A program made the translations under genes and the position numbers. Below, piece after piece: positions 1-64,000 of a DNA stretch of 64,000 bases. The stretch spans positions 1-64,000 of the forward strand of contig NZ_JAKZKV010000003.1 of NCBI RefSeq assembly GCF_022808675.1, in the 5' to 3' direction. The notes below the pieces were generated by a model, which ran no database searches, had not been told where the DNA came from, and worked only from the letters and a program-made list of their open reading frames with translations. The number at the start of each line of letters is the position of its first letter. Position 1 is the stretch's first letter. The DNA is from Parabacteroides sp. FAFU027. GTDB taxonomy: Bacteria; Bacteroidota; Bacteroidia; Bacteroidales; UBA7332.

Positions 1-109
1 GCGTTACTCACCCGTGCGCCGGTCGCCACCCGAAGTGCTGCCCCTCGACTTGCATGTGTTAGGCCTATCGCTAGCGTTCATCCTGAGCCAGGATCAAACT
101 CTTCGTTGT
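1..109 (-). rRNA. 16S ribosomal RNA, 5' end (partial)
   Basis: The reverse strand contains the universal 5' region of bacterial 16S rRNA: AGAGTTTGATCCTGGCTCAG (the 27F site) ends near 102, followed by GATGAACGCTAGCG and the TAACACATGCAAGTCGA block, then GGGTGAGTAACGC at the window edge. Placing the 27F site at E. coli position 8 puts the mature 5' end near 109. Only about the first 110 bases are present; the rest of the operon lies to the left of the window. Confidence 0.97.
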
Positions 110-334
110 ATTATTTGTTTTTTGTGAATCGTTTTAAGGCGATTCGTTTTAATACCTTCAAGCTAATCCCTACTCCAACTATTGCTAATTGACGGTTTAA
201 TTTTTCCCTTGCTTTATTCTTTACCATCACTGGTCTTTATTGAACAAAGCAGTTTTTGTACTACTTGTCTATCTATAATTTCTTCAATGAACTCTTTTCA
301 TTTTGCTCCACCAAAAGTTTTAGCGAAACGGCTG

Positions 335-367
335 CAAAGATAACGCTTTTCTTTTTTATCTTCCAAA
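335..367 (-). promoter_or_regulatory. rRNA operon promoter, proximal (Bacteroidota type)
   Basis: Read on the reverse strand, TTTG (364-367) is followed by a 21-bp spacer and TATCTTTG (335-342), matching the Bacteroidota -33 TTTG / -7 TAnnTTTG promoter. Start of transcription would be near 328, giving a leader of about 220 nt before the 16S 5' end. Confidence 0.7.
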
Positions 368-440
368 TCTTTTCAGATTTTTATTTTCAAAAGTTTCAAG
401 CTTACTCCGTTGGGCCGCTGCCCTTCCTGTTTAGCGAGTG

Positions 441-472
441 CAAAAGTAGTCGGTTCATCTATTCGCTCCAAA
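441..472 (-). promoter_or_regulatory. rRNA operon promoter, distal (Bacteroidota type)
   Basis: A second match on the reverse strand: TTTG (469-472), a 20-bp spacer and TACTTTTG (441-448). It lies about 105 bp upstream of the proximal promoter, so the rRNA operon appears to have tandem promoters. Confidence 0.65.
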
Positions 473-883
473 TTATACGACGCCTTTTTTCTGTTAAAGA
501 ACATAACCTACTGAGCGTAAGTGGGCCTTCTGGTGAGTTTTTTTTGTGGGCGCTTGTTGCAATGGTGGATCTCCGGGAAAAACAGTGCGAAAATTGGGTT
601 AGGAGGCAGTGCGATTTTGTGGTTATTTCGGGGATATTAATGGGGGACTCGTTATAAAATGGTCTTTCCACGAGAAAATGTCTTCCAGAGTATGATACGT
701 TAGGGGAAAGTAGCAGATAAAATAACATCTGATTTGCGAAAAAGCCAGGTAGGCTTACGCACCTATAGATTTGCTGGGACTCCACGTGTAAGATATATGT
801 TTAAAGGCGGCTACTCTACGGGTTTTATCCGGAACATATTATATCTTCCTCCGTTGTTGTTTCTCCCCATATTATCTATTATA

Positions 884-925
884 GTATAGATATAGTATAC
901 CTTTAAAGATATGCTATATCTATGC
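884..925. repeat. AT-rich 42-bp near-palindrome
   Basis: GTATAGATATAGTATAC (884-900) faces ATATGCTATATCTATGC (909-925) around the self-complementary centre CTTTAAAG (901-908); only a few positions mismatch. It lies in the gene-free region between the rRNA promoters and rpe. It could extrude as a cruciform or form an RNA hairpin. Function unknown. Apart from this and the GC-rich element at 1054-1145, I see no gene between 480 and 1160. Confidence 0.55.
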
Positions 926-1053
926 TTTACCTCAATTATAACAATACTTTTATGCTACTAAAATAGAGAAGATACAGGCCGGATGAATAGAAGAAGGGAA
1001 CTTGCTATGAATTATAAGAAGAATAAAGGATAGTAATATATGTTAGTAACCTC

Positions 1054-1145
1054 CGCGCGAGGGATAGCAGCGGAAAGCCCGCAGTGAGTGCGCGAGCGAG
1101 GACTTGAAGCGAATAGCCCGACCCGAGGATACGAGGGGTGCGCCC
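1054..1145. other. GC-rich intergenic element with two AGCCCG repeat units
   Basis: A GC-rich block of about 90 bp sits abruptly in AT-rich intergenic DNA. It holds two related 21-bp units ending in AGCCCG, at 1061-1081 and 1101-1121, with about 15 of 21 positions identical. GGG and CCC tracts are placed so that they could pair. There is no plausible coding frame. From memory, similar AGCGGAAAGCCCG blocks recur near rRNA genes in other Bacteroidota genomes, but I cannot verify this here. Confidence 0.45.
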
Positions 1146-1160
1146 AAAGGAACGAGAATA

Positions 1161-1194
1161 TTGGATGATGTTTATGTGGATTTTCTTAATTTTG
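1161..1194 (+). promoter_or_regulatory. rpe-comEC promoter
   Basis: TTGG (1161-1164) is a weak -33 box, with a 22-bp spacer before TAATTTTG (1187-1194), a perfect -7 TAnnTTTG. The predicted start near 1201 is about 45 bp before the rpe ATG. Confidence 0.5.
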
Positions 1195-1245
1195 CAGTCA
1201 ATTAATCAGAAATAGCGTTTCAGGCTATTATATATTGTATAGAAA

Positions 1246-1908
1246 ATGACAGATGTAAAGAAAACGATGGTAGCTCCGTCGATTTTATCGGCAGATTTCG
1301 GGAATCTACAGCGGGATATTGAGATGTTAAACGCCAGTGAAGCCGATTGGGTACACCTTGATATCATGGATGGGGTATTTGTTCCGAATATTTCATTTGG
1401 ATTTCCGGTGCTGGAATATGTGAATAAAATCAGTACGAAACCGTTGGACGCTCACCTGATGATTGTGGACCCGGCGAAGTTTATTCCGGAAGTACGTAAT
1501 ATCGGGGCTCACATGATGACGGTACATTACGAAGCCTGCACACATCTGGACAGAACAATCCATCAAATAAAGGAAGCGGGAATGAAGGCGGGAGTCAGCC
1601 TCAATCCTCACACGCCGGAATATTTGCTCGAAGATATTATCAATGATATAGACATGGTATTGATCATGTCGGTGAATCCGGGATACGGCAACCAGAAGTT
1701 TATCCCCTACTCGCTGGATAAAATCAGACGTCTGAAAGAGATGATTCTTCGTAAAAATGCCAATACGCTGATTCAGGTAGATGGAGGAGTGAATCTGGAG
1801 ACTGGTCGTCAACTGGTCGATGCCGGAACGGATATCCTTGTAGCAGGAAGTTTCGTCTTTAATTCGGCAGACCCGATGAAGACGATTTCTGAATTAAAAG
1901 ACCTCTAA
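1246..1908 (+). CDS. rpe: Ribulose-phosphate 3-epimerase
   Basis: Cytosolic enzyme that interconverts ribulose 5-phosphate and xylulose 5-phosphate in the pentose phosphate pathway. The 220-residue product has the usual family length and its beta/alpha-barrel motifs in order: APSILSADF at the N-terminus, VHLDIMDGVFVPN with the catalytic Asp and metal ligands, DAHLMIVDP, a central MSVNPGYGNQKF, and the phosphate-binding VDGGVNLETG and LVAGSFVF near the C-terminus. comEC follows after 12 bp, so the two are probably co-transcribed from the promoter at 1161-1194. Confidence 0.97.
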   Translation: MTDVKKTMVAPSILSADFGNLQRDIEMLNASEADWVHLDIMDGVFVPNISFGFPVLEYVNKISTKPLDAHLMIVDPAKFIPEVRNIGAHMMTVHYEACTHLDRTIHQIKEAGMKAGVSLNPHTPEYLLEDIINDIDMVLIMSVNPGYGNQKFIPYSLDKIRRLKEMILRKNANTLIQVDGGVNLETGRQLVDAGTDILVAGSFVFNSADPMKTISELKDL

Positions 1909-1920
1909 CTTTTTTAGAAT

Positions 1921-3897
1921 ATGAAATTGCCTACAATCCATCAGATACCATTTCTCAGGATGCTTCTGCCAATGATTGTGGGCATTCTTTTTTATCAGCT
2001 CTATCCTCATAGTTGGCCAACTTATCTTTTTGGAGCAATCTCTTTACTTTTTCTTCTTTTTCCGGTTATTCCTCTTCCTACCGTCCAATCTTTCCGATTC
2101 AGAGAAATATTTGGCATCGGCGTTTCTCTGGCTTTTCTAACTTTGGGATTTTACCTGTCAGAAAGAAGAGCTCAGGCTGTCTCCTTTGACTTCCCTCAGG
2201 GAAAAACATTTGGTGTTGCAGAAATCATATCACAACCCGAGGAAAAGGAACACAGTATTACCTGTTATATGAAAGTCTCGGACAGAAAAGATTCATCGGG
2301 CAATTTTCAGACTACCGACAAACAACTATCCGCCTATTTTCATAAAGACCCGCAAACCATGAAACTCCGACAAGGGGATAAAGTCCGGTTTTGTGCAGAG
2401 ATAAAACCGCTGGTAAATACCAACCGACCGGGAGGATTTGATTATGCTGCGTACCTCAACCGTAAAGGCATTTGCGGAACGGCATATATTGATTCGGCTT
2501 ATTGGAAGAAAATACCGGGTGAGCGCTCTTTCAATCTTTACTATTTGGCAAATGAATTGCGAAACAACATCATTGAAACATTCCGAACCTTTCATTTCAG
2601 AGAAAATGAATTTGCTCTATTGACGGCTACGACCATCGGCTATACCGATGAATTATCACCGGAACAAAAAGGTAACTTCAGTGCGGTCGGACTATCTCAC
2701 CTGATGGCGGTAAGCGGAATGCAAACGGCAATGATTTTTGCCATGGTTATGTTTTTACTCGGCTTTATTCCAAAGAATACGAAATGGTTCAAGATTAAGT
2801 TTGTCATAACCCTGGTTATATTGTGGGTGTTTACGTTTGTAACAGGGTTATCGCCTTCTGTCGTCCGGGCGAGCCTTATGCTCTCTGTTTTTCTATTGGG
2901 GGGGTTGTTTGAACGCCCTGTTTCACCTTTCAATTCTCTGGCCTTTTCCGGATTTATTATTCTCCTTCTAAATCCAATGACATTGTTTGATATTGGATTC
3001 CAGCTAAGTTATGCTGCGGTTATTTCGATTCTGATAGCCCAGGCATTTTTGAGTGACAGTATAAATCAAAAGAAAAAAGTCCCCAGATATATTTACAATC
3101 TGCTATTGATGACTCTGGCGGCTCAACTGGGGACAACTCCTCTGAGCATCTTCTATTTTCATCAATTCCCGCTTCTTTTCCTGATTGTCAATCTTATAGT
3201 CTTACCACTTTCAGGCATGCAGGTGTATCTGTCGGTCGGATGTCTGGTGTTGGCGGCCTGGGGATGGCCATATAAATGGTTCGGAGTTATTTTGGAACAA
3301 ATGCTTGGGGGACTGGACTTTATCACCCGTTATTTTGCTCAATTTACCTTTGCCCAAATCCGGGATTTGAATCCGTCATTCATGCAAATACTTTGTTATT
3401 ATCTGATTATCATTCTGGCTGTATCATTTACCTATAAGAAGGATTTCAGGAAACTGCTCTTCGGAATGGTGACTATACTTGCCTTACAGGGAATTAGTTT
3501 GTTCCAGTACATTCAAAAGTCACATCGGCAAGAGATACTGGTTTACAATCAAATGGGCGAGACCACATTGGAGTGCACCTCCTCTGAAAAGCGGGAGATT
3601 TATGGAAAAAATAACCAATATGTTTGGTTTGAAGGAAAAAGAGTGATTCATCTGAGTGAAGACATCCGGCATACGCAAACAAGAATCCCTTTGAAAGGCG
3701 ACATCATCATCCTGTCAAAGGGATTCAAAGGGAATATCACCGATTTACAGAAGCTCTACCGGTTTAAATCGCTGGTCTTGAGTGCAAATATGAGCCGATA
3801 TTATGCCGATAGAATCGAATCGGACTGTACTGCTCAAAATATTTACTGTCACAATGTTGGTAAACAAGGTGCATTTATCTATCCTTTATCAAATTAG
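1921..3897 (+). CDS. comEC: ComEC/Rec2-family DNA-uptake channel protein
   Basis: Polytopic inner-membrane protein of the family that carries single-stranded DNA across the membrane during natural transformation. Two or three N-terminal membrane helices (roughly residues 10-80) precede a soluble DUF4131-like region, then the competence domain with many hydrophobic helices (about 220-500). The usual HLLAVSGLHV signature reads HLMAVSGMQT, so the normally conserved His is Gln. The C-terminus (about 520-658) is a short soluble tail with no HxHxDH metallo-beta-lactamase motif, which from memory is usual in Bacteroidales. The stop codon overlaps the convergent gene by 3 bp. Confidence 0.9.
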   Translation: MKLPTIHQIPFLRMLLPMIVGILFYQLYPHSWPTYLFGAISLLFLLFPVIPLPTVQSFRFREIFGIGVSLAFLTLGFYLSERRAQAVSFDFPQGKTFGVAEIISQPEEKEHSITCYMKVSDRKDSSGNFQTTDKQLSAYFHKDPQTMKLRQGDKVRFCAEIKPLVNTNRPGGFDYAAYLNRKGICGTAYIDSAYWKKIPGERSFNLYYLANELRNNIIETFRTFHFRENEFALLTATTIGYTDELSPEQKGNFSAVGLSHLMAVSGMQTAMIFAMVMFLLGFIPKNTKWFKIKFVITLVILWVFTFVTGLSPSVVRASLMLSVFLLGGLFERPVSPFNSLAFSGFIILLLNPMTLFDIGFQLSYAAVISILIAQAFLSDSINQKKKVPRYIYNLLLMTLAAQLGTTPLSIFYFHQFPLLFLIVNLIVLPLSGMQVYLSVGCLVLAAWGWPYKWFGVILEQMLGGLDFITRYFAQFTFAQIRDLNPSFMQILCYYLIIILAVSFTYKKDFRKLLFGMVTILALQGISLFQYIQKSHRQEILVYNQMGETTLECTSSEKREIYGKNNQYVWFEGKRVIHLSEDIRHTQTRIPLKGDIIILSKGFKGNITDLQKLYRFKSLVLSANMSRYYADRIESDCTAQNIYCHNVGKQGAFIYPLSN

Positions 3898-4730
3898 CGC
3901 TTGAAGACTTTTATAGGTTCAAGTGCAAACTCTTTGCTATCAAACAACCTCAACAGATACATTCCGCTGCTCAACCCTGACATTGAAATCGTATTTCCGG
4001 ACAAACGACCGGATTGGATCACTCTTCCACTAACATCTACTAATGCATACTTCACGAATCTTCCCGCAAAGCCTGAAACAACAAGATATTCAGATGTCGG
4101 ATTTGGGAAAATACCAATTTTTTCTTCGTTGATTTCTTCATTCGTCACAAGTCCTTTTCCTGACAAATAAAGGAAAACAATCCATTTGGCTACATCAGGG
4201 TTAAAAACACCGACAGAAGGTGGATACAAATAAATCGCCGCCTGATAAGGATGATTTGAAAATGCACGGGTAATCAACAGTGTGTCAATGGCATGCCAGG
4301 CAGGAATTGCTTTTTTGATAAAAGATGAATCAACGGTTACTTTTCCATCCATATCATACCAGGTGACATTGACAGGCATCGGAATGACACGTTGTGACAG
4401 ACCTGGTGAAAGGTATGGAAAATCAGTTGTAAAATTCTTCGGATAATAAATTTGACCGGTTCCCATCCAGATGATGGTGGCGTAAAAGATTGTATCTGAT
4501 GTAGGTTTTAACAGGAAAGTTATACTACCAAAATCGCCGGGAGAATGGAAGTCTGTAACAAACGGAAGTGTCGTGTTATCACAATCTTTACAGTTGTATT
4601 CCGACAAGTTTCCGCCTTCAAACACATAAGAGTTATAGTCAACCTTTAAGGTGGCCACAACGACGTGCTGGCTAAAAAGTTGCATAAATCCAGCCAGCAA
4701 CAGAACGAAAAGAATAACACTTGTTCTCAT
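3894..4730 (-). CDS. Secreted protein with T9SS C-terminal sorting domain
   Basis: A 278-residue exported protein of unknown function. It begins with a signal peptide (MRTSVILFVLLLAGFMQLFS). The last ~75 residues form a type A sorting domain for the type IX secretion system: IGIFPNPTSEYLVV, then a VDVSGRV motif, ISMSGLSSGMYLLRL, and a basic end KVFKR. The middle contains CKDCDNTT and no catalytic motif I recognise. It is a single gene, convergent with comEC and overlapping its stop. Export and surface attachment are inferred from the domain. Confidence 0.8.
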   Translation of the reverse strand: MRTSVILFVLLLAGFMQLFSQHVVVATLKVDYNSYVFEGGNLSEYNCKDCDNTTLPFVTDFHSPGDFGSITFLLKPTSDTIFYATIIWMGTGQIYYPKNFTTDFPYLSPGLSQRVIPMPVNVTWYDMDGKVTVDSSFIKKAIPAWHAIDTLLITRAFSNHPYQAAIYLYPPSVGVFNPDVAKWIVFLYLSGKGLVTNEEINEEKIGIFPNPTSEYLVVSGFAGRFVKYALVDVSGRVIQSGRLSGNTISMSGLSSGMYLLRLFDSKEFALEPIKVFKR

Positions 4731-4789
4731 AGCCTACTGATTTATATTTACTTTATAATAAAACAAATAGCTATGCGGATTGGTTGATA

Positions 4790-5431
4790 TCAGCCTGTCA
4801 CCTTATAGATTATTAATCTACCTGAACCATGAACCTCAATAGTAAATGAATCTCCCAATGATTCATTCAGGGTTCCCTCCCACCAGAAAGAAAAAGAGCG
4901 TTTTTCGACCGGATATTTCAATCCTTTAGTGGAAATAAGACAATCGGGAGTTAAGGCGAAAATAGAGACCTGTTGACCGGGAAAAGATTGCAGTTCAATC
5001 GTTTGATTGATGGCGATAAATGTGCCATAATCAGACACCATTTCAACCGAATCAAAGAGTTCTGCATATTGTGCCAACAAAGAGATATTGCCCAGCGTAT
5101 GATCCTCGCGCAAACCGGTAGCACCAACAATCAACAGATTTTTTATTCCCTTGGAACGGGTAAATCGAACAGCCTTGGTCAGGTCATTGGTATCCTGCTC
5201 CGGAAAGCGGTATAAGCGGTCAGCAAACTGCACCTTGAATTTCTCTTCCAGACTATCGAGATCTCCCACGATATAATCCGGAGTAAAGCCATTGGCTAAT
5301 GCCTTTCGCGTAGCACCATCGCAGCAAACTACCACTCCTGCGTCACGTATCAGCTCCAAAACAGATTCACTTTGCGGAAAAAGCCCATCAGCGATGATAA
5401 CGGCTTCGTATTTCGTATTAAAATCACTCAT
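4790..5431 (-). CDS. thiN: Thiamine pyrophosphokinase
   Basis: Transfers pyrophosphate from ATP to thiamine, giving thiamine pyrophosphate. The 213-residue protein shows the family blocks: IADGLFP near residue 14, VVVCCDGATRKAL, the acidic signature DYIVGDLDSL, and DTNDLTKAV. The C-terminal beta-domain holds GLKYPVEKRSF, typical of the thiamine-binding part. It is the last gene of a three-gene operon and overlaps the transporter gene before it by 8 bp. The operon starts with a TPP riboswitch, so its own product represses it. Confidence 0.93.
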   Translation of the reverse strand: MSDFNTKYEAVIIADGLFPQSESVLELIRDAGVVVCCDGATRKALANGFTPDYIVGDLDSLEEKFKVQFADRLYRFPEQDTNDLTKAVRFTRSKGIKNLLIVGATGLREDHTLGNISLLAQYAELFDSVEMVSDYGTFIAINQTIELQSFPGQQVSIFALTPDCLISTKGLKYPVEKRSFSFWWEGTLNESLGDSFTIEVHGSGRLIIYKVTG

Positions 5432-6038
5432 TTACATTAGTCATAATAGGCTTGTAATCAGCCTTCCATTTGAGATAACCCACAACCGATAGAATACCAT
5501 ACACCAGGAAAAGAAACGCTGTAGGATATAAACCGCGATAAGTAAAAAGGCCGATAGAGAAAACATTCACCACAATCCAGACCAACCATTGCTCCAGGTA
5601 TTTCTTGGCCAACAACCACGTGGCAATCAGGCTCAGCGCAGTTGGGAAGGCGTCACTGTAAGGAACCGGCGAATCAGTGTAATGATGCAACACACTGGCG
5701 ATTCCAAGATATAAAACAGTCGATATCAATAAAAGAATAGCGCCAAGCCATAAACCAAGGTTCTGATAAGTAATCTCGTCTTTGCGGTCAATGGGCTCAG
5801 CCTCATTCCCGTTTTTCTTCCACAACCAAAAGCCATAGACACTCATCGTGACATAATAGATATTCAACACCATATCAGCGTAGAGCTTTGATTTGAAAAA
5901 CACTATCACAAATACGAATGAAGAAAAAAATCCAATCACCCACATAGATGTACGCTGACGAATCTCCAGAAAAATATAGAGTAGTCCGGTAAGGACACCG
6001 AACCACTCTAACCAGTTATTTTGGATGTAATCTAACAT
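5424..6038 (-). CDS. pnuT: PnuC-family transporter, probably for thiamine
   Basis: Small inner-membrane carrier of 204 residues with about seven hydrophobic segments. The first half has the PnuC-family signature LEIRQR, followed by YADMVLNIYYVTMSVYGFWLWKK with its conserved Trp residues. PnuC relatives carry nicotinamide riboside, but those placed with a TPP riboswitch, a TonB receptor and thiN are assigned to thiamine (PnuT) in comparative genomics; that assignment rests on context. It overlaps thiN by 8 bp and touches the receptor gene at 6038, so translation is probably coupled. Confidence 0.88.
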   Translation of the reverse strand: MLDYIQNNWLEWFGVLTGLLYIFLEIRQRTSMWVIGFFSSFVFVIVFFKSKLYADMVLNIYYVTMSVYGFWLWKKNGNEAEPIDRKDEITYQNLGLWLGAILLLISTVLYLGIASVLHHYTDSPVPYSDAFPTALSLIATWLLAKKYLEQWLVWIVVNVFSIGLFTYRGLYPTAFLFLVYGILSVVGYLKWKADYKPIMTNVNE

Positions 6039-8281
6039 TAAAACTTCAGGGTTACATTTGCCAAAACGTTGGTGCCAGCCTGAGGGAAGTAACCATCCAT
6101 TGTCTTGCGAACATCATTTTCGTAATATGAATATACCCAGGCATTGCTTTCGTATTTGACATTGAAAATATTATTCACTAAAAGGCTGATACCTACCTCT
6201 TTTACAGATTTCTGATTAAGCACATAGCCAATACGCAAGTTATTTACGAAAAAAGCCTTCAGTGAACGGTCATTATTTCCTGTATTGTCTATGTATTGTT
6301 TTCCTACATAGTTTGACATCAGGCCCGCACTCCACTTTCGGTAATCAGCACTAAAGACACTTGCAGCGGTTACGTCCGGAGAGAAAGCAATCGGAGTATC
6401 CCCCAGATTAAACTGCCTTTGAGCAGGCCAGTTGGTCCAGTCATCCACATATTCGGTGAAATTCTTTATCCGGTTTTGGCTCAAAGTCGCATTTCCGTTC
6501 CATTTCAGCCAGTCGGTAATCTTCACTCCTGCCATCAATTCGATACCGGCACGATAACTCTCAGGAATATTGGTTGTTAAGGCTTCTCCTACCGCATTGA
6601 TTTGGCCGTTCAAAATTAGCTGATTTTTGTAATCCATGAAATAGAGATTAGCCTCGGCAGTAAATGTTTTATTGGCAAAAGTATAACCAGCCTCATAATC
6701 AATCAATCGTTCCGAGGTGGGTTCAATGCTGTTGACCGCATCGGTAAAGTTATTGCGTGTCGGTTCGCGATGCGCCACAGATACAGAAATATAGGTCTGG
6801 TTATTCTTATTGATTTGGTAAAACAAGCCGGCTTTAGGATTAAAGAAATTAAACTGTTTGTGAATATCCAACGGTTGTAATTCCATGCCGTTGTACTTAT
6901 CATTTGTACCCTTAATTGAATAATCAATGTGTCTATATTGCAGGTCAGCATAAGCATTCAACCCATTTGCCAGCTGATAACTGGCTTTGGCATATACATT
7001 GGCATCATATTTATCACCTTTGCTACGGTAAAATTCATTTCCGAAAGTAAAGTTTTCGTCAGGGTAATTCTTCACCCACATATTTTTACCAAAACTATAT
7101 CCGATATATCGGTTAGCCCCTCCACCAAATGTTACATCGAGTTTATCTTTCTTATACATCAATGAAAAAATCATTCCTCCGAAATCATTATCCAGCCATT
7201 TTTGTTGAATACGGTCACGCATCGTCACGTTTTGTCCGTTGTATTGAAACGACTTCAGTCCATAATATTCCAGTGTTTTATACGAATCTGCTTCTGAAGC
7301 CGAATCTTTATACTCTTCATAATACCCTTTTCCTTTGATGTAAAACAAAGCAGCATTCAGGCTCAAATTTGGATTAATCATATGTGATAGAATCAGTTGG
7401 TAATGATTTTGGGTATAATTATCGGTTTGATTCTTATAATACAATGGGTTACCCGACGCATCTGTTCCCATATAACCGCTAGGATTGTAAGTTCGGTGAG
7501 TAGCCAGAGAATCTTTTGGCACGCCATTCCAGGCATGATAAGTGTGTTCAGTCCCCCCGAAGGTGATAAACTTCAGCACCGTATTTTTACTGAAGTAACC
7601 ACCCTGACCAAAGTAAGATTGCATATTGCTCGTGGCCCGGTCAATATAACCATCGGAATGAATATTGGAAAAACGGCCTTCGAATGCCCAATGACCGTTA
7701 ATCAGCCCGGTTCCCAATTTGAAAGTCTCCTTTGATGTGTTGAACGAACCGTAAGTTCCATTGAATTCGGCAAACGATTTCATTGGAATATTGTCCGTCT
7801 TCATATTGATACTGGCTCCGAAAGCTCCCGCACCGTTGGTAGAAGTACCTACACCCCGCTGTACCTGAACATCCTCAACGGTTGAAGCAAAATCGGGCAT
7901 ATCCACCCAATAAGTTCCGTGTGATTCGGGGTCATTGAAAGGAATACCGTTTGTAGTCACATTGATACGGGAGGCATCTGTTCCGCGGATACGTAATCCG
8001 GTATAACCCACTCCGGCACCGGCATCCGAAGTTATAACCATTGAAGGGGTAAGTGAAAGCAGGTAAGGTAGGTCCTGACCGAAATTGAGCTTCTTAATCT
8101 CTTCTTTCGAGACATTGGTAAAGGCAACCGGTGTCTTTCCCGAAGCACGGGTACCGGTCACTACCATCTCATCCAGACGGATATCGCGAGCAATGGAATC
8201 TTTAGGTTGAACATTTTTTCGCTGCGCTGATGCGCAAAATCCTCCACCAATCAGGAGTAAGGTAAAAATCAATTTTCTCAT
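6038..8281 (-). CDS. omr1: TonB-dependent outer-membrane receptor, probably for thiamine
   Basis: Outer-membrane beta-barrel of 747 residues that would import a ligand using TonB energy. A signal peptide starts at MRKLIFTLLLIGGGFCASAQ, so I place the start at 8281 rather than at an in-frame ATG at 8314, which would put 11 charged and polar residues before it. A TonB-box-like DEMVVTGTR, a plug domain with TGLRIRGTDASRINVTTNG and VQRGVG, and a long barrel ending in LANVTLKF follow. The TPP riboswitch upstream and the transporter and kinase downstream point to thiamine or its esters. Confidence 0.88.
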   Translation of the reverse strand: MRKLIFTLLLIGGGFCASAQRKNVQPKDSIARDIRLDEMVVTGTRASGKTPVAFTNVSKEEIKKLNFGQDLPYLLSLTPSMVITSDAGAGVGYTGLRIRGTDASRINVTTNGIPFNDPESHGTYWVDMPDFASTVEDVQVQRGVGTSTNGAGAFGASINMKTDNIPMKSFAEFNGTYGSFNTSKETFKLGTGLINGHWAFEGRFSNIHSDGYIDRATSNMQSYFGQGGYFSKNTVLKFITFGGTEHTYHAWNGVPKDSLATHRTYNPSGYMGTDASGNPLYYKNQTDNYTQNHYQLILSHMINPNLSLNAALFYIKGKGYYEEYKDSASEADSYKTLEYYGLKSFQYNGQNVTMRDRIQQKWLDNDFGGMIFSLMYKKDKLDVTFGGGANRYIGYSFGKNMWVKNYPDENFTFGNEFYRSKGDKYDANVYAKASYQLANGLNAYADLQYRHIDYSIKGTNDKYNGMELQPLDIHKQFNFFNPKAGLFYQINKNNQTYISVSVAHREPTRNNFTDAVNSIEPTSERLIDYEAGYTFANKTFTAEANLYFMDYKNQLILNGQINAVGEALTTNIPESYRAGIELMAGVKITDWLKWNGNATLSQNRIKNFTEYVDDWTNWPAQRQFNLGDTPIAFSPDVTAASVFSADYRKWSAGLMSNYVGKQYIDNTGNNDRSLKAFFVNNLRIGYVLNQKSVKEVGISLLVNNIFNVKYESNAWVYSYYENDVRKTMDGYFPQAGTNVLANVTLKF

Positions 8282-8397
8282 AAAACATTTGAGGTTTAGG
8301 CAAATAAATCCCATTCAATCTGACGAAAGAAAATATTTGCATGATTAACACGATCGGGGGAGTTCGAATGCGAAAGCAGAAAATGTGAAAAGATATG

Positions 8398-8479
8398 CTT
8401 TTTCCCTGCGGCAGCATTACCTGCATCAGGTTCAAAGGGTATATTCTCAGCCTGATTTGCACCAAGCACCCCCAAAAAA
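8398..8479 (-). promoter_or_regulatory. TPP riboswitch (THI element)
   Basis: On the reverse strand the conserved thi-box blocks appear in order: GGGGGTGC, then GCTGAGAATATACCCTTTGA, ACCTGATGCAGGTAATGC, and GCAGGGAAAAAG. A 5' T-run pairs with the 3' A-run to close P1. A perfect -7 box TAACTTTG (8486-8493) lies just upstream with no clear -33 box, so transcription would begin near 8480, right at the aptamer. Downstream, GCAAATA (8300-8306) and TATTTGC (8334-8340) form an inverted repeat before the receptor start, a candidate expression platform. Confidence 0.95.
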
Positions 8480-8540
8480 TCGCTGCAAAGTTAGCGATTA
8501 ATTCAAATAACGCCGTTTATCTGGAATTGTTCAAAACAAC

Positions 8541-9203
8541 TCACCAATCAATCTCTCTCTTTCCTTGTTTTCTCAAATAGTCATTCGCCAGACTGAAATG
8601 GTGATTACCGAAAAATCCCCTGTGAGCAGATAGTGGAGACGGGTGCGGCGATTTTAAAACCAGATGCTTCTGAGGATTGATAAACGCACCTTTTTTCTGA
8701 GCATAAGCTCCCCACAGGATAAAAACCAAACCGTCCCGTTGCTCTGCTAACCGGTGAATCACCGCATCGGTAAAGGTTTCCCATCCTTTATTTTGGTGCG
8801 AACCGGCCTGATGAGCACGAACGGTCAACGTGGCATTGAGCAACAGGACTCCCTGACGGGCCCAACGACTCAAATCACCACTTGTAGGCATCGGCTTACC
8901 CAAGTCAGCATGAATCTCCTTGAAAATGTTTAATAACGAAGGGGGAAATGGCACACCATCCTGCACCGAAAAGCAAAGGCCATGCGCCTGACGGGGTTCA
9001 TGATAAGGGTCTTGTCCTAAAATCACGACCTCAACATCATCAAACGGGCAATTATCGAAGGCATTAAAAATCTGCGATCCGGGAGGATAAACCGTCGTCG
9101 AAGCATATTCCTGACGGACAAAATTGGTTAGGTTAGTGAAGTATGGTTTCTCAAATTCATCCTTGAGATGTTCATTCCAGCTTGGCTCTATTTTTACTGA
9201 CAT
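8541..9203 (-). CDS. ung: Uracil-DNA glycosylase
   Basis: Removes uracil from DNA to start base-excision repair. The 220-residue protein is a family 1 enzyme: the water-activating motif VVILGQDPYH, the uracil-binding LLLNATLTVR (usually LLLNxxLTV), FILWGAYAQKKG, and the DNA-intercalation loop HPSPLSAHRGFFG. The length is normal. It reads leftward toward the riboswitch region and ends about 50 bp from it. It appears to be transcribed alone. Confidence 0.97.
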   Translation of the reverse strand: MSVKIEPSWNEHLKDEFEKPYFTNLTNFVRQEYASTTVYPPGSQIFNAFDNCPFDDVEVVILGQDPYHEPRQAHGLCFSVQDGVPFPPSLLNIFKEIHADLGKPMPTSGDLSRWARQGVLLLNATLTVRAHQAGSHQNKGWETFTDAVIHRLAEQRDGLVFILWGAYAQKKGAFINPQKHLVLKSPHPSPLSAHRGFFGNHHFSLANDYLRKQGKREIDW

Positions 9204-9318
9204 AACGGCAAATTATCAATGATGGTTAAATGGGAATGCAAATATCAGAATTTCTGCTGAATAACCCATCCAATCCTTTACTGAAAGCCAATATCCACGG
9301 AGAATAGAGTTTAAGATA

Positions 9319-9349
9319 TTTGTTAATTCGGGAAATATATTTACTTTTG
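9319..9349 (+). promoter_or_regulatory. tRNA-Arg promoter
   Basis: TTTG (9319-9322), a 19-bp spacer and TACTTTTG (9342-9349) make a full Bacteroidota consensus promoter. The expected start near 9356 is about 10 bp before the tRNA. Confidence 0.8.
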
Positions 9350-9365
9350 CAGACCACAAAGGAAT

Positions 9366-9439
9366 GGCCCCGTAGTTTAGTTGAATAGAACGTCAGATTC
9401 CGGTTCTGAAGGTCACAGGTTTGAGTCCTGTCGGGGTCA
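9366..9439 (+). tRNA. tRNA-Arg (anticodon CCG)
   Basis: A 74-nt cloverleaf. Acceptor GGCCCCG pairs with CGGGGTC with one G-T wobble, and the discriminator is A. The anticodon arm is TCAGA-TTCCGGT-TCTGA, giving anticodon CCG, which reads the Arg codon CGG. The T arm is ACAGG-TTTGAGT-CCTGT. The 3' CCA is not encoded. A strong terminator follows directly. Confidence 0.96.
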
Positions 9440-9440
9440 C

Positions 9441-9476
9441 AAAACCACAATTGAAAATATCAATTGTGGTTTTTTA
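9441..9476 (+). terminator. tRNA-Arg terminator
   Basis: AAAACCACAATTG (9441-9453) pairs perfectly with CAATTGTGGTTTT (9461-9473) across a 7-nt loop and runs into a T tract. It ends the tRNA transcript and separates it from the selenium operon. Confidence 0.9.
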
Positions 9477-9557
9477 TTTCTATCCCGATCTGTGGATTCT
9501 GACGGCTCCTCCTTTCCCATATTATTTCTACCTTTGAGCCTCCAATATTACATTGAA

Positions 9558-10586
9558 ATGAAAGAGACTCTTTTTCCGGATGAATTTCTGGAGCAAAGCC
9601 GTGAAGGAGTGGTGATTGATGTCCGCACTCCGGCCGAATACACCGCCGGACATATCCCCGGCGCACTCAATATTCCGCTCTTCACCAACGAGGAACGTGC
9701 CATCGTGGGTACGCTCTATGTACAGGTGGGCAAAGACCCGGCTGTAGAAAAAGGGCTGGAACTGGTCGGCCCTAAACTGGCAGATTTTGTTCGACAAGCA
9801 CGGGAATTATCGCAAGGCAAACCGCTCTTTCTCTACTGCTGGCGCGGAGGAATGCGTAGCGGAAGTATGGCCTGGCTCTTCCGCACAGCAGGCTTTAAAA
9901 CCTTTCTGCTGAAAGGAGGCTACAAGGCGTACCGTCGTTCCTTCATTGATTTGCTGGCAAAACAGCCGTGGAAAATCGTTGTGTTGGGCGGACCTACCGG
10001 TTGCGGCAAGACTGAAATTCTCCATCGTTTGCAGGAAAAAGGGCAACAGGTGGTTGATCTGGAAGGACTAGCTCATCACAAAGGCTCTGCTTTCGGGGCG
10101 TTGGGCGAACCGGAGCAACCTACTACCGAACACTTTATGAACCTGCTACACGAACAGATGCGGAAGATGAATCCGGAACTCCCGGTATGGTGCGAAGGAG
10201 AAAGTCTGAGTATCGGACGGGTATTTATTCCGGCGGAATTTCATGCGATGATGCTTGCCGCCACGTTCATCAAACTTGATTTGCCAAATGAAGACCGGGT
10301 ACAGCACATTCTCAAGGATTATGGCAACTTCTCCGCTGAAGAACTTATCGGTTCGTTCCTGAAGATTGAGAAACGGTTGGGCAACAAAGCCACCAAACAG
10401 GCCATCGAACATGTGCAAAACGGGGAACTGGCCGAAGCTGTCACCATTGCCCTGCATTATTACGACAAAGGCTATACCGCTTCTATGCAAAAGCATTGGC
10501 CTAATATCACCAGTTGCTTGTCTATCAATTCAGATACCGAAGCCAGCGCCAACAAACTCATTGAACTCATTCACTCATTAAAATAA
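9558..10586 (+). CDS. mnmH: tRNA 2-selenouridine synthase
   Basis: Converts 2-thiouridine at the wobble base of certain tRNAs to 2-selenouridine, using selenophosphate (also called SelU or YbbB). The 342-residue protein has an N-terminal rhodanese domain with the catalytic Cys in CWRGGMRS (Cys94), then a P-loop domain with GPTGCGKT (145-152). The frame stays open upstream into the tRNA, but a -7 box TACCTTTG at 9529-9536 places transcription start near 9543, so the ATG at 9558 is chosen. It is the first gene of a selenium operon; yedF follows 2 bp later. Confidence 0.95.
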   Translation: MKETLFPDEFLEQSREGVVIDVRTPAEYTAGHIPGALNIPLFTNEERAIVGTLYVQVGKDPAVEKGLELVGPKLADFVRQARELSQGKPLFLYCWRGGMRSGSMAWLFRTAGFKTFLLKGGYKAYRRSFIDLLAKQPWKIVVLGGPTGCGKTEILHRLQEKGQQVVDLEGLAHHKGSAFGALGEPEQPTTEHFMNLLHEQMRKMNPELPVWCEGESLSIGRVFIPAEFHAMMLAATFIKLDLPNEDRVQHILKDYGNFSAEELIGSFLKIEKRLGNKATKQAIEHVQNGELAEAVTIALHYYDKGYTASMQKHWPNITSCLSINSDTEASANKLIELIHSLK

Positions 10587-10588
10587 CT

Positions 10589-11188
10589 ATGAAGACTATC
10601 GATACCCGCGGACACCTTTGTCCCGCTCCGCTGATTATGGCAAAAAAAGGCATCCAGGAAGCCGCATCCGGCGAAGCCATCGAAATCCTGACCGACAACG
10701 ATACCGCCTGCCAGAATCTGCAAAACTACCTGACCGAACTGAAGCTCAATCCGCAAGTGCGCACAGAAGGCAATGTCCATATTTTCTCTCTGACCACTCC
10801 TGAAACTATTGCCTCGGCTCCATCCCCCGAATCCTACTGCGCAACTCCGGCAAATGATTACGTGGTGGCCATCAAGTCCGATGCGATGGGAATTGGCGAT
10901 GATGATCTTGGCCATCTGCTGATGCGAGCCTTTATCAATTCGCTGAATGCCGCGGATAAATTACCGACTGCTATTTTACTGTACAATAGCGGCGTGAAGG
11001 TTGCCCTGAAAGATACCGACACCGCCTTGTCGTTACAAGAACTGGAAGATAAAGGTGTGGCCATAATCGCCTGCGGTACCTGCGTGGAATACTTCGGAGT
11101 TAAAGAATCCCTTGCTGTGGGCATGATCAGCAACATGTACACCATCACGAAATATTTGTCCGAAGCGGGGCACGTGGTGTATCCGTAA
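10589..11188 (+). CDS. yedF: Selenium-associated TusA/DsrE fusion protein YedF
   Basis: Proposed carrier of sulfur or selenium in the selenium pathway. The 199-residue protein joins an N-terminal TusA-like domain with the CPxP motif (DTRGHLCPAPLIMAKK, residues ~4-19) to a C-terminal DsrE-like domain containing the motif ACGTCVEYFGVKE. This two-domain form is the one usually found beside selD. It begins 2 bp after mnmH. The biochemical role is inferred from family and position; direct proof of Se transfer is limited as far as I know. Confidence 0.9.
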   Translation: MKTIDTRGHLCPAPLIMAKKGIQEAASGEAIEILTDNDTACQNLQNYLTELKLNPQVRTEGNVHIFSLTTPETIASAPSPESYCATPANDYVVAIKSDAMGIGDDDLGHLLMRAFINSLNAADKLPTAILLYNSGVKVALKDTDTALSLQELEDKGVAIIACGTCVEYFGVKESLAVGMISNMYTITKYLSEAGHVVYP

Positions 11189-11197
11189 AGCTTTGTC

Positions 11198-11246
11198 AAG
11201 GCTGAAAGCCTTATATATCATCAGCCTGGGGCAACACCCCGGGTAA
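11198..11246. repeat. Small dispersed-type repeat with two hairpins
   Basis: The 74-bp gap between yedF and the next gene holds AAGGCTGAAAGCCTT (11198-11212), then TATATATCATCAG, then CCTGGGGCAACACCCCGGG (11225-11243). Both ends fold into short hairpins. The 'ctgaaag...tatatatcatcagcc..gggcaacaccc' layout resembles an intergenic repeat I recall from other Bacteroidota genomes; only one copy was found here. Confidence 0.4.
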
Positions 11247-11262
11247 CAAAAGCAAAGAAACA

Positions 11263-12396
11263 ATGCACAACTCCTATTTCGACAACGCCGCCACCTCCTT
11301 TCCTAAGCCACCGCAAGTGGCCGAAGCCATCTCCCGTTACCTCAACGAGGAAGGCGGAACGTACGGTCGTGCCGCTTACGAACGGGTGCGCAATGCCACC
11401 ATGCAAGTGGAGGATTGTCGCGATGCGCTGGCTCATCTGTTGGGAGTGAATGATGCCGAAAACATCGCCTTCACTGCCAATGCGACCACCGGCCTCAACG
11501 CTATTTTATTCGGTCTGGAATTGAAACTAGGTGCCCGCGTATGGGTGTCACCGTTGGAGCACAATGCGGTGATGCGTCCACTCCGGCATTTGCAGGAGAC
11601 CAAAGGCCTTGAGATAAAAACCTTACCTGCCGGAAATGACGGGAGCATTGATATTGCCGCACTGGAAAGTCTTCCGGCCAACGATTGCGATCTGCTGGTC
11701 ATCAACCACCTCAGCAACGTCAACGGGGTGATTCAGCCGATTCGGGAAATAGCGCAGATTGCCCACACGAAAGGTTGGTTCATCATACTCGATGCTTCTC
11801 AATCTTTGGGAGAAATTCCGGTAAATGCAGGAGACTGGGGAGTTGATTTTATTGCCTTTACCGGGCATAAGGGATTACTCGGACCAACGGGGACGGGTGG
11901 TTTTTATGCAAAGAATCCGTCATTACTACAACCCACAATATTCGGCGGAACAGGCAGCTTATCAGAATCCTACGACATGCCGGATGAATTGCCCGACCGT
12001 TTCCAACCGGGGACACCGAACGTGGCAGGAATTATCGGTCTGCTGGCTGCATTGGAGAACCGGCCAATGCCTCAACATACACACAATGACTTCTTCGAAT
12101 GCCTCAACGCGATTGAAAAATTGCCCGGCGTTCGCCTATATAAAGCCAATAACCCGGAGCAGCAGGGCGAACTCTTTTCCCTGACGCACGAACGCCTTTC
12201 GACGGGTGACTTTGCGCAACTGCTCTATGACCGTCACGGCATTGAGACACGCTCCGGCCTGCATTGCGCACCGTTGGCTCACCGCACATTGGGAACCTTT
12301 CCGTCGGGCACGGTACGCTTTTCGCTCTCGCCGTACCACACGCCGGACGACCTTGCATATTTAATTAAAGCCATCGCTGATGTCACAACCCTGTAA
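11263..12396 (+). CDS. Cysteine desulfurase-like aminotransferase class V enzyme (selenium operon)
   Basis: PLP enzyme that would release sulfur or selenium from cysteine or selenocysteine. The 377-residue product has the fold-type I motifs: [12 protein letters not shown] at the N-terminus, [17 protein letters not shown] with the PLP-binding Asp, the PLP Lys in [12 protein letters not shown], and the active-site Cys in [10 protein letters not shown]. The Cys loop matches the SufS-like subgroup. Its place between yedF and selD suggests it feeds selenide to SelD. It may instead serve Fe-S or thiolation pathways, so no symbol is given. Confidence 0.9.
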
Positions 12397-12610
12397 AATA
12401 GCCACATTTCGCACCACCCGCTCGGTGATGAAAGCCGACAAAGCCTGCAAACAGGCTGGTCTTGCCGCGCGCGTGATTGCCGTGCCACCAACTATTTCTT
12501 CGGAATGCGGAATGTGCTTACGAATTGAAAATACTCAACTGGCCGAATTCATCGCACTGATGGAGTCGGTGGCCATTGAAACGAAAATATATGACTACAC
12601 CTTCCTTTGA
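12380..12610 (+). CDS. DUF3343 protein, putative Se/S carrier
   Basis: A 76-residue protein of the DUF3343 family, often found in selenium and sulfur carrier operons. It contains [19 protein letters not shown] at the N-terminus and the Cys pair [11 protein letters not shown] in the middle; the Cys residues are the obvious candidates for carrying Se or S. It overlaps the upstream desulfurase-like gene by 17 bp and the downstream selD start by 20 bp, so translation is likely coupled. The molecular role is an inference from context. Confidence 0.85.
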
Positions 12611-13634
12611 CCTGTTAAGTACGACTCAATACGGTGGCTGTTCGGCCAAACTGGCGCCCTCTGCCCTCTCCGAACTGCTTGCCAACATCCCGTTGGTGAA
12701 GGATGCCAACATCCTCGTGGACATTGAGACGCACGACGATGCCGGGGTCTATAAGCTGAATGAAGAGACGGCGCTCATCGTCACTACCGACTTCTTTCCG
12801 CCCGTCTGCTCCGATGCATTTACCTTCGGGCAAATAGCGGCCACCAACGCCCTGAGCGATGTCTATGCGATGGGGGGAACGCCGTTGCTGGCATTGAATC
12901 TCACCATGTTTCCTTCGCAAAATATTCCGCTGGAAGTGTTGGGGCAAATCCTTGCCGGGGGACAGGAGAAAATCAACGAATCAGGCGCCCTCACGATGGG
13001 CGGCCATACCATCGACGACAATCCCCCGAAATACGGTCTGGCCGTGGTGGGCACGGTGCATCCCGACCGCCTGATTACCAACGCCGGACTGAAAGCGGGT
13101 CAGGTACTCATCCTGACCAAGCCGCTCGGCGTGGGCGTACTCATGGCTGCCCAACGCATGGGCATGGCTGATGAAGCGGCCTATACCGAAGCCCTCCTCC
13201 AGATGAAAACGCTCAACAAATCCGGTTGTACCTGCATGCAGCAGTTTGGCGTGAAGGGTGCAACTGACGTGACGGGCTTCGGTCTGCTCGGTCACGCGAT
13301 GAAGATGGCGGAGGCCTCGGGCGTTACTATCCAGATTGCGCTGGATAAAATCCCGGCACTGCCTCAGGCCGTGTCGCTGCTCACCGACGGCTGCATCCCC
13401 GGAGCGGCCTTCCGCAATGCCGACTACGTGAAGGAACATACCTTCTACGCCCCCACCTGCTCCTACGAACGCAAGATGCTTGCCTGCGATGCACAGACAT
13501 CCGGCGGCCTGCTGATGGGTGTGGATGCGGATAAGGCCGAGGCGATGCTGGAGGCGTTGAAGCAGTTCCATCCTCAGGCTGCGGTTATCGGTGAAGTGAT
13601 TGCGAAAAGGGGGAAGTGGGTGTATTGTATATAG
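12591..13634 (+). CDS. selD: Selenide, water dikinase (selenophosphate synthetase)
   Basis: Makes selenophosphate from selenide and ATP, the Se donor for MnmH. Starting at MTTPSF (12591) gives 347 residues and places the catalytic Cys at 17 and Lys at 20 (YGGCSAKLAP), matching E. coli numbering; an upstream in-frame ATG at 12576 would add five residues. The active-site residue is Cys, not selenocysteine. Other blocks: TTDFFPPV, GQIAATNALSDVYAMGG, TGFGLLGHAMKMA and DAQTSGGLL. Last gene of the selenium operon. No selA, selB or selC was seen, so selenouridine may be the main use. Confidence 0.96.
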   Translation: MTTPSFDLLSTTQYGGCSAKLAPSALSELLANIPLVKDANILVDIETHDDAGVYKLNEETALIVTTDFFPPVCSDAFTFGQIAATNALSDVYAMGGTPLLALNLTMFPSQNIPLEVLGQILAGGQEKINESGALTMGGHTIDDNPPKYGLAVVGTVHPDRLITNAGLKAGQVLILTKPLGVGVLMAAQRMGMADEAAYTEALLQMKTLNKSGCTCMQQFGVKGATDVTGFGLLGHAMKMAEASGVTIQIALDKIPALPQAVSLLTDGCIPGAAFRNADYVKEHTFYAPTCSYERKMLACDAQTSGGLLMGVDADKAEAMLEALKQFHPQAAVIGEVIAKRGKWVYCI

Positions 13635-13671
13635 AATTTGAATCCATAATTATACAGATAAATAGAAAACT

Positions 13672-13905
13672 ATGTCGTTTAAAGGTAATCTTATAGAGTT
13701 AGTTCAAAACCTTGAGAGTCAAAATGAAAAGGCTAAAGATATAGCTTTAAATAGAGTCATTGATATACTGAAAACAATTAATGATTTGACTGATTTAAAA
13801 AGGGAAAAAGGACTAATAATTAGAATCGTAATTGATAGCGTTAATGATATTACAATTGGAGAAACTATATTGACGTTCATACACAACTACACGTCAGGCA
13901 AATGA
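13672..13905 (+). CDS. Small hypothetical protein
   Basis: A 77-residue ORF rich in Lys, Ile and Asn, with likely amphipathic helices (LIELVQNLESQNEKAKDIA, then VIDILKTINDLTDLKREKG). I do not recognise a family. Its DNA is much more AT-rich than the selenium operon upstream, suggesting a different origin. It begins 37 bp after selD and is followed by a strong terminator at 13935, so it could be the last gene of that transcript. Function unknown; it may not be expressed. Confidence 0.5.
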   Translation: MSFKGNLIELVQNLESQNEKAKDIALNRVIDILKTINDLTDLKREKGLIIRIVIDSVNDITIGETILTFIHNYTSGK

Positions 13906-13934
13906 ATTTATTTCTATAGAAACAGAATTACAAT

Positions 13935-13980
13935 CACCACCCGGTATCAATCCATCCTTGATACCGGGTGGTGTTGTTTT
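13935..13980. terminator. Strong hairpin terminator
   Basis: CACCACCCGGTATCAA (13935-13950) pairs perfectly with TTGATACCGGGTGGTG (13958-13973) across a 7-nt loop, followed by TTGTTTT. A 16-bp perfect stem ends the selD transcript side. Confidence 0.85.
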
Positions 13981-13994
13981 ATCCATCGTTCGTC

Positions 13995-14024
13995 GTAGAG
14001 ACGCGCCACGTGGCGCGTCTCTAC
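13995..14024. repeat. 30-bp palindromic repeat, copy 1
   Basis: A perfect 30-bp palindrome with arms starting GTAGAGACGCG and centre CCACGTGG, followed by CCGTAC. A near-identical copy is at 37430-37459, also followed by CCGTAC. A degenerate relative with arms TAGACGC and GCGTTTCTA and tail CCCATAC lies downstream at 14079-14106. Confidence 0.85.
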
Positions 14025-14150
14025 CCGTACCACACCCGTACCACGCCCGCACCGCATCGCCCCCACGTCAATTACAATAGACGCAAAATCAGGCGTTTCT
14101 ACCCATACAGTTGTTACATCACCCGTTTCATCCATCATCGATTATTCCTG

Positions 14151-14273
14151 ATTCCCATCTGAAAAGAAATCACACGATCGTGTGATTATCAGTCACACAC
14201 TCGTATGATCCACAATCACATGGTCGTGTGATTCATTTCGCTACGCTAATCAGAGACCAATCGAGATGGGAAT
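14151..14273. repeat. Three 20-bp palindromes at 23-bp spacing inside outer inverted arms
   Basis: AATCACACGATCGTGTGATT (14168-14187) is a perfect 20-bp palindrome. Variants AGTCACACACTCGTATGATC (14191-14210) and AATCACATGGTCGTGTGATT (14214-14233) follow at exactly 23-bp steps. The array is enclosed by ATTCCCATCT (14151-14160) and its reverse complement AGATGGGAAT (14264-14273). It lies just downstream of the DUF4469 gene. Function unknown. Confidence 0.8.
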
Positions 14274-14315
14274 AAGCCGAATTGAGGTTTGGGAATAGGG
14301 AAAAGAAGCAGAAGG

Positions 14316-15053
14316 TCAGATCACCTTCAACACAAAAGGGAAGGTGTAGTAGCCGGGCGATGCGTTTAACCGGCCCGACATCGAGTATTGGGTGCAGATT
14401 GACAATTTATATTCCCCGGCGGGCAGAGACGCGGGCAAGATCAACGTCATGCGGGTCGGGTAATTGACCACGATGGATTTGAGGTCTATCGCAAATGTCT
14501 CATGGGTGACCTGATGAATGAGAGCTACCCCCACGTCGGGATGTTCGCCAGCGATCTTGAGACGACTTCCGGTGAGGTGGATGCCATTGCCCGGTGTGAT
14601 GCGATCGTTGACTGTTCCTGTCACCACATCCGTCACGGTATTGACCCCAATGCCCGACGAAGCCACTCCCCGAACCTGCACATCCACGTTACGCACAACA
14701 TCGCGCAGGTGGGCAGTCGGCGTCACCTGCACATTGAGACGATGCGCTTCATCGTCCCATTGTGCCCCCTTGCCGACAAATATACCATTCACCCCAAGCT
14801 GGAAATGCGCCAGTCCAAAGCGCACGGAGGCCCCGTTGGCTACCCGCTGCATGGCCGCTTCGGTGAGCAGTTCGAAGGCCGCTTTTAGTGTTACGGCACT
14901 GATATCAGTGCGATGCGCCACGATGTCAGCCACCAGGTCGTCTTCGGTAATCGAGGCGGTAGTAACTACTTTCCCGATGCGCTCCTCTTTGTGTTCGGTA
15001 AACGGGGTGTCGTGCAGCTCTACAATTACGCGGTTCTTGTCGGTCGTTTCCAT
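14316..15053 (-). CDS. DUF4469 protein with HU-like DNA-binding N-terminal domain
   Basis: A 245-residue protein of a Bacteroidota-specific type: an N-terminal HU/IHF-like domain (about 1-125, with LVADIVAHRTDISAVTLKAAFELLTEAAMQRV and FGLAHFQLGVNGIFVG in pieces) and a C-terminal DUF4469 beta-sandwich (about 140-245, GIHLTGSRLKIAG and ending FPFVLKVI). The function is unknown; DNA binding is inferred from the fold. It is G+C richer than its neighbours and is bordered by palindromic repeats on both sides. A -7 box TATATTTG at 15081-15088 lies upstream. Confidence 0.8.
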   Translation of the reverse strand: METTDKNRVIVELHDTPFTEHKEERIGKVVTTASITEDDLVADIVAHRTDISAVTLKAAFELLTEAAMQRVANGASVRFGLAHFQLGVNGIFVGKGAQWDDEAHRLNVQVTPTAHLRDVVRNVDVQVRGVASSGIGVNTVTDVVTGTVNDRITPGNGIHLTGSRLKIAGEHPDVGVALIHQVTHETFAIDLKSIVVNYPTRMTLILPASLPAGEYKLSICTQYSMSGRLNASPGYYTFPFVLKVI

Positions 15054-15113
15054 AGCATTATCTTTTCTTTATGGTATTTGCAAATATAAGCATTGAAGAA
15101 GAAAGTAATAGAG

Positions 15114-15121
15114 TAGCTTTG
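15114..15121 (+). promoter_or_regulatory. -7 box for the DUF5131 gene
   Basis: TAGCTTTG matches TAnnTTTG; no good -33 box is visible. It gives a start near 15128 and a leader of about 100 nt that contains the palindrome at 15167-15199. It is divergent from the DUF4469 -7 box at 15081-15088. Confidence 0.45.
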
Positions 15122-15166
15122 CAAAATCAGGCAATTCGAATTACATTTGTTGGAGAAAGCATCGCC

Positions 15167-15199
15167 AAACCTGACAGGTTTCAAAAACCTGTCAGGTTT
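15167..15199. repeat. AAACCT-type inverted repeat, copy 1 (in a 5' leader)
   Basis: AAACCTGACAGGTTT is followed by a short linker and its reverse complement AAACCTGTCAGGTTT. It lies between the -7 box and the ATG of the DUF5131 gene. Related copies are at 15948, 17293 and 37764. Confidence 0.85.
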
Positions 15200-15227
15200 C
15201 GACCAAAAGAAACTTTTACCCACAATT

Positions 15228-15944
15228 ATGTCCGGCTGGAATCCCTGGCACGGTTGCCGTAAAATCAGCCCCGGTTGCCAACATTGCTACGTGTACCGCA
15301 TCGATGCGGCATTTGACAAAGACCCTTCGGTAGTAACACGGACGGCCAGTTTCGATTTGCCCCTGAAGAAAAAGCGCAACGGCGAATACAAACTACCGGC
15401 GGGTGAGACGGTATTCACCTGCTTCTCCTCCGATTTCTTTCTGGAAGAGGCGGATGAATGGCGCATCGAGGCATGGCGGATGATGCGGCAACGAAGCGAC
15501 CTGCACTTTTTCATCATCACCAAGCGTATTCATCGTTTTACAGTCAGTCTTCCTGAGGATTGGGGAGATGGATATGAGAATGTCACCATCTGCTCCACCT
15601 GTGAGAATCAGGATAGGGCTAATTTTCGCCTGCCCATTTTCCTGAGCCTTCCCATCCGGCACAAAGCTATTATTTGCGAACCGCTATTGGAACAGATAGA
15701 TATTTCTCCGTGGCTGGATTCCTCGATTGAGGAGGTCGTTATCGGCGGGGAGTCGGGCAAAGAGGCCCGCGTCTGCAATTACAATTGGGTGCTTGATCTT
15801 CGCCGGCAATGCGTAGAGAAAGGTGTGCCGTTTTATTTCCGGCAGACCGGTGCGAAGTTTGTCAAGGACGGACGATTGTATCATATCCCGCGAAAAGACC
15901 AGCACACTCAGGCTGTAAAGGCGGGAATTGACTTTCAACCATAA
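15228..15944 (+). CDS. DUF5131 (phage Gp37/Gp68-like) family protein
   Basis: A 238-residue protein of a family widespread in phages and bacteria. The N-terminus MSGWNPWHGCRKISPGCQHC carries the family signature Cys residues (CxxxxxGCxxC), which look suited to binding metal or an Fe-S cluster. Later blocks are FFIITKRIHRF, EPLLEQIDIS, VIGGESGKEAR and FYFRQTGAKF. The frame is open upstream, but that stretch covers the palindrome at 15167-15199, so the ATG at 15228 is preferred. Molecular function is not established; a radical SAM-like role is sometimes guessed, which I cannot support here. Confidence 0.85.
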   Translation: MSGWNPWHGCRKISPGCQHCYVYRIDAAFDKDPSVVTRTASFDLPLKKKRNGEYKLPAGETVFTCFSSDFFLEEADEWRIEAWRMMRQRSDLHFFIITKRIHRFTVSLPEDWGDGYENVTICSTCENQDRANFRLPIFLSLPIRHKAIICEPLLEQIDISPWLDSSIEEVVIGGESGKEARVCNYNWVLDLRRQCVEKGVPFYFRQTGAKFVKDGRLYHIPRKDQHTQAVKAGIDFQP

Positions 15945-15947
15945 GAA

Positions 15948-15981
15948 AAAACCTAACAGGTTTGGGAAACCTGTTAGGTTT
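15948..15981. repeat. AAACCT-type inverted repeat, copy 2 (3' end)
   Basis: AAACCTAACAGGTTT, a GGG linker and its reverse complement AAACCTGTTAGGTTT. It begins 3 bp after the DUF5131 stop codon and lies between two convergent genes, where it could act as a bidirectional terminator. Confidence 0.85.
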
Positions 15982-15993
15982 GAGCATATATCA

Positions 15994-16629
15994 TCAGCGG
16001 ATAAAGTTGGTCATCACTTTTGCCACTGGAGCAGGAGCCAGAACGGTTTCTTTGGTTTGCTCGCGCATCTTCAGCATCCACGCCATGTTGCGGCCCAACA
16101 CCTCCATGATTTGAACGCCCTCTTCATCTTGCGCCATCTCGCCCGGACCTCTGCCATGCACGATCGTCCAGTAGTTGGAATTAGCATGAATCATCTCACA
16201 ATAGGTCAGATAATGGTTTAGTTGGTCGAACGTAGACGAACCACCTGTGCGACGAAGGGCCACGACCGATGCCCCCACCTTCTGACGGAAAAGACCGCCA
16301 TTCACTCCTGCCACCATAAAAGCCCGATCGAGAAAGCTTTTCATCGTACCGGCAATTCCCGCAAAATATACCGGAGAGGAGATGACGATGCCGTCAGCCA
16401 CTTTCATCTGCTGTATTGCTTCATTGACCGTATCACCGGCCATACTGCATTTCTCGTCTTTCGTTTGTGCGCATTTGCCGCAAGCCATACAGCCTCTGAT
16501 GTTCTTGTTACCAACATGGATAATTTCAAAGTCAATGCCCGCTTTTTTCAGTTCTTCGCCTACAATATTCAGGGCGTGGAAGGTGTTTCCCTCTTTGCGG
16601 GGACTACCGTTGATTGCTACTACTTTCAT
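15994..16629 (-). CDS. Flavodoxin-family NAD(P)H-dependent reductase
   Basis: A 211-residue FMN-binding flavoprotein of the NADPH-dependent FMN reductase / iron-sulfur flavoprotein group. The N-terminal FMN phosphate loop is INGSPRKEGNT (residues 6-16). A Cys-rich segment GCMACGKCAQTKDEKC (about 46-61) may hold an Fe-S cluster, as in iron-sulfur flavoproteins, though spacing is looser than in the archetype. SSPVYFAGIAG is the second FMN contact. The substrate is unknown; quinone or FMN reduction is plausible. It is separated from the next minus-strand gene by a terminator. Confidence 0.85.
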   Translation of the reverse strand: MKVVAINGSPRKEGNTFHALNIVGEELKKAGIDFEIIHVGNKNIRGCMACGKCAQTKDEKCSMAGDTVNEAIQQMKVADGIVISSPVYFAGIAGTMKSFLDRAFMVAGVNGGLFRQKVGASVVALRRTGGSSTFDQLNHYLTYCEMIHANSNYWTIVHGRGPGEMAQDEEGVQIMEVLGRNMAWMLKMREQTKETVLAPAPVAKVMTNFIR

Positions 16630-16663
16630 AACAGTCTATATTAGGTTAAAATGTGCCGGATAC

Positions 16664-16690
16664 AAAAAAAGCCGATCATCTCGGCTTTTT
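16664..16690 (-). terminator. Terminator after the TPR gene
   Basis: GCCGA and TCGGC (16671-16685) form a short GC stem, flanked by A7 and T5 runs. On the reverse strand the T run follows the stem, so it fits termination of the gene ending at 16713. Confidence 0.75.
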
Positions 16691-16712
16691 CAGGGTTAAG
16701 TTATCTTTTCGA

Positions 16713-17228
16713 TTAAACGCGTTTCATCATTTCTTCCACTTCGCGAATCTGGGCCTTCAGCATCTTCTGTTTGTCAAGCTTCTTCGCATCCTGAAGATAG
16801 TGCTGAGCCAGTTTCTTGTTGCGCTGGGCCAGGTAGATACCTGCCAGATTCAGTTTCGCCACCGCCTGGTCGCTGTCCATACGCAATCCTACCGAAAGTG
16901 CTTTTTTGAAGCTTTTTTCTGCTTTGGAAATGTTGTGCTGCTGGCTTTCGAGCATACCGTTCAAGAGGTAGTAGTATGCCTCCTGGCTCTTAATCAGGTA
17001 TTCCGGATGCTTGATGCGTGATACGGCATTCATTGCCGAAGGAATATTATTCTTTTTAATAAAATAGAAAGCGAGGATGATATTTTCGTTTCTGAAGTGT
17101 GACAATGTTACAAATACAGAGACCAAAACGACTAAGATACCGATGAAGATAAAGCCTTTAAAAAATAAAAGCACAGCCCCGATCAGTATGAGTGATGCAA
17201 TAATCAGACGAACGTATTTTCTTATCAT
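16713..17228 (-). CDS. Membrane-anchored tetratricopeptide-repeat protein
   Basis: A 171-residue protein with two N-terminal membrane helices (about 8-25 and 27-43) and a helical C-terminal part with TPR-like pairs: EAYYYLLNGMLESQQHNISK, AEKSFKKALSVG, AVAKLNLAGIYLAQRNKKLA, and QHYLQDAKKLD. Such proteins usually act as protein-interaction scaffolds; no enzymatic motif is visible. A -7 box TAAATTTG at 17258-17265 lies upstream. Conserved but uncharacterised as far as I can tell. Confidence 0.75.
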   Translation of the reverse strand: MIRKYVRLIIASLILIGAVLLFFKGFIFIGILVVLVSVFVTLSHFRNENIILAFYFIKKNNIPSAMNAVSRIKHPEYLIKSQEAYYYLLNGMLESQQHNISKAEKSFKKALSVGLRMDSDQAVAKLNLAGIYLAQRNKKLAQHYLQDAKKLDKQKMLKAQIREVEEMMKRV

Positions 17229-17292
17229 AAATAAATGAGTTAATGAAATTTGAGTCGCAAATTTAGCAATAATTCTTTTGCGTAAAAGAAAG

Positions 17293-17325
17293 AAACCTCC
17301 AAGGTTTCAAAAACCTTGGAGGTTT
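17293..17325. repeat. AAACCT-type inverted repeat, copy 3 (3' of ilvE)
   Basis: AAACCTCCAAGGTTT, a CAA linker and its reverse complement AAACCTTGGAGGTTT. The inner bases differ from copies 1 and 2 in both arms so that pairing is kept. It lies 35 bp past the ilvE stop. Confidence 0.85.
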
Positions 17326-17360
17326 GCTCTCCAAAAGATGCCAAAGCATCCTTTCTGATA

Positions 17361-18380
17361 TTATTCGATTACAGTTACAAATCCGAATGTATCCGGCTCA
17401 TCACCATACTGGATTGCACGTAACTTGTTGTAAAGTTTCAGACAGGTTGGGCCCGCCTCTCCATCTTTAGAGAAGACATACGACTTGTTCTCATCGATGT
17501 CATCAATGCGCAGGATTGGGCTGATAACAGCCGCAGTACCACAAGCACCGGCCTCTTCGAATGTAGCCAACTCCTCTTCCGGAATCGGACGCTGTTCCAC
17601 TTTCATGCCCATTGATTTGGCAATCTGCTGAAGACTGTCGTTGGTAATGGAAGGCAGAATAGATTCTGATTGCGGAGTGATATAGGTGTTATCTTTGATT
17701 CCGAAGAAGTTTGCAGGACCACATTCATCCACATATTTCTTATAACGGGCATCGAGGTAAAGTACCATCGAATAACCCATCTCATGCGCTTTTTCACCAG
17801 CAGAAAGACTTGCCGCATAGTTACCGCCCACTTTGTATTTACCTGTACCCAGCGGAGCTGCACGGTCATATTGGCGCAGGATCACTACAGGTGTCGGTTT
17901 AAATCCTTCCTTAAAGTAAGGACCAACAGGAGTAACAAAAATCAGGAACATGTATTCCGTAGCCGGTTTCACACCTACCTGGGCGCTGGTACCAATCAAC
18001 AACGGACGAATATATAAAGAGGCACCACTTTCGTAAGGCGGTACGAAACGCTCGTTTCTTTTGACCGCCTCAATCACTGCCTCACGGAATTTATCGATTG
18101 GAAACTTTGCCATCAGGATACCTTCGCTGGTATGCTGCATACGTTTGGCGTTCTCTTCTATACGGAAAACACGGATTTTACCGTCTTTTCCACGGAAAGC
18201 CTTCAATCCCTCGAAAGCCTCTTGTCCGTAATGTAAACATGTGGCCGCCATGTGCATGGGGATGTATTCTGAAGAGGTAAACTCCAGGTCTCCCCAGGCC
18301 CCGTCTTTATAGCTGCAACGAACATTACAGTCCGTTGTCATATAGCCAAAAGACAACTCTGACCAATTTATATTTTCCAT
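17361..18380 (-). CDS. ilvE: Branched-chain amino acid aminotransferase
   Basis: PLP enzyme that exchanges amino groups between glutamate and the keto acids of Leu, Ile and Val. I use MENINWSELS at 18380 (339 residues), not the in-frame ATG at 18431, because a -7 box TACCTTTG (18429-18436) puts the transcript start near 18423. Motifs: HYGQEAFEGLKAFR, the PLP Lys in GTGKYKVGGNYAASL, YVDECGPANFF and EEAGACGTAAVISPI. Length and motifs fit the large fold-type IV IlvE form. It is a single gene. Confidence 0.95.
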   Translation of the reverse strand: MENINWSELSFGYMTTDCNVRCSYKDGAWGDLEFTSSEYIPMHMAATCLHYGQEAFEGLKAFRGKDGKIRVFRIEENAKRMQHTSEGILMAKFPIDKFREAVIEAVKRNERFVPPYESGASLYIRPLLIGTSAQVGVKPATEYMFLIFVTPVGPYFKEGFKPTPVVILRQYDRAAPLGTGKYKVGGNYAASLSAGEKAHEMGYSMVLYLDARYKKYVDECGPANFFGIKDNTYITPQSESILPSITNDSLQQIAKSMGMKVEQRPIPEEELATFEEAGACGTAAVISPILRIDDIDENKSYVFSKDGEAGPTCLKLYNKLRAIQYGDEPDTFGFVTVIE

Positions 18381-18428
18381 TATCTCTAAATAAATATGAT
18401 TGAATATCCTCAGTTCCAATTTGATTCG

Positions 18429-18436
18429 CAAAGGTA
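18429..18436 (-). promoter_or_regulatory. ilvE -7 box
   Basis: Reverse-strand TACCTTTG is a perfect TAnnTTTG; no clear -33 TTTG lies at 19-21 bp. It supports the ilvE start at 18380. Confidence 0.55.
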
Positions 18437-18624
18437 GATTTTTTTCGTTAATTGCTCCCCATATAAAGTGGACAAATTAGGTTTATTAGCTTTTGCTGGT
18501 TTTATCGAATAGTTTGATAGCTACAAATTCAAGTTGTATTCGACAGGAAAGTTCAGGAAATCAACCCAGCTAAAACAAAACATCTGTTTCCAAGGTTATA
18601 GGACAAACGGAATACTACTCTGAG

Positions 18625-20034
18625 ATGATCTACACACTCATGCCTGTCCTCTTTCTGCTGGGGATCCTGGCGATTGCCCTGGAAGAGAAAATTCAGATAA
18701 ACAAAGCAGCCTCGGCCCTGCTGATGGCTTTACTTCTCTGGTGTTTATTTGCACTGGATGCTGTTCATATACTGGACTCCCATCCCAATGCTTACTTCCG
18801 TGAATTCTTCATGCATCACCAGGATATAATGTCACTGCCCAAAAAGGAGCAATACATGCAATACATTGTCGATAATGCGATGCTGACACACATCGGGGAT
18901 GTCTCCCAAACACTCTTTTTCGTGATGAGTACCATGATTATCATAGAGTTGATAGACTCCCACGGTGGTTTCAGAGCAGTTTCATCACTTATTACAACCC
19001 GAAACAAGCGAAAATTACTATGGATAATCTCGCTGCTGACCTTCTTTATGGCAGCTTTAATCAATAATATGGCTTGTGCTATCGTTATCATCGCTCTACT
19101 GCGCAAACTTATCCCACACAACCACCGGGAACGAATCAAAATCGCCTGCCTCGTTATTATTTCGGCCAATGCGGGCGGTTCATTCTCTCCTATTGGCGAT
19201 GTAACCACCATTCTGCTCTGGACGGGAGGAAATATTTCGGCATTGCATCAAATCGTCCATCTTTTTATACCGAGCCTAATCACAATGTTGATCCCACTTT
19301 CTATTATGACCTTTCATTACAAAAAAGGAGAGGAATGGGATGTAATGCCATCCGACTTAAGTGATAATCCATTATCATTTCATCTATCCTCAAAATCCAG
19401 ATTAACCATCCTGGCCATCGGAATATCCTCGTTAGCATTGGTTCCTGTTTTCCGGGAACTGACCGGACTCCCCCCCTTCATGGGTGTGATGTTTGGGTTG
19501 GTACTATTGTGGATTTACACTGACTTTTTATATAGAAAAATCATTGACATCGAGGAACATCAAAAGCTGAAAGTTTCGCGAATGACCTCCCTGATTGACA
19601 TGCCCACTATTCTGTTTTTCCTTGGCATTTTGATGTCGGTTGCCGCGCTCCAATCCGCAGGTCAGTTAGGTGATATTGCCGGATTTATCGACACTCACGT
19701 CAAAAGCCCGTTTATTGTCAGTTTCATCCTCGGGGTCATGTCTTCATTTATAGATAATGTCGCGTTGGTGGCAGGTACGATGGGCATGTATCATGTCATA
19801 CCGGCAGCGGACGCAATAACACAACATCTTCATTACTTTGTGGCAGATGGCGGATTCTGGACGTTCATTGCTTACTGTGCAGTAAACGGAGGAAGCCTCC
19901 TCATTATCGGGTCTGCTACGGGTGTTGCCGTGATGGGGATGGAGAAAATCACCTTCGGGTACTACCTGAAATACTTCTCCTGGCTGGCGACCCTCGGATA
20001 TATCGCCGGAGCATTAACCTACGTCTATCTTTAA
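18625..20034 (+). CDS. nhaD: Na+/H+ antiporter NhaD
   Basis: Inner-membrane sodium/proton exchanger of the NhaD (ion transporter superfamily) type. The 469-residue protein has about 11-12 hydrophobic helices. Family features: ALINNMACAIVIIALL, NAGGSFSPIGDVTTILLWTGG, MSSFIDNVALVAGTMGMY and AVNGGSLLIIGSATGVAVMG, with polar ND/SP/GD residues in the membrane core. It lies directly before the Na+-pumping decarboxylase beta subunit (91-bp gap), suggesting a shared role in sodium balance. Confidence 0.93.
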   Translation: MIYTLMPVLFLLGILAIALEEKIQINKAASALLMALLLWCLFALDAVHILDSHPNAYFREFFMHHQDIMSLPKKEQYMQYIVDNAMLTHIGDVSQTLFFVMSTMIIIELIDSHGGFRAVSSLITTRNKRKLLWIISLLTFFMAALINNMACAIVIIALLRKLIPHNHRERIKIACLVIISANAGGSFSPIGDVTTILLWTGGNISALHQIVHLFIPSLITMLIPLSIMTFHYKKGEEWDVMPSDLSDNPLSFHLSSKSRLTILAIGISSLALVPVFRELTGLPPFMGVMFGLVLLWIYTDFLYRKIIDIEEHQKLKVSRMTSLIDMPTILFFLGILMSVAALQSAGQLGDIAGFIDTHVKSPFIVSFILGVMSSFIDNVALVAGTMGMYHVIPAADAITQHLHYFVADGGFWTFIAYCAVNGGSLLIIGSATGVAVMGMEKITFGYYLKYFSWLATLGYIAGALTYVYL

Positions 20035-20124
20035 GACATCCGAAAATAATCACCATAACCGAGGGAAAAGTCTGTTTTGAATTGTTATAACGGATAAAGA
20101 ATTGTTCACAATAACACGCCCGTT

Positions 20125-21255
20125 ATGAATTCAGGACTTTTCACCTCCTTCTTCAGCGGAATACTTTCTCTTGGTATTGGAGAGATTATCATGCTATTGG
20201 TCGGTGCTACGCTTATCTACCTGGCCATCAAAAAGAACTATGAACCGGCCCTGCTTCTCCCAATCGGATTCGGTACACTCATGGCCAATATCCCTTTCTC
20301 CTCCGCTGTCGGCCATGACGGAGCATTGACGGTATTTTTTAATGCAGGAATTATCACCGAAATATTTCCCCTCTTAATATTCGTTGCGGTAGGTGCCATG
20401 ATTGACTTCACACCGCTGTTCCGGAATCCGATGCTATTGCTTTTCGGTGCGGCTGCCCAGTTTGGCATCTTCATGACGATGGCCTTTGCAACGTTGCTGG
20501 GATTCGACCTCAAGGAAGCCGCCTCAATCGGCATTATCGGTGCAGCAGACGGGCCAACTTCCATTTATGTGGCGACCCGTTTTGCCCAAAATCTACTCGG
20601 ACCGATATCTGTTGCAGCTTATTCTTATATGGCGCTTGTTCCCATTATTCAACCTCCCATCATCAACGCACTAACGACCAAACAGGAGCGTATGATCAGA
20701 ATGACGGGGCATTGCCGGCCTATTTCCAAAACGACGCTGATTCTCTTTCCGATTATCGTTACTGTGATTGCCGGATTAATTGCACCCACTTCGGTCGCGT
20801 TGATTGGCTTTCTGATGTTTGGGAATCTGATTCGGGAGTGTGGGGTATTGAATTCACTTTCGAAATCTGCCCAGAATGAACTGGCAAATCTGGTCACCAT
20901 CCTGTTGGGTATTACCATTGCCTCAACCATGACAGCCGATTCTTTTTTAAAAGTAGATACACTGATGATTCTCGGGCTGGGGTTGTTTGCGTTCATATTT
21001 GATACAGCCGGTGGGGTTCTCTTTGCCAAACTTTTAAATCTTGTTCTACCCAAACACCTGAAGGTTAACCCGATGGTGGGTGCAGCAGGAATATCTGCCT
21101 TTCCGATGTCTGCCCGTGTTATTCAAAAGATGGGGCAGGATAATGACCCGAATAACTACCTACTGATGTATGCAGCCAGCGCCAATGTAGGCGGTCAAAT
21201 CGGGTCGGTCATTGCCGGAGGTATTATCCTGGCTATCATCCCTTTGCTTAGCTAA
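20125..21255 (+). CDS. Na+-translocating decarboxylase beta subunit
   Basis: Membrane subunit that pumps Na+ outward, driven by decarboxylation of the carboxybiotin carrier of oxaloacetate-, methylmalonyl- or glutaconyl-CoA decarboxylases. The 376-residue protein is hydrophobic throughout and carries the family signature FVAVGAMIDFTPL, GIIGAADGPTSIYVATRFA (with the Asp implicated in Na+ binding), YSYMALVPIIQPPII and SAFPMSARVIQKMG. It is followed by a gamma-like peptide but not by alpha or biotin subunits; a candidate partner is encoded at 45771-49418. Substrate undetermined, so no symbol. Confidence 0.93.
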   Translation: MNSGLFTSFFSGILSLGIGEIIMLLVGATLIYLAIKKNYEPALLLPIGFGTLMANIPFSSAVGHDGALTVFFNAGIITEIFPLLIFVAVGAMIDFTPLFRNPMLLLFGAAAQFGIFMTMAFATLLGFDLKEAASIGIIGAADGPTSIYVATRFAQNLLGPISVAAYSYMALVPIIQPPIINALTTKQERMIRMTGHCRPISKTTLILFPIIVTVIAGLIAPTSVALIGFLMFGNLIRECGVLNSLSKSAQNELANLVTILLGITIASTMTADSFLKVDTLMILGLGLFAFIFDTAGGVLFAKLLNLVLPKHLKVNPMVGAAGISAFPMSARVIQKMGQDNDPNNYLLMYAASANVGGQIGSVIAGGIILAIIPLLS

Positions 21256-21273
21256 CCTTTAATCAGATATAAG

Positions 21274-21423
21274 ATGGTTATGATACTCGACAACTTTTTC
21301 AAAGCGCTGACAGCAACCGCGATAGGAATGTTGAGCATTTTTATCTTTATGCTGCTGTTTTACCTGGTGATAGTATTGCTGGAGAAGTATTTTCCGGGAA
21401 AGAAAGAAGAACAAAAAGGCTAA
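21274..21423 (+). CDS. OadG-like small gamma subunit
   Basis: A 49-residue peptide starting MVMILDNFFKALTATAIG, with one membrane helix (about 15-36, MLSIFIFMLLFYLVIVLL) and a charged end (EKYFPGKKEEQKG). Length, topology and position 18 bp after the beta subunit fit the gamma subunit of Na+-pumping decarboxylases, which anchors the carboxyltransferase to the beta subunit. The extended Pro/Ala-rich tail of full-length OadG is missing, so this is a minimal form. A terminator follows. Confidence 0.75.
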   Translation: MVMILDNFFKALTATAIGMLSIFIFMLLFYLVIVLLEKYFPGKKEEQKG

Positions 21424-21441
21424 ATCAGCTTTTCCCAAAGC

Positions 21442-21481
21442 AAAAAGCGGGAAAGAACTATTCGTTCGATCCCGCTTTTTT
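21442..21481. terminator. Bidirectional terminator
   Basis: AAAAAGCGGGA and TCCCGCTTTTTT (21442-21452 and 21470-21481) form a stem with A and T runs on both sides, between the convergent gamma-like gene and the acyl-CoA dehydrogenase gene. Confidence 0.85.
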
Positions 21482-21501
21482 AGAGATTGTTTAAGCAACT
21501 A

Positions 21502-23202
21502 TTATTTCCGGTAAATATCCAGGCACTCTACCGTAAATCCTTCGATAAACTGAGCATGCCCCTGAACGGCGGCTTCTCCGAAATTGATGTAAACCTCTGC
21601 TGACTTGCGGAAATCCTCACAGCGTGAGGCATCGTGCAGCAGCAGATATCCCATAATAATATGGCCGGCCATCTCCACCATACGGCGGGCATGGAAGTCG
21701 ATAAACTCATTATCCCCTACGGCTTTGACATCCTCTACCGTCTTTTCAAAAGCATTAGTCATTGCAATCAAACGGGTGCGGAGGCTGGTCAGTTCCGGTG
21801 CAATCTCCTGTGTCTCATAATCGCGAATCATCGCCAGATAAGAGCCGGTAGTTACATGGCGAATGGCTGCCACGACCTGAAGCTGTGTTGTACCTTCATA
21901 AATAGAGGTAATGCGGGCATCGCGGTAGATGCGTTCGCAGGCATAATCCTTCATGAAGCCTGAGCCACCGTGAATCTGAATACAATCGTAGGCATTCTGG
22001 TTGCAATACTCACTGGCCATTCCTTTGCCCAGCGGCGTGCAAGCATCAGCCAGCTTTTGATATTTCTTCATTTCGTTGCGCTCTTCCGGAGTCAGTTTGC
22101 GCTCACGGGCAATATCTTCCAGCGTTTTGTACATATCCACAAAACGGGTAGTTTCATAAAGCAACGAACGGGTAGCGTCCAGTTTTGCTTTCATGATTGA
22201 AAGCATTTCATAAACAGCAGGAAACTCAATGATGGATTTTCCAAACTGCTTACGCTCTTTGGCATAAGCCAACGCTTCACGATAAGCCGATTCCGAAACG
22301 CCGACAGACTGAGCCGTGATTCCCAGACGGGCACTGTTCATCAACGCCATTACGTATTTGATAAGTCCCATTTTACGGTCGCCACAAAGCTCGGCTTTTG
22401 CATTACGGAACACCAGCTCGCAAGTAGGCGAACCTTTGATACCCATTTTATTTTCAATACGACGCACAGTCACACCGCCATCGTATTTATCATAAAGAAA
22501 CATGGAAAGACCGCGACCATCTTTGGTTCCGTCTTCCGAACGGGCCAGTACGAGGGAAATGTGTCCGTCACCGTTAGTGATGAAGCGTTTCACACCATTG
22601 AGATACCAGCATCCATCCTGCTCGCTGTATGTGGCTTTGAGCATTACAGCCTGAAGGTCTGATCCTGCATCCGGTTCTGTCAGGTCCATTGCCATCGTTT
22701 CACCGGCACATACGCGTGGGAGGAATTTTTTGCGCTGATCGTCATTGGCAAATTCGTAAATTGTCTCGGCACAGTCCTGCAAACCCCAGATATTTACAAA
22801 ACCGGCATCGGCACGGCTCACCATATCAGCCGCCATGATGTATGGGACAAGAGAAAAGTTCATACCGTTATAACGGCGAGGCAGGGAAATACCCATCAGG
22901 CCGGCCTTTACCAATGCATCGAGGTTTTCCTTAGTACCTTTGGCATACACTACACGACCATCCACCACGTGTGGACCTTCCTGGTCAATACTTTCGGCAT
23001 TAGGCGCGACAATATCACCGCAGATTTCGCCGACAATGTCAAGGACTTTTTCGTAACTGTCCATGGCATCTTCAAAATCCATAGGGGCATAATCAAATTG
23101 CTGCGCATCGGTATAGTTACGCTCGCGCAACTCCACGATTCTCCGCATCAGCGGATGATCCAGGTGGTGTTTTAAATCGGGATTATCGAGATAGAAGTTC
23201 AT
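21502..23202 (-). CDS. Acyl-CoA dehydrogenase
   Basis: FAD enzyme that introduces the alpha-beta double bond in acyl-CoA and passes electrons to EtfAB. The 566-residue protein exceeds the ~380 of standard enzymes by an N-terminal extension and a C-terminal helical domain, as in the larger (fadE-like) subgroup. Seen: MAMDLTEPDAGSDLQAV, WYLNGVKRFITNGD, RKQFGKSIIEFPAV, and RITSIYEGTTQLQVVA with the likely catalytic Glu in YEGT. The etfA and etfB genes lie upstream on the same strand. The substrate (short-chain or branched acyl-CoA) cannot be told from sequence. Confidence 0.93.
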   Translation of the reverse strand: MNFYLDNPDLKHHLDHPLMRRIVELRERNYTDAQQFDYAPMDFEDAMDSYEKVLDIVGEICGDIVAPNAESIDQEGPHVVDGRVVYAKGTKENLDALVKAGLMGISLPRRYNGMNFSLVPYIMAADMVSRADAGFVNIWGLQDCAETIYEFANDDQRKKFLPRVCAGETMAMDLTEPDAGSDLQAVMLKATYSEQDGCWYLNGVKRFITNGDGHISLVLARSEDGTKDGRGLSMFLYDKYDGGVTVRRIENKMGIKGSPTCELVFRNAKAELCGDRKMGLIKYVMALMNSARLGITAQSVGVSESAYREALAYAKERKQFGKSIIEFPAVYEMLSIMKAKLDATRSLLYETTRFVDMYKTLEDIARERKLTPEERNEMKKYQKLADACTPLGKGMASEYCNQNAYDCIQIHGGSGFMKDYACERIYRDARITSIYEGTTQLQVVAAIRHVTTGSYLAMIRDYETQEIAPELTSLRTRLIAMTNAFEKTVEDVKAVGDNEFIDFHARRMVEMAGHIIMGYLLLHDASRCEDFRKSAEVYINFGEAAVQGHAQFIEGFTVECLDIYRK

Positions 23203-23289
23203 TGTTTTATTTCTTTAAGGAGTTTTAGGGAGTAAAAGGAGTTTTAGGGTAAATCCCCAAACCGCACATATTACTTTTGATGAAAATGT

Positions 23290-24309
23290 TTATTTACTGT
23301 TTTTCTTGTAATACTTGATCATCTTCGGAATCACCTCTTCCACCGTGCCGTTGATTACATAATCAGCAATGGTGTTGATCGGCGCATTTTCATCATTATT
23401 TATAGCTATGATAATAGAGCTCTCCTGCATACCAGCAATGTGCTGGATTTGGCCGGAAATACCACAAGCGATGTACAGTTTCGGACGGACAGTCACTCCC
23501 GTCTGGCCAATCTGTCGGTCATGGCCGGCATATCCGGCATCAACTGCAGCACGTGATGCGCCAACTTCTCCCCCGATTGTTGCAGCCAAATCATACAGCA
23601 ACTGGAAATTCTCTTTCGAACCTACCCCGTAACCTCCGGCTACAATGATAGGAGAAGCTTTCAGATTCACTTTTGACTTCTCTATATGACGCTCGATCAC
23701 ATCCACCACAAAGTCGGCATCTGATACATATTTTGCAACGTCCAGTTTGACCACTTTGCCCTTGTGCTGAAGGTTGAAAATCTCTTTTCTCATCACCCCT
23801 TCACGTACGGTTGCCATCTGCGGACGACACTCCGGATTGATAATCGTTGCTACGATATTTCCACCGAACGCAGGACGGATCTGATAAAGCAGGTCTTTGT
23901 AAACTTTATTTTCCTTCTTCTCTTCATGGTCCCCGATTTCGAGCGCAGTACAATCGGCAGTCAGACCGCTGTGCAATGCTGAAGAAACGCGTGGTCCCAG
24001 GTCACGGCCAATGCTGGTCGCTCCCATCAGGCAGATTTGTGGTTTCTGTTCTTTAAACAGGTTGACCAAAACCGAAGTATGAGGAAGGGAGGTGTACGGA
24101 TAAAGACGGGAATCGTCTGCCAGATAGACTGTATCGGCTCCGTAAGGGAATATCTGGGATTCTATCCCTTCGAGTTTCGAACCAATCACAATCGCTTCGA
24201 GCTTGCATTTGAGTTGGTTGGCCAGGCTGCGTCCTTTTGTCAGCAGTTCCAGACTGACATCAGCCACGATGCCGTCTTCTATTTCGCAATATACAAATAA
24301 GTTATTCAT
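23290..24309 (-). CDS. etfA: Electron transfer flavoprotein alpha subunit
   Basis: Carries FAD and accepts electrons from the acyl-CoA dehydrogenase encoded next to it. The 339-residue protein has the N-terminal domain with GATSIGRDLGPRVSSALHSGLTADC in pieces, and the C-terminal FAD domain: IIVAGGYGVGSKENF, GASRAAVDAGYAGHDRQIGQ, and IACGISGQIQHIAGMQ, ending in the INNDENAPI motif. Order etfB-etfA-acyl-CoA dehydrogenase on one strand points to an operon. The 87-bp gap to the dehydrogenase gene holds AGGAGTTTTAGGG twice (23218, 23237). Confidence 0.95.
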   Translation of the reverse strand: MNNLFVYCEIEDGIVADVSLELLTKGRSLANQLKCKLEAIVIGSKLEGIESQIFPYGADTVYLADDSRLYPYTSLPHTSVLVNLFKEQKPQICLMGATSIGRDLGPRVSSALHSGLTADCTALEIGDHEEKKENKVYKDLLYQIRPAFGGNIVATIINPECRPQMATVREGVMRKEIFNLQHKGKVVKLDVAKYVSDADFVVDVIERHIEKSKVNLKASPIIVAGGYGVGSKENFQLLYDLAATIGGEVGASRAAVDAGYAGHDRQIGQTGVTVRPKLYIACGISGQIQHIAGMQESSIIIAINNDENAPINTIADYVINGTVEEVIPKMIKYYKKNSK

Positions 24310-24336
24310 TGTTTGAGGAGTTTAGCTATGATGAAA

Positions 24337-25209
24337 TCATCCAATAGTATGGTTGGCAATCAGGTCATACATCAGGATATCAATATCTCGGTCAGACGGA
24401 GAAATCACGAGACTTTCCTTCGCCTGAAAGACCACATTCTCGATCTTTTTCACCTTAGTGGGCGATCCCGACAGACCAACCTGCTCCAGTTCGGCATTCA
24501 CATCAGCCACTCCCCATTCTATAAGATTGAGATACGGACGGTTGTCAAACAAATCCGTGTAATCGACATTCATATTCTGCTTTTCAGTCACGGTCTTGGC
24601 ATACTTGTACTTCTGAATCAGCTTCGCATTGCGCGGGCGACATTCCGGCGCAGTTCCGTTTACCGTAATCAAAATCGGTAATTTGGCTTCCACGACTTCT
24701 ACACCTCGTTCCAGACGTCGTTTCACCCGAATTTTATCGGCATCAACAGACTGGACTTCTTCAGCATAAGTAATTTGCGAAATACCCAACTTCTCTGCCA
24801 CCTGTGGTCCTACCTGTGCTGTGTCGCCATCAATAGCCTGACGACCGCAAATGATCAGGTCATATTCACCCAACTTCCGGATGGCACAAGCCAACGCATA
24901 GGAAGTCGCCAACGTATCGGCACCGGCAAAAGCCCTATCGGTAAGCAAAATGCCACCATCAGCACCGCGGTAAAGCCCCTCACGAATGATATCGGCTGCG
25001 CGTCCCGGCCCCATAGTCAGCAAATGAACGGTTGTACCCGGGTGTTTTTCTTTTAACGCTAAAGCCTGTTCGAGCGCATTCAAATCCTCAGGATTGAAAA
25101 TGGCAGGAAGCGCGGCACGATTTACTGTACCGTCGGCTTTCATGGCATCCTTTCCCACATTTCGTGTATCAGGCACCTGTTTTGCTAAAACAATGATTTT
25201 CAAACTCAT
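24337..25209 (-). CDS. etfB: Electron transfer flavoprotein beta subunit
   Basis: Partner of EtfA. The 290-residue protein shows the beta-subunit blocks: VLAKQVPDTRNVG, NPEDLNALEQALALKE, LLTMGPGRAADIIREGLYRGADGG (in pieces), CGRQAIDGDTAQVGPQVAEKL and a late VEAKLPILITVNGTAPECR. The C-terminal arm that wraps the alpha subunit is present. It lies 27 bp from etfA and is the first of the three genes. The motifs do not let me say whether the pair is bifurcating; no NADH-binding partner lies nearby. Confidence 0.95.
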   Translation of the reverse strand: MSLKIIVLAKQVPDTRNVGKDAMKADGTVNRAALPAIFNPEDLNALEQALALKEKHPGTTVHLLTMGPGRAADIIREGLYRGADGGILLTDRAFAGADTLATSYALACAIRKLGEYDLIICGRQAIDGDTAQVGPQVAEKLGISQITYAEEVQSVDADKIRVKRRLERGVEVVEAKLPILITVNGTAPECRPRNAKLIQKYKYAKTVTEKQNMNVDYTDLFDNRPYLNLIEWGVADVNAELEQVGLSGSPTKVKKIENVVFQAKESLVISPSDRDIDILMYDLIANHTIG

Positions 25210-25273
25210 TGATCGAATTTAGTTTTAAAGATTAATATAAGTGTGTTTTCAAAAGACATGTAAAAAAAGAGGC

Positions 25274-26611
25274 TTAAACCTCTTTGAAAATTTCCCCGAC
25301 TGTCGGATGCGGGAAAACGGTTCGTTGCCACTGTGAAAGGGTCAGGCCATGCTCAATGGCCATTCCCGCCAAAGCAATAATTTCAGAAGCCGGATTTCCG
25401 AAAATGTGAACACCCAGTATCTTTTCATTCTCACCAATAATGACCTTACATAGGCCATTAAACAGTTCGTTTTCAGTCACAAAACGTCCCGAAAAGGTCA
25501 TGGGCTGTTTTTTAACCGAATAGGTGATGTTTTTCTCTTTCAGGGATTCCTCAGTCTCACCCACTCCGGCTATTTCGGGGTTCGTATAAACTACAGCCGG
25601 AACCGACGGGTAATTCATTTTATCGGAAATGCCGAGTATATGATTGGCAGCAACCTCCGCTTCACGCACTGCTGTGTGGGCCAACAACGAGAAGCCGGTT
25701 ATATCGCCGCAAGCATAAATATTGGATTGCGAAGTTTGCATAACCTCATTTACAGCAATACCATTGCGGAAACGCTCCAATGTGAGGTTTTCCAGGCCAT
25801 AACCGGTTAATACAGGTCGTCGTCCAACACTGATCAGCACTTTCTCCGAAGGCATAACCGTTTGTTCACCTTGTTTTTCGAGGGTGATTTCCGATTGATT
25901 TATGGACGTTACTTTAGTGCCCAACAGAAATTTTACACCTTTGCGCGTATACTCTTCCCGGAGCAAAGCCGATACTTCACAATCCATACCAGGCAGAATT
26001 TCATCAAGCATTTCCACTACGGTCACTCTGGAGCCAAGGCTATTGTATAATGAGGCAAACTCCAATCCGATTACACCGCCACCCACAATGGTCAACGATT
26101 CCGGCACCTCTTTACTTTCCAATGCTTCACGACTTGTCCAGTAAACAGTTTCTGTCAATCCCGGAATAGTAGGAATTACAGTTTCACTGCCGGTACACAA
26201 AATCAGCTTTGAAACAGAATACGTTTCTTCTCCACATTTTATTGATATCTGGTCGTTGGCAGCAGATAATACCTTAGCTTCACCGTTGATCATCGTAACA
26301 TTATGAGCTGTAAGTTTTGCACGGATACCGGCAGTCAGCTTTTTGACGACTTTGGTTTTGCGTTGAAGTATTTTGGGAAGATCAAAGGAAGGTTCCGGGG
26401 AGGTGATACCATATTTGGCACTGTTCCTGATGGTATCGAGTATTTTAGCAGAGTAGAGCATGGTTTTAGTCGGGATACAACCCTCATTGAGACATACTCC
26501 ACCCAGGGCTCTTTTTTCGAAGAGGACTATCTTCAATCCGCCCTTTGCGAGACGTTCGGCTACTGTATAGCCGGCGGGGCCACCGCCTATAATCGCTACA
26601 TCAAATGCCAT
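25274..26611 (-). CDS. lpdA: Dihydrolipoyl dehydrogenase
   Basis: FAD disulfide reductase that reoxidises dihydrolipoamide with NAD+. The 445-residue protein has FAD motif IIGGGPAGYTVAERLAKGG, the redox pair in GGVCLNEGCIPTKTMLYSA (usual form GGTCLNVGCIPSK), the NAD motif VVGGGVIGLEFASLY, and the C-terminal dimer motif HIFGNPASEI with FPHPTVGEIFKEV containing the active-site His. No 2-oxoacid dehydrogenase or glycine cleavage gene is adjacent. A promoter (26637-26666) lies upstream, and it reads toward etfB after 64 bp, so it may lead the etf transcript. Confidence 0.93.
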   Translation of the reverse strand: MAFDVAIIGGGPAGYTVAERLAKGGLKIVLFEKRALGGVCLNEGCIPTKTMLYSAKILDTIRNSAKYGITSPEPSFDLPKILQRKTKVVKKLTAGIRAKLTAHNVTMINGEAKVLSAANDQISIKCGEETYSVSKLILCTGSETVIPTIPGLTETVYWTSREALESKEVPESLTIVGGGVIGLEFASLYNSLGSRVTVVEMLDEILPGMDCEVSALLREEYTRKGVKFLLGTKVTSINQSEITLEKQGEQTVMPSEKVLISVGRRPVLTGYGLENLTLERFRNGIAVNEVMQTSQSNIYACGDITGFSLLAHTAVREAEVAANHILGISDKMNYPSVPAVVYTNPEIAGVGETEESLKEKNITYSVKKQPMTFSGRFVTENELFNGLCKVIIGENEKILGVHIFGNPASEIIALAGMAIEHGLTLSQWQRTVFPHPTVGEIFKEV

Positions 26612-26636
26612 AGTGTGTTTTTCAAAGTTTCAGTCG

Positions 26637-26666
26637 CAAATTTATAGGAATAAATCAAAAGACAAA
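26637..26666 (-). promoter_or_regulatory. lpdA promoter
   Basis: Reverse-strand TTTG (26663-26666), an 18-bp spacer and TAAATTTG (26637-26644); the spacer is one base shorter than usual. Start near 26630, about 20 bp before the lpdA ATG. Confidence 0.55.
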
Positions 26667-27258
26667 GACCAAACGCCATTTTTTCGAGGCCTGTTTTTCA
26701 GCATTTTGATAAAAAGGACTTACTCGGGATATTGCCTTCGAGGGCACTATTTTTATACTTGTCTAAATAGTGTTATTTTAACACCGAAAACAGAGGCATT
26801 AGACAACCTTTCTCTCAACGCTTTTGTTATAGTATTGAATGTAACCCTTAGCCATTTTGCCTATGAAACAAAACCCATTTTTAATCGTGAATTAAAACTG
26901 AGTAATGCCCTTCACGAGCAATAGCTTGAGGGCGGTAACCTTTAAAAGTTTAACTAATTCTTTATTCTATAGAAGAAAGTAAAATCAAATCGGAATCTTG
27001 CAGACAATCAGGAAAATGATCGAAACATATACGGGGACTGATTTTGGCCAACAACAAAACTACAGGTTAAAGGTAATTTATTCATCTCAGCGGCAGAAAG
27101 CCGTTATGGTAAAATCAGTTCCACGATGATTTCGACAAGACGCAAGTTCATAACACCTGAGTTGTCTGTCAGAAATCAGAAAAAAGTCTGAATGAAAAAA
27201 ACAGATGTATTCGTGGTGAAAATTTATGGTAGTTCGTGTTAAGCTAGTTTGTAATTGG
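26667..27258. other. Gene-poor intergenic region
   Basis: About 590 bp with no convincing gene. It contains a short inverted repeat CACTATTT/AAATAGTG (about 26747-26774) and a 37-codon reading frame at 27016-27129 (MIETYTGTDFGQQQN...) that has no recognisable family, could be a decayed gene remnant, and is not called. Base composition is AT-rich. Confidence 0.5.
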
Positions 27259-27297
27259 ATGAAACCCAAGGCATCTACCATCAAGATACTCGCCCAG

Positions 27298-27330
27298 GCC
27301 GGTCAGGAAAACTGACCGGCTTTCTTATTT
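27298..27330 (+). terminator. Hairpin terminator or attenuator
   Basis: GCCGGTCAG (27298-27306) pairs with CTGACCGGC (27312-27320), then TTTCTTATTT. It lies 30-60 bp before the gene at 27363. A short frame, ATG 27259 to TGA 27315 (18 codons), ends inside the right arm, as in leader-peptide attenuators; this link is speculative. Confidence 0.7.
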
Positions 27331-27362
27331 GTTATAAGATAAACCTCAGTAAATCTTTCCGT

Positions 27363-27752
27363 ATGTTTAACCGAATCAAGATAATCCACTGGGCTCCCCG
27401 TATCATCTGCATATTGGCCATCCTTTTTATCAGCATCTTTGCGTTGGATGCCTTCAACCCGACATTCACGTTGTGGCAACAGCTCAGCGGGTTCTTTATC
27501 CATTTAATTCCCAGCTTCATTCTACTGGCCTTACTGATTCTATCCTGGAAGAAAGAACTTCTCGGAGGAATCTTATTTACCTTAATCGGTTGTATTCTAA
27601 GCCCGGTTATCTACCAGCACAATTTCAGCATGAATCATTCTGTACTGATGAGTCTGGGCATTATCCTGATTATTACGGTTCCGTTTGTAGTGGTCGGGGT
27701 ATTATTTATCATCAGCCACTTCCTCAAAAAAGATAATCCCGACCATTTATGA
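27363..27752 (+). CDS. Conserved four-helix membrane protein
   Basis: A 129-residue hydrophobic protein with four predicted membrane helices (about 12-32, 42-62, 68-84, 95-120). The start is MFNRIKIIHWAPRIICILAI at 27363; the longer open frame upstream runs through the terminator hairpin and is rejected. From memory the N-terminal IHWxPRIxCILAILFxSxFALDAF pattern recurs in unnamed Bacteroidota membrane proteins (DUF7670-like). Function unknown. Its stop overlaps the thpR start by 4 bp, so the two are co-translated. Confidence 0.75.
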   Translation: MFNRIKIIHWAPRIICILAILFISIFALDAFNPTFTLWQQLSGFFIHLIPSFILLALLILSWKKELLGGILFTLIGCILSPVIYQHNFSMNHSVLMSLGIILIITVPFVVVGVLFIISHFLKKDNPDHL

Positions 27753-28291
27753 GACTCTTTATCGGAATAGACCTTCCTCCAAAAATCAAGGTCAAGCTCA
27801 AACATTTCCAACACAAACTCAAAACGACCGGAACTAATGGTAGCTGGAAATCAAAGGAGACATTCCACATTACGTTGGAGTTTTTGGGCGAATTACCGGA
27901 AGATAGTGTTCCAATATTATCCGAAATCCTGAAGCAGGCTGCATCCGACAAGAACGAGTTCCGGTTGATGATTGAAGGGCTCAATGCTTTTCCCAATATA
28001 AAAAGAGCCCACACCTTATGGGCTGACGTAAAAGGAGATACAGACATATTAAATCAAATCAGAAATGAAATCCATTCGGCTCTGATAGAAAAGGGAATTC
28101 AGGTGCAATCTTCATCATTTGTACCGCACATCACCTTGCTTTCCCGCCCTAGACTTGCGGAACAACTTCCCCTTCTGAAGAAAAGTGCTGAGTTTTTCGT
28201 TCGCGAGATTATCTTATTCGAAAGCAAGGTTATTGATCACCGCAGAGAATATCCGGCCATTTACAAGGCCCGGTTGCAAGGCCAATTCTGA
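27749..28291 (+). CDS. thpR: RNA 2',3'-cyclic phosphodiesterase (LigT/2H family)
   Basis: Opens 2',3'-cyclic phosphate ends of RNA, and some members ligate tRNA halves in vitro. The 180-residue protein has the N-terminal MRLFIGIDLPP and both HxTx motifs that define the 2H superfamily: HITLEFLGEL (about residue 40) and HITLLSRPR (about 128). Length is normal. It overlaps the membrane gene upstream by 4 bp (ATGA type). A gene-poor stretch follows. Confidence 0.93.
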   Translation: MRLFIGIDLPPKIKVKLKHFQHKLKTTGTNGSWKSKETFHITLEFLGELPEDSVPILSEILKQAASDKNEFRLMIEGLNAFPNIKRAHTLWADVKGDTDILNQIRNEIHSALIEKGIQVQSSSFVPHITLLSRPRLAEQLPLLKKSAEFFVREIILFESKVIDHRREYPAIYKARLQGQF

Positions 28292-28575
28292 CAAGCTTAT
28301 AGTCTGAATTATTCGGATTGGGAAATAAGATTTCCTGGCGCCAGAGATAGGTCCCACCATGATTCACAATAAGTTTACTTTTGGTTCAGATAAAGTTTAC
28401 TTTGTGGTATAATAGTGATATCACAGTAGTTAGATAGAGATATAATAGTGATAAAACACTCTTTATAAGGAGTATCTTATCTATGTAATAACATTGTTAT
28501 TCAACCACAAAAATATCATCAATACATAAAGTCAACCAATGCTAAACCTATACACAACCCCGAACAGGGATTGAA
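28292..28575. other. AT-rich intergenic region with short direct repeats
   Basis: No gene seen. It contains TATAATAGTGATA twice (28408-28420 and 28441-28453) and AAGTTTACTTT twice (near 28369 and 28393). One segment, CCCCGAACAGGGATTGAAG at the right end, resembles the end of a CRISPR repeat but occurs once. Confidence 0.5.
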
Positions 28576-28628
28576 GTTGTATAGCTGATGAAGAACTTCT
28601 TCACGAAGTTCTTCATCAGCTATACAAC
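28576..28628. repeat. Perfect 24-bp inverted repeat upstream of nadB
   Basis: GTTGTATAGCTGATGAAGAA-CTTC (28576-28599) is exactly complementary to 28605-28628 across the 5-nt loop TTCAC. No T run follows, so it is not a standard terminator. It lies about 55 bp before a -7 box TAACTTTG (28685-28692) that would serve nadB. Confidence 0.85.
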
Positions 28629-28712
28629 GCTTGACTATAAATATAAATTAGAAGTTACTTTCGCCACCTAAGCCACATTATTCTTAACTTTGCATTCTCA
28701 AAAGGAAATTTC

Positions 28713-30293
28713 ATGGTAAAAAAATTCGACTTTTTGGTGATCGGCTCGGGATTAGCCGGTATGAGTTTTGCCCTCAAAGTAGCTCAAAAAGGAAAAGTAG
28801 CCATCGTCTGCAAAACTGAGCTGGAAGACGCCAACACCTACTATGCGCAAGGCGGAATTGCTTCCGTAACAAACGAACTGACCGATAATTTCACAAAGCA
28901 TATTGAAGACACCCTGATTTGCGGAGACGGACTCTGCAACAAACAGGTCGTGGAAATGGTGGTAAAAAACGCACCTGACCAGATTAAGGAACTGGTAGAT
29001 TGGGGCGTTAACTTCGACAAAAAGAAATCCGGTGAATTTGACCTGCACAAAGAGGGTGGACACTCTGAATTCCGGATCCTGCACCACAAGGATAATACGG
29101 GCGCCGAGATTCAGCAATCATTGATTGAAGAAATCAAGAAGCATCCGAACATCGAAATTTTCGAAAACCATTTTGCCATCGAGATAATCACCCAGCACCA
29201 CCTGGGGCAAAAGGTAACCCGTCAAACTTCAAATATTGAATGCTACGGAGCTTACGTATTGGACGAAGCAACCAACCATATTGATACAATACTGGCCAAA
29301 ATCACCCTGATGGCAACGGGCGGCGTCGGAAACATTTACCAAACGACAACCAATCCGGCAATTGCCACAGGCGATGGTATTGCCATGGTTTACCGGGCAA
29401 AGGGCACCGTCAGGGATATGGAATTTATCCAATTTCACCCGACAGCGCTTTACAACCCGAATGAACGCCCTTGTTTCCTGATTACGGAAGCCATGCGCGG
29501 TTATGGAGCCGTATTGCGCACCAAGGACGGGAAAGAGTTTATGCAAAAATACGATGAGCGCAAATCTCTTGCGCCCCGCGACATTGTAGCCCGTGCTATC
29601 GACAACGAAATGAAAAACCGGGGAGACGAATATGTCTATCTCGATGTCACCCATAAAAATGCGGAAGAGACCAAAGCGCACTTCCCCAACATTTACCAGA
29701 AATGCCTGAGTCTGGGCATTGATATTACCAAAGACTATATCCAGGTCGCACCGGCTGCCCACTTTCTTTGTGGTGGAATCGAAGTGGATATGAACGCCCG
29801 TTCATCCATCAACCGCCTTTACGCTGCCGGAGAATGTAGTTGTACCGGCCTCCACGGAGCCAACCGACTTGCATCCAATTCTCTTCTGGAGGCAATTGTT
29901 TATGCCGATGCGGCAGCAAAACATTCCTGCTCCATCATAGACTCCATCAGTTTCAATGAAAAAGTTCCGGCCTGGAATGATGAAGGTACGTCCCTGAATG
30001 AGGAGATGGTACTCATCACCCAGAGTGTAAAGGAGGTCAATCAGATTATGTCCACTTATGTGGGTATAGTGCGAAGCAATCTTCGTCTGAAACGCGCATT
30101 TGAGCGTCTTGAAATTCTCTATAAAGAGACCGAAAGCCTGTTCCAGCGCTCTGTGGTGTCAAAGCAAATCTGCGAATTGCGTAACAGTATATTCTGCGGA
30201 TACATCATCATCATGCACGCCATGGCGCGTAAAGAGAGCCGCGGACTCCATTATACCATCGACTATCCGAAAAAATGCAAAAACTCAAAATAA
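28713..30293 (+). CDS. nadB: L-aspartate oxidase
   Basis: FAD enzyme that oxidises L-aspartate to iminoaspartate, the first step of de novo NAD synthesis. The 526-residue protein has the FAD motif VIGSGLAGMSFALKVAQKG, YYAQGGIASV, the substrate-loop HKEGGHSEFRILHHKDNTG, MEFIQFHPTALYNP, and APAAHFLCGGIEVD, with GLHGANRLASNSLLEAIVYA near residue 380. Length is normal for NadB. No nadA or nadC is adjacent. The rarA gene starts 3 bp after the stop. Confidence 0.95.
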   Translation: MVKKFDFLVIGSGLAGMSFALKVAQKGKVAIVCKTELEDANTYYAQGGIASVTNELTDNFTKHIEDTLICGDGLCNKQVVEMVVKNAPDQIKELVDWGVNFDKKKSGEFDLHKEGGHSEFRILHHKDNTGAEIQQSLIEEIKKHPNIEIFENHFAIEIITQHHLGQKVTRQTSNIECYGAYVLDEATNHIDTILAKITLMATGGVGNIYQTTTNPAIATGDGIAMVYRAKGTVRDMEFIQFHPTALYNPNERPCFLITEAMRGYGAVLRTKDGKEFMQKYDERKSLAPRDIVARAIDNEMKNRGDEYVYLDVTHKNAEETKAHFPNIYQKCLSLGIDITKDYIQVAPAAHFLCGGIEVDMNARSSINRLYAAGECSCTGLHGANRLASNSLLEAIVYADAAAKHSCSIIDSISFNEKVPAWNDEGTSLNEEMVLITQSVKEVNQIMSTYVGIVRSNLRLKRAFERLEILYKETESLFQRSVVSKQICELRNSIFCGYIIIMHAMARKESRGLHYTIDYPKKCKNSK

Positions 30294-30296
30294 ACG

Positions 30297-31568
30297 ATGT
30301 CTTTACCTTTAGCCGAGCGACTTCGACCCAAAAACCTCGATGAATACATCGGGCAAAAACATCTGGTAGGCAAAAATGCCATTCTTCGCCGGATGATTGA
30401 TGCCGGAAATGTATCGTCGTTTATCCTCTGGGGCCCTCCCGGAGTGGGAAAAACTACGCTCGCCCGCATTATTTCCACACAACTCGATGTTCCTTTTTAT
30501 ACATTGAGTGCCATTAATGCAGGGGTGAAGGATGTTCGTGAAGTGATTGACAAAGCAAAGAGCCAACGCTTCTTCAATACCCGCAGCCCGATTCTTTTCA
30601 TAGATGAAATCCACCGTTTCAGCAAAGCGCAACAGGACTCGCTACTCGGCGCGGTGGAAAACGGCACGGTTACCCTAATCGGTGCAACCACCGAAAATCC
30701 CTCTTTCGAAGTCATTCGTCCATTGCTTTCCCGTGCACAGGTGTATGTGCTCAAATCGCTGGAAAAGAAAGACCTGCTCGAACTACTGGAAAGAGCCATC
30801 ACCACCGATATTGAGCTGAAAGAAAAAAATATCGTTCTGAAGGAGACTGACGCTCTGCTTCGTTTCTCCGGAGGTGACGCCCGTAAACTGCTCAATATTC
30901 TGGAACTGGTCATCAATGCCGAACACGGCGATGCCATCGAAATCACCGACCAGATAGTCACCGAACGCCTTCAGGAGAATCCGTCAGCGTATGATAAAGG
31001 CGGTGAAATGCATTACGATATCATTTCCGCATTCATCAAATCAATCCGCGGCAGTGACCCCGAAGCAGCAATATATTGGTTGGCTCGCATGGTAGCGGGT
31101 GGTGAAGATCCGAAATTTATTGCCCGACGCCTCGTCATTTCAGCAGCCGAAGATATTGGTCTGGCAAATCCAAACGCTTTGCTTTTGGCAAATGCGACAT
31201 TCGATGCATTGCAGAAAATCGGATGGCCGGAAGGTCGTATCATATTGGCAGAAACGACAATTTACCTGGCATCCAGTCCCAAGAGTAATTCGGCTTACTT
31301 ATCTATTGATGACGCTTTGGCAATGGTACGTGAAACCGGAGATTTACCGGTCCCGCTTCATTTGCGAAATGCTCCGACCCAACTGATGAAAGAGTTGGAT
31401 TACGGCAAAGAGTACAAATATTCTCACGATTTTGCCAATAACTTCGTGAAACAGGACTTTCTTCCCCGCGAATTGAAAGGTAAAACCATCTGGACTCCGC
31501 AAGCTAATCCGGCAGAAGCCAAGCTCAAAGAACACCTCAACCGCCTTTGGAAAGACCGCTTCCAGTAA
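30297..31568 (+). CDS. rarA: Replication-associated recombination ATPase RarA (MgsA)
   Basis: AAA+ ATPase related to clamp loaders that acts at stalled forks. The 423-residue protein has Walker A in LWGPPGVGKTTLA (about 42-54), Walker B ILFIDEIHRFSKAQQD, sensor IGATTENPSFEVI and arginine-finger RPLLSRAQVYVL. The C-terminal MgsA domain follows: YDIISAFIKSIRGSDPEAAIYWLARM (in pieces), PLHLRNAPTQLMK, and YSHDF near the end. It follows nadB by 3 bp, so they are likely co-transcribed, although their functions are unrelated. Confidence 0.95.
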   Translation: MSLPLAERLRPKNLDEYIGQKHLVGKNAILRRMIDAGNVSSFILWGPPGVGKTTLARIISTQLDVPFYTLSAINAGVKDVREVIDKAKSQRFFNTRSPILFIDEIHRFSKAQQDSLLGAVENGTVTLIGATTENPSFEVIRPLLSRAQVYVLKSLEKKDLLELLERAITTDIELKEKNIVLKETDALLRFSGGDARKLLNILELVINAEHGDAIEITDQIVTERLQENPSAYDKGGEMHYDIISAFIKSIRGSDPEAAIYWLARMVAGGEDPKFIARRLVISAAEDIGLANPNALLLANATFDALQKIGWPEGRIILAETTIYLASSPKSNSAYLSIDDALAMVRETGDLPVPLHLRNAPTQLMKELDYGKEYKYSHDFANNFVKQDFLPRELKGKTIWTPQANPAEAKLKEHLNRLWKDRFQ

Positions 31569-31755
31569 AAATTGTTGCGCAAAGTTTTAAACACTGTGCA
31601 ACAACAAGTATTCCCGATAAAGAATTCAATTTCAAATCAATATCCGAAAGCAATTTTGGAAGATTTTGCAATACAAAATGATTGTGGTACGCGAAAAATG
31701 TATTAATTTCGCCCCACATTTTTCCCTGTATCAGAATATACTAAAATAAATTCAG

Positions 31756-32823
31756 ATGAAAAAGCACAATTTTTTTGCAGGACCGTCTATTCTAAGCGAA
31801 TACACCATTAAAAACACAGCTGCTGCTGTATTGGATTTCGCAGGAACAGGATTGTCTATCTTGGAGATTTCTCACAGAGAGAAAGAGTTCATCGCAGTTG
31901 TGGACGAAGCTCGCGCGTTAGTAAAAGAACTTTTGAACGTACCTGCAGGGTACGACGTAGTTTTCTTAGGCGGTGGGGCAAGCTTGCAATTCTGCATGGT
32001 TCCTTTCAACTTTCTTGAGAAAAAAGCGGCTTACCTGCAAACAGGTACCTGGGCAACAAAAGCACTTAAAGAAGCTCAGCTTTTTGGTGAAGTTGACATC
32101 GTTGCTTCTTCAAAAGATGCAAACTACTCTTATATTCCAAAAGATTACGTTATTCCGGAAGACGCAGAATATTTCCACTTTTGCTCAAACAACACCATTT
32201 TCGGAACTCAAATGCGTTTCGATCCGGATGTAAAAACCCGTCTGATTGCAGATATGTCATCTGACATCTTCTCTCGTCCGATCGACATTTCTAAATACGA
32301 TTTGATTTACGCCGGTGCGCAGAAAAACCTGGCTCCTGCCGGTGTAACTATCGCTATCGTTCGCGAAGATGCTTTGGGACGCGTTACCCGTAAAATCCCT
32401 ACCATGTTGAACTACAAAACTCACATCGAAAACGAGTCAATGTTCAACACTCCTCCTGTACTTCCTATTTACGCAGCTCTTCAGACTTTGAAATGGTACA
32501 AACAATTGGGTGGTATCGAAGTTCTTGCTAAGATGAACGAAGAAAAAGCAATGATGCTTTACAACGAAATCGACCGCAACAAACTGTTCAAAGGTACTGC
32601 TGCAGTTGAAGACCGTTCTTACATGAACATCTGCTTCGTTATGAACGATGAGTACAAAGAACTTGAAGCTGAATTTGCAGCATTTGCAAAATCTAAAGGT
32701 ATGTTGGGTATCAAAGGACACCGTTCAGTAGGTGGTTTCCGCGCTTCAACTTACAATGCATTGCCGAAAGAAAGCGTTCAGGCATTGATTGACGTTATGC
32801 AGGAATTCGAAAAAGCTCATTAA
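31756..32823 (+). CDS. serC: Phosphoserine aminotransferase
   Basis: PLP enzyme of serine synthesis that converts 3-phosphohydroxypyruvate to phosphoserine. The 355-residue protein has [33 protein letters not shown], the Asp region [15 protein letters not shown] and the PLP Lys in [13 protein letters not shown]. The C-terminal phosphate-binding [14 protein letters not shown] is present. Codons are strongly biased to a small preferred set, like the downstream serA and unlike the flanking genes, which suggests high expression. It forms an operon with serA across a 65-90-bp gap with a hairpin. Confidence 0.96.
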
Positions 32824-32841
32824 TTAATTTCACCATATGCG

Positions 32842-32887
32842 AAGACGCTAAGTCATAAAGTTGTTTCGGCTTTACACTTAGCGTCTT
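32842..32887 (+). repeat. Hairpin in the serC-serA gap
   Basis: AAGACGCTAAGT (32842-32853) pairs with ACTTAGCGTCTT (32876-32887). It may stabilise serC mRNA or reduce read-through to serA. The sequence resembles the 'GACGCTAAG' dispersed motif common in Bacteroidota intergenic DNA, from memory. Confidence 0.65.
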
Positions 32888-32912
32888 TGTGTTTTCAAAC
32901 CACAATAAGAAA

Positions 32913-33830
32913 ATGAAAGTATTAGTTGCAACAGACAAACCATTTGCAGCAGTCGCTGTAAACGGTATCCGCCAGGTGGTGGAAGCAGCCGGTTTCGAAT
33001 TGGCTTTGCTTGAAAAATATACTGAAAAAGCTCAACTGCTTGACGCAGTAAAAGATGCAAACGCAATCATCATCCGTAGCGATATTATTGATGCTGAGGT
33101 AGTGGAAGCTGCTAAAAACCTCAAAATCGTAGTTCGTGCAGGTGCAGGTTACGACAACATTGACCTGGCAGCATGTACTGCTAAAGGTATCGTAGCAATG
33201 AACACTCCGGGTCAGAATGCTAACGCAGTAGCTGAATTGGCACTGGGTATGATGGTATTCATGGCTCGTAACCAATACAACGGCACTTCAGGTACTGAGT
33301 TGATGGGCAAAAAACTGGGTATCCACGCTTACGGTAACGTAGGTCGCAACATCGCTCGCGTAGCAAAAGGTTTCGGCATGGAAGTTTGTGCTTTCGATGC
33401 ATACGTGAAACCAGAAGTTATGCAGGCAGAAGGCGTTACTCCAGTTGCTTCTGTTGAAGAATTGTACAGCTCTTGCCAGTACCTTTCTATCAATATCCCG
33501 GCTACTCCAGAAACTAAAAAATCAATCAACCACGCTTTGTTGACTAAAATGCCTAAAGGTGCAATGTTGGTAAATACTGCACGTAAAGAGGTGATCAACG
33601 AAGAGGAGTTGGTTAAAGTTATGGAAGAACGTCCTGACTTCAAATACGTTTCAGACATCGCTCCGGACAACAAAGCTGAATTGTTGGAAAAATTCGAAGG
33701 CCGTGTATTCTTCACTCCGAAGAAAATGGGTGCTCAGACCGCTGAAGCAAACATCAACGCAGGTATCGCTGCGGCGAAACAAATCGTTGGCTTCCTGAAA
33801 GATGGTGTTGACCGTTTCCGCGTAAACTAA
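32913..33830 (+). CDS. serA: D-3-phosphoglycerate dehydrogenase (short, ACT-less form)
   Basis: Oxidises 3-phosphoglycerate with NAD+, the first step of serine synthesis. Starting at MKVLVATDKP (32913) gives 305 residues, with no C-terminal ACT or intervening domain. Seen: VRAGAGYDNIDLAA, the NAD motif GIHAYGNVGRNIARV, and NTARKEVINEEEL with the catalytic Arg region. The catalytic His of the family (TPHxG) is Lys here (TPKKMGAQTAEA, about residue 270). I recall Entamoeba and Bacteroides enzymes of this kind being described as type IIIK. Without an ACT domain, no serine feedback is expected. Confidence 0.93.
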   Translation: MKVLVATDKPFAAVAVNGIRQVVEAAGFELALLEKYTEKAQLLDAVKDANAIIIRSDIIDAEVVEAAKNLKIVVRAGAGYDNIDLAACTAKGIVAMNTPGQNANAVAELALGMMVFMARNQYNGTSGTELMGKKLGIHAYGNVGRNIARVAKGFGMEVCAFDAYVKPEVMQAEGVTPVASVEELYSSCQYLSINIPATPETKKSINHALLTKMPKGAMLVNTARKEVINEEELVKVMEERPDFKYVSDIAPDNKAELLEKFEGRVFFTPKKMGAQTAEANINAGIAAAKQIVGFLKDGVDRFRVN

Positions 33831-33833
33831 TAA

Positions 33834-33864
33834 GACCTCTCCCAACCCTCCCCAAAGGGAAGGG
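33834..33864 (+). repeat. Dispersed CTCCCCAAAGGGAAGGG repeat, copy 1
   Basis: GACCTCTCCCAACCCTCCC followed by CAAAGGGAAGGG, directly after the serA stop. A reverse-oriented copy with only a few differences lies at 55787-55818, inside the 3' end of the M48 protease gene. Confidence 0.75.
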
Positions 33865-33876
33865 CTATAATACTGC

Positions 33877-33922
33877 AAAGCGCTGATTTCTCTATACAAA
33901 CGGGAAGTCAGCGCTTTTTCTT
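33877..33922 (+). terminator. serCA operon terminator
   Basis: AAAGCGCTGA (33877-33886) pairs with TCAGCGCTTT (33908-33917), followed by TTCTTT. A typical Rho-independent hairpin at the end of serA. Confidence 0.85.
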
Positions 33923-34092
33923 TAAATCTTCTCCTTAGTGAAACTTTGTGTCCTTTGTGCCTTAGTGGTACTATCCTCAAAACCATTAATTTGTATTTAT
34001 TACAATTTACACCGTGAACCATCCCCGCAAAACGCTTGTTTGATTGAAAGTTGAATCAGAACTTTAATCATAAATAAAAACGTAAGAATATT

Positions 34093-34725
34093 ATGGGAGT
34101 ATTGGTAGGGAAAAAAGCGCCGCATTTTTCAGCAAACGCAGTAGTAAACGGTGGTGAAATCGTAAACAACTTTTCATTGGAACAGTATATTGGCAATAAA
34201 TATGTTGTTCTTTATTTCTATCCAGCGGACTTTACCTTCGTATGTCCGACAGAGATCATTGCCTTCCAGGAAAAACTGGCGGAATTCGAGCAACTGAACA
34301 CCGTTGTAATTGGTGTATCGACCGACTCTGAATTTTCACACTGGAAATGGCTGCAAACCGAGAAAAAACAGGGCGGCATCAAAGGGGTGAAATATCCATT
34401 GGTGGCTGATGCCAGCATGAATATCTCCCGCGCTTACGACGTATTGGCCGGCGAGTTCGACTATGATGAAGAAGGCAACTTCGTATTTGTGGGTAACCCA
34501 CAAGCATACCGCGGCCTTTTCCTGATTGACAAACAAGGTATCGTACGCCATCAGGTGGTGAATGATATGCCGCTTGGCCGCAATATTGACGAAGCAATCC
34601 GTATGGTGGAAGCTTTGCAGTTCTTCGAACAAAACGGTGAAGTTTGCCCTGCCGGTTGGCAAAAAGGCAAAGAAGGCCTGAAAGCCACCCAGGAAGGTAT
34701 TGCTGATTACCTCAGCAAACATTAA
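34093..34725 (+). CDS. Typical 2-Cys peroxiredoxin (AhpC/Prx1 type)
   Basis: Reduces hydrogen peroxide and organic peroxides in the cytosol. The 210-residue protein has the peroxidatic Cys in FYPADFTFVCPTEIIAF (about residue 51) and the resolving Cys in GEVCPAGWQKGKEG near residue 180, with the GG[VI]xG-like loop KQGGIKGVKYPLVAD of peroxide-sensitive forms. No AhpF or thioredoxin reductase gene is adjacent, so the reductant is unknown. It is monocistronic, with a terminator at 34765. I do not see a clear promoter. Confidence 0.94.
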   Translation: MGVLVGKKAPHFSANAVVNGGEIVNNFSLEQYIGNKYVVLYFYPADFTFVCPTEIIAFQEKLAEFEQLNTVVIGVSTDSEFSHWKWLQTEKKQGGIKGVKYPLVADASMNISRAYDVLAGEFDYDEEGNFVFVGNPQAYRGLFLIDKQGIVRHQVVNDMPLGRNIDEAIRMVEALQFFEQNGEVCPAGWQKGKEGLKATQEGIADYLSKH

Positions 34726-34764
34726 GAATTAATTGCCATAGATATACATTAGATTTAGTTAGGG

Positions 34765-34794
34765 AAGCCGGTGAGTGATCATCGGCTTTTTTTT
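34765..34794 (+). terminator. Peroxiredoxin gene terminator
   Basis: AAGCCGGTGA and TCATCGGCTT form a stem with one bulge or mismatch around a short loop, followed by eight T. Confidence 0.88.
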
Positions 34795-34891
34795 GTTTAT
34801 TCACAATATCAAAAGCAATATTTCATGAAATTCCATATCTTTGTTGTCATTGTTTGGCTTTTATACTATAAACACCACACTTAAGTACGCT

Positions 34892-36340
34892 ATGAAACAG
34901 TTCTACCTACTACTCTCTTGCCTGGTTCTAATAATGAACCTTTCGGCTCAACCCTATAAGGCCGTCTACTCAAAACGCACCTGCCTCTATCTGGCTAAAC
35001 ATCATGATCCAAACGCTTATCTTGCAGAATACGAACAAGGTTACACCTCCCTCCGATTCGACTCAACAAAGGTGATTAACTGTGACTCTGTTTTCTTCCC
35101 CCACCCTGTCATTCAGTATAATGGGGGCCAATGTTACTCTCCGGAATGGTCGTGGATTGGCAAAAAGGTGATTGTACGGCCCGATGAAACCGTTTTCTTT
35201 ATTAATTGTGACGGAGATACCATCCGTTTAAAGGCGCAAGCGGGCCTAAAGGAGAGTTGGACAGCTTATCAGCAAAACCTGACCACCGTGATCGCTGAAG
35301 TTACAGCCCTTGATCAGAGAGTTTTTCTCGGATTGAAAGATTCAGTCAAAACCATTTCATTCAAGGTATATGATGCCACCATGAAGCCTACCCCGCATAT
35401 GCTCGATACGCTAACGATCCTGTTAAGCAAACATTACGGCATTATTCAGTCTCTCAATTTCTACAACTTCCCCAACCGCTTCCTGAGCACATACTCACTC
35501 GAAGGAATGGACAATCCCCAAGTGGGCGTGCAAAACCTGACATGGAAGGATGTGTGGGATTTTCAGCCAGGGGATGAGTTGCATATTACTACCGAAAACT
35601 ATGCCGGCATTCCGAGTCCGATTAGATTATTCTCAAAAACTATTGATAAATATCTTGCCCGAACTCAAATAGCAGATACAATTATATATACCATTGACAG
35701 AACCGAGAGCTTTTGCATTGACTCTGTAGGAGAAAAAACTACACAAATCACTCACGGTATAATTACGGACAAAATCTACCCTAATCTCCAATTTGATTTT
35801 CTATCAAAAGAAAACAACAGCTCATACCCCAAAAATGAATTCAATTGCATGATTCAGTCAGATTCAAATTCTAAACAATCGAATGCAGTTCCATTAGTTA
35901 ATCTTCAATCGTGCTGGAATGAAATAATGGCCGATGGTTGTTTTGCCGCTAAAAACTATCAAAGGGGATTGGGCGGTCCTTATTTTTATTGCGATGGTTT
36001 TGACGCTTTTAGTATAGCAAGGCGTGATCTAGTCTATTACAAAAAAGGCAGCACCGAATGGGGAAACAAACTCATAATCACAGGCGTGACAACACCGGTG
36101 CAAGAGAATCCCATTTCCGTAAATATAAACGAGAATAAACAGTTGACTGTAAAAGTAGCTCCCGAGCAACTTCCCTGCATATTGGAATTGATCAGTCTGG
36201 CGGGTACGGCCGTTCAGAAATCAAAACTCGGCAATATCGTCAACGAGTTGAATCTGCAGAACCTGTCTACAGGCATCTATCTCTATCGGATCACATCCTC
36301 CGGAAGGAATGCAGCTTGTGGCAAAGTGGTGCTAAAATGA
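34892..36340 (+). CDS. Secreted protein with T9SS C-terminal sorting domain
   Basis: A 482-residue exported protein. The start at MKQFYLLLSCLVLIMNLSAQ (34892) gives a clean signal peptide; an in-frame upstream start would put a second hydrophobic run before it. The body contains several Cys residues and no recognised enzyme motif. The last ~75 residues resemble a type A sorting domain: VNINENKQLTVKVAPEQLP, then LELISLAGTAVQ, LNLQNLSTGIYLYRI and a final GKVVLK. It ends 13 bp before the 42-bp repeat array. Function unknown. Confidence 0.78.
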   Translation: MKQFYLLLSCLVLIMNLSAQPYKAVYSKRTCLYLAKHHDPNAYLAEYEQGYTSLRFDSTKVINCDSVFFPHPVIQYNGGQCYSPEWSWIGKKVIVRPDETVFFINCDGDTIRLKAQAGLKESWTAYQQNLTTVIAEVTALDQRVFLGLKDSVKTISFKVYDATMKPTPHMLDTLTILLSKHYGIIQSLNFYNFPNRFLSTYSLEGMDNPQVGVQNLTWKDVWDFQPGDELHITTENYAGIPSPIRLFSKTIDKYLARTQIADTIIYTIDRTESFCIDSVGEKTTQITHGIITDKIYPNLQFDFLSKENNSSYPKNEFNCMIQSDSNSKQSNAVPLVNLQSCWNEIMADGCFAAKNYQRGLGGPYFYCDGFDAFSIARRDLVYYKKGSTEWGNKLIITGVTTPVQENPISVNINENKQLTVKVAPEQLPCILELISLAGTAVQKSKLGNIVNELNLQNLSTGIYLYRITSSGRNAACGKVVLK

Positions 36341-36352
36341 TGATTTAAGACC

Positions 36353-36618
36353 TCTTCCCTTGCGAATTTGGCAAACCAATACTCAGGAAAGCCCTTCGCA
36401 CTTGCGAATATGGCAAACCGGATCTAAAACAAGAACTTTGCAACTGCGAAGAGGACAAACCAGACTTAAAACAGGATCTTCGCGCTTGCGAACGTCATGT
36501 TTTGATTCTAAAACAAGGAATTCGCAAGTGCGAAGAAGGCAAATGAGTTCTGAAACAGGGTCTTCGCAAGCGCAAAGAGGTTTCTTCGGCTTCAAAACAT
36601 AGAATCCGCAATTTCACA
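36353..36618. repeat. Tandem array of 42-bp units with TTCGCA-N2-TGCGAA dyads
   Basis: Units begin at 36353, 36395, 36437, 36479, 36521, 36563 and 36605, exactly 42 bp apart. Each starts with a 14-bp dyad of the form TTCGCANNTGCGAA (for example TTCGCACTTGCGAA, TTCGCGCTTGCGAA, TTCGCAAGTGCGAA), with decay at both ends. The remaining 28 bp share only a loose pattern (GGCAAAcc...ctAAAACAgga). The array fills the gap between the T9SS gene and DUF6261. Reading frames across it are by-products of the period being divisible by 3. Confidence 0.85.
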
Positions 36619-36642
36619 GAGATATTTTTTGTAACCTTTTAA

Positions 36643-37401
36643 ATGAAAAGCTTTATGAAACAAATCCAATCAATCAACCTGTACAATCTTCGCAACGAAG
36701 AACATTACCAGCTGATGAGTGACGTCAAAACTCAAATCGAAACCGAAATGCCTGAAAAGCTGGCGATAGTTGCTGAATTCACCTCTTTTAAACAAGTACT
36801 GGAGGTAGAGGGTAACGCCATCCAGAGCGAACTGGGCAGTGTATTGACCAAACCACTGGTGGATGCCGATGCCTACCGCGACCAGCTCCACAAAGGGCTG
36901 GAAACTAACTTTGACTCATTCACCTATCATTATGATGAGGCCAAAAGGGAGGCTGCCCGTAAGCTCACGCGCCTCTTTGGCCAATATGGTAACCTTCGAA
37001 TAAAACCCTATAATGAAGAGAGCGCCGCCCTCACCGCGTTGGTCAGGGAATTGACCACCACTTACCTGGCCGAAAACACGCTCCTTGGCGGAGTGGAATG
37101 GACAGCCAAAGTGGAAGAGGCTAACAACCATTTCATCACCCTGTTTAATGACCGCAACAACGACATTGCCTCCCGCTCGATAGGCAATGTACGGGAAACA
37201 CGCGCAGCTGTGGACCCGGCATTTCAGGAAGTGGTGGATGCCATCAATTACCTGGCTAAACGCAACGAAGCCCTGTATGGTGGGATAATCGACCGCATCA
37301 ACCAACTGATCAGCTACCACAAAACCACGCTGGCTGCCCGTAAGGGACGTGCGGTAAAAACGGTAGAAGGTGCAACGACACCGACAACCGGGCAGAATTA
37401 A
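36643..37401 (+). CDS. DUF6261 family protein
   Basis: A 252-residue mostly helical protein of a Bacteroidota-specific family. The N-terminus reads IQSINLYNLRNEEHYQLM, a block I associate with DUF6261. Further features are YHYDEAKREAARKLTRLF and a C-terminal helix AINYLAKRNEALYGGIIDRI, then a Thr-rich disordered tail (VEGATTPTTGQN). No catalytic motif and no signal peptide are visible. ATG at 36643 or 36655 could start it. It lies between a 42-bp repeat array and a palindromic repeat. Function unknown. Confidence 0.78.
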   Translation: MKSFMKQIQSINLYNLRNEEHYQLMSDVKTQIETEMPEKLAIVAEFTSFKQVLEVEGNAIQSELGSVLTKPLVDADAYRDQLHKGLETNFDSFTYHYDEAKREAARKLTRLFGQYGNLRIKPYNEESAALTALVRELTTTYLAENTLLGGVEWTAKVEEANNHFITLFNDRNNDIASRSIGNVRETRAAVDPAFQEVVDAINYLAKRNEALYGGIIDRINQLISYHKTTLAARKGRAVKTVEGATTPTTGQN

Positions 37402-37429
37402 TACCCAAACCTGCCGTACAACGTCCCAC

Positions 37430-37459
37430 GTAGAGACGCGCCACGTGACGCGTCTCTAC
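37430..37459. repeat. 30-bp palindromic repeat, copy 2
   Basis: Arms GTAGAGACGCG (37430-37440) and CGCGTCTCTAC (37449-37459) around CCACGTGA, followed by CCGTAC. It differs from copy 1 at 13995 by one base. It lies 28 bp past the DUF6261 stop. Confidence 0.85.
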
Positions 37460-37472
37460 CCGTACAGCACAC

Positions 37473-37506
37473 AAAAAAGGCCCCTCCACCAAACGGCGGA
37501 GAGGCC
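37473..37506 (-). terminator. Terminator of the iron operon
   Basis: On the reverse strand GGCCTCTCC (37498-37506) pairs with GGAGGGGCC (37479-37487) with one mismatch, and six T follow. It ends the porin-feoAB-feoP transcript. Confidence 0.8.
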
Positions 37507-37541
37507 AAAATTCAAATCACTATATTTAAACACCAAATAAG

Positions 37542-37739
37542 TTAATGGCAATCGTGCGACTTTGAACGAGGAGCACTTTTCTTCACATTCCGCAATGCAC
37601 AATCATCAGAATCGCATCCCCCACATCCCGAATCACATCCATCATCCGAAACTTTGGGATTCATTTTCCGATAAGTCTTATAACCAACATAAGTCAGGGC
37701 TAATACAATTATCAAGATGACAATTATCTCTTGTGTCAT
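37542..37739 (-). CDS. feoP: FeoB-associated Cys-rich membrane protein
   Basis: A 65-residue protein with one N-terminal membrane helix (about 4-20) followed by the Cys-rich GCDSGCGGCDSDDCALRN and a basic, His-containing end. Proteins of this kind (PF12669, FeoB_associated) are found beside feoB and are thought to help Fe(II) transport, but the exact role is not known. It lies 62 bp after feoAB on the same strand, with a decayed AAACCT-type repeat in the gap, and is last in the operon. Confidence 0.88.
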   Translation of the reverse strand: MTQEIIVILIIVLALTYVGYKTYRKMNPKVSDDGCDSGCGGCDSDDCALRNVKKSAPRSKSHDCH

Positions 37740-37763
37740 AGTTTTGTTGATTTGTTGATTTTT

Positions 37764-37796
37764 ACACCTGACAGGTTTTCAAAACCTGCCAGCTAT
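37764..37796. repeat. AAACCT-type inverted repeat, copy 4 (decayed)
   Basis: ACCTGACAGGTTTT followed by AAAACCTGCCAGCT. The arms pair less well than in copies 1-3, with two mismatches. It lies between feoAB and feoP. Confidence 0.65.
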
Positions 37797-37801
37797 TATT
37801 T

Positions 37802-40291
37802 TCATATAAATAAACTCCCTACCTGATAGATTATGAACGACATAATCCACGCCGTAGCGGTCGTATAGACCATCGCAAATGATGCCCAACCCCAGCCGGC
37901 CTCCTTGCGAATGGCCGCAATCACTGCGATGCAGGGGAAGTAAATCAGGATAAATATCATCATACCGTAAGCTACCAGCGGATTAAATACCCGTTCGCCG
38001 ATGTGGTCACCCGTATTGTGCACCTGTTCAATCAGTTTCTTCTTAAGGTGTCCGGAGGTTTCACCGGCATTTTTATCGGCCTGGTAAAGAATCCCCATCG
38101 TACTCACCACAATCTCCTTTGCAGCCAGTCCGGTCACGAGGCTCACCCCGATCTTCCAGTCAAAGCCCAGCGGGCGAATGACCGGCTCAATGGCGTGGCC
38201 AATCTGTCCGATGTAGCTCTTCTCCTGGCGTTCGGCCTCCTTCTGTAGCTCAATTTCGGAAACTTTAGCCTCCTTCTGCACCTTGGTCAATCCGGCGGTA
38301 TTCGCTACCTGAGCCGACAGGGCATCATAGTTTTTAGAGAAGGTAATATTTTTAGGGAAATAGCTCAATGCCCAGATTAGAATCGAGGCCGTAAGGATCA
38401 CCGTACCCATTTTTTTCAAATATTGCACTGCCTTGTGCCACATGTGCACGGTGGTATTCTTCAGCGTCGGCACACGATATGGAGGCAGCTCCATCACGAA
38501 CGGCTCTTCCCGTTTTGAAAAGAAGGTCTTCTTCAGCACCGTGGCAGCGACGATAGCCGTCAACACCCCGATCACGTAGATGGAGAAAAGCACCAGTCCC
38601 TGATTCTTCGGGAAGAAAGCTCCAATGAGCAATACATACACTGGCAGACGCGCGCTGCACGACATAAACGGAGTGATGAGCATGGTGAGCAGGCGATCTT
38701 TCTTACTTTGCAGCGTGCGGGTAGCCATCACAGCAGGCACGTTGCAACCGAAGCCCATCAACAGGGGTATAAAAGACTTTCCGTGCAATCCGATCTTGTG
38801 CATCAGCTTGTCCATGATAAAGGCCGAACGAGCCATGTAACCGGTATCTTCCATCAGTGAAATGAAGAAGAAAAGCAACAGGATATTAGGCAAAAATATA
38901 ATCACACCACCTACCCCACCGATGATCCCGTTCACAATCAGGTCGCGCAGGGAGCCTTCCGACATCCATGACGAGACCGAGTTGCTAAACCAGGTAACTC
39001 CGGCATCGATCCAACCCATCGGATAACTGCCCAGCGTAAAAGTGGCCTGAAACATCACCCACATGAAAAAGATAAAGATGGGAAAACCAAGTATTTTGTG
39101 GGTCAACAGGTTATCCAGGTCCGATGTCCGTCTGCGTTTCTCCTCCACAGCCGGAGTCAGCGTCTCATTGATCGCTCCCGCTACGAAACCGTATTTGGCA
39201 TCGGTAATCACCGTGTCGGCCGGCTCTTTGTACATCTTTTCCAACCGGTGGATCTCTTTAGCCACAAGCTCCTGAATCTTTTTGCCATTCGGCAATTCAT
39301 CAATCATGTGGCGGAAAATCCGGTCGTTTTCCAATAACTTGATGGAGAGGAAACGGGAGGAATATTTATCTGTAATCTCTTTGTTTTTCCAGATCTCGTC
39401 CTGAATCTTTTTGATTGCCCCCTCGATCTCTTCGCCATAGTTGATGTGAACGTGACGCACTACCGGGTCTTTGTCTTCAAACGCTTCGATCACACGGGTA
39501 AACAGATCGTCAATGCCCCTACCTTTGGCCGCCACGGTGGGGATAATAGGAATACCGATCATTTTACCCAGGTAATCGTAATCAAACTGCGCACCCGAAC
39601 GTTCCAGTTCATCGTACATATTGAGCGCCATCACCACTTTGACGTGCATATCGATAAGCTGGGTGGTGAGGAAAAGATTACGTTCGAGGTTGGAAGCATC
39701 TACCACGTTGACCACCACATCGGGCATTTCATTGAAGATGTGTTCGCGGACGTAAAGCTCCTCCGGTGTATATTCGGTGATGGAGTAAGTCCCGGGAAGG
39801 TCAACGATATTGATCGTGTAGCCTTTGAGTTGCAGTACTGCCGACTTGGCATCGACCGTTACGCCGCTGTAATTACCAACCTTCTCGTGCGATCCAGAGG
39901 CATAGTTAAAGAGCGACGTTTTACCGCAATTGGGATTACCCACCAACGCTACGTTGATCACCTTGGTCTTTTCCTGAATCTTGCGCATCGCTTCCAGCGC
40001 AAACGTTCCGCTGTAGATCGATTTACCAATGTTTTCGCTATCATCCACCAGTACCACCTCGATCAGTTTGGCTTCGCTGCGGCGAAGAGACACGTGGTAG
40101 CCCATGATTTCGTATTCCACAGGATCCTGCAAAGGTGCATTCTTGATGACCTTTACCTTTTTACCTTTGACAAAACCCATCTCGGTGATGCGGCGACGAA
40201 ACGCTCCGTGTCCCATTACCTTGGTAATCACACACTCTTCACCGGTCCGTAGTTCTGATAAATATTGCGATATTATTAACTGATCTTCCAT
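37802..40291 (-). CDS. feoB: Ferrous iron transport protein FeoAB fusion
   Basis: GTP-dependent Fe(II) importer of the inner membrane. The 829-residue protein fuses a FeoA-like SH3 domain (1-80, GHGAFRRRITEMGFVKGKKV) to FeoB. G domain: G1 GNPNCGKTS (118-126), G2/switch VGNYSGVTV, G3 VDLPGTYSI and G4 NMYD (in place of NKxD, the usual FeoB variation). The membrane part carries the two gate regions with GFGCNVPAVMATRTL and MSCSARLPVYVLLIGAFF. It follows the porin gene by 14 bp. The fusion is a Bacteroidota habit. Confidence 0.96.
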   Translation of the reverse strand: MEDQLIISQYLSELRTGEECVITKVMGHGAFRRRITEMGFVKGKKVKVIKNAPLQDPVEYEIMGYHVSLRRSEAKLIEVVLVDDSENIGKSIYSGTFALEAMRKIQEKTKVINVALVGNPNCGKTSLFNYASGSHEKVGNYSGVTVDAKSAVLQLKGYTINIVDLPGTYSITEYTPEELYVREHIFNEMPDVVVNVVDASNLERNLFLTTQLIDMHVKVVMALNMYDELERSGAQFDYDYLGKMIGIPIIPTVAAKGRGIDDLFTRVIEAFEDKDPVVRHVHINYGEEIEGAIKKIQDEIWKNKEITDKYSSRFLSIKLLENDRIFRHMIDELPNGKKIQELVAKEIHRLEKMYKEPADTVITDAKYGFVAGAINETLTPAVEEKRRRTSDLDNLLTHKILGFPIFIFFMWVMFQATFTLGSYPMGWIDAGVTWFSNSVSSWMSEGSLRDLIVNGIIGGVGGVIIFLPNILLLFFFISLMEDTGYMARSAFIMDKLMHKIGLHGKSFIPLLMGFGCNVPAVMATRTLQSKKDRLLTMLITPFMSCSARLPVYVLLIGAFFPKNQGLVLFSIYVIGVLTAIVAATVLKKTFFSKREEPFVMELPPYRVPTLKNTTVHMWHKAVQYLKKMGTVILTASILIWALSYFPKNITFSKNYDALSAQVANTAGLTKVQKEAKVSEIELQKEAERQEKSYIGQIGHAIEPVIRPLGFDWKIGVSLVTGLAAKEIVVSTMGILYQADKNAGETSGHLKKKLIEQVHNTGDHIGERVFNPLVAYGMMIFILIYFPCIAVIAAIRKEAGWGWASFAMVYTTATAWIMSFIIYQVGSLFI

Positions 40292-40305
40292 ACTCTCATT
40301 TTACC

Positions 40306-41454
40306 TTAAAAATTCAATCCGAAACGCAGGGCTGCGACTGTTGCATTCTTCTGTACCTCATCGGTACCTGCCGGATGTATGATATATTGAAAATTCGGTT
40401 GAAGATAGAAATTTTCACCCAAAGCAGCCTTATATGTAAGTTCTATTATAGTTTCCTCTTTCTTTTTGTCACGAAAACCGGCATGAGCCAATGCAATACC
40501 AGCAATATCTTTTTCCCGCTTACCAATGCCGTAACAGTTAATTCCTCCTCCGCAATAGTAAGAGTGGTCATTCTGAAGCTTCGGGCTGAAGCTTCCCTGT
40601 GCAAAAATTGAAACTCCCTGATGGTCCTTTTTCGCCCAAATCATCTGGTCTGCAACCCCGTAAAATCCATAGTTGATTCCGGATAATCCTTCGGCCTCTT
40701 CCTCTGCGGTCAGCTTATGGTCATGGAAATAAGAGCCGACTTTGTACATCCCGTGGGGTAATGATTTTATGATATCTTCCCGCTCTAACTCATTCACGAC
40801 AAGTACGCCATCCTGAGAAGTAAAATTCCAGACCAGATTGTGCGGATTGCGGTCAAAATCGAGAGGAGTGCCGTCATAGACCGCCGTATGCCAATTCCAT
40901 TTAGGCAGGAAATCCCAGGATATTGTGACCCCGGGAGAGGTCAATGGAAATACCGGAGCGGGAACATTATCCGAGATGGTGGAGTGAATGCCGAACGAGC
41001 TATTGCGATAAAGCGCCCCGTGTTCTGAATTAGCCATCTCTACATTCAGGTCCTGAAGTCCGAGGGTGACTTTCACATGTCCGATTTGCTGTGCATACCA
41101 CAACTCCTGAATGTAGGTGTGGTCACCGGCTTCGATGTTGGATGCCACTTGGAAGTCGCCTATCAGCGTTTCGGAAGGGGTATCACCATGTGTATTGGCC
41201 AGATTAGCATAAAATGAGCCTCCCTTCCATAGCTTTGCCTTTTCGGCATCGAATCCAACCCGAAGATTAGCCATCCCCAGGTAAGCTGTTCCGGTCTTGA
41301 TTCCTCCAGAGAGATTAGCCACAGCATCGCCTGTATAAACGCCCTGAAGAGAAAAAGGCGAATCCTTTAGCTCAATATTTTCATTCGCAGAAAGCGAATA
41401 TATTGACATCACCCAGGTAAATATGACAAGCAAGTATGACCGACCATTCATCAT
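40306..41454 (-). CDS. OprB-like carbohydrate-type porin
   Basis: Outer-membrane beta-barrel of about 382 residues. I start it at MMNGRSYLLVIFTWVMSI (41454), a signal peptide; the longer in-frame ATG at 41535 would add 27 mostly polar residues. OprB-family signs: GTAYLGMANLRVGFDAEK, KGGSFYANLANTHGD, YIQELWYAQQIG and a C-terminal strand ending RFGLNF. OprB members take up sugars, but this one leads the feoAB-feoP operon (14-bp gap), so a role in iron or another small solute is possible. Substrate unknown. Confidence 0.8.
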   Translation of the reverse strand: MMNGRSYLLVIFTWVMSIYSLSANENIELKDSPFSLQGVYTGDAVANLSGGIKTGTAYLGMANLRVGFDAEKAKLWKGGSFYANLANTHGDTPSETLIGDFQVASNIEAGDHTYIQELWYAQQIGHVKVTLGLQDLNVEMANSEHGALYRNSSFGIHSTISDNVPAPVFPLTSPGVTISWDFLPKWNWHTAVYDGTPLDFDRNPHNLVWNFTSQDGVLVVNELEREDIIKSLPHGMYKVGSYFHDHKLTAEEEAEGLSGINYGFYGVADQMIWAKKDHQGVSIFAQGSFSPKLQNDHSYYCGGGINCYGIGKREKDIAGIALAHAGFRDKKKEETIIELTYKAALGENFYLQPNFQYIIHPAGTDEVQKNATVAALRFGLNF

Positions 41455-41568
41455 CAAATCGTATAGTTTCAATTTCACAATGCAAAATTGGTGCATTTTT
41501 CTACGATTGACAATCCCATAAAATGATGAAATCATATCCTTCCGCTCCCCAAATGTGGGGATAAGGTG

Positions 41569-42168
41569 CTACTCAGCGACACTATTCAGGGTAATAATTC
41601 CCTTGACTACGGCATAAATGGTGAGCCCGGAGACGGATTTGATTCCGGTTTTCTGGGTAATATTCTTTCGGTGAGAAATAACGGTATAAGTACTTATGGC
41701 GAGTTTATCAGCTATCTCTTTATTGGAAAATCCGGTTACCAGAAGTTTCAGTACATCAATCTCTCGTTCTGACAATGGCTGTCGGTTGGCTGAATCCTCC
41801 GGTTTATCTTCATTGATGCTGTGACGAATCAGCGATGCTATCGCCTCAGGCGAATCCCCCAGATGTACCGAACCATCAAACATAGCCATCAAAGGTGTAT
41901 CATACATCGCATAGACCAGTGCAATCCAATGTATATTTTCATCTTCACTGCGAAGGTTTTGCAGGCTCTTCTCCAGATTGACCACCAACTGAGGATTAAT
42001 TATCACCAGATTGATGGCTTCCATCTTTATCAATCGCTGTACCTCGGCAAAACTGTCCGCTTCATACCACTTGATGTGCAGGCCGCTTTTGGCAAGCAGC
42101 TCCACGATGCCGGTCTGAACGATGGGCGATGGTTCGGCCAGTATAATATGTATCTGACTATTTCTCAT
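41569..42168 (-). CDS. LuxR/NarL-type response regulator with atypical receiver
   Basis: A 199-residue DNA-binding regulator. The N-terminal receiver-like domain (1-125) lacks the usual acidic pocket: the phospho-Asp position reads VIINPQL (Asn58) and the DD pair reads AEP, so it is probably not phosphorylated in the normal way. The C-terminal LuxR helix-turn-helix (about 132-195) is intact: LSEREIDVLKLLVTGFSNKEI and TVISHRKNITQKTGI in order. It overlaps the hemerythrin gene by 11 bp and likely works with it. Targets unknown; the iron operon is next door. Confidence 0.88.
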   Translation of the reverse strand: MRNSQIHIILAEPSPIVQTGIVELLAKSGLHIKWYEADSFAEVQRLIKMEAINLVIINPQLVVNLEKSLQNLRSEDENIHWIALVYAMYDTPLMAMFDGSVHLGDSPEAIASLIRHSINEDKPEDSANRQPLSEREIDVLKLLVTGFSNKEIADKLAISTYTVISHRKNITQKTGIKSVSGLTIYAVVKGIITLNSVAE

Positions 42169-42892
42169 GCTTACGTTTCAGCTCGTTTTCAATCTGTTCA
42201 ACAAGTGGTACCAGTATCAAATCCTCAATTTCGGAGTGAATATGCAGGTCAAACTCCAGCTCTGAAAGGCTGAACAGCAGTTTGCGCCGCACCTGACGGT
42301 CATTTTGTGCCGGAAGGTATTTAATCAGTAGGTTCTTCAAGTCGGAAAGCTTCTCCTCGATGTTATCGTGGTGGTCTTTGTAGTCCGACACTTCATATTC
42401 CGAAAAGCTGATTTGGGGATTTCGTCCCGCCAATTTATCCAGAAGAGCGGTCACATAAGGGAAGACGGAGTTATTCTCGTACTCCAGATGCTCCTTTACC
42501 TCATTGAAATATTCCTGGAAGAAACGTTCCAGCATAATGATTTCTGGCGCCGGGTTAAACTTCTTCAGGAGCTGGATGTAGGCCTTTATCTGCGGATATT
42601 TTTCCTCCGTATAGTAATAGTGGCAATGCTTCAGATAGCTGATTATCTGTTGCACGTCGGTCAGCTGGAACTTCAGGTTGGGGAAATTATGTTCACCATT
42701 AAAGAGTTGGGCAACGGTCAAAAAAAGCTCTAGCGAAATCCCTGCTTCGGCACACACCTGCGCCACCGTTTTTTCCTGAAGCATCAAATCGACCTCGAAA
42801 TGCTCGAGCATCAAAGTCCCGTAGGGATTGGAGAGGACCAATTCTGCTACAGGGGTATCAGGTGTTATTGTCGAATAGTTTGTCAATCTCAT
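42158..42892 (-). CDS. Hemerythrin-domain protein (RIC/YtfE-like)
   Basis: A 244-residue protein with a short N-terminal ScdA-like region (PDTPVAELVLSNPYGTLMLE, about 9-28) and a hemerythrin-like four-helix bundle (about 80-240) whose His and Glu residues (KHCHYYYTEEKYP, EHLEYENNSVFPYV, DHHDNIEEKL, DLHIHSEIEDLILVPLVE) form a di-iron site. Relatives repair Fe-S clusters after NO or oxidative damage or sense O2/NO. Start at MRLTNYSTITP (42892). It overlaps the LuxR-type regulator gene, suggesting a joint sensor-regulator unit; that is inference. Confidence 0.85.
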   Translation of the reverse strand: MRLTNYSTITPDTPVAELVLSNPYGTLMLEHFEVDLMLQEKTVAQVCAEAGISLELFLTVAQLFNGEHNFPNLKFQLTDVQQIISYLKHCHYYYTEEKYPQIKAYIQLLKKFNPAPEIIMLERFFQEYFNEVKEHLEYENNSVFPYVTALLDKLAGRNPQISFSEYEVSDYKDHHDNIEEKLSDLKNLLIKYLPAQNDRQVRRKLLFSLSELEFDLHIHSEIEDLILVPLVEQIENELKRKHEK

Positions 42893-43013
42893 TTTATTAA
42901 AAATCATAAGGGTAGATAAAAAAACCGACCGCATCTGCTGCGCCGGATTCTCCATTAAACACGAATATTCTTTCGGATGTTCAGCTCGCGGGAGTTTATT
43001 AAGGGGAAATTAG

Positions 43014-43493
43014 CTACCGTTCCATTTCGTTCAGAAAGCGGGTCACGGCATCCCAGTCGATGCGGGAAACGGACTCCGAAACTCCTGCCACTTTCTTCAC
43101 TATTATCTTTTCCAGGAAATTCATCCGCTCGAAACAAAACTCGCCGCCCATTATGCCTTTGGCTTTAGCGGCTTCTTTCAGTTCATTGGGGAAAGCCTGC
43201 TCAAACTCCAGCTCCTGCTTCTCCTTGTGTGGGTCCATGCAACAGATAAAGAGGCCAAACTCTTTTTGTAATAGTGTCTGCAGATTAGCTTCCACAAACT
43301 TCTTCATCCGTTTTTGAATTCCTCCCGCATGAATGGAACCGCCAAGAATGATGCGGTCATACGTACTCAAATCGGGATTCTTCACCTTTTTCAGAGAGAT
43401 AACCTCAACGTCCTGTTTGGATTTTTCGGCAAGAAAATTTGCAACCTTCTCAGTGGTGCCGTGGTGGGAGATGTAAATGATAGCGGTCTTCAT
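43014..43493 (-). CDS. Flavodoxin-domain protein (HemG-like)
   Basis: A 159-residue FMN protein. The N-terminal FMN loop is YISHHGTTEKVANFL (8-22); the next contact is IILGGSIHAGGIQKRMKKF, with the GSxxxxG pattern of menaquinone-dependent protoporphyrinogen oxidase (HemG) relatives. The Cys pair FGLFICCMDP is also typical of that group. HemG activity is possible but cannot be told from a simple flavodoxin role. It is divergent from the MBL-fold gene, sharing an upstream region of about 95 bp. Confidence 0.85.
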   Translation of the reverse strand: MKTAIIYISHHGTTEKVANFLAEKSKQDVEVISLKKVKNPDLSTYDRIILGGSIHAGGIQKRMKKFVEANLQTLLQKEFGLFICCMDPHKEKQELEFEQAFPNELKEAAKAKGIMGGEFCFERMNFLEKIIVKKVAGVSESVSRIDWDAVTRFLNEMER

Positions 43494-43589
43494 AGCGATT
43501 TTATTTGAAGCAAAATGGAAGCTCTCACAAATATAGCTATTCTCAATGGATTAAACTTTCTACATTTGCCTTTCAATTTGCTTATCACC

Positions 43590-44423
43590 ATGAAGTGCAG
43601 GATTTTAATGGACAACACGCCGGATAGCGAAAGCCGGCTGCAATGTGAACACGGGCTGAGCCTGACATTCAGCATAGGCGGTCAGCAATGGCTGCTCGAC
43701 ACCGGCGCTACCGGACTCTTTGCCGGAAATGCCAGACAGATGGGTATCGACCTTAACGACATCGACTACCTCGTGCTTACTCATGCGCATTACGACCATA
43801 CCGGCGGTCTGGAGGTTTTTCTAAAGGAAAATGACCACGCTCCGGTATTCCTATCCGATAAAATCACCGACAATAGCTACTATTCCAAACGCAATGACGG
43901 CAAACGAAACATCGGTATCCGCCACGAATTGTTTGAGCAGTATCCGGAGCGCTTCTTCCGGCTCTCCGGCAATCGTTGGATAACTCCCGAGGTAGCGGTG
44001 ATTTCCGACTTCGGAAACGATTACCCCAAACCCCAAGGGAATCGCATGCTCTATCACGGAGACCATCCCGACACCTTCGAGCATGAAATAGCACTGGTCG
44101 TTCGTACCGGCAGAGGCAACGTCGTCTTTACCGGATGCGCCCATAACGGATTGCTCAACATCCTGCACGTAGCCCACCGTTTCGCTCCCGAAGCGCCTAT
44201 CATTGCAGCCATCGGCGGCACTCACCTGATTGACCCTCGGGAGGGACAGAGCTTTGAAAGTGAAGACGAGATTAAGGCTATGGCAAATGCCCTGACAACT
44301 GATTTTCCGGGAATCCGATTGATTACGGGGCACTGTACCGGACAGACTGCCCGGCTGATTCTTATGGAAAAGATGGGTATAAAATTGGAGTGGTTTTGTT
44401 GCGGATATGAGGTGGAAATATAG
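43590..44423 (+). CDS. MBL-fold metallo-hydrolase (COG1237-like)
   Basis: A 277-residue metal-dependent hydrolase. The start at MKCRILMDNTPDSES (43590) follows a -7-like TACATTTG (43561-43568); an upstream extension would lie before the transcript start. The metal site is LTHAHYDHTGGLEVF (HxHxDH), with WLLDTGATGLFAGNA before it, VFTGCAHNGLLNILH, and GGTHLID near the end. COG1237 members include enzymes of methanopterin-like synthesis, but the substrate in Bacteroidota is unknown. Confidence 0.88.
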   Translation: MKCRILMDNTPDSESRLQCEHGLSLTFSIGGQQWLLDTGATGLFAGNARQMGIDLNDIDYLVLTHAHYDHTGGLEVFLKENDHAPVFLSDKITDNSYYSKRNDGKRNIGIRHELFEQYPERFFRLSGNRWITPEVAVISDFGNDYPKPQGNRMLYHGDHPDTFEHEIALVVRTGRGNVVFTGCAHNGLLNILHVAHRFAPEAPIIAAIGGTHLIDPREGQSFESEDEIKAMANALTTDFPGIRLITGHCTGQTARLILMEKMGIKLEWFCCGYEVEI

Positions 44424-44569
44424 GGGCGACTAAATGCAGACATTGTTGCACACATATTGCCATAAAAAAGATGTAGGGTATGGGATATTTTAATTGGACA
44501 ATCTATCTAAGACCCCGATTTGCCAAAGAATTTATCGGGATATTGCTCAATTTATCCCGGATAGAGTTT

Positions 44570-44758
44570 GTCCCAAGTCGGACAGACACTGTCCTACTTA
44601 GGACGAGGTTCGTCCCAAGTAGGACAAGACTTGTCCCAAGTAGGACGGAGTTCGTCCTAGTTAGGACAAGAGTCGTCCGAAGTAGGACAGAGTCCGTCCC
44701 AGTTGGGACAGCTTTCGTCCGGGTTGGGACAAGGTCTGTCCCGGTTTGTTAGAGTCTT
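44570..44758. repeat. Tandem array of 21-bp units with GTCC-N6-GGAC dyads
   Basis: Nine units begin at 44570, 44591, 44612, 44633, 44654, 44675, 44696, 44717 and 44738, exactly 21 bp apart. The first eight each carry the 14-bp dyad GTCCnnnnnnGGAC (for example GTCCCAAGTCGGAC, GTCCTACTTAGGAC, GTCCGGGTTGGGAC) with a variable 7-bp linker; the ninth is decayed. The six central bases vary while GTCC and GGAC do not. The array occupies the gap between the MBL-fold gene and the MNT-HEPN pair. Confidence 0.9.
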
Positions 44759-44809
44759 TTACTACACACTATCCACCTGGTAACTTGAAGTCCCCTGTGA
44801 ATAAAACTA

Positions 44810-44883
44810 CGAAACAACCTATACAAAAAAGCCTTTCAAAATCCGTTGCCTGACCCGAAAGGCTTTCTCTTTTGGAAAAGTAA
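44810..44883. repeat. Direct repeat with terminator hairpin, left copy
   Basis: CGAAACAACC, then AAAAAAGCCTTTCAAA, a hairpin closed by GCCTTTC/GAAAGGC, and TTTTGGAAAAGTAA. The last 59 nt match the right copy (45685-45761) with three substitutions and one indel. The two copies flank the MNT-HEPN genes. The stem has A and T runs, so each copy can act as a terminator. Confidence 0.85.
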
Positions 44884-44922
44884 GCCTGACAAACAGTTCA
44901 ACTGATTGCATAAGATATTTGT

Positions 44923-44930
44923 TATCTTTG
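44923..44930 (+). promoter_or_regulatory. -7 box of the MNT-HEPN operon
   Basis: TATCTTTG matches TAnnTTTG exactly; a -33 TTTG at the usual distance is not seen. Predicted start near 44937, just before the antitoxin gene at 44950. Confidence 0.55.
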
Positions 44931-44949
44931 TATTCATAATAAGAGGGAA

Positions 44950-45279
44950 ATGGAAATCAATCGCGAAAATATCGAAGCCTTATTGGGAACAATCGTAAAG
45001 AGACTGTTGCCACTCAATCCTTCCAAAATTATTCTTTTCGGCAGCTATGCCTATGGTACACCAACATCAGATAGTGACCTGGATATTTGTGTAGTCAAGA
45101 AACAAATTCTTTCCAAAACAAAAGAAAAACGGGAAATCAGGGAAAAGCTGAAAGATATTGAGGTCGCCAAGGATATTCTTATCCCATCGGAAGAAGAATA
45201 TGAGTTTTATCGCAAACAATATGGTTCGGTTTTTATGGATATTGATATGAAAGGACGAGTGTTATGGCAGAATTCCTGA
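44950..45279 (+). CDS. mntA: MNT-type nucleotidyltransferase antitoxin
   Basis: A 109-residue minimal nucleotidyltransferase with the core GSYAYGTPTSDSDLDI: GS and G at 31-36, then the metal-binding DxD in DSDLD (41-45). In MNT-HEPN toxin-antitoxin systems this protein modifies (AMPylates) the HEPN toxin to silence it. Here it is followed by the HEPN gene with a 16-bp overlap. The operon lies between two terminator-type direct repeats. The partner and order are typical; AMPylation itself is inferred. Confidence 0.88.
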   Translation: MEINRENIEALLGTIVKRLLPLNPSKIILFGSYAYGTPTSDSDLDICVVKKQILSKTKEKREIREKLKDIEVAKDILIPSEEEYEFYRKQYGSVFMDIDMKGRVLWQNS

Positions 45280-45662
45280 GTCAATACCAGCTACTATTCA
45301 ATAAGGCCCGAACAGATTATCATGCTGCACAGGTTTTATTTCAAAGCTTCAATCGGGGGGATAGCGAACTTGATTTGGAAGTTATCTATTTCCACTTGCA
45401 GCAATGCGCCGAAAAATGTTTTAAATCAATTCTCTCCTACCATCAGGTCAATTTTCCCAAAGTACATGACCTAGAGCTATTGGTAAATCTCCTTCATCCA
45501 TTAAAAATTGAATTGCAAGCCGATACTGAACTGCTTATCGAACTGAGTGACTTCGCTGTAGAGGGGAGATACAACATTATTCATGACGATTTAGAACAGG
45601 CTCAACAATATTTCCGTGAAGTAGAAATTCTTCTAACGCAAGTTAAAGCCCTGATATCCTAA
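45264..45662 (+). CDS. hepT: HEPN-domain ribonuclease toxin
   Basis: A 132-residue all-helical HEPN protein. The RX4-6H active site is present as GRYNIIHDDL (Arg102, His107). LEVIYFHLQQCAEKCFKSIL is the conserved helix of the family, with the FHLQQCAEK[CA]xK pattern. HEPN toxins are RNases, usually kept inactive by the MNT partner. It overlaps mntA by 16 bp. A 22-bp gap separates it from the right-hand direct repeat, which holds the terminator. Confidence 0.88.
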   Translation: MAEFLSQYQLLFNKARTDYHAAQVLFQSFNRGDSELDLEVIYFHLQQCAEKCFKSILSYHQVNFPKVHDLELLVNLLHPLKIELQADTELLIELSDFAVEGRYNIIHDDLEQAQQYFREVEILLTQVKALIS

Positions 45663-45684
45663 CGGATTCTTACAACAATATACT

Positions 45685-45761
45685 CGAAACAACCCAACAA
45701 GAAAAAAGCCTTTCAAAGTCCGTCGCCGGACCCGAAAGGCTTTCTCTTTTGGAAAAAGTAA
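45685..45761. repeat. Direct repeat with terminator hairpin, right copy
   Basis: Same structure as the left copy at 44810-44883. This copy also has a perfect inner hairpin GTCCG-TCGC-CGGAC (45718-45731) that is lost in the left copy. It sits between the convergent hepT and carboxyltransferase genes and probably terminates both. Confidence 0.85.
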
Positions 45762-45770
45762 ACTGATGAA

Positions 45771-47306
45771 TTACAACGGAATGTTTCCGTGTTTCTTAGC
45801 CGGATTAGTCCGGATTTTAGTATGAGTCATATCCAGCGCCTGGATGATTTTGGCACGGGTCTGCTGAGGCAGGATGATTTCGTCTATGTAGCCCAGTTCA
45901 GCTGCGCGGTACGGGTTGGAGAACATCTCTTCGTACTCTTTCAGGGCAGCCGCTTTCTCTTCTTCGCTGGAGTTACGGTACAGAATATTAACCGCACCGG
46001 CAGCACCCATTACAGCAATCTCCGCATTCGGATAAGCAAAGTTCACATCACTACCGGTATGCTTGCTCGACATCACGATGTAAGCGCCGCCGTAAGCCTT
46101 GCGGGTGATGATGGTAATCTTCGGCACAGTAGCCTCCACGTAAGCGTAAACGATTTTAGCACCGTGGCGAATAATACCGTTTTGCTCCTGAAGCGTTCCC
46201 GGCAGGAAGCCCGGCACATCTTCGAAAGTAATAATCGGAATATTGAAACAGTCGCAGAAACGGATGAAACGAGCTCCTTTGTCTGATGCGTCGATATCAA
46301 GAACTCCGGCATAGAATGCAGGCTGGTTAGCCACGATACCGACAGTCTTTCCACCCATGCGGGCAAAACCTACCACGATATTCTGTGCGAAACCCGGCAT
46401 CACTTCGAAGAAATATTTATCGTCAACAACTGCTTCAATCAGTTCTTTGATGTCGTAAGGTTTGTTCGGGTCAGCAGGAACGATGTCGTTCAGGCTGACA
46501 TCTTCGCGGGTAACGTCGTCCATCGTTGGCTCTACCGGCGCATCTTCCATATTATTGGAAGGCAGGAAGCTCAACAATTCACGCACCATCATCAGCGTTT
46601 CTTCTTCAGTATTGCCCATAAAGTGAGCCACACCGCTCTTCGTGCTGTGGGTAACAGCGCCACCAAGCTCTTCTTTGCTTACATCTTCGTGGGTCACAGT
46701 CTTCACGACATCGGGACCAGTCACAAACATGTGGCTTTTCTCCTTCACCATAAAGATAAAGTCGGTCAATGCAGGTGAATAACACGCACCACCGGCACAT
46801 GGGCCAAGAATCACGGAAAGCTGAGGAATTACCCCCGATGCAATAGTATTCTGGAAGAAGATATCGCCATATCCGGCAAGGCTGGAAACACCTTCCTGGA
46901 TACGCGCACCACCCGAGTCGTTCAACGCGATAACGGGAGCACCCATCTTAAGCGCCATCTTCTGAAGCTTCACGATTTTATCAGCATTGGTACGGCTCAA
47001 CGAACCGCCAAACACGGTAAAGTCATACGCGTAAACGTACACCAGACGTCCATCCACTTTTCCATAACCCGATACGATACCGTCTCCGGGGATTTTGGTT
47101 TTGTCCATGCCAAAGTTGGTACACTTGTGCACCACAAACTTATCCAGCTCCACGAAAGTGCCTTTATCAAGCAACACGTCGATGCGTTCGCGAGCCGTCA
47201 GTTTACCCGACTGGTGTTGTTTAACGATTTTATCTGATCCGCCGCCCAATTCGGCTACGCGGTTTTTCTCAATGAATTTATTATGAATTTGAGCAATCTT
47301 ACTCAT
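45771..47306 (-). CDS. Acyl-CoA carboxyltransferase beta subunit (propionyl-/methylmalonyl-CoA type)
   Basis: Moves carboxyl groups between biotin and an acyl-CoA. The 511-residue protein contains both crotonase-like halves: [53 protein letters not shown] (acyl-CoA site of the first half), and [36 protein letters not shown] and [14 protein letters not shown] in the second. The family includes PccB and MmdA; motifs alone do not separate them. With the carrier and biotin carboxylase genes upstream it forms a three-subunit enzyme. A decarboxylase role with the beta/gamma pump at 20125 is also possible. Confidence 0.92.
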
Positions 47307-47351
47307 TGTTTTTTGCTTTAGTTGTTGTCAAATAATAATTGCCGGGGTAAA

Positions 47352-47855
47352 TTAGTTCAGCGTAATCAGGGTCTGGTCGCTGTTGATTGCGTCGCCCTCT
47401 TTCACGAGAATATCCTTGATGGTACAGGTTTTCTTCACCTTGTACTCGCTCTGCATCTTCATCGCTTCAATCACGATAACAGGCTGGCCGGCTTCTACCT
47501 CGGTGCCTTTATCCACCAGGATTTTCACCACTTTACCGGGCATAGGCGAGTAGATGCGGTCCTGAGACTCGTCCGTTTCGTCTTTGCGGCGGTTGCGGAG
47601 GTATTTGGCCTGAGTATCCACAATCTCTACAGGAAAGGTGTTGAAAGCCGTATTTACGGTATATTTCTTGCCATTCTCGGCACGTTTCAATTCGGCTGTA
47701 AACGATTTGCCATCATGCAAAATAGAGCAGATTCCGTTTTCAGCCATCACGACATCGAGTTCGTAAGTCTTCTCGTCGATTTTGATGACCACTTTATTGT
47801 CGTCTTTGCTAACGAGTTCGACGTTGGCAATTCTGTCTCCGATATGTATTTCCAT
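47352..47855 (-). CDS. Biotin carboxyl carrier protein
   Basis: A 167-residue carrier with the biotinylation motif VIVIEAMKMQSEY (modified Lys133) in a C-terminal biotinyl domain starting MPGKVVKILVDKGTEVEAG. The N-terminal ~90 residues form a separate beta-rich domain (VELVSKDDNKVVIKIDEKTY) and are joined by a charged linker (RNRRKDETDESQDR). It lies between the carboxylase and carboxyltransferase genes, with gaps of 45-48 bp. Confidence 0.93.
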   Translation of the reverse strand: MEIHIGDRIANVELVSKDDNKVVIKIDEKTYELDVVMAENGICSILHDGKSFTAELKRAENGKKYTVNTAFNTFPVEIVDTQAKYLRNRRKDETDESQDRIYSPMPGKVVKILVDKGTEVEAGQPVIVIEAMKMQSEYKVKKTCTIKDILVKEGDAINSDQTLITLN

Positions 47856-47903
47856 AATCTTAAATGCTTTTATCGTTGAAAAATAATTGAGGGAAAGGTC
47901 GGC

Positions 47904-49418
47904 TTAAATGCGAACCATTCCGTTACGTTTACCAAACTCCCTCCAGCGACTAATTGGCAAGTTGTCGGCAGTTTTGGGTGCATTCTCTTCCAGATTAACA
48001 AGGTAATCCATATAAGCGGCAATAATTGCCACATCTTCATCTTCATCCTTTGAAACCTCATATTGGGTCTTCAGCAGGGTTTCGCTGTTTTTCTCGATGA
48101 AGTGCGTATTGTAATTGCCCTGTACAAAATCAGGCGTATCCATGATTTTACGCAGGTAGCTGATGTTGGTCTTGATACCGGTAATCTTGTATTCAAACAA
48201 AGTACGGCGCATACGCTCGATGGCGTACTCACGGGTCACCGCCCAAACAATCAGCTTACCAATCATCGGGTCGTAGTGCATCGGGATTTCATAGCCTTCA
48301 TACACGTAGCTGTCCACACGGGTACCGATACCCAGCGGGTCAGTCAACTGTTTGATGACACCCGGACATGGCATGAAGTTATTTTCCGAATCTTCGGCAC
48401 AGATACGGCACTCGATAGCGTGACCGCGTTGTACCACATCCGATTGTTTTAGTCTGAGGGGAGCTCCGTTTGCCACGTGAATCTGTTCTTTCACCAGGTC
48501 AATGCCCAACACCTCTTCGGTAATCGGGTGCTCTACCTGCAAACGGGTATTCATTTCAAGGAAGTAATAATTATGGTTGTCATCCACCAGGAATTCGATG
48601 GTTCCTGCACCAACATAGTTCACTGCTGCAGCAGCGGCAACGGCTTTTTCACCCATCTCTTTGCGAAGTGCGTCGGTCATCAATGGAGACGGACTCTCCT
48701 CTACGATTTTCTGGTGACGGCGCTGTACCGAGCATTCACGCTCACACAGGTGGATAATGTTGCCGTGTTTATCGCCCAGAATCTGGAATTCGATGTGGTG
48801 TGGCGATTCAATGTATTTTTCGATATAAACGGTTTCGTCGCCGAATGAAGACATCGCTTCGGATTTTGCAGTGTTGAATGCGTTTTCGATTTCGCTCTCC
48901 TGGCGAATCAGACGCATCCCTTTACCGCCACCTCCGGCAGATGCTTTCAACATTACGGGAAGACCGATGGAAGCGATAACGGATTTCACCTGTTCGAGGT
49001 TTTCCATGTTCTCCTGGGTTCCGGGAACAACAGGCACTCCTGCTTCAATCATAGTCTGACGGGCAGAAATCTTATCCCCCATCTTAATCATCGCCTCGGC
49101 GCTTGGACCAATGAAAATGATATTTTCAGCTTCGCAACGGCGAACAAATTCTGCACTTTCTGAAAGGAATCCATATCCGGGGTGAATGGCATCTGCACCG
49201 AAACGTTTTGCCGCTTCGATGATTCGGTCAATCACCAGATAACTTTCTTTGGAAGGAGCTGGACCGATACAGCATGCCTCATCAGCATAAAATACGTGAC
49301 GCGATGTACGGTCGGCTTCGGAATAAACAGCAACTGTTTTAATTCCCATCTCTTTACAGGAGCGCATTACACGAATGGCAATCTCGCCTCTGTTAGCTAC
49401 CAAAATCTTTTTAATCAT
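47904..49418 (-). CDS. accC: Biotin carboxylase subunit
   Basis: ATP-grasp enzyme that carboxylates biotin on the carrier protein. With MIKKILVANRGEIAIRV as start (49418) the protein has 504 residues; the in-frame ATG at 49457 adds 13 residues before this highly conserved N-terminus. Motifs: HPGYGFLSE, KASAGGGGKGMRLI (ATP loop), ERECSVQRRHQKIVEE and EMNTRLQVEHPITEEV. A long C-terminal extension beyond 450 residues is typical of acyl-CoA carboxylase forms in Bacteroidota. It is the first gene of the operon, with a -7 box TAATTTTG at 49497-49504. Confidence 0.94.
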   Translation of the reverse strand: MIKKILVANRGEIAIRVMRSCKEMGIKTVAVYSEADRTSRHVFYADEACCIGPAPSKESYLVIDRIIEAAKRFGADAIHPGYGFLSESAEFVRRCEAENIIFIGPSAEAMIKMGDKISARQTMIEAGVPVVPGTQENMENLEQVKSVIASIGLPVMLKASAGGGGKGMRLIRQESEIENAFNTAKSEAMSSFGDETVYIEKYIESPHHIEFQILGDKHGNIIHLCERECSVQRRHQKIVEESPSPLMTDALRKEMGEKAVAAAAAVNYVGAGTIEFLVDDNHNYYFLEMNTRLQVEHPITEEVLGIDLVKEQIHVANGAPLRLKQSDVVQRGHAIECRICAEDSENNFMPCPGVIKQLTDPLGIGTRVDSYVYEGYEIPMHYDPMIGKLIVWAVTREYAIERMRRTLFEYKITGIKTNISYLRKIMDTPDFVQGNYNTHFIEKNSETLLKTQYEVSKDEDEDVAIIAAYMDYLVNLEENAPKTADNLPISRWREFGKRNGMVRI

Positions 49419-49496
49419 ACCTTGTCTGAGTTTAGTATTATGTATATCAAACGACACACCTAATACAGCTTGTTGAATTGTTCAAAAAAAGCGATG

Positions 49497-49504
49497 CAAA
49501 ATTA
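49497..49504 (-). promoter_or_regulatory. accC operon -7 box
   Basis: Reverse-strand TAATTTTG matches TAnnTTTG; the -33 box is weak. The gene-free stretch 49505-49730 next to it shows nothing else I can name. Confidence 0.5.
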
Positions 49505-49730
49505 AGGGTTTTTGCTCTCCGAAGTGTTAAACGGCCAGTTTTTTTGCACACACCAAACCAAAAGTGTGCAGAACACAACTTTTAAAACCTTATTTACAGC
49601 GCCTTAAGTGAGAGAATATTTTTTAAGCAACCTGCCTGATTTCCTTCATAAAATGGCTTTTTCGCTCAAAAACAGACCACTATCAAGATTCGCCCTAAAT
49701 AACAACCTCGTTTTTCAGCTCTATTCACAT

Positions 49731-49770
49731 AAAAAATGCCGTTTCCTCATTCAATAGAGTGAAACGGCAT
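49731..49770 (-). terminator. Terminator of the rimO-pyrC transcript
   Basis: Reverse-strand ATGCCGTTTC (49761-49770) pairs with GAAACGGCAT (49736-49745), then six T. It lies 25 bp past the pyrC stop. Confidence 0.88.
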
Positions 49771-49794
49771 CTTCAATTTATCGACTCAAAACCT

Positions 49795-51135
49795 TTATGC
49801 AAATCTCAATTCCCGGCCACGGCAGTTTTCGTTGATTTGACCGTTTTCATAAGCGATAATGCCATTGACAAATGTCTTTTCAACCTTAGCTTTGAAGGCT
49901 GTTCCTTCAAAAGGAGACCAGCCACATTTGTATAATATATTGGACGGAGAAACGGTCCATTCGCTATCCGGATTGACCAGTACCAAATCGGCAAAGTAGC
50001 CTTCACGGATAAATCCACGTTTTTCCACCTTATATAATATAGCCGGTGCATGACACATCTTCTCAATCACTAATTCTGTTGTAAACTCGCCTTGTGCTGC
50101 CAATTCCAGCATAGCGACTAACGAGTGTTGCACTAATGGACCACCTGATGCAGCCTTGAAGCATGAGCCCTCTTTTTCAGCGGGTAAATGCGGTGCGTGG
50201 TCGGTAGCCACTACGTCCAGGCGACCATTTCTCAGAGCCTGAATCAGAGCCTCTTTATCGAAATTGCTCTTGATAGACGGGTTCCACTTAATGCGGTTAC
50301 CGTATTTTTCGTAATCGCAATCGTTAAACCATAGGTGATGCACACACACCTCGCCGGTAATCTTCTTTTCTGCAAGCGGTTTGTTTTCAAACAAAGCCAT
50401 CTCCTTGCCGGTAGATAAATGAAGAACGTGGAGACGGGTTCCGCATTTTGCAGCCAATTCCACAGCTTCGGATGACGAACGGTAACAAGCCTCTTCATCT
50501 CGAATCAGAGGGTGGTATTTTACCGGTAAATCTTCACCGTAAAGCGCTTTGTATTTAGCAATATTCGCCTGGATGACCTCCTCTTTCTCACAATGGGTGG
50601 CAATCAGCATTTCCACCTCAGAGAAAATTCGGGTCAGCGCATCTCTATTATCCACCAGCATATTTCCGGTAGAAGAACCCATGAATACCTTTACCCCACA
50701 GGTTCTTTTCGGGTCAGCCTTTTTCACCTCGTCAAGGTTATCATTGGTCGCTCCTATATAAAAGGAGTAGTTCGCTACCGAAACCTCTGCCGCGCGGTCA
50801 AACTTTACATTCAACGCTTCGATAGTAGTCGTTTGCGGCTTAGTATTAGGCATATCCATAAAAGAGGTAACACCTCCGGCTACAGCAGCACGTGACTCTG
50901 TGGTCAAATCACCTTTCTGTGTCAGCCCCGGCTCACGGAAATGCACCTGGTCGTCAATTACTCCCGGAATTAACCATTTACCTGTAGCATCAATGATAGT
51001 TGCATTAGCTACTTCTGCATCAGCCGGAATTTCTCCTTTATAAATAGCTGAAATTATATCGTTTTCCACCAATACGGAACCGACAAAACGGATTCCTTCA
51101 TTGATGATGGTTGCATTTTTGATTAAAGTTTTCAT
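49795..51135 (-). CDS. pyrC: Dihydroorotase
   Basis: Zinc amidohydrolase that closes carbamoyl-aspartate to dihydroorotate in pyrimidine synthesis. The 446-residue type I protein has [41 protein letters not shown] with the bridging Lys, [19 protein letters not shown] and [13 protein letters not shown]. The first His of the HxH motif is Gln here (QVHFR); I recall this in other Bacteroides dihydroorotases but have not checked. It follows rimO by 19 bp. Confidence 0.94.
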
Positions 51136-51154
51136 ATCGTGTATTTTAAACTTA

Positions 51155-52450
51155 TCATTTTACAATACCGTACAAATCAAACACATCGGCATTTTCAATC
51201 AATACCGGATACAGCTCCCCGATTTGCAACGGTTTATCTTTGGATACTAAAACCTCAGGGTCAACTTCTGGTGAGTCGAATTCAGTGCGACCCACGTAGA
51301 AATCCTCTTCTTCACGGTCGATAATCACACGCAATGTCTGTCCGATTTTAGCCTGGCTGATTTCCCCGGCAATACGCTCTTGTACGGTCATCAGTTCATC
51401 CATACGCGCCTGTTTGACTTCGAATGGAATATCGTCAGTAAATTCTTTCGCCGCGGTAGTACCCTCTTCTTCCGAATAAGGGAATGCACCCAAACGCTCA
51501 AAACGCATCTCCCGTACAAACTCCAACAGCTCTGCAAAGTCTTGCTCCGTCTCTCCCGGAAATCCCACCAACAAAGTGGTTCTCAAATGAATACCGGGAA
51601 TTTCACGACGCATCGCACGAAGCAACTCGTAAGTTTGCCCCTTGGTCACATTACGACGCATACGGCTCAGAACAGAGTCACTGATGTGTTGCAACGCAAT
51701 ATCCAAATATTTGCAGACATTATCACGCTCACGCATCACACGCAGCAAATCCATCGGGAAATGCGCCGGATAAGCGTAATGCAGGCGAATCCACTCTACT
51801 CCCGGAACATCTGATATGCGTTCAATCAGTTCGGCAAGCTTATTTTCCTTATATAAATCAAGTCCGTAAAAAGTCAAATCCTGCGCTATTACCTGAAACT
51901 CCTTCACGCCTTTTGCGACCAGGCCTTTTACCTCCTCTACAATCTCATCCATCGGACGCGATTGGTATTTTCCGGTAATAATAGGTATAGCACAATATGC
52001 ACAGGTACGGTTACATCCTTCACCAATTTTCAGGTAAGCATAGTGTTGCGGCGTGGTGAGAGTACGCTCCAATGCCAGATTCTGGTCATAAGACTTACCC
52101 AAATCACCAAGCAACTCCTTCCAGTTGAATTTTCCGTAAAATTTATCCACTTCCGGAATCTCTTCACGTAATTCTGAAACATATCGCTCAGAAAGGCAAC
52201 CCATTACATACAACTTACCAATTTTACGCTTTTTCTTAGCCTGCACAAACTGGAGAATCATATCAATAGACTCCTCTTTAGCATCCCCGATAAATCCGCA
52301 GGTATTAATAACAACAATCTCTCCGTTCGGATTCTCCGAATCGTGCTCTACCTGATAGCCATTAGCCGTAAACTGGCGCATCAGTTGTTCGCTGTCCACC
52401 AGATTCTTGGAACAGCCTAAGGTAATAATATCAACTTTGTTCTTTTTCAT
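51155..52450 (-). CDS. rimO: Ribosomal protein uS12 methylthiotransferase
   Basis: Radical SAM enzyme that adds a methylthio group to an Asp of ribosomal protein S12. The 431-residue protein has the N-terminal cluster domain Cys in [28 protein letters not shown] and VMGCLSERY. The radical SAM CxxxCxxC is [12 protein letters not shown]. The C-terminal TRAM domain ends near NADVFDLYG. The LGCSKN pattern separates RimO from MiaB. It lies between ftsY and pyrC on the minus strand. Confidence 0.95.
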
Positions 52451-52594
52451 AAATAAAAAAAGAGCTCCCCTTACTCCTCAAAGGAAGAGTTGCGAGAAAG
52501 CCCTGTCAAATCTTATCTGCTATATAGTTTCAGTCCAAATTTCACAATCGAAATATTACTTTTCACCCTCTCCATTCGAGTGATAAGGAGGTCG

Positions 52595-53548
52595 TTATTC
52601 TCCAAAAAGGGAATCCACAAATTCTTTTCTGCGAAAAACCTGCAAATCTTCCATTCCCTCTCCAAGTCCAATGTATTTCACCGGAGTCTTGAACTGGTCT
52701 GAAATTCCAATAACAACACCACCTTTTGCAGTGCCGTCCAATTTCGTAATTGCCAGGGCATTTACCTCGGTAGCTGCTGTAAATTGTTTAGCCTGCTCGA
52801 AAGCATTCTGTCCGGTGGAACCGTCCAATACCAACAAAATCTCATCGGGAGCTCCCTCAACGACTTTGTTCATAACGTTTTTAATCTTGGATAGTTCATT
52901 CATCAGGCCAACTTTGTTATGCAAACGACCCGCAGTGTCAATAATCACGACATCAGCATTACCGGCTTTGGCAGAACTCAGGGTATCATAAGCCACAGAA
53001 GCCGGGTCAGAGCCCATCTTCTGCTTAACCACCGGTACACCGACTCGCTCTCCCCAAATCACCAACTGCTCCACAGCTGCCGCACGGAAAGTATCAGCCG
53101 CACCAAGCACAACCGAATATCCGTTTTTCTTGAATTGGTATGCGAGTTTACCGATAGTCGTAGTTTTCCCCACACCGTTAACGCCCACTACCATGATTAC
53201 GTAAGGCTTTCTTCCGGCTGGTACAGTAAATTCCTCAACATCTTCGGCATTGGTCTCGGTCAGCAACGCCCCGATTTCATCTCGGAGAATCGCATTCAGC
53301 TCTGACTGTCCAACATATTTATCCGTAGCGACACGTTTCTCAATCCGGTTGATGATTTTCAGCGTTGTCTCAACGCCTACATCGGAGGTAATCAGAATCT
53401 CTTCGAGTTCATCAAGCACATCTTCGTCAACGGTTGATTTCCCGACAAGAACCCTTGAAAGTTTAGAAAAAACACTGGTTTTAGTTTTTTCCAATCCCTT
53501 ATCGAGGGTTTCTTTCTTCTCTTTGGAGAAAAAGTTAAATATTCCCAT
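52595..53548 (-). CDS. ftsY: Signal recognition particle receptor FtsY
   Basis: GTPase that brings ribosome-nascent chain-SRP complexes to the inner membrane. The 317-residue protein has a short N-terminal region (MGIFNFFSKEKKETLDKGLE) and an NG domain: helical N part, then GTPase motifs GVNGVGKTTTIGKL (G1), DTFRAAAVEQL, IIDTAGRLHN (G3), ITKLDGTAKGG (G4) and GLGEGMEDLQVF (G5). The acidic A domain of E. coli FtsY is absent, as in many bacteria. A terminator and a -7 box TACTTTTG (53580-53587) lie upstream. Confidence 0.96.
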   Translation of the reverse strand: MGIFNFFSKEKKETLDKGLEKTKTSVFSKLSRVLVGKSTVDEDVLDELEEILITSDVGVETTLKIINRIEKRVATDKYVGQSELNAILRDEIGALLTETNAEDVEEFTVPAGRKPYVIMVVGVNGVGKTTTIGKLAYQFKKNGYSVVLGAADTFRAAAVEQLVIWGERVGVPVVKQKMGSDPASVAYDTLSSAKAGNADVVIIDTAGRLHNKVGLMNELSKIKNVMNKVVEGAPDEILLVLDGSTGQNAFEQAKQFTAATEVNALAITKLDGTAKGGVVIGISDQFKTPVKYIGLGEGMEDLQVFRRKEFVDSLFGE

Positions 53549-53603
53549 GATGTTAATTCAAAATACTGTTTATCAGCAACAAAAGTAATCAAAATAGCAA
53601 TAC

Positions 53604-53633
53604 AAAAAAAGCTTCCCGTAATGAGAAGCTTTT
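53604..53633 (-). terminator. Terminator after the rpmB-rpmG-DUF4295 genes
   Basis: Reverse-strand AAAAGCTTC pairs with GAAGCTTTT around CTCATTACGG-type loop bases, followed by a long T run. It ends the ribosomal protein transcript before ftsY. Confidence 0.8.
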
Positions 53634-53653
53634 CATGTATATGGTGTTCAGAA

Positions 53654-53806
53654 TTATTTCGCGAAAAATTCTTTTACTTTTTCGTTAGGAACCATTTCTT
53701 CCTGGAAAGTGTAGGCGCCTGTTTTTGGTGATTTCACCATTTTGATTACTTTAGAATAAGTACGGCCTTCACCTGTTTGTAATGATGCTACGGTCTTCTT
53801 TGCCAT
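53654..53806 (-). CDS. DUF4295 small protein
   Basis: A 50-residue basic protein, MAKKTVASLQTGEGRTYSKV..., ending VKEFFAK. This family, DUF4295, is found in Bacteroidota directly after the bL33 gene, and its size, charge and position suggest a ribosome-associated protein; no function is established. It starts 8 bp after rpmG and is followed by a terminator. Confidence 0.85.
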   Translation of the reverse strand: MAKKTVASLQTGEGRTYSKVIKMVKSPKTGAYTFQEEMVPNEKVKEFFAK

Positions 53807-53814
53807 GGTCTAGC

Positions 53815-54003
53815 TTATTTAATTTCTTTATGAACTGTCACTTTTTTCAGGATTGGGTTGTATTTTTTCAACTCCAAACGCTCAGTAGTGTTTTTTCTGT
53901 TTTTAGTGGTTACGTAACGAGATGTACCCGGCATGCCACTAGTTTTGTGTTCGGTGCACTCCAGGATAACCTGGATTCTGTTGCCTTTTGCTTTTTTTGC
54001 CAT
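53815..54003 (-). CDS. rpmG: Large ribosomal subunit protein bL33
   Basis: A 62-residue basic protein with the L33 motifs [34 protein letters not shown] (in pieces) and a [10 protein letters not shown] end. The four zinc-binding Cys residues of C+ forms are absent apart from one Cys, so this is a zinc-independent C- form. It lies 15 bp after rpmB and 8 bp before the DUF4295 gene. Confidence 0.96.
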
Positions 54004-54018
54004 TTTTTATGCTCTCCC

Positions 54019-54273
54019 TTATCCTAAAATACGAATTTCGTTTAAATGACCACCGCTGATTGCTTTTTTAATTGCAGCATCCAAACCAACTTTATTGATG
54101 GTTCTCAATCCTGCAGCTGAAAGGGTCAAGGTAATCCATTCTTCCTGCTCTACCCAATAGAACTTTTTCTTGAACAAGTTGACATTGAACACTCTTTTTG
54201 TTCTTCTTTTAGAGTGTGATACGTTGTTGCCAACCATCGCTTTTTTTCCGGTAATTTGACAAATCTTCGACAT
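54019..54273 (-). CDS. rpmB: Large ribosomal subunit protein bL28
   Basis: An 84-residue protein with [20 protein letters not shown] and [17 protein letters not shown], the standard L28 N-terminus, and [20 protein letters not shown]. No zinc CxxC pairs, so again a C- form. It is the first gene of the rpmB-rpmG-DUF4295 set. About 190 bp to the next gene shows no further feature. Confidence 0.97.
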
Positions 54274-54467
54274 TGCTATCTTGTGTTTTATTATTATTTT
54301 CTCCTATTTTCTCAAACAGTCCGCAAAGTAAATCATTTCTTCCGAACTACACAAATATCCACGTACTTTTTTCTCTTATTTAGAAGAACCCCAAAAGAGC
54401 AAAAAGAAAATCTCACCACTAAAAATCAACAGATTACCCAACAAAAGTGCAAATACTGTTCAAATCT

Positions 54468-55715
54468 TTATTTTCGCTTCTGAATCATTTCTGCAGCCAT
54501 AAACAGCGCAGCATTGGCAGAACGTTGAATATTTGCCTCTCGTTGCGCTCCGAAACGAAAACGCTCCGCACGAATTTTATCTCCGACTTTTGCAGCAATC
54601 CAAACCGTACCGACAGGTTTCTCCGGTGTACCGCCATCCGGACCTGCCACTCCGGTAGTCGCTACCGCCACATCGGCTCCCGTTATCCGGGCAACACCTT
54701 CCACCATTTGACGGACCACCTGCTCGCTTACTGCGCCATGTTCAATTAAATCCGATTCAGAGACACCTAACACGTTTTGCTTTACCTCATTGGCATAAGC
54801 CACAACTCCACCTTTATAATAGGCTGAACTACCGGCAACAGCCGTAATCAGATGCGCAATGTAACCTCCGGTGCAACTTTCAGCGGATGCAAAAGTCAGC
54901 CCCTGTTTTTTCAACAATGCACCGATAAATTCACCGATGGGAGCATCGGAAGATTCGAAGATACTCTCTCCCAACAATTCCTTCAACCAAACCTCAGCTT
55001 CATCTGCGGCAGCTACAAGGGTATCCCAATCTTCAGACCGTCCGGTCAGACGAAGACGGACAATTCCGGGAGCCGGCAAATAAGCCAACCTGAAAAAATC
55101 AGGCAAAGCACTCTCCCACTCTGCAATGTGCATAGCCAGCCCTGACTCGGAATAATTCTTTACCGAATAGGTCCGGTGGAGAATATGAATATCTTTCGCG
55201 TATTTAGCTTGCAAGCGGGGAAGAACCTCGTTGGTCATTACCGTTTTCATCTCAAACGGAACGCCAGGCATCGAAACCAGCACTTTTCCACCCCGTTCAA
55301 ACCAGGTAATAGGAGCCGTTCCTGCCGTATTGGGAATCACGATGCAATCCTTTGGCACATTCGCCTGTCCACGGGTTAGTTCGTTGATTGACATATTCCG
55401 GTGAGCAAACATCTCCTCGATATTTCTCAAAACCGATTCATTGAAAACCAGTTCGGTCTTGAAAAATTCACATAATGTCTTTTTTGTGATGTCATCATTG
55501 GTCGGGCCAATGCCTCCGGTAACGAGGACAGCATCTACACGGCTTAATGCTGCTTCAAAGGCTTCGAGCAATTCTTCCCGCTCATCGCCAATCGTAGTAA
55601 TACGAAACACGTCAAAGCCAATTTTATTCAGCTCCTTAGCCATCCATGCAGAGTTCGTATCGACGACCTGTCCTATCAACAGTTCGTCTCCTATGGTTAT
55701 TATTTCTGTTTTCAT
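54468..55715 (-). CDS. cinA: CinA-family protein (nicotinamide-nucleotide amidase/competence-damage)
   Basis: Two-domain protein of 415 residues. The N-terminal MoCF/COG1058 domain (1-170) has ITIGDELLIGQVVDTNSAW and VLVTGGIGPTNDDITKKTL. The C-terminal amidase domain (about 255-415) has FASAESCTGGYIAHLITAVAGSS in pieces, VSEQVVRQMVEG and TTGVAGPDGGTPEKPVGTVWIA. It recycles nicotinamide mononucleotide or ADP-ribose and is induced during competence in some bacteria. It begins about 40 bp from the M48 gene on the same strand. Confidence 0.94.
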   Translation of the reverse strand: MKTEIITIGDELLIGQVVDTNSAWMAKELNKIGFDVFRITTIGDEREELLEAFEAALSRVDAVLVTGGIGPTNDDITKKTLCEFFKTELVFNESVLRNIEEMFAHRNMSINELTRGQANVPKDCIVIPNTAGTAPITWFERGGKVLVSMPGVPFEMKTVMTNEVLPRLQAKYAKDIHILHRTYSVKNYSESGLAMHIAEWESALPDFFRLAYLPAPGIVRLRLTGRSEDWDTLVAAADEAEVWLKELLGESIFESSDAPIGEFIGALLKKQGLTFASAESCTGGYIAHLITAVAGSSAYYKGGVVAYANEVKQNVLGVSESDLIEHGAVSEQVVRQMVEGVARITGADVAVATTGVAGPDGGTPEKPVGTVWIAAKVGDKIRAERFRFGAQREANIQRSANAALFMAAEMIQKRK

Positions 55716-55758
55716 AAAAACCTCCCAAGAAGGGCTATTAGAATGTATTTAGATTGAA

Positions 55759-57042
55759 TCATTTCGAAAGTATAAGCATCTCGTCTCCCTTCCCTTTGGG
55801 GAGGGCCGGGGTGAGGTCTCTTATTTTCTCCATCCTTTGCAAAAGTGTTGGGTGCGAATAGTGCACAAAAACATACGCCGGATGAGGATTAAGATTACTC
55901 AGGGCATGCACCGAAATTTTCTTCAATCCGCTTACCAGAGCGTCACCCAATCCGTAATTGCCTGCAAAAGCATCTGCCTGATATTCATTACGACGGGAAA
56001 ACAGATTCATCACCAATCCCAATACAGTTGAAACCGGTTGGTAAAGTAAGCCAAACACCACTACACCGATATGAAACGAAGGTTGTGCCACACCTAATAT
56101 TTCAGCAGAAACAGGATATTTCAGGAAAATGGACAACAGATAAAGCAAGACAAACGACTGCACAAAAGAGATAATCAACGACGAAACCACATGTTTGCGC
56201 TTGTAGTGTCCGACTTCGTGCGCTAAAACAGCCACAACCTCTTCGGTATTGAGTTGCTCTATCAACGTATCAAACAACACCACCCGTTTCTTCTTGCCAA
56301 AACCGGTAAAATAGGCATTTGCCTTGGTGCTGCGTTTAGAGCCGTCTATCACGAAAATATTTTTCAGGCTAAATCCGGCTTTCCCGCAAAATGACTCAAT
56401 GGCCGTGCGAAGCTCTCCCTCTTCCAATGGTTTTTGCTTATTGAACAAAGGAACTATCCATTCGGAATAAAACAGCAGCATGACCAACGAAAACAGGGAC
56501 AATGCGCCCCAGGTAGCCAACCAGAAACTATCTCCCAGTTTTTGATACAGCCACAATACTAACCACAATACCCCACCCATCAATACAACACTCAAAACCA
56601 GCGATTTAATCAAATCCAGCACAAAAGTCTTCGGAGTGGTTTTATTGAACCCGAATTTCTCCTCAATCCAAAATGTATTATAAATAGCAAATGGCAAAGT
56701 CAGTATTTCATTACCTATATATAATACGGCGAAAAAGGATAACGACACCACTATTTCATTTTGGGGAAAGCTTCTCACCCATTCATCCACCCAGGCAAAA
56801 CCACCCAGCAACAGCATAGCCAGTTCAATCGCGAGTGTAAACAGTCGGGTATAATCCGAAAAGCGGCTATTGGTCAACGTATAGTTTTGCTGTTTGGCAT
56901 ACTTCTCCTCCTCGTATATTCCTTTTAGCTTTTCGGGAATGATAGGAGAGAGCATTTTTCGGTTCAGAATGGAAAGCGTTTGTTCCAGTGCAAAATCAGC
57001 AATAACAAAAATGATTATCAGGAAAAACAGTATTTGAGCCAT
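55759..57042 (-). CDS. M48-family membrane metalloprotease (Ste24-like)
   Basis: Zinc protease of the inner membrane, about 427 residues. I start at MAQILFFLIIIFVIADFALE (57042), the first membrane helix; an ATG at 57081 adds 13 residues with no gain. Motifs: VVAVLAHEVGHYKRKH (HExxH) and NEYQADAFAGNYG (third ligand Glu), with FVIDGSKRSTKANAYFTGFG. About seven membrane helices fit the CAAX prenyl protease type 1 (Ste24) group. The last ~20 residues (TPALPKGKGDEM...) are encoded by a dispersed repeat, so the C-terminus is unusual. Confidence 0.9.
   Translation of the reverse strand: MAQILFFLIIIFVIADFALEQTLSILNRKMLSPIIPEKLKGIYEEEKYAKQQNYTLTNSRFSDYTRLFTLAIELAMLLLGGFAWVDEWVRSFPQNEIVVSLSFFAVLYIGNEILTLPFAIYNTFWIEEKFGFNKTTPKTFVLDLIKSLVLSVVLMGGVLWLVLWLYQKLGDSFWLATWGALSLFSLVMLLFYSEWIVPLFNKQKPLEEGELRTAIESFCGKAGFSLKNIFVIDGSKRSTKANAYFTGFGKKKRVVLFDTLIEQLNTEEVVAVLAHEVGHYKRKHVVSSLIISFVQSFVLLYLLSIFLKYPVSAEILGVAQPSFHIGVVVFGLLYQPVSTVLGLVMNLFSRRNEYQADAFAGNYGLGDALVSGLKKISVHALSNLNPHPAYVFVHYSHPTLLQRMEKIRDLTPALPKGKGDEMLILSK
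55787..55818 (-). repeat. Dispersed CTCCCCAAAGGGAAGGG repeat, copy 2 (inside the M48 gene)
   Basis: Read on the reverse strand, the sequence matches 33834-33864 apart from a few bases. It supplies residues DLTPALPKGKG near the end of the protease, which suggests that the repeat was captured into the reading frame. Confidence 0.75.
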
Positions 57043-57238
57043 ATCGGTTATTATTTTGAAGTACAAAGGTAACCATTTCACTGTAATACGGGCACTGGCC
57101 TCTCACAGCATATCCGGAAACGAAAATTTGTTTTGTAAAACATATTCTGCCACAAAACAACCCCGTTATTTAAAACGTTTAAAAACAATGCGTGATAAAA
57201 CCGTATAAACATTGCTCATTTATTTAACCTTATAGGAT

Positions 57239-58369
57239 ATGAAGATTCACGAGTATCAAGCCCGGGAAATTTTTGCCCGTTACGGAATCCCGGTCACTGA
57301 CTGGGTGCTGTGCTACAATGAAGCGGAAGTAACAGCCGCCGTCGAGAAAATAGGACTCCCGGTTATGGTCAAGGCTCAGGTCTTGACAGGTGGGCGGGGT
57401 AAAGCAGGCGGGGTAAAATTTGCCACTTCTCTCGAAAAAGCACAGGATGCCGCCCGTAATATTCTCGGCATGAACATCAAAGACTACACTGTTGAAAAGG
57501 TCATTGTAGCCGATGGGGTAGAGATTAAATCCGAATTCTACGTCGGGCTTACCATTGACCGGATTTCCAAATCGGTATTGGTAATGGCCAGTAAAGAGGG
57601 TGGCATGGAAATCGAAGAGGTCGCTAAAACCAATCCGGAAGCCATTCTCAAATACCCCATCGACCCGGATTTAGGCATGACACCTTTCATGGCTCGGAAG
57701 ATTGCTTTCGCCCTTTTTGATGATTTCGCGTTGGTCAAACAGGCCACACCCATTCTCCAAAAACTTTACCGGATATTTATAGAGACTGACGCAAATCTCG
57801 TGGAGGTAAATCCTCTGGTGATCACCGATAAAGACCAGCTATATGCCATTGACGGAAAAATGACCTTTGATGACAATGCGCTTTACCGCCAAAAAGATAT
57901 TTATGCCCTCAACGAACCGACCGAAGACGAATTGAAAGAGATTCAGGCCAAGGAAAAAGGGCTCAGCTACATCCGCCTCGACGGTACAATCGGCTGTATG
58001 GTAAACGGGGCAGGACTGGCTATGGCAACCATGGATATGATTAAACTATTTGGTGGCTCTCCGGCCAACTTCCTTGACATTGGTGGCAGCTCCAATCCGC
58101 AAAAGGTAATCGAGGCTATGAACCTGCTGCTTTCGGATAAAAACGTGAAAGTGGTGATGATAAACATCTTCGGGGGAATCACCCGTTGCGATGATGTAGC
58201 CAAAGGCCTGCTGGTGGCATTGGAACAAATAAAGACCTCAATTCCTATAGTCGTCCGCTTGTCGGGAACCAATGCTAAAGAGGGTCTGGAAATTCTGAAA
58301 GATTCCAACCTGACCGTTGTGGAAACGATGAGTGACGCGGCAAAAAAAGCCATCAGCCTGATTAATTAA
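57239..58369 (+). CDS. sucC: Succinyl-CoA synthetase beta subunit
   Basis: ATP-grasp subunit that makes ATP (or GTP) from succinyl-CoA hydrolysis, or runs in reverse. The 376-residue protein has MKIHEYQAREIFARYGIPV, VMVKAQVLTGGRGKAGGVKF (ATP grasp), IDPDLGMTPFMARKI, NLVEVNPLVIT, GCMVNGAGLAMATMDMIKL, FLDIGGSSNP and MINIFGGITRCDDVAKG with the power-helix region. ADP versus GDP preference is not judged. sucD follows after 32 bp; the two form an operon. Confidence 0.96.
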   Translation: MKIHEYQAREIFARYGIPVTDWVLCYNEAEVTAAVEKIGLPVMVKAQVLTGGRGKAGGVKFATSLEKAQDAARNILGMNIKDYTVEKVIVADGVEIKSEFYVGLTIDRISKSVLVMASKEGGMEIEEVAKTNPEAILKYPIDPDLGMTPFMARKIAFALFDDFALVKQATPILQKLYRIFIETDANLVEVNPLVITDKDQLYAIDGKMTFDDNALYRQKDIYALNEPTEDELKEIQAKEKGLSYIRLDGTIGCMVNGAGLAMATMDMIKLFGGSPANFLDIGGSSNPQKVIEAMNLLLSDKNVKVVMINIFGGITRCDDVAKGLLVALEQIKTSIPIVVRLSGTNAKEGLEILKDSNLTVVETMSDAAKKAISLIN

Positions 58370-58401
58370 TCCATTTACCTTACTTTTAAATATTCATTGA
58401 T

Positions 58402-59274
58402 ATGAGCATTCTTGTCAATAAAAATACCAAACTGATTGTACAGGGCATCACAGGCCGCGACGGCAGTTTCCACTCCTGGAAAATGAAAGAATACGGAACA
58501 AACATCGTCGGTGGTGTTACTCCGGGAAAAGGAGGTCAGACGATTCATGACATCCCCGTATTTGACACTGTAGAAGAAGCGGTCAAAGCCACCGGAGCCA
58601 ATACCTCCATCATCTTTGTCCCTGCCCCATTGGCTGCCGATGCCATACTGGAAGCGGCAGAAGCCGGTATTGAGCTGGTTATCGCCATTTCGGAAGGTGT
58701 CCCTACGCTGGATATGGTAAAGGTAACTCCGTATCTTAAGAAAATGGGCGCCAAACTGATTGGCCCTAACTGCCCGGGATTGATTTCTCCGGACGAATCA
58801 CTGGTCGGTATCCTGCCGGGGAATATTTTCCTGAAAGGTAAAATCGGGCTGATGAGTCGTAGCGGCACGCTCACTTACGAAATGGTAAACCAACTGACCA
58901 CAAACGGACTGGGGCAAAGCACCTGTGTGGGTATTGGTGGCGACCCGGTAGCCGGGCTCTATTATCAGGAGTTGTTGCAAATGTTTGAAGACGACCCCGA
59001 AACCGAAGCGATCGTATTAATCGGTGAAATCGGTGGTGATGCGGAAGAACGGGCAGCACAATACATCAAAGAAAAAATCACCAAACCGGTAGTGGCCTTT
59101 ATAGCCGGACAGACCGCTCCTCCGGGCAAACGGATGGGTCATGCCGGTGCCATCATCTCCAGCGGTACGGGTACAGCAGAAGAAAAAATAGCTGCTTTTG
59201 AAAGTGTTGGCGTTCCTGTGGCCCGCAAACCTTCGGAAATACCGGAACTGGTAAAGAAATTATTGGACCAATAA
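58402..59274 (+). CDS. sucD: Succinyl-CoA synthetase alpha subunit
   Basis: CoA-binding subunit with the phospho-histidine. The 290-residue protein has the Rossmann CoA domain [52 protein letters not shown], the domain swivel [10 protein letters not shown], and [21 protein letters not shown] with the active His in GHAGAI. Length equals the E. coli protein within a few residues. With the acyl-CoA carboxylase genes and the Na+ pump it fits a succinate-propionate pathway, which is an inference. Confidence 0.97.
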
Positions 59275-59310
59275 AACATTCAAGCCTGAATAGAAAAGCA
59301 GTTATATAAT

Positions 59311-59345
59311 ACAGCCCCGGCATCACGCAGGGGCTGTTTCATTTT
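59311..59345 (+). terminator. sucCD terminator
   Basis: ACAGCCCC (59311-59318) pairs with GGGGCTGT (59330-59337), followed by TTCATTTT. It ends the sucCD transcript about 40 bp past the stop. Confidence 0.85.
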
Positions 59346-59393
59346 CACACAAAACCATCAAAAACCATTTATCAAAGCTGAATTCCTTCAACT

Positions 59394-61535
59394 TTATTTC
59401 TTATTTCGCTTGGAGGTTACGACACGAATAACCGGCTTGGCATTCCAGTCCGAGGTATATTCTCCATTTGCAGTCAGCAATCTTACTTTGTAGTGATGAC
59501 GAACCTGTTTCATATTTCCGGATTGGGGAGTTATGGTAACATTGACAACATTCCCCACCTGTTTAGCTGCAAACTGAGAAATCAGGTACTCCCCTTTTTG
59601 ATAACCGAATCCATCACCGGCATCTTCATAAAGCACTCCTTTAGCTTGCCCGTTTTTATCCAATGCAACTACCAATGTCAATGAATCGGTTTTATATTGA
59701 GTAGTATTCTCAATGATTTTACCCAATGGTATAATCGCGCCACCTTTTACCTTCATATCTGCCTGGTAATTATCCGCCACTTCATTTTCCGGAATAAATG
59801 ACCGCCAGATTCCTTTCGGCAATGCCGGCTGTGCAGCCCACTTCGGAACAATCAGCAATTGGCTGCCCACCATATAAGCACGATCTTCCTTTCGCAGTGT
59901 TGTATCTTTGGGGTCTGCAAAAAAGACCGGTTGCATCACCGGAATACCGGACACTGAAGCTTCGCGGAATTGAGTATAAAGGTAGGGTAACAACCGATAA
60001 CGTCTTTGCAAAGCGGTACGGGAGACCTGCTCAACTTCAGGACCGAATGCCCACGGTTCTTTATTGTTGGCATCATTACTGGCATGTCCGCGCATAAATG
60101 GAAAATAGGCTCCCATAGCAATCCATTTCGCAAACAAATCGGGTGTGGTATTTCCGGTAAAACCGCCCATATCGGGACCGCTGAAAGGCTGACCGGACAG
60201 ACCCAGATTGAGAGACAACGGTGTGGACTCTTTCATATATCCTTCAGTGGCTGAATTATCCCCCGTCCAGGTAGCACCGTAACGGTGACTACCCAAAAAT
60301 CCGGAACGGGACAAGATAAACGGACGTTTATCCGGATTAGCTTTCAGGATCCCTTCGCGGGAAGCTTTTACCATCAAAGTGCCATACACGTTGTGATAAC
60401 GCAAATGAGAACCGGCTGGAAGTTCCCCTCCCCCGCGATGATGATTGTCTTCCGGCATGGTACCATCAGGTCCGTCAAAAACGGACGGTTCGTTCATATC
60501 ATTCCACACACCATCCACACCCTGAGCCATAAAATCTTTGTAAAGGTCACCCCACCACGCTCTTGTTTCCGGACGGGTAAAATCAGGAAAGGCACATTTG
60601 CCCGGCCATACTTTACCGTTATATTCCTTTCCATCTTTATTTTGCACCCAATGATTACCTTTGCTTCCCGAATCATAGACAAAATATCCTTTTTCAGCCT
60701 TTACGCCCGGGTCAATCATCCATACGGATTTGAAACCTTTTTGGTGCAGATAGTCATTGACCGCTTTGGGATTGGGTATCTTATTCTTGTCGAAAGTAAA
60801 TATTTTGAAGCTGTCCATATAGTCAATATCCATCCAGATCACATCACAGGGCAGTTTTTTCAGGCGGAAGGTATCGGCGAGGCTCTTAATGCGGGTATCC
60901 GGCACATAGGAGTACCGACATTGCTGATATCCCAATGCCCAAAGTGGCGGCATCTCCATTTTTCCTACCAGACCGGCTAAGGCTTTGAGTACCTCCTGCG
61001 GAGAGTTTCGCTGAATGATAATCAACCTGAATGCCGGGCCATCGGAAATAAACCGGATACTGTCTGTCAGTTCAATCTGCTGCTTCCAGCTATTATCAGC
61101 AATCACTCCGAAAGCTGTACCGTCCGCATTTACCCCCATCACCCACGGATGGCTTTGATACAAACGTTTTCCGCCATCCTTTTTATATTCGTAGTTATCG
61201 GTATTCCAGAGAGTTACCTGTTTCCCGTTACGTAAGAGACTTCCGGTGTTTTCACCTGTCCCGTAAAGACTAGTACCTTTTGCAATGGGCAGCGTCGCAA
61301 CCGATTTTCCATTTTTCAGGTAAAAGCGGGGCTTTAATTTCCAGTCCGCAGGAATGTTTCCTACAGACTGCGGCTCTTTCAATAAAGCTATGGAAGGATA
61401 ATGGTTAGCCGGATTGTAGTTTTTGGGATAAAAGACGGAGATCTGATTACCAATCAATTTATCCGCATTTCCGGCAAATATGAATTGAAGAATACCGGCA
61501 AACAAAAAGGATAATAAAAAAATCTTCTTACGCAT
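59394..61535 (-). CDS. GH31 family alpha-glycosidase
   Basis: Exported retaining alpha-glycosidase, 713 residues, with a signal peptide (MRKKIFLLSFLFAGILQFIFAG). GH31 features: N-terminal beta domain with LIIIQRNSPQEVLKALAGLVG; barrel start PPLWALGYQQCRYSYVPD; IWMDIDYMDSFKIFTFD; the catalytic nucleophile in GVWNDMNEPSVF (Asp of WNDMNE); and the acid/base region ATWTGDNSAT. Later come FRGHASNDANNKEPW and C-terminal beta domains. Alpha-glucosidase is the best guess; xylosidase is possible. It lies beside a second glycosidase gene on the same strand. Confidence 0.93.
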   Translation of the reverse strand: MRKKIFLLSFLFAGILQFIFAGNADKLIGNQISVFYPKNYNPANHYPSIALLKEPQSVGNIPADWKLKPRFYLKNGKSVATLPIAKGTSLYGTGENTGSLLRNGKQVTLWNTDNYEYKKDGGKRLYQSHPWVMGVNADGTAFGVIADNSWKQQIELTDSIRFISDGPAFRLIIIQRNSPQEVLKALAGLVGKMEMPPLWALGYQQCRYSYVPDTRIKSLADTFRLKKLPCDVIWMDIDYMDSFKIFTFDKNKIPNPKAVNDYLHQKGFKSVWMIDPGVKAEKGYFVYDSGSKGNHWVQNKDGKEYNGKVWPGKCAFPDFTRPETRAWWGDLYKDFMAQGVDGVWNDMNEPSVFDGPDGTMPEDNHHRGGGELPAGSHLRYHNVYGTLMVKASREGILKANPDKRPFILSRSGFLGSHRYGATWTGDNSATEGYMKESTPLSLNLGLSGQPFSGPDMGGFTGNTTPDLFAKWIAMGAYFPFMRGHASNDANNKEPWAFGPEVEQVSRTALQRRYRLLPYLYTQFREASVSGIPVMQPVFFADPKDTTLRKEDRAYMVGSQLLIVPKWAAQPALPKGIWRSFIPENEVADNYQADMKVKGGAIIPLGKIIENTTQYKTDSLTLVVALDKNGQAKGVLYEDAGDGFGYQKGEYLISQFAAKQVGNVVNVTITPQSGNMKQVRHHYKVRLLTANGEYTSDWNAKPVIRVVTSKRNKK

Positions 61536-61651
61536 AAGTGTGTATTTAATCTGATTATTAAGGTTAAACTTATTCTTGAGGGCTTATCGGCCCTGCTTTA
61601 TAATCGCAACACAAAGTAGGCACTATTCCTCCCTCAAAGGAAGATTTATTT

Positions 61652-61742
61652 GATGAAATTCAATTTCGGGAGGATAAACTTAATCGTGTGAATTACAGTC
61701 ACACACGAACTTTGAATAATCAACCCTGAAATTGAATCTCAT
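61652..61742. repeat. Large nested inverted repeat with TCGTGTG/CACACGA core
   Basis: Outer arms GATGAAATTCAATTTCGGG (61652-61670) and CCCTGAAATTGAATCTCAT (61724-61742) pair with few mismatches. The core, around 61684-61708, is TCGTGTGAATTACAGTCACA then CACGA, closely matching the 23-bp array at 14168. It lies between two glycosidase genes. Confidence 0.7.
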
Positions 61743-61748
61743 ATAACA

Positions 61749-64000
61749 TCACTTAATCAGCCAAACGAACATAGTATCCAACATCGCCTGGTTAACCTCC
61801 ACATTCATATTTTCATTTTGAGACTCAAAACAGATTTCAATCTGATGTTTGCCTTTTGTCAAATCCACCTGCACAGAATTTGTGTATCCCCAGTTTGACC
61901 ATTCATTGGTTCCCCGCTGAGGAAGTACGATGGTTCCGGCAAAACGTCCATCAATGTTCAATGTGCGGATGGCACACTTGTTTTCAGTATTGACCGGACC
62001 ATTGCCGTTTGCATAGCGGAAGTTGATTGCATATACACCTGTCTTGTCTGCTTCAACAGGTATGGTAATGCTTCTATTGGCCTGTTTACTGATTTCGACA
62101 TATCCTTCTCCCCGGTAGTTTTTGTAGCCCAAGTTAGCTTTTGGAACAAATAGTTCTGCTTCATAGGTCTTATTGGATTTACTGTTTGCGATCACTACCG
62201 GCTCTGAAGCAAAAGAAGCCACACTTCTTGCATCATTAGCTATAATCTGATACTCTGCATAAACCATTGGTGTTACCAGTATTGAGGTTTTCGCTGTATT
62301 CAGTACCTGTTTGCCGTTTTTCAAAACAGCATACGATCTGGCACCCGGGATTTTATTCCATGTCAATCGACCATTAGCATAACGAGCCACCGGAGTTTCT
62401 ACTGTCGTATAGTTTGCGACCTTATGAATACCGGATTTTGAAAACTCATTATTTGCCAAAATAATTCGAATAGAATGTCTGCCTGTCAACGTATAAGGAA
62501 GAGCGGCAACCTTTAGTGCTTTTCCATCAAGTTCAAACTCTTTTACCTGATTACCAAAACCATCCATCTCTATATCAAGAATGGCATTACGGCACTTATA
62601 ATTGGATAAAGATCGTTTACCCGACAAGGCTTTAGGGACAACCGGGTGAAATACCAGACTATCAGTTTTAAATTCGATGCCAAACAATATTCGATGAACA
62701 AGAGCAATACTTCCGGATAAACTCCAGAGCATATTACTGGAGTTGATTTGTGTCCCGGCAAAGTCTCCGGTCGATGCGACGAAATTCTCTTTATTGGTCA
62801 GAAACATTGCGGCGGGGCGATAAACCGCAGCCATCGTTTCGAGTACAGCCTCGTCGTTTCCTTCCGAAGCGGATGCCAGTCCCCAATATGTCTGGACAAA
62901 TGGCCACACGGCATTATTATGATAAGGCGGAATACCCGGGATTTGTGGATATATACAAGGAATACCATAATCCATTACCGGTACACGTTCTATGATTGAC
63001 TTGCGTTGTTGAGCATTGGCAATACCAAACCACACACAAAGAGCTTCACCCAATGCTTCTGCACGCGGCGACAAGATTTTGAAATTACGACCGTATAGGT
63101 ATTGACCGTAATAACCTTTATCTTCCATCCAGAGATAAGAATTGATCCCTTTCTTAATTTTCAATGCAATCCCGGCATATCTGACTGATGCATCCACATC
63201 ATTCATCAATTTAGCCATTTGAGAAAGAATGATATTAGCCTGATAATGGACAGCATTGGTTCCTAGATTTTCCGACTCATAGATATCGACAGGCTGCATC
63301 CAGCGGGGATAGGTCTGTTCACGCCAATCGAGAAACGATGATTCACCCCGAACCAATCCAGTTACAGGATCATAGACGTTTTTCAGGTCATCCTCTATCG
63401 TATTTTTTATAATAGAATATGCATGAGACAACCACTCTTTATCTCCGGTCACCTTGTACAGTTCCCAGGCTGCAACTGCCCAAATGATACGGTCTGTCGA
63501 AGCCGGATAAGCGCCACCAGTACCGGTATCCTGAATAATCCGCCCATTTTTCACTTTACGCAAAAGGCTGTATTTCGCTACTTTCGGTTGCAGATGTGCC
63601 ATTGACAGAATGATGCTGTAACTGATATCACGCGTCCATACACCGGCCCACTCTTTTCCGGTACGGAAAGTGCTGTCAGGCTCCACGGCATTAACCATTT
63701 CATCCAAGGCCAGATTGTATAAGGCATCGGAGATAGTATAACCTGATTGATATTTGGGAAAAGCGGACAGATCCTTCTTCAGTGACCAGGTAGAAGCCAT
63801 CTGCTTTTCATCACTTTTCTTATTCAGGATCAGGGTAGTCTCATAAATACCATCCCCATCCGGATCTTTTAGTTCCAGTTCTGTACGATTTCGAAGGTTA
63901 TTGAAATCCCACATCAGTGGAGCTGCACTTCCGGCCACATATACCCCCTTAAAGTCTGACCGATCCAGTTTTTCTCCGTTGAACAGCGTGTAATATCCCT
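61749..64000 (-). CDS. Six-hairpin glycosidase with C-terminal Fn3-like and CBM35-like domains (5' partial)
   Basis: Partial gene: the frame stays open to the right edge (GYYTLFNGEKLDRSD...VYVAGSAAPLM), so the start and probably a signal peptide lie outside the window. About 750 residues are seen. The first part carries a beta-sandwich (LELKDPDGDGIYETTLIL). The middle is an (alpha/alpha)6 six-hairpin catalytic domain with EWAGVWTRDISYSIILSM, TDRIIWAVAAWELYK and PYHNNAVWPFVQTYWGLASA. Then an Fn3-like segment and a CBM35-like module (YEAELFVPK...GEGYVEISK). GH family not assigned. It pairs with the GH31 gene. Confidence 0.8.
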   Translation of the reverse strand, partial: GYYTLFNGEKLDRSDFKGVYVAGSAAPLMWDFNNLRNRTELELKDPDGDGIYETTLILNKKSDEKQMASTWSLKKDLSAFPKYQSGYTISDALYNLALDEMVNAVEPDSTFRTGKEWAGVWTRDISYSIILSMAHLQPKVAKYSLLRKVKNGRIIQDTGTGGAYPASTDRIIWAVAAWELYKVTGDKEWLSHAYSIIKNTIEDDLKNVYDPVTGLVRGESSFLDWREQTYPRWMQPVDIYESENLGTNAVHYQANIILSQMAKLMNDVDASVRYAGIALKIKKGINSYLWMEDKGYYGQYLYGRNFKILSPRAEALGEALCVWFGIANAQQRKSIIERVPVMDYGIPCIYPQIPGIPPYHNNAVWPFVQTYWGLASASEGNDEAVLETMAAVYRPAAMFLTNKENFVASTGDFAGTQINSSNMLWSLSGSIALVHRILFGIEFKTDSLVFHPVVPKALSGKRSLSNYKCRNAILDIEMDGFGNQVKEFELDGKALKVAALPYTLTGRHSIRIILANNEFSKSGIHKVANYTTVETPVARYANGRLTWNKIPGARSYAVLKNGKQVLNTAKTSILVTPMVYAEYQIIANDARSVASFASEPVVIANSKSNKTYEAELFVPKANLGYKNYRGEGYVEISKQANRSITIPVEADKTGVYAINFRYANGNGPVNTENKCAIRTLNIDGRFAGTIVLPQRGTNEWSNWGYTNSVQVDLTKGKHQIEICFESQNENMNVEVNQAMLDTMFVWLIK

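Follow-up and report, generated by a model that had tools for sequence, protein, structure and literature searches.

An array of 21-bp dyads in the window (the whole 64,000-nucleotide stretch of DNA analyzed here) is one of five such arrays in the genome and, as judged from its sequence pattern, may well be a cis-acting, iteron-like DNA element, about 200 bp long, to which a dimeric and probably cooperative protein binds. Exact GTCCNNNNNNGGAC dyads, 21 bp apart, were found at 44570, 44591, 44612, 44633, 44654, 44675, 44696 and 44717, and a ninth repeat start at 44738 (GTCCCGGTTTGTTA) carries the left arm only and is a half unit. The exact pattern search of the window therefore bore out the sequence-only reading, in which nine starts every 21 bp from 44570 to 44738, with the 14-bp dyad kept in the first eight, had been reported. 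Tandem Repeats Finder gave periods of 21, 42 and 63 for the array. One further exact dyad was detected in the 64 kb, a solitary one at 45718, which is about the chance level. The parts of the array and its surroundings are as follows.

43515..44423, + strand, metallo-beta-lactamase-fold protein (Lactamase_B), upstream neighbor of the array
44551..44562, + strand, left end of the array, TTTATCCCGGAT, from comparison of the ends of the five arrays of the genome
44563..44569, + strand, outer linker AGAGTTT
44570..44737, + strand, eight 21-bp units, GTCC-N6-GGAC plus the 7-bp linker RRNNNYY
44738..44749, + strand, right end of the array, GTCCCGGTTTGT (GTCCCGGATAAA in the C3b array at C3:137998)
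44825..44876, + strand, terminator-like hairpin (AGCCTTTCAAAATCC ... GAAAGGCTT), from sequence comparison with the congeneric genome G002
44950..45279, + strand, nucleotidyltransferase (MNT-like) of an MNT/HEPN pair, downstream neighbor of the array
45264..45662, + strand, HEPN-domain partner of the MNT-like nucleotidyltransferase

The phased GTCC-N6-GGAC motif is not a one-off, since five arrays are present in this genome and three in G002. In the 4.9-Mb genome, the pattern of two dyads at a 21-bp step matched 28 times per strand, always within the five arrays, and the reversed control pattern gave 0 matches. The arrays are located at C2:345295, C2:507484, C3:44570 (window), C3:137998 (C3b) and C4:204319 and comprise 39 dyads in total, with eight units per array and seven in C4. 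Each of the five occupies intergenic DNA: three take up nearly the whole gap between convergent genes, and two lie between codirectional genes. The ends of the arrays are alike, with TTTATCCCGGAC or TTTCATCCGGGAC on the left and a GTCCCGGATAAA-like sequence on the right, which are approximately inverted copies of each other. The left end of the window array resembles those of the others (TTTATCACGGAC, TTTCATCCGGGAC, TATTCATCAAGGAC) and, when inverted, matches the right end of the same array imperfectly. Beyond the arrays, nothing common was found among the five loci, indicating that the element is the array itself. The window and C3:137998 arrays are collinear unit by unit (z = 3.0), which identifies them, by their sequence, as whole-array copies. 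Neighbors of the arrays encode MBL, MNT/HEPN, glycosyltransferases, fucosidase, an ammonium transporter and CysS; no replication initiator gene was found in or near the arrays at the five loci, and no phage genes adjoined them.

Across the 39 units, the column consensus was GTCC [CTG] A [AGC] [GTC] T [AGC] GGAC R R N N N Y Y. This pattern is symmetric about the centers of both core and linker, so that the array reads as half-sites, YYGTCCYA and TRGGACRR, in alternating orientation. Each 21-bp unit consists of two inverted copies of one degenerate half-site; from center to center the half-sites are spaced 10 and 11 bp, so that every helical turn carries one, and all dyads face the same side. 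Arms that vary as freely as the linkers had been named in the sequence-only reading as evidence against phased sites, but deviations from the consensus were found at 5 of 312 arm bases versus 126 of 273 linker bases. The proposal of selection on the arms and not on the center held for the arms, which are nearly fixed, but was too simple for the rest of the unit. A at position 6 and T at position 9 vary as little as the arms, the linkers begin with two purines and end with two pyrimidines, and the central two bases are rule-bound. Despite the 126 linker deviations, no spacing change was detected among the dyads of this genome; about nine would be expected if gaps accumulated as in the flanks (about 2 for 29 substitutions), a rough estimate.

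Copy number was compared with that in the congeneric genome G002, as the sequence-only reading had suggested for strains. Three of the five arrays are present at orthologous sites in G002, and two-unit changes were found in two of them, which are shorter by exactly 42 bp; the only differences in the third are substitutions. In G002, the window site has an ortholog of the lactamase-fold protein with 94% identity and no array behind it. The terminator-like hairpin (44825..44876), which was not called by a strict terminator scan, is within a few bases of the lactamase-fold stop codon in G002 and about 400 bp further down in the window, and the window array sits inside this extra DNA. Differences between the two genomes were found at 5 of 160 arm positions, 7 of 60 positions of the NNN linker center and 29 of 401 flank positions. 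Arms differed from NNN at P = 0.02 and from flanks at only P = 0.08, and the latter value counts against the iteron-like reading. Arm conservation between species is modest evidence, and the contrast within the genome is stronger. An empty site for the C3:137998 array was sought in G001 and G003, in which the neighbor gene has no ortholog. A search of other Bacteroidales, also suggested beforehand, matched 3 of 393 genomes of the order, namely, this genome, G002 and G357, which has a different-looking repeat (also L017). Apart from the G357 repeat, the motif was restricted in the sampled order to a single genus, in which two of three genomes have it, and in a phylum search of 395 genomes with a related pattern this genome was the only match. 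Many matches in a wider contig search looked like GC-rich direct repeats and were left out of use. At the level of sequence, these comparisons show a dispersed family whose ends are alike, in which whole units are gained or lost and related species can differ in whether a site carries an array.

The window contains a second phased array at 36353-36600, flanked by a gene whose end is at 36340 and by a DUF6261 gene (36643-37401). It consists of TTYGCNNNNGCGAA dyads (TTYGC-N4-GCGAA) at exact 42-bp steps, and a motif of the AAAACAAG/CTTGTTTT type lies midway between the dyads, giving the 21-bp register again. Several of its central tetramers (ACTT, AACT and AAGT) also occur in the GTCC arrays. Elsewhere in the genome, one further array of the type was found (C8:192790), and none was clearly present in the family's three other genomes. 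From this, dyad arrays on a 21-bp register seem to be a more general feature of this genome. DUF6261 was not found in plasmids and viral contigs.

Similar arrays were found in other phyla. Plasmid pTS1 of Treponema saccharophilum (NZ_AP025289.1, about 131105-131365; L101:3907-4165) has an intergenic array of 21-bp GTCCNACTTGGGATGRAGTYC units that is 69% identical to the window array over 163 bp (blastn, E = 1e-4), and one of its linkers, GGAGTTC, is identical to a window linker. The pTS1 array differs in that it has GGAT instead of GGAC, is more homogeneous and is located on a large spirochaete plasmid. In the Verrucomicrobia MAG CALMOL (G393; L104-L116), more than 20 contigs matched with RTCC-NN-SS-NN-GGAY dyads. 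These arrays have several core families (TC..GA, AA..TT and TG..CA), none of which was found in viral contigs, and random linkers; their dyads are 21 bp (87) or 22 bp (26) apart, never 20 or 23. In the phage contigs L094 (1238-2245) and L099 (265-1209), a 21-bp array lies inside replication initiation genes (PHROGs naming), and the array-bearing gene of L094 is located beside a DnaC-like loader gene and an ssb-like open reading frame. In L131 (1639-1827), an array of seven units lies immediately upstream of ssb, and the purine/pyrimidine pattern of its linkers is similar. The arrays of L094, L099 and L131 are probably phage replication origins. The phage examples were retrieved with the GTCC/GGAC pattern, so that their shared arms are partly selected by the search. 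The Treponema and Verrucomicrobia arrays were likewise found via the same outer arms and may be homologous or convergent. When the plasmid and phage collections were searched with the arrays of this genome, one Treponema plasmid and no phage were matched, and the half-site pattern of this genome gave one chance-like match only in the sampled phages. Protein-mode matches in Paracoccus and Streptomyces proved to be a simple 7-bp repeat and an unrelated short array and were rejected. Neither the window nor arrays from three phyla gave a match in Rfam scans, and no description of such arrays was found in a literature search.

The central dinucleotide at positions 7 and 8 (44576-44577 in the window and every 21 bp) was AG, GT, CT, AC, GG or GA. 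Self-complementary centers occurred in none of the 39 units, where 12 were expected, and exactly one of A at position 7 and T at position 8 was present in 37 of 39 (P = 5e-9). Self-complementary centers were also depleted in the Verrucomicrobia arrays, with 51 observed versus 66.8 expected (within arrays, P about 0.0003). Found separately in two phyla, this rule is a strong constraint for any mechanism to explain.

In the iteron-like reading, a dimeric protein would fill the dyads side by side, cooperatively, on one face of the helix, and the filled dyads would make up a wrapped complex or a nucleoprotein filament, comparable to that of lambda O on its iterons. In the lambda O-some, every iteron has the form of an inverted repeat, and all are occupied in a row by the initiator; the iterons of lambdoid origins are likewise tandem inverted-repeat sites of about 20 bp that are bound side by side (PMC7466680). 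The element may spread or be kept because of this binding, and the complex could function in chromosome organization, as a mark at gene 3' ends or in titration of a phage or plasmid initiator. The exact 21-bp phase of 39 dyads in five arrays supports this reading, as do the phage arrays with the same dyad and phase in initiator genes or upstream of ssb. Like iterons, the arrays are tandem, equally spaced sites with a conserved core. Unlike those of lambdoid origins, they lie outside initiator genes, with none in or beside an array, and in five copies in one chromosome, and neither an AT-rich unwinding region was recognized nor is an initiator known for them. The cognate protein was not found; the best match to an HTH_36 initiator in this genome was weak (E = 0.005). 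A protein alone also leaves the never-self-complementary central dinucleotide unaccounted for, which counts against the iteron-like reading, as does the lack of this genome's half-site pattern in the sampled phages beyond the one chance-like match. Extended to all of these arrays, the idea becomes a speculative one that we hold only tentatively: a previously unnamed cross-phylum class of dispersed phased dyad arrays, with a 21-bp register, lineage-specific arms and a non-self-complementary center, might serve with a dedicated filament-forming protein, sharing ancestry or logic with phage initiators, as a scaffold for the chromosome or as a sink that draws off foreign initiators. If real, the arrays would be a sequence-defined bait for a DNA-binding protein and would tie chromosomal repeats from at least three phyla to the iteron logic of phage origins of replication.

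The arrays might instead act through base pairing, with the dyads folded into consecutive hairpins or into a single long one in 3' untranslated RNA or single-stranded DNA, with a role in transcript end formation or stability, as a protein sponge or in the manner of REP/BIME; we consider this rather unlikely. It agrees with the position of all seven phased arrays of both families behind gene 3' ends (four of the seven between convergent genes) and with that of the window array, which the G002 comparison puts between the stop codon and the terminator-like hairpin. The window RNA also folds far better than dinucleotide shuffles (z = -10.8). This strong score vanished against shuffles of the columns among units, for which the minimum free energy was no better for most of 16 array strands, and one long hairpin was rejected on this ground. 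Base-pair covariation, as expected of a structured RNA, was absent. Complementarity beyond chance was not found at partner positions 5-10, 15-21, 16-20 and 17-19 in the 39 units of this genome or at 1-14 and 6-9 in the 113 Verrucomicrobia units (within arrays), indicating that the half-sites vary independently. The arms are fixed in sequence and not compensated, a row of hairpins does not need an exact 21-bp phase, and Rfam offers no counterpart. REP/BIME and other repetitive extragenic palindromes are likewise dispersed in intergenic DNA and often clustered, but the arrays differ from them in the exact phase and in having few loci with many units each. RAYT-associated REP/BIME carry a GTAG or CGTC tag at the hairpin foot (PMC3733652), which is absent from the units of this genome (GTCC/GGAC with RRNNNYY linkers). 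PF01797 (RAYT/Y1 transposase) genes occur in all four genomes of the family, with and without arrays, and none was beside an array at the loci examined, a subset of the Y1_Tnp loci; an association with RAYT was rejected. With no covariation, folding similar to that of column shuffles and length kept while linkers drift, reading of independent half-sites by a protein would fit better than base pairing. Between the half-site-binding protein and the RNA or DNA structure offered by the sequence-only reading, the protein is thus better supported; its functional part we infer, since the search yielded no binding protein.

A second doubtful alternative, of similar standing, is a selfish dispersed repeat with no present function, MITE- or satellite-like, spread by an enzyme acting on the ends, in which the likeness of the units is due to descent and slippage. 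The TTTATCCCGGAC-like ends do form approximate terminal inverted repeats and the flanks are not shared; presence and absence between species, two-unit copy changes, paralogous collinear arrays and the sporadic distribution also agree with it. However, plain descent does not give fixed arms and undrifting spacing with nearly random linkers, no target-site duplication was established, and the RAYT/Y1 transposases follow the arrays neither among relatives nor in position. The window site is array-free in G002, but the indel of about 400 bp is larger than the array. TAACTGA-type intergenic heptamer arrays (PMC4679880) are likewise sporadic, cross-phylum, short tandem arrays between genes, but they are 7-bp direct repeats without dyad symmetry. 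CRISPR was rejected because of only 8 to 10 fixed bases per unit, 7-bp linkers and no CRISPR match in the Rfam scans. It is improbable that the arrays are chromosomal decoys or remnants of phage or plasmid iterons that titrate a foreign replication initiator. Phage arrays of the same architecture do lie in initiator genes, and in a laboratory precedent the replication of lambda in Escherichia coli is blocked by plasmids that carry oop together with the lambda iterons, an effect abolished by iteron deletion (PMC3349717). However, the lambda effect also requires oop RNA, no phage genes lie beside the arrays, and no phage or plasmid initiator locus with the half-site of this genome was found in the collections searched. 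Least probable is a heptapeptide-repeat protein, for which 21 bp would be seven codons. The frame VPSRTxF is open in an open reading frame at 44480-44752 and, with the strand as oriented, through every array of this genome, but the dyad rules themselves keep it open, and in four of the five arrays it is also free of stops on the opposite strand. Deviations at codon positions 1, 2 and 3 numbered 68, 70 and 55, with no third-position excess; on this codon-position pattern, together with stops in other frames and the frame-breaking 22-bp steps of related arrays elsewhere, the coding reading was rejected.

Just downstream of the window array, the MNT-like nucleotidyltransferase and its HEPN partner (44950-45662) form a pair that is likely toxin-antitoxin-like and probably unrelated to the array.
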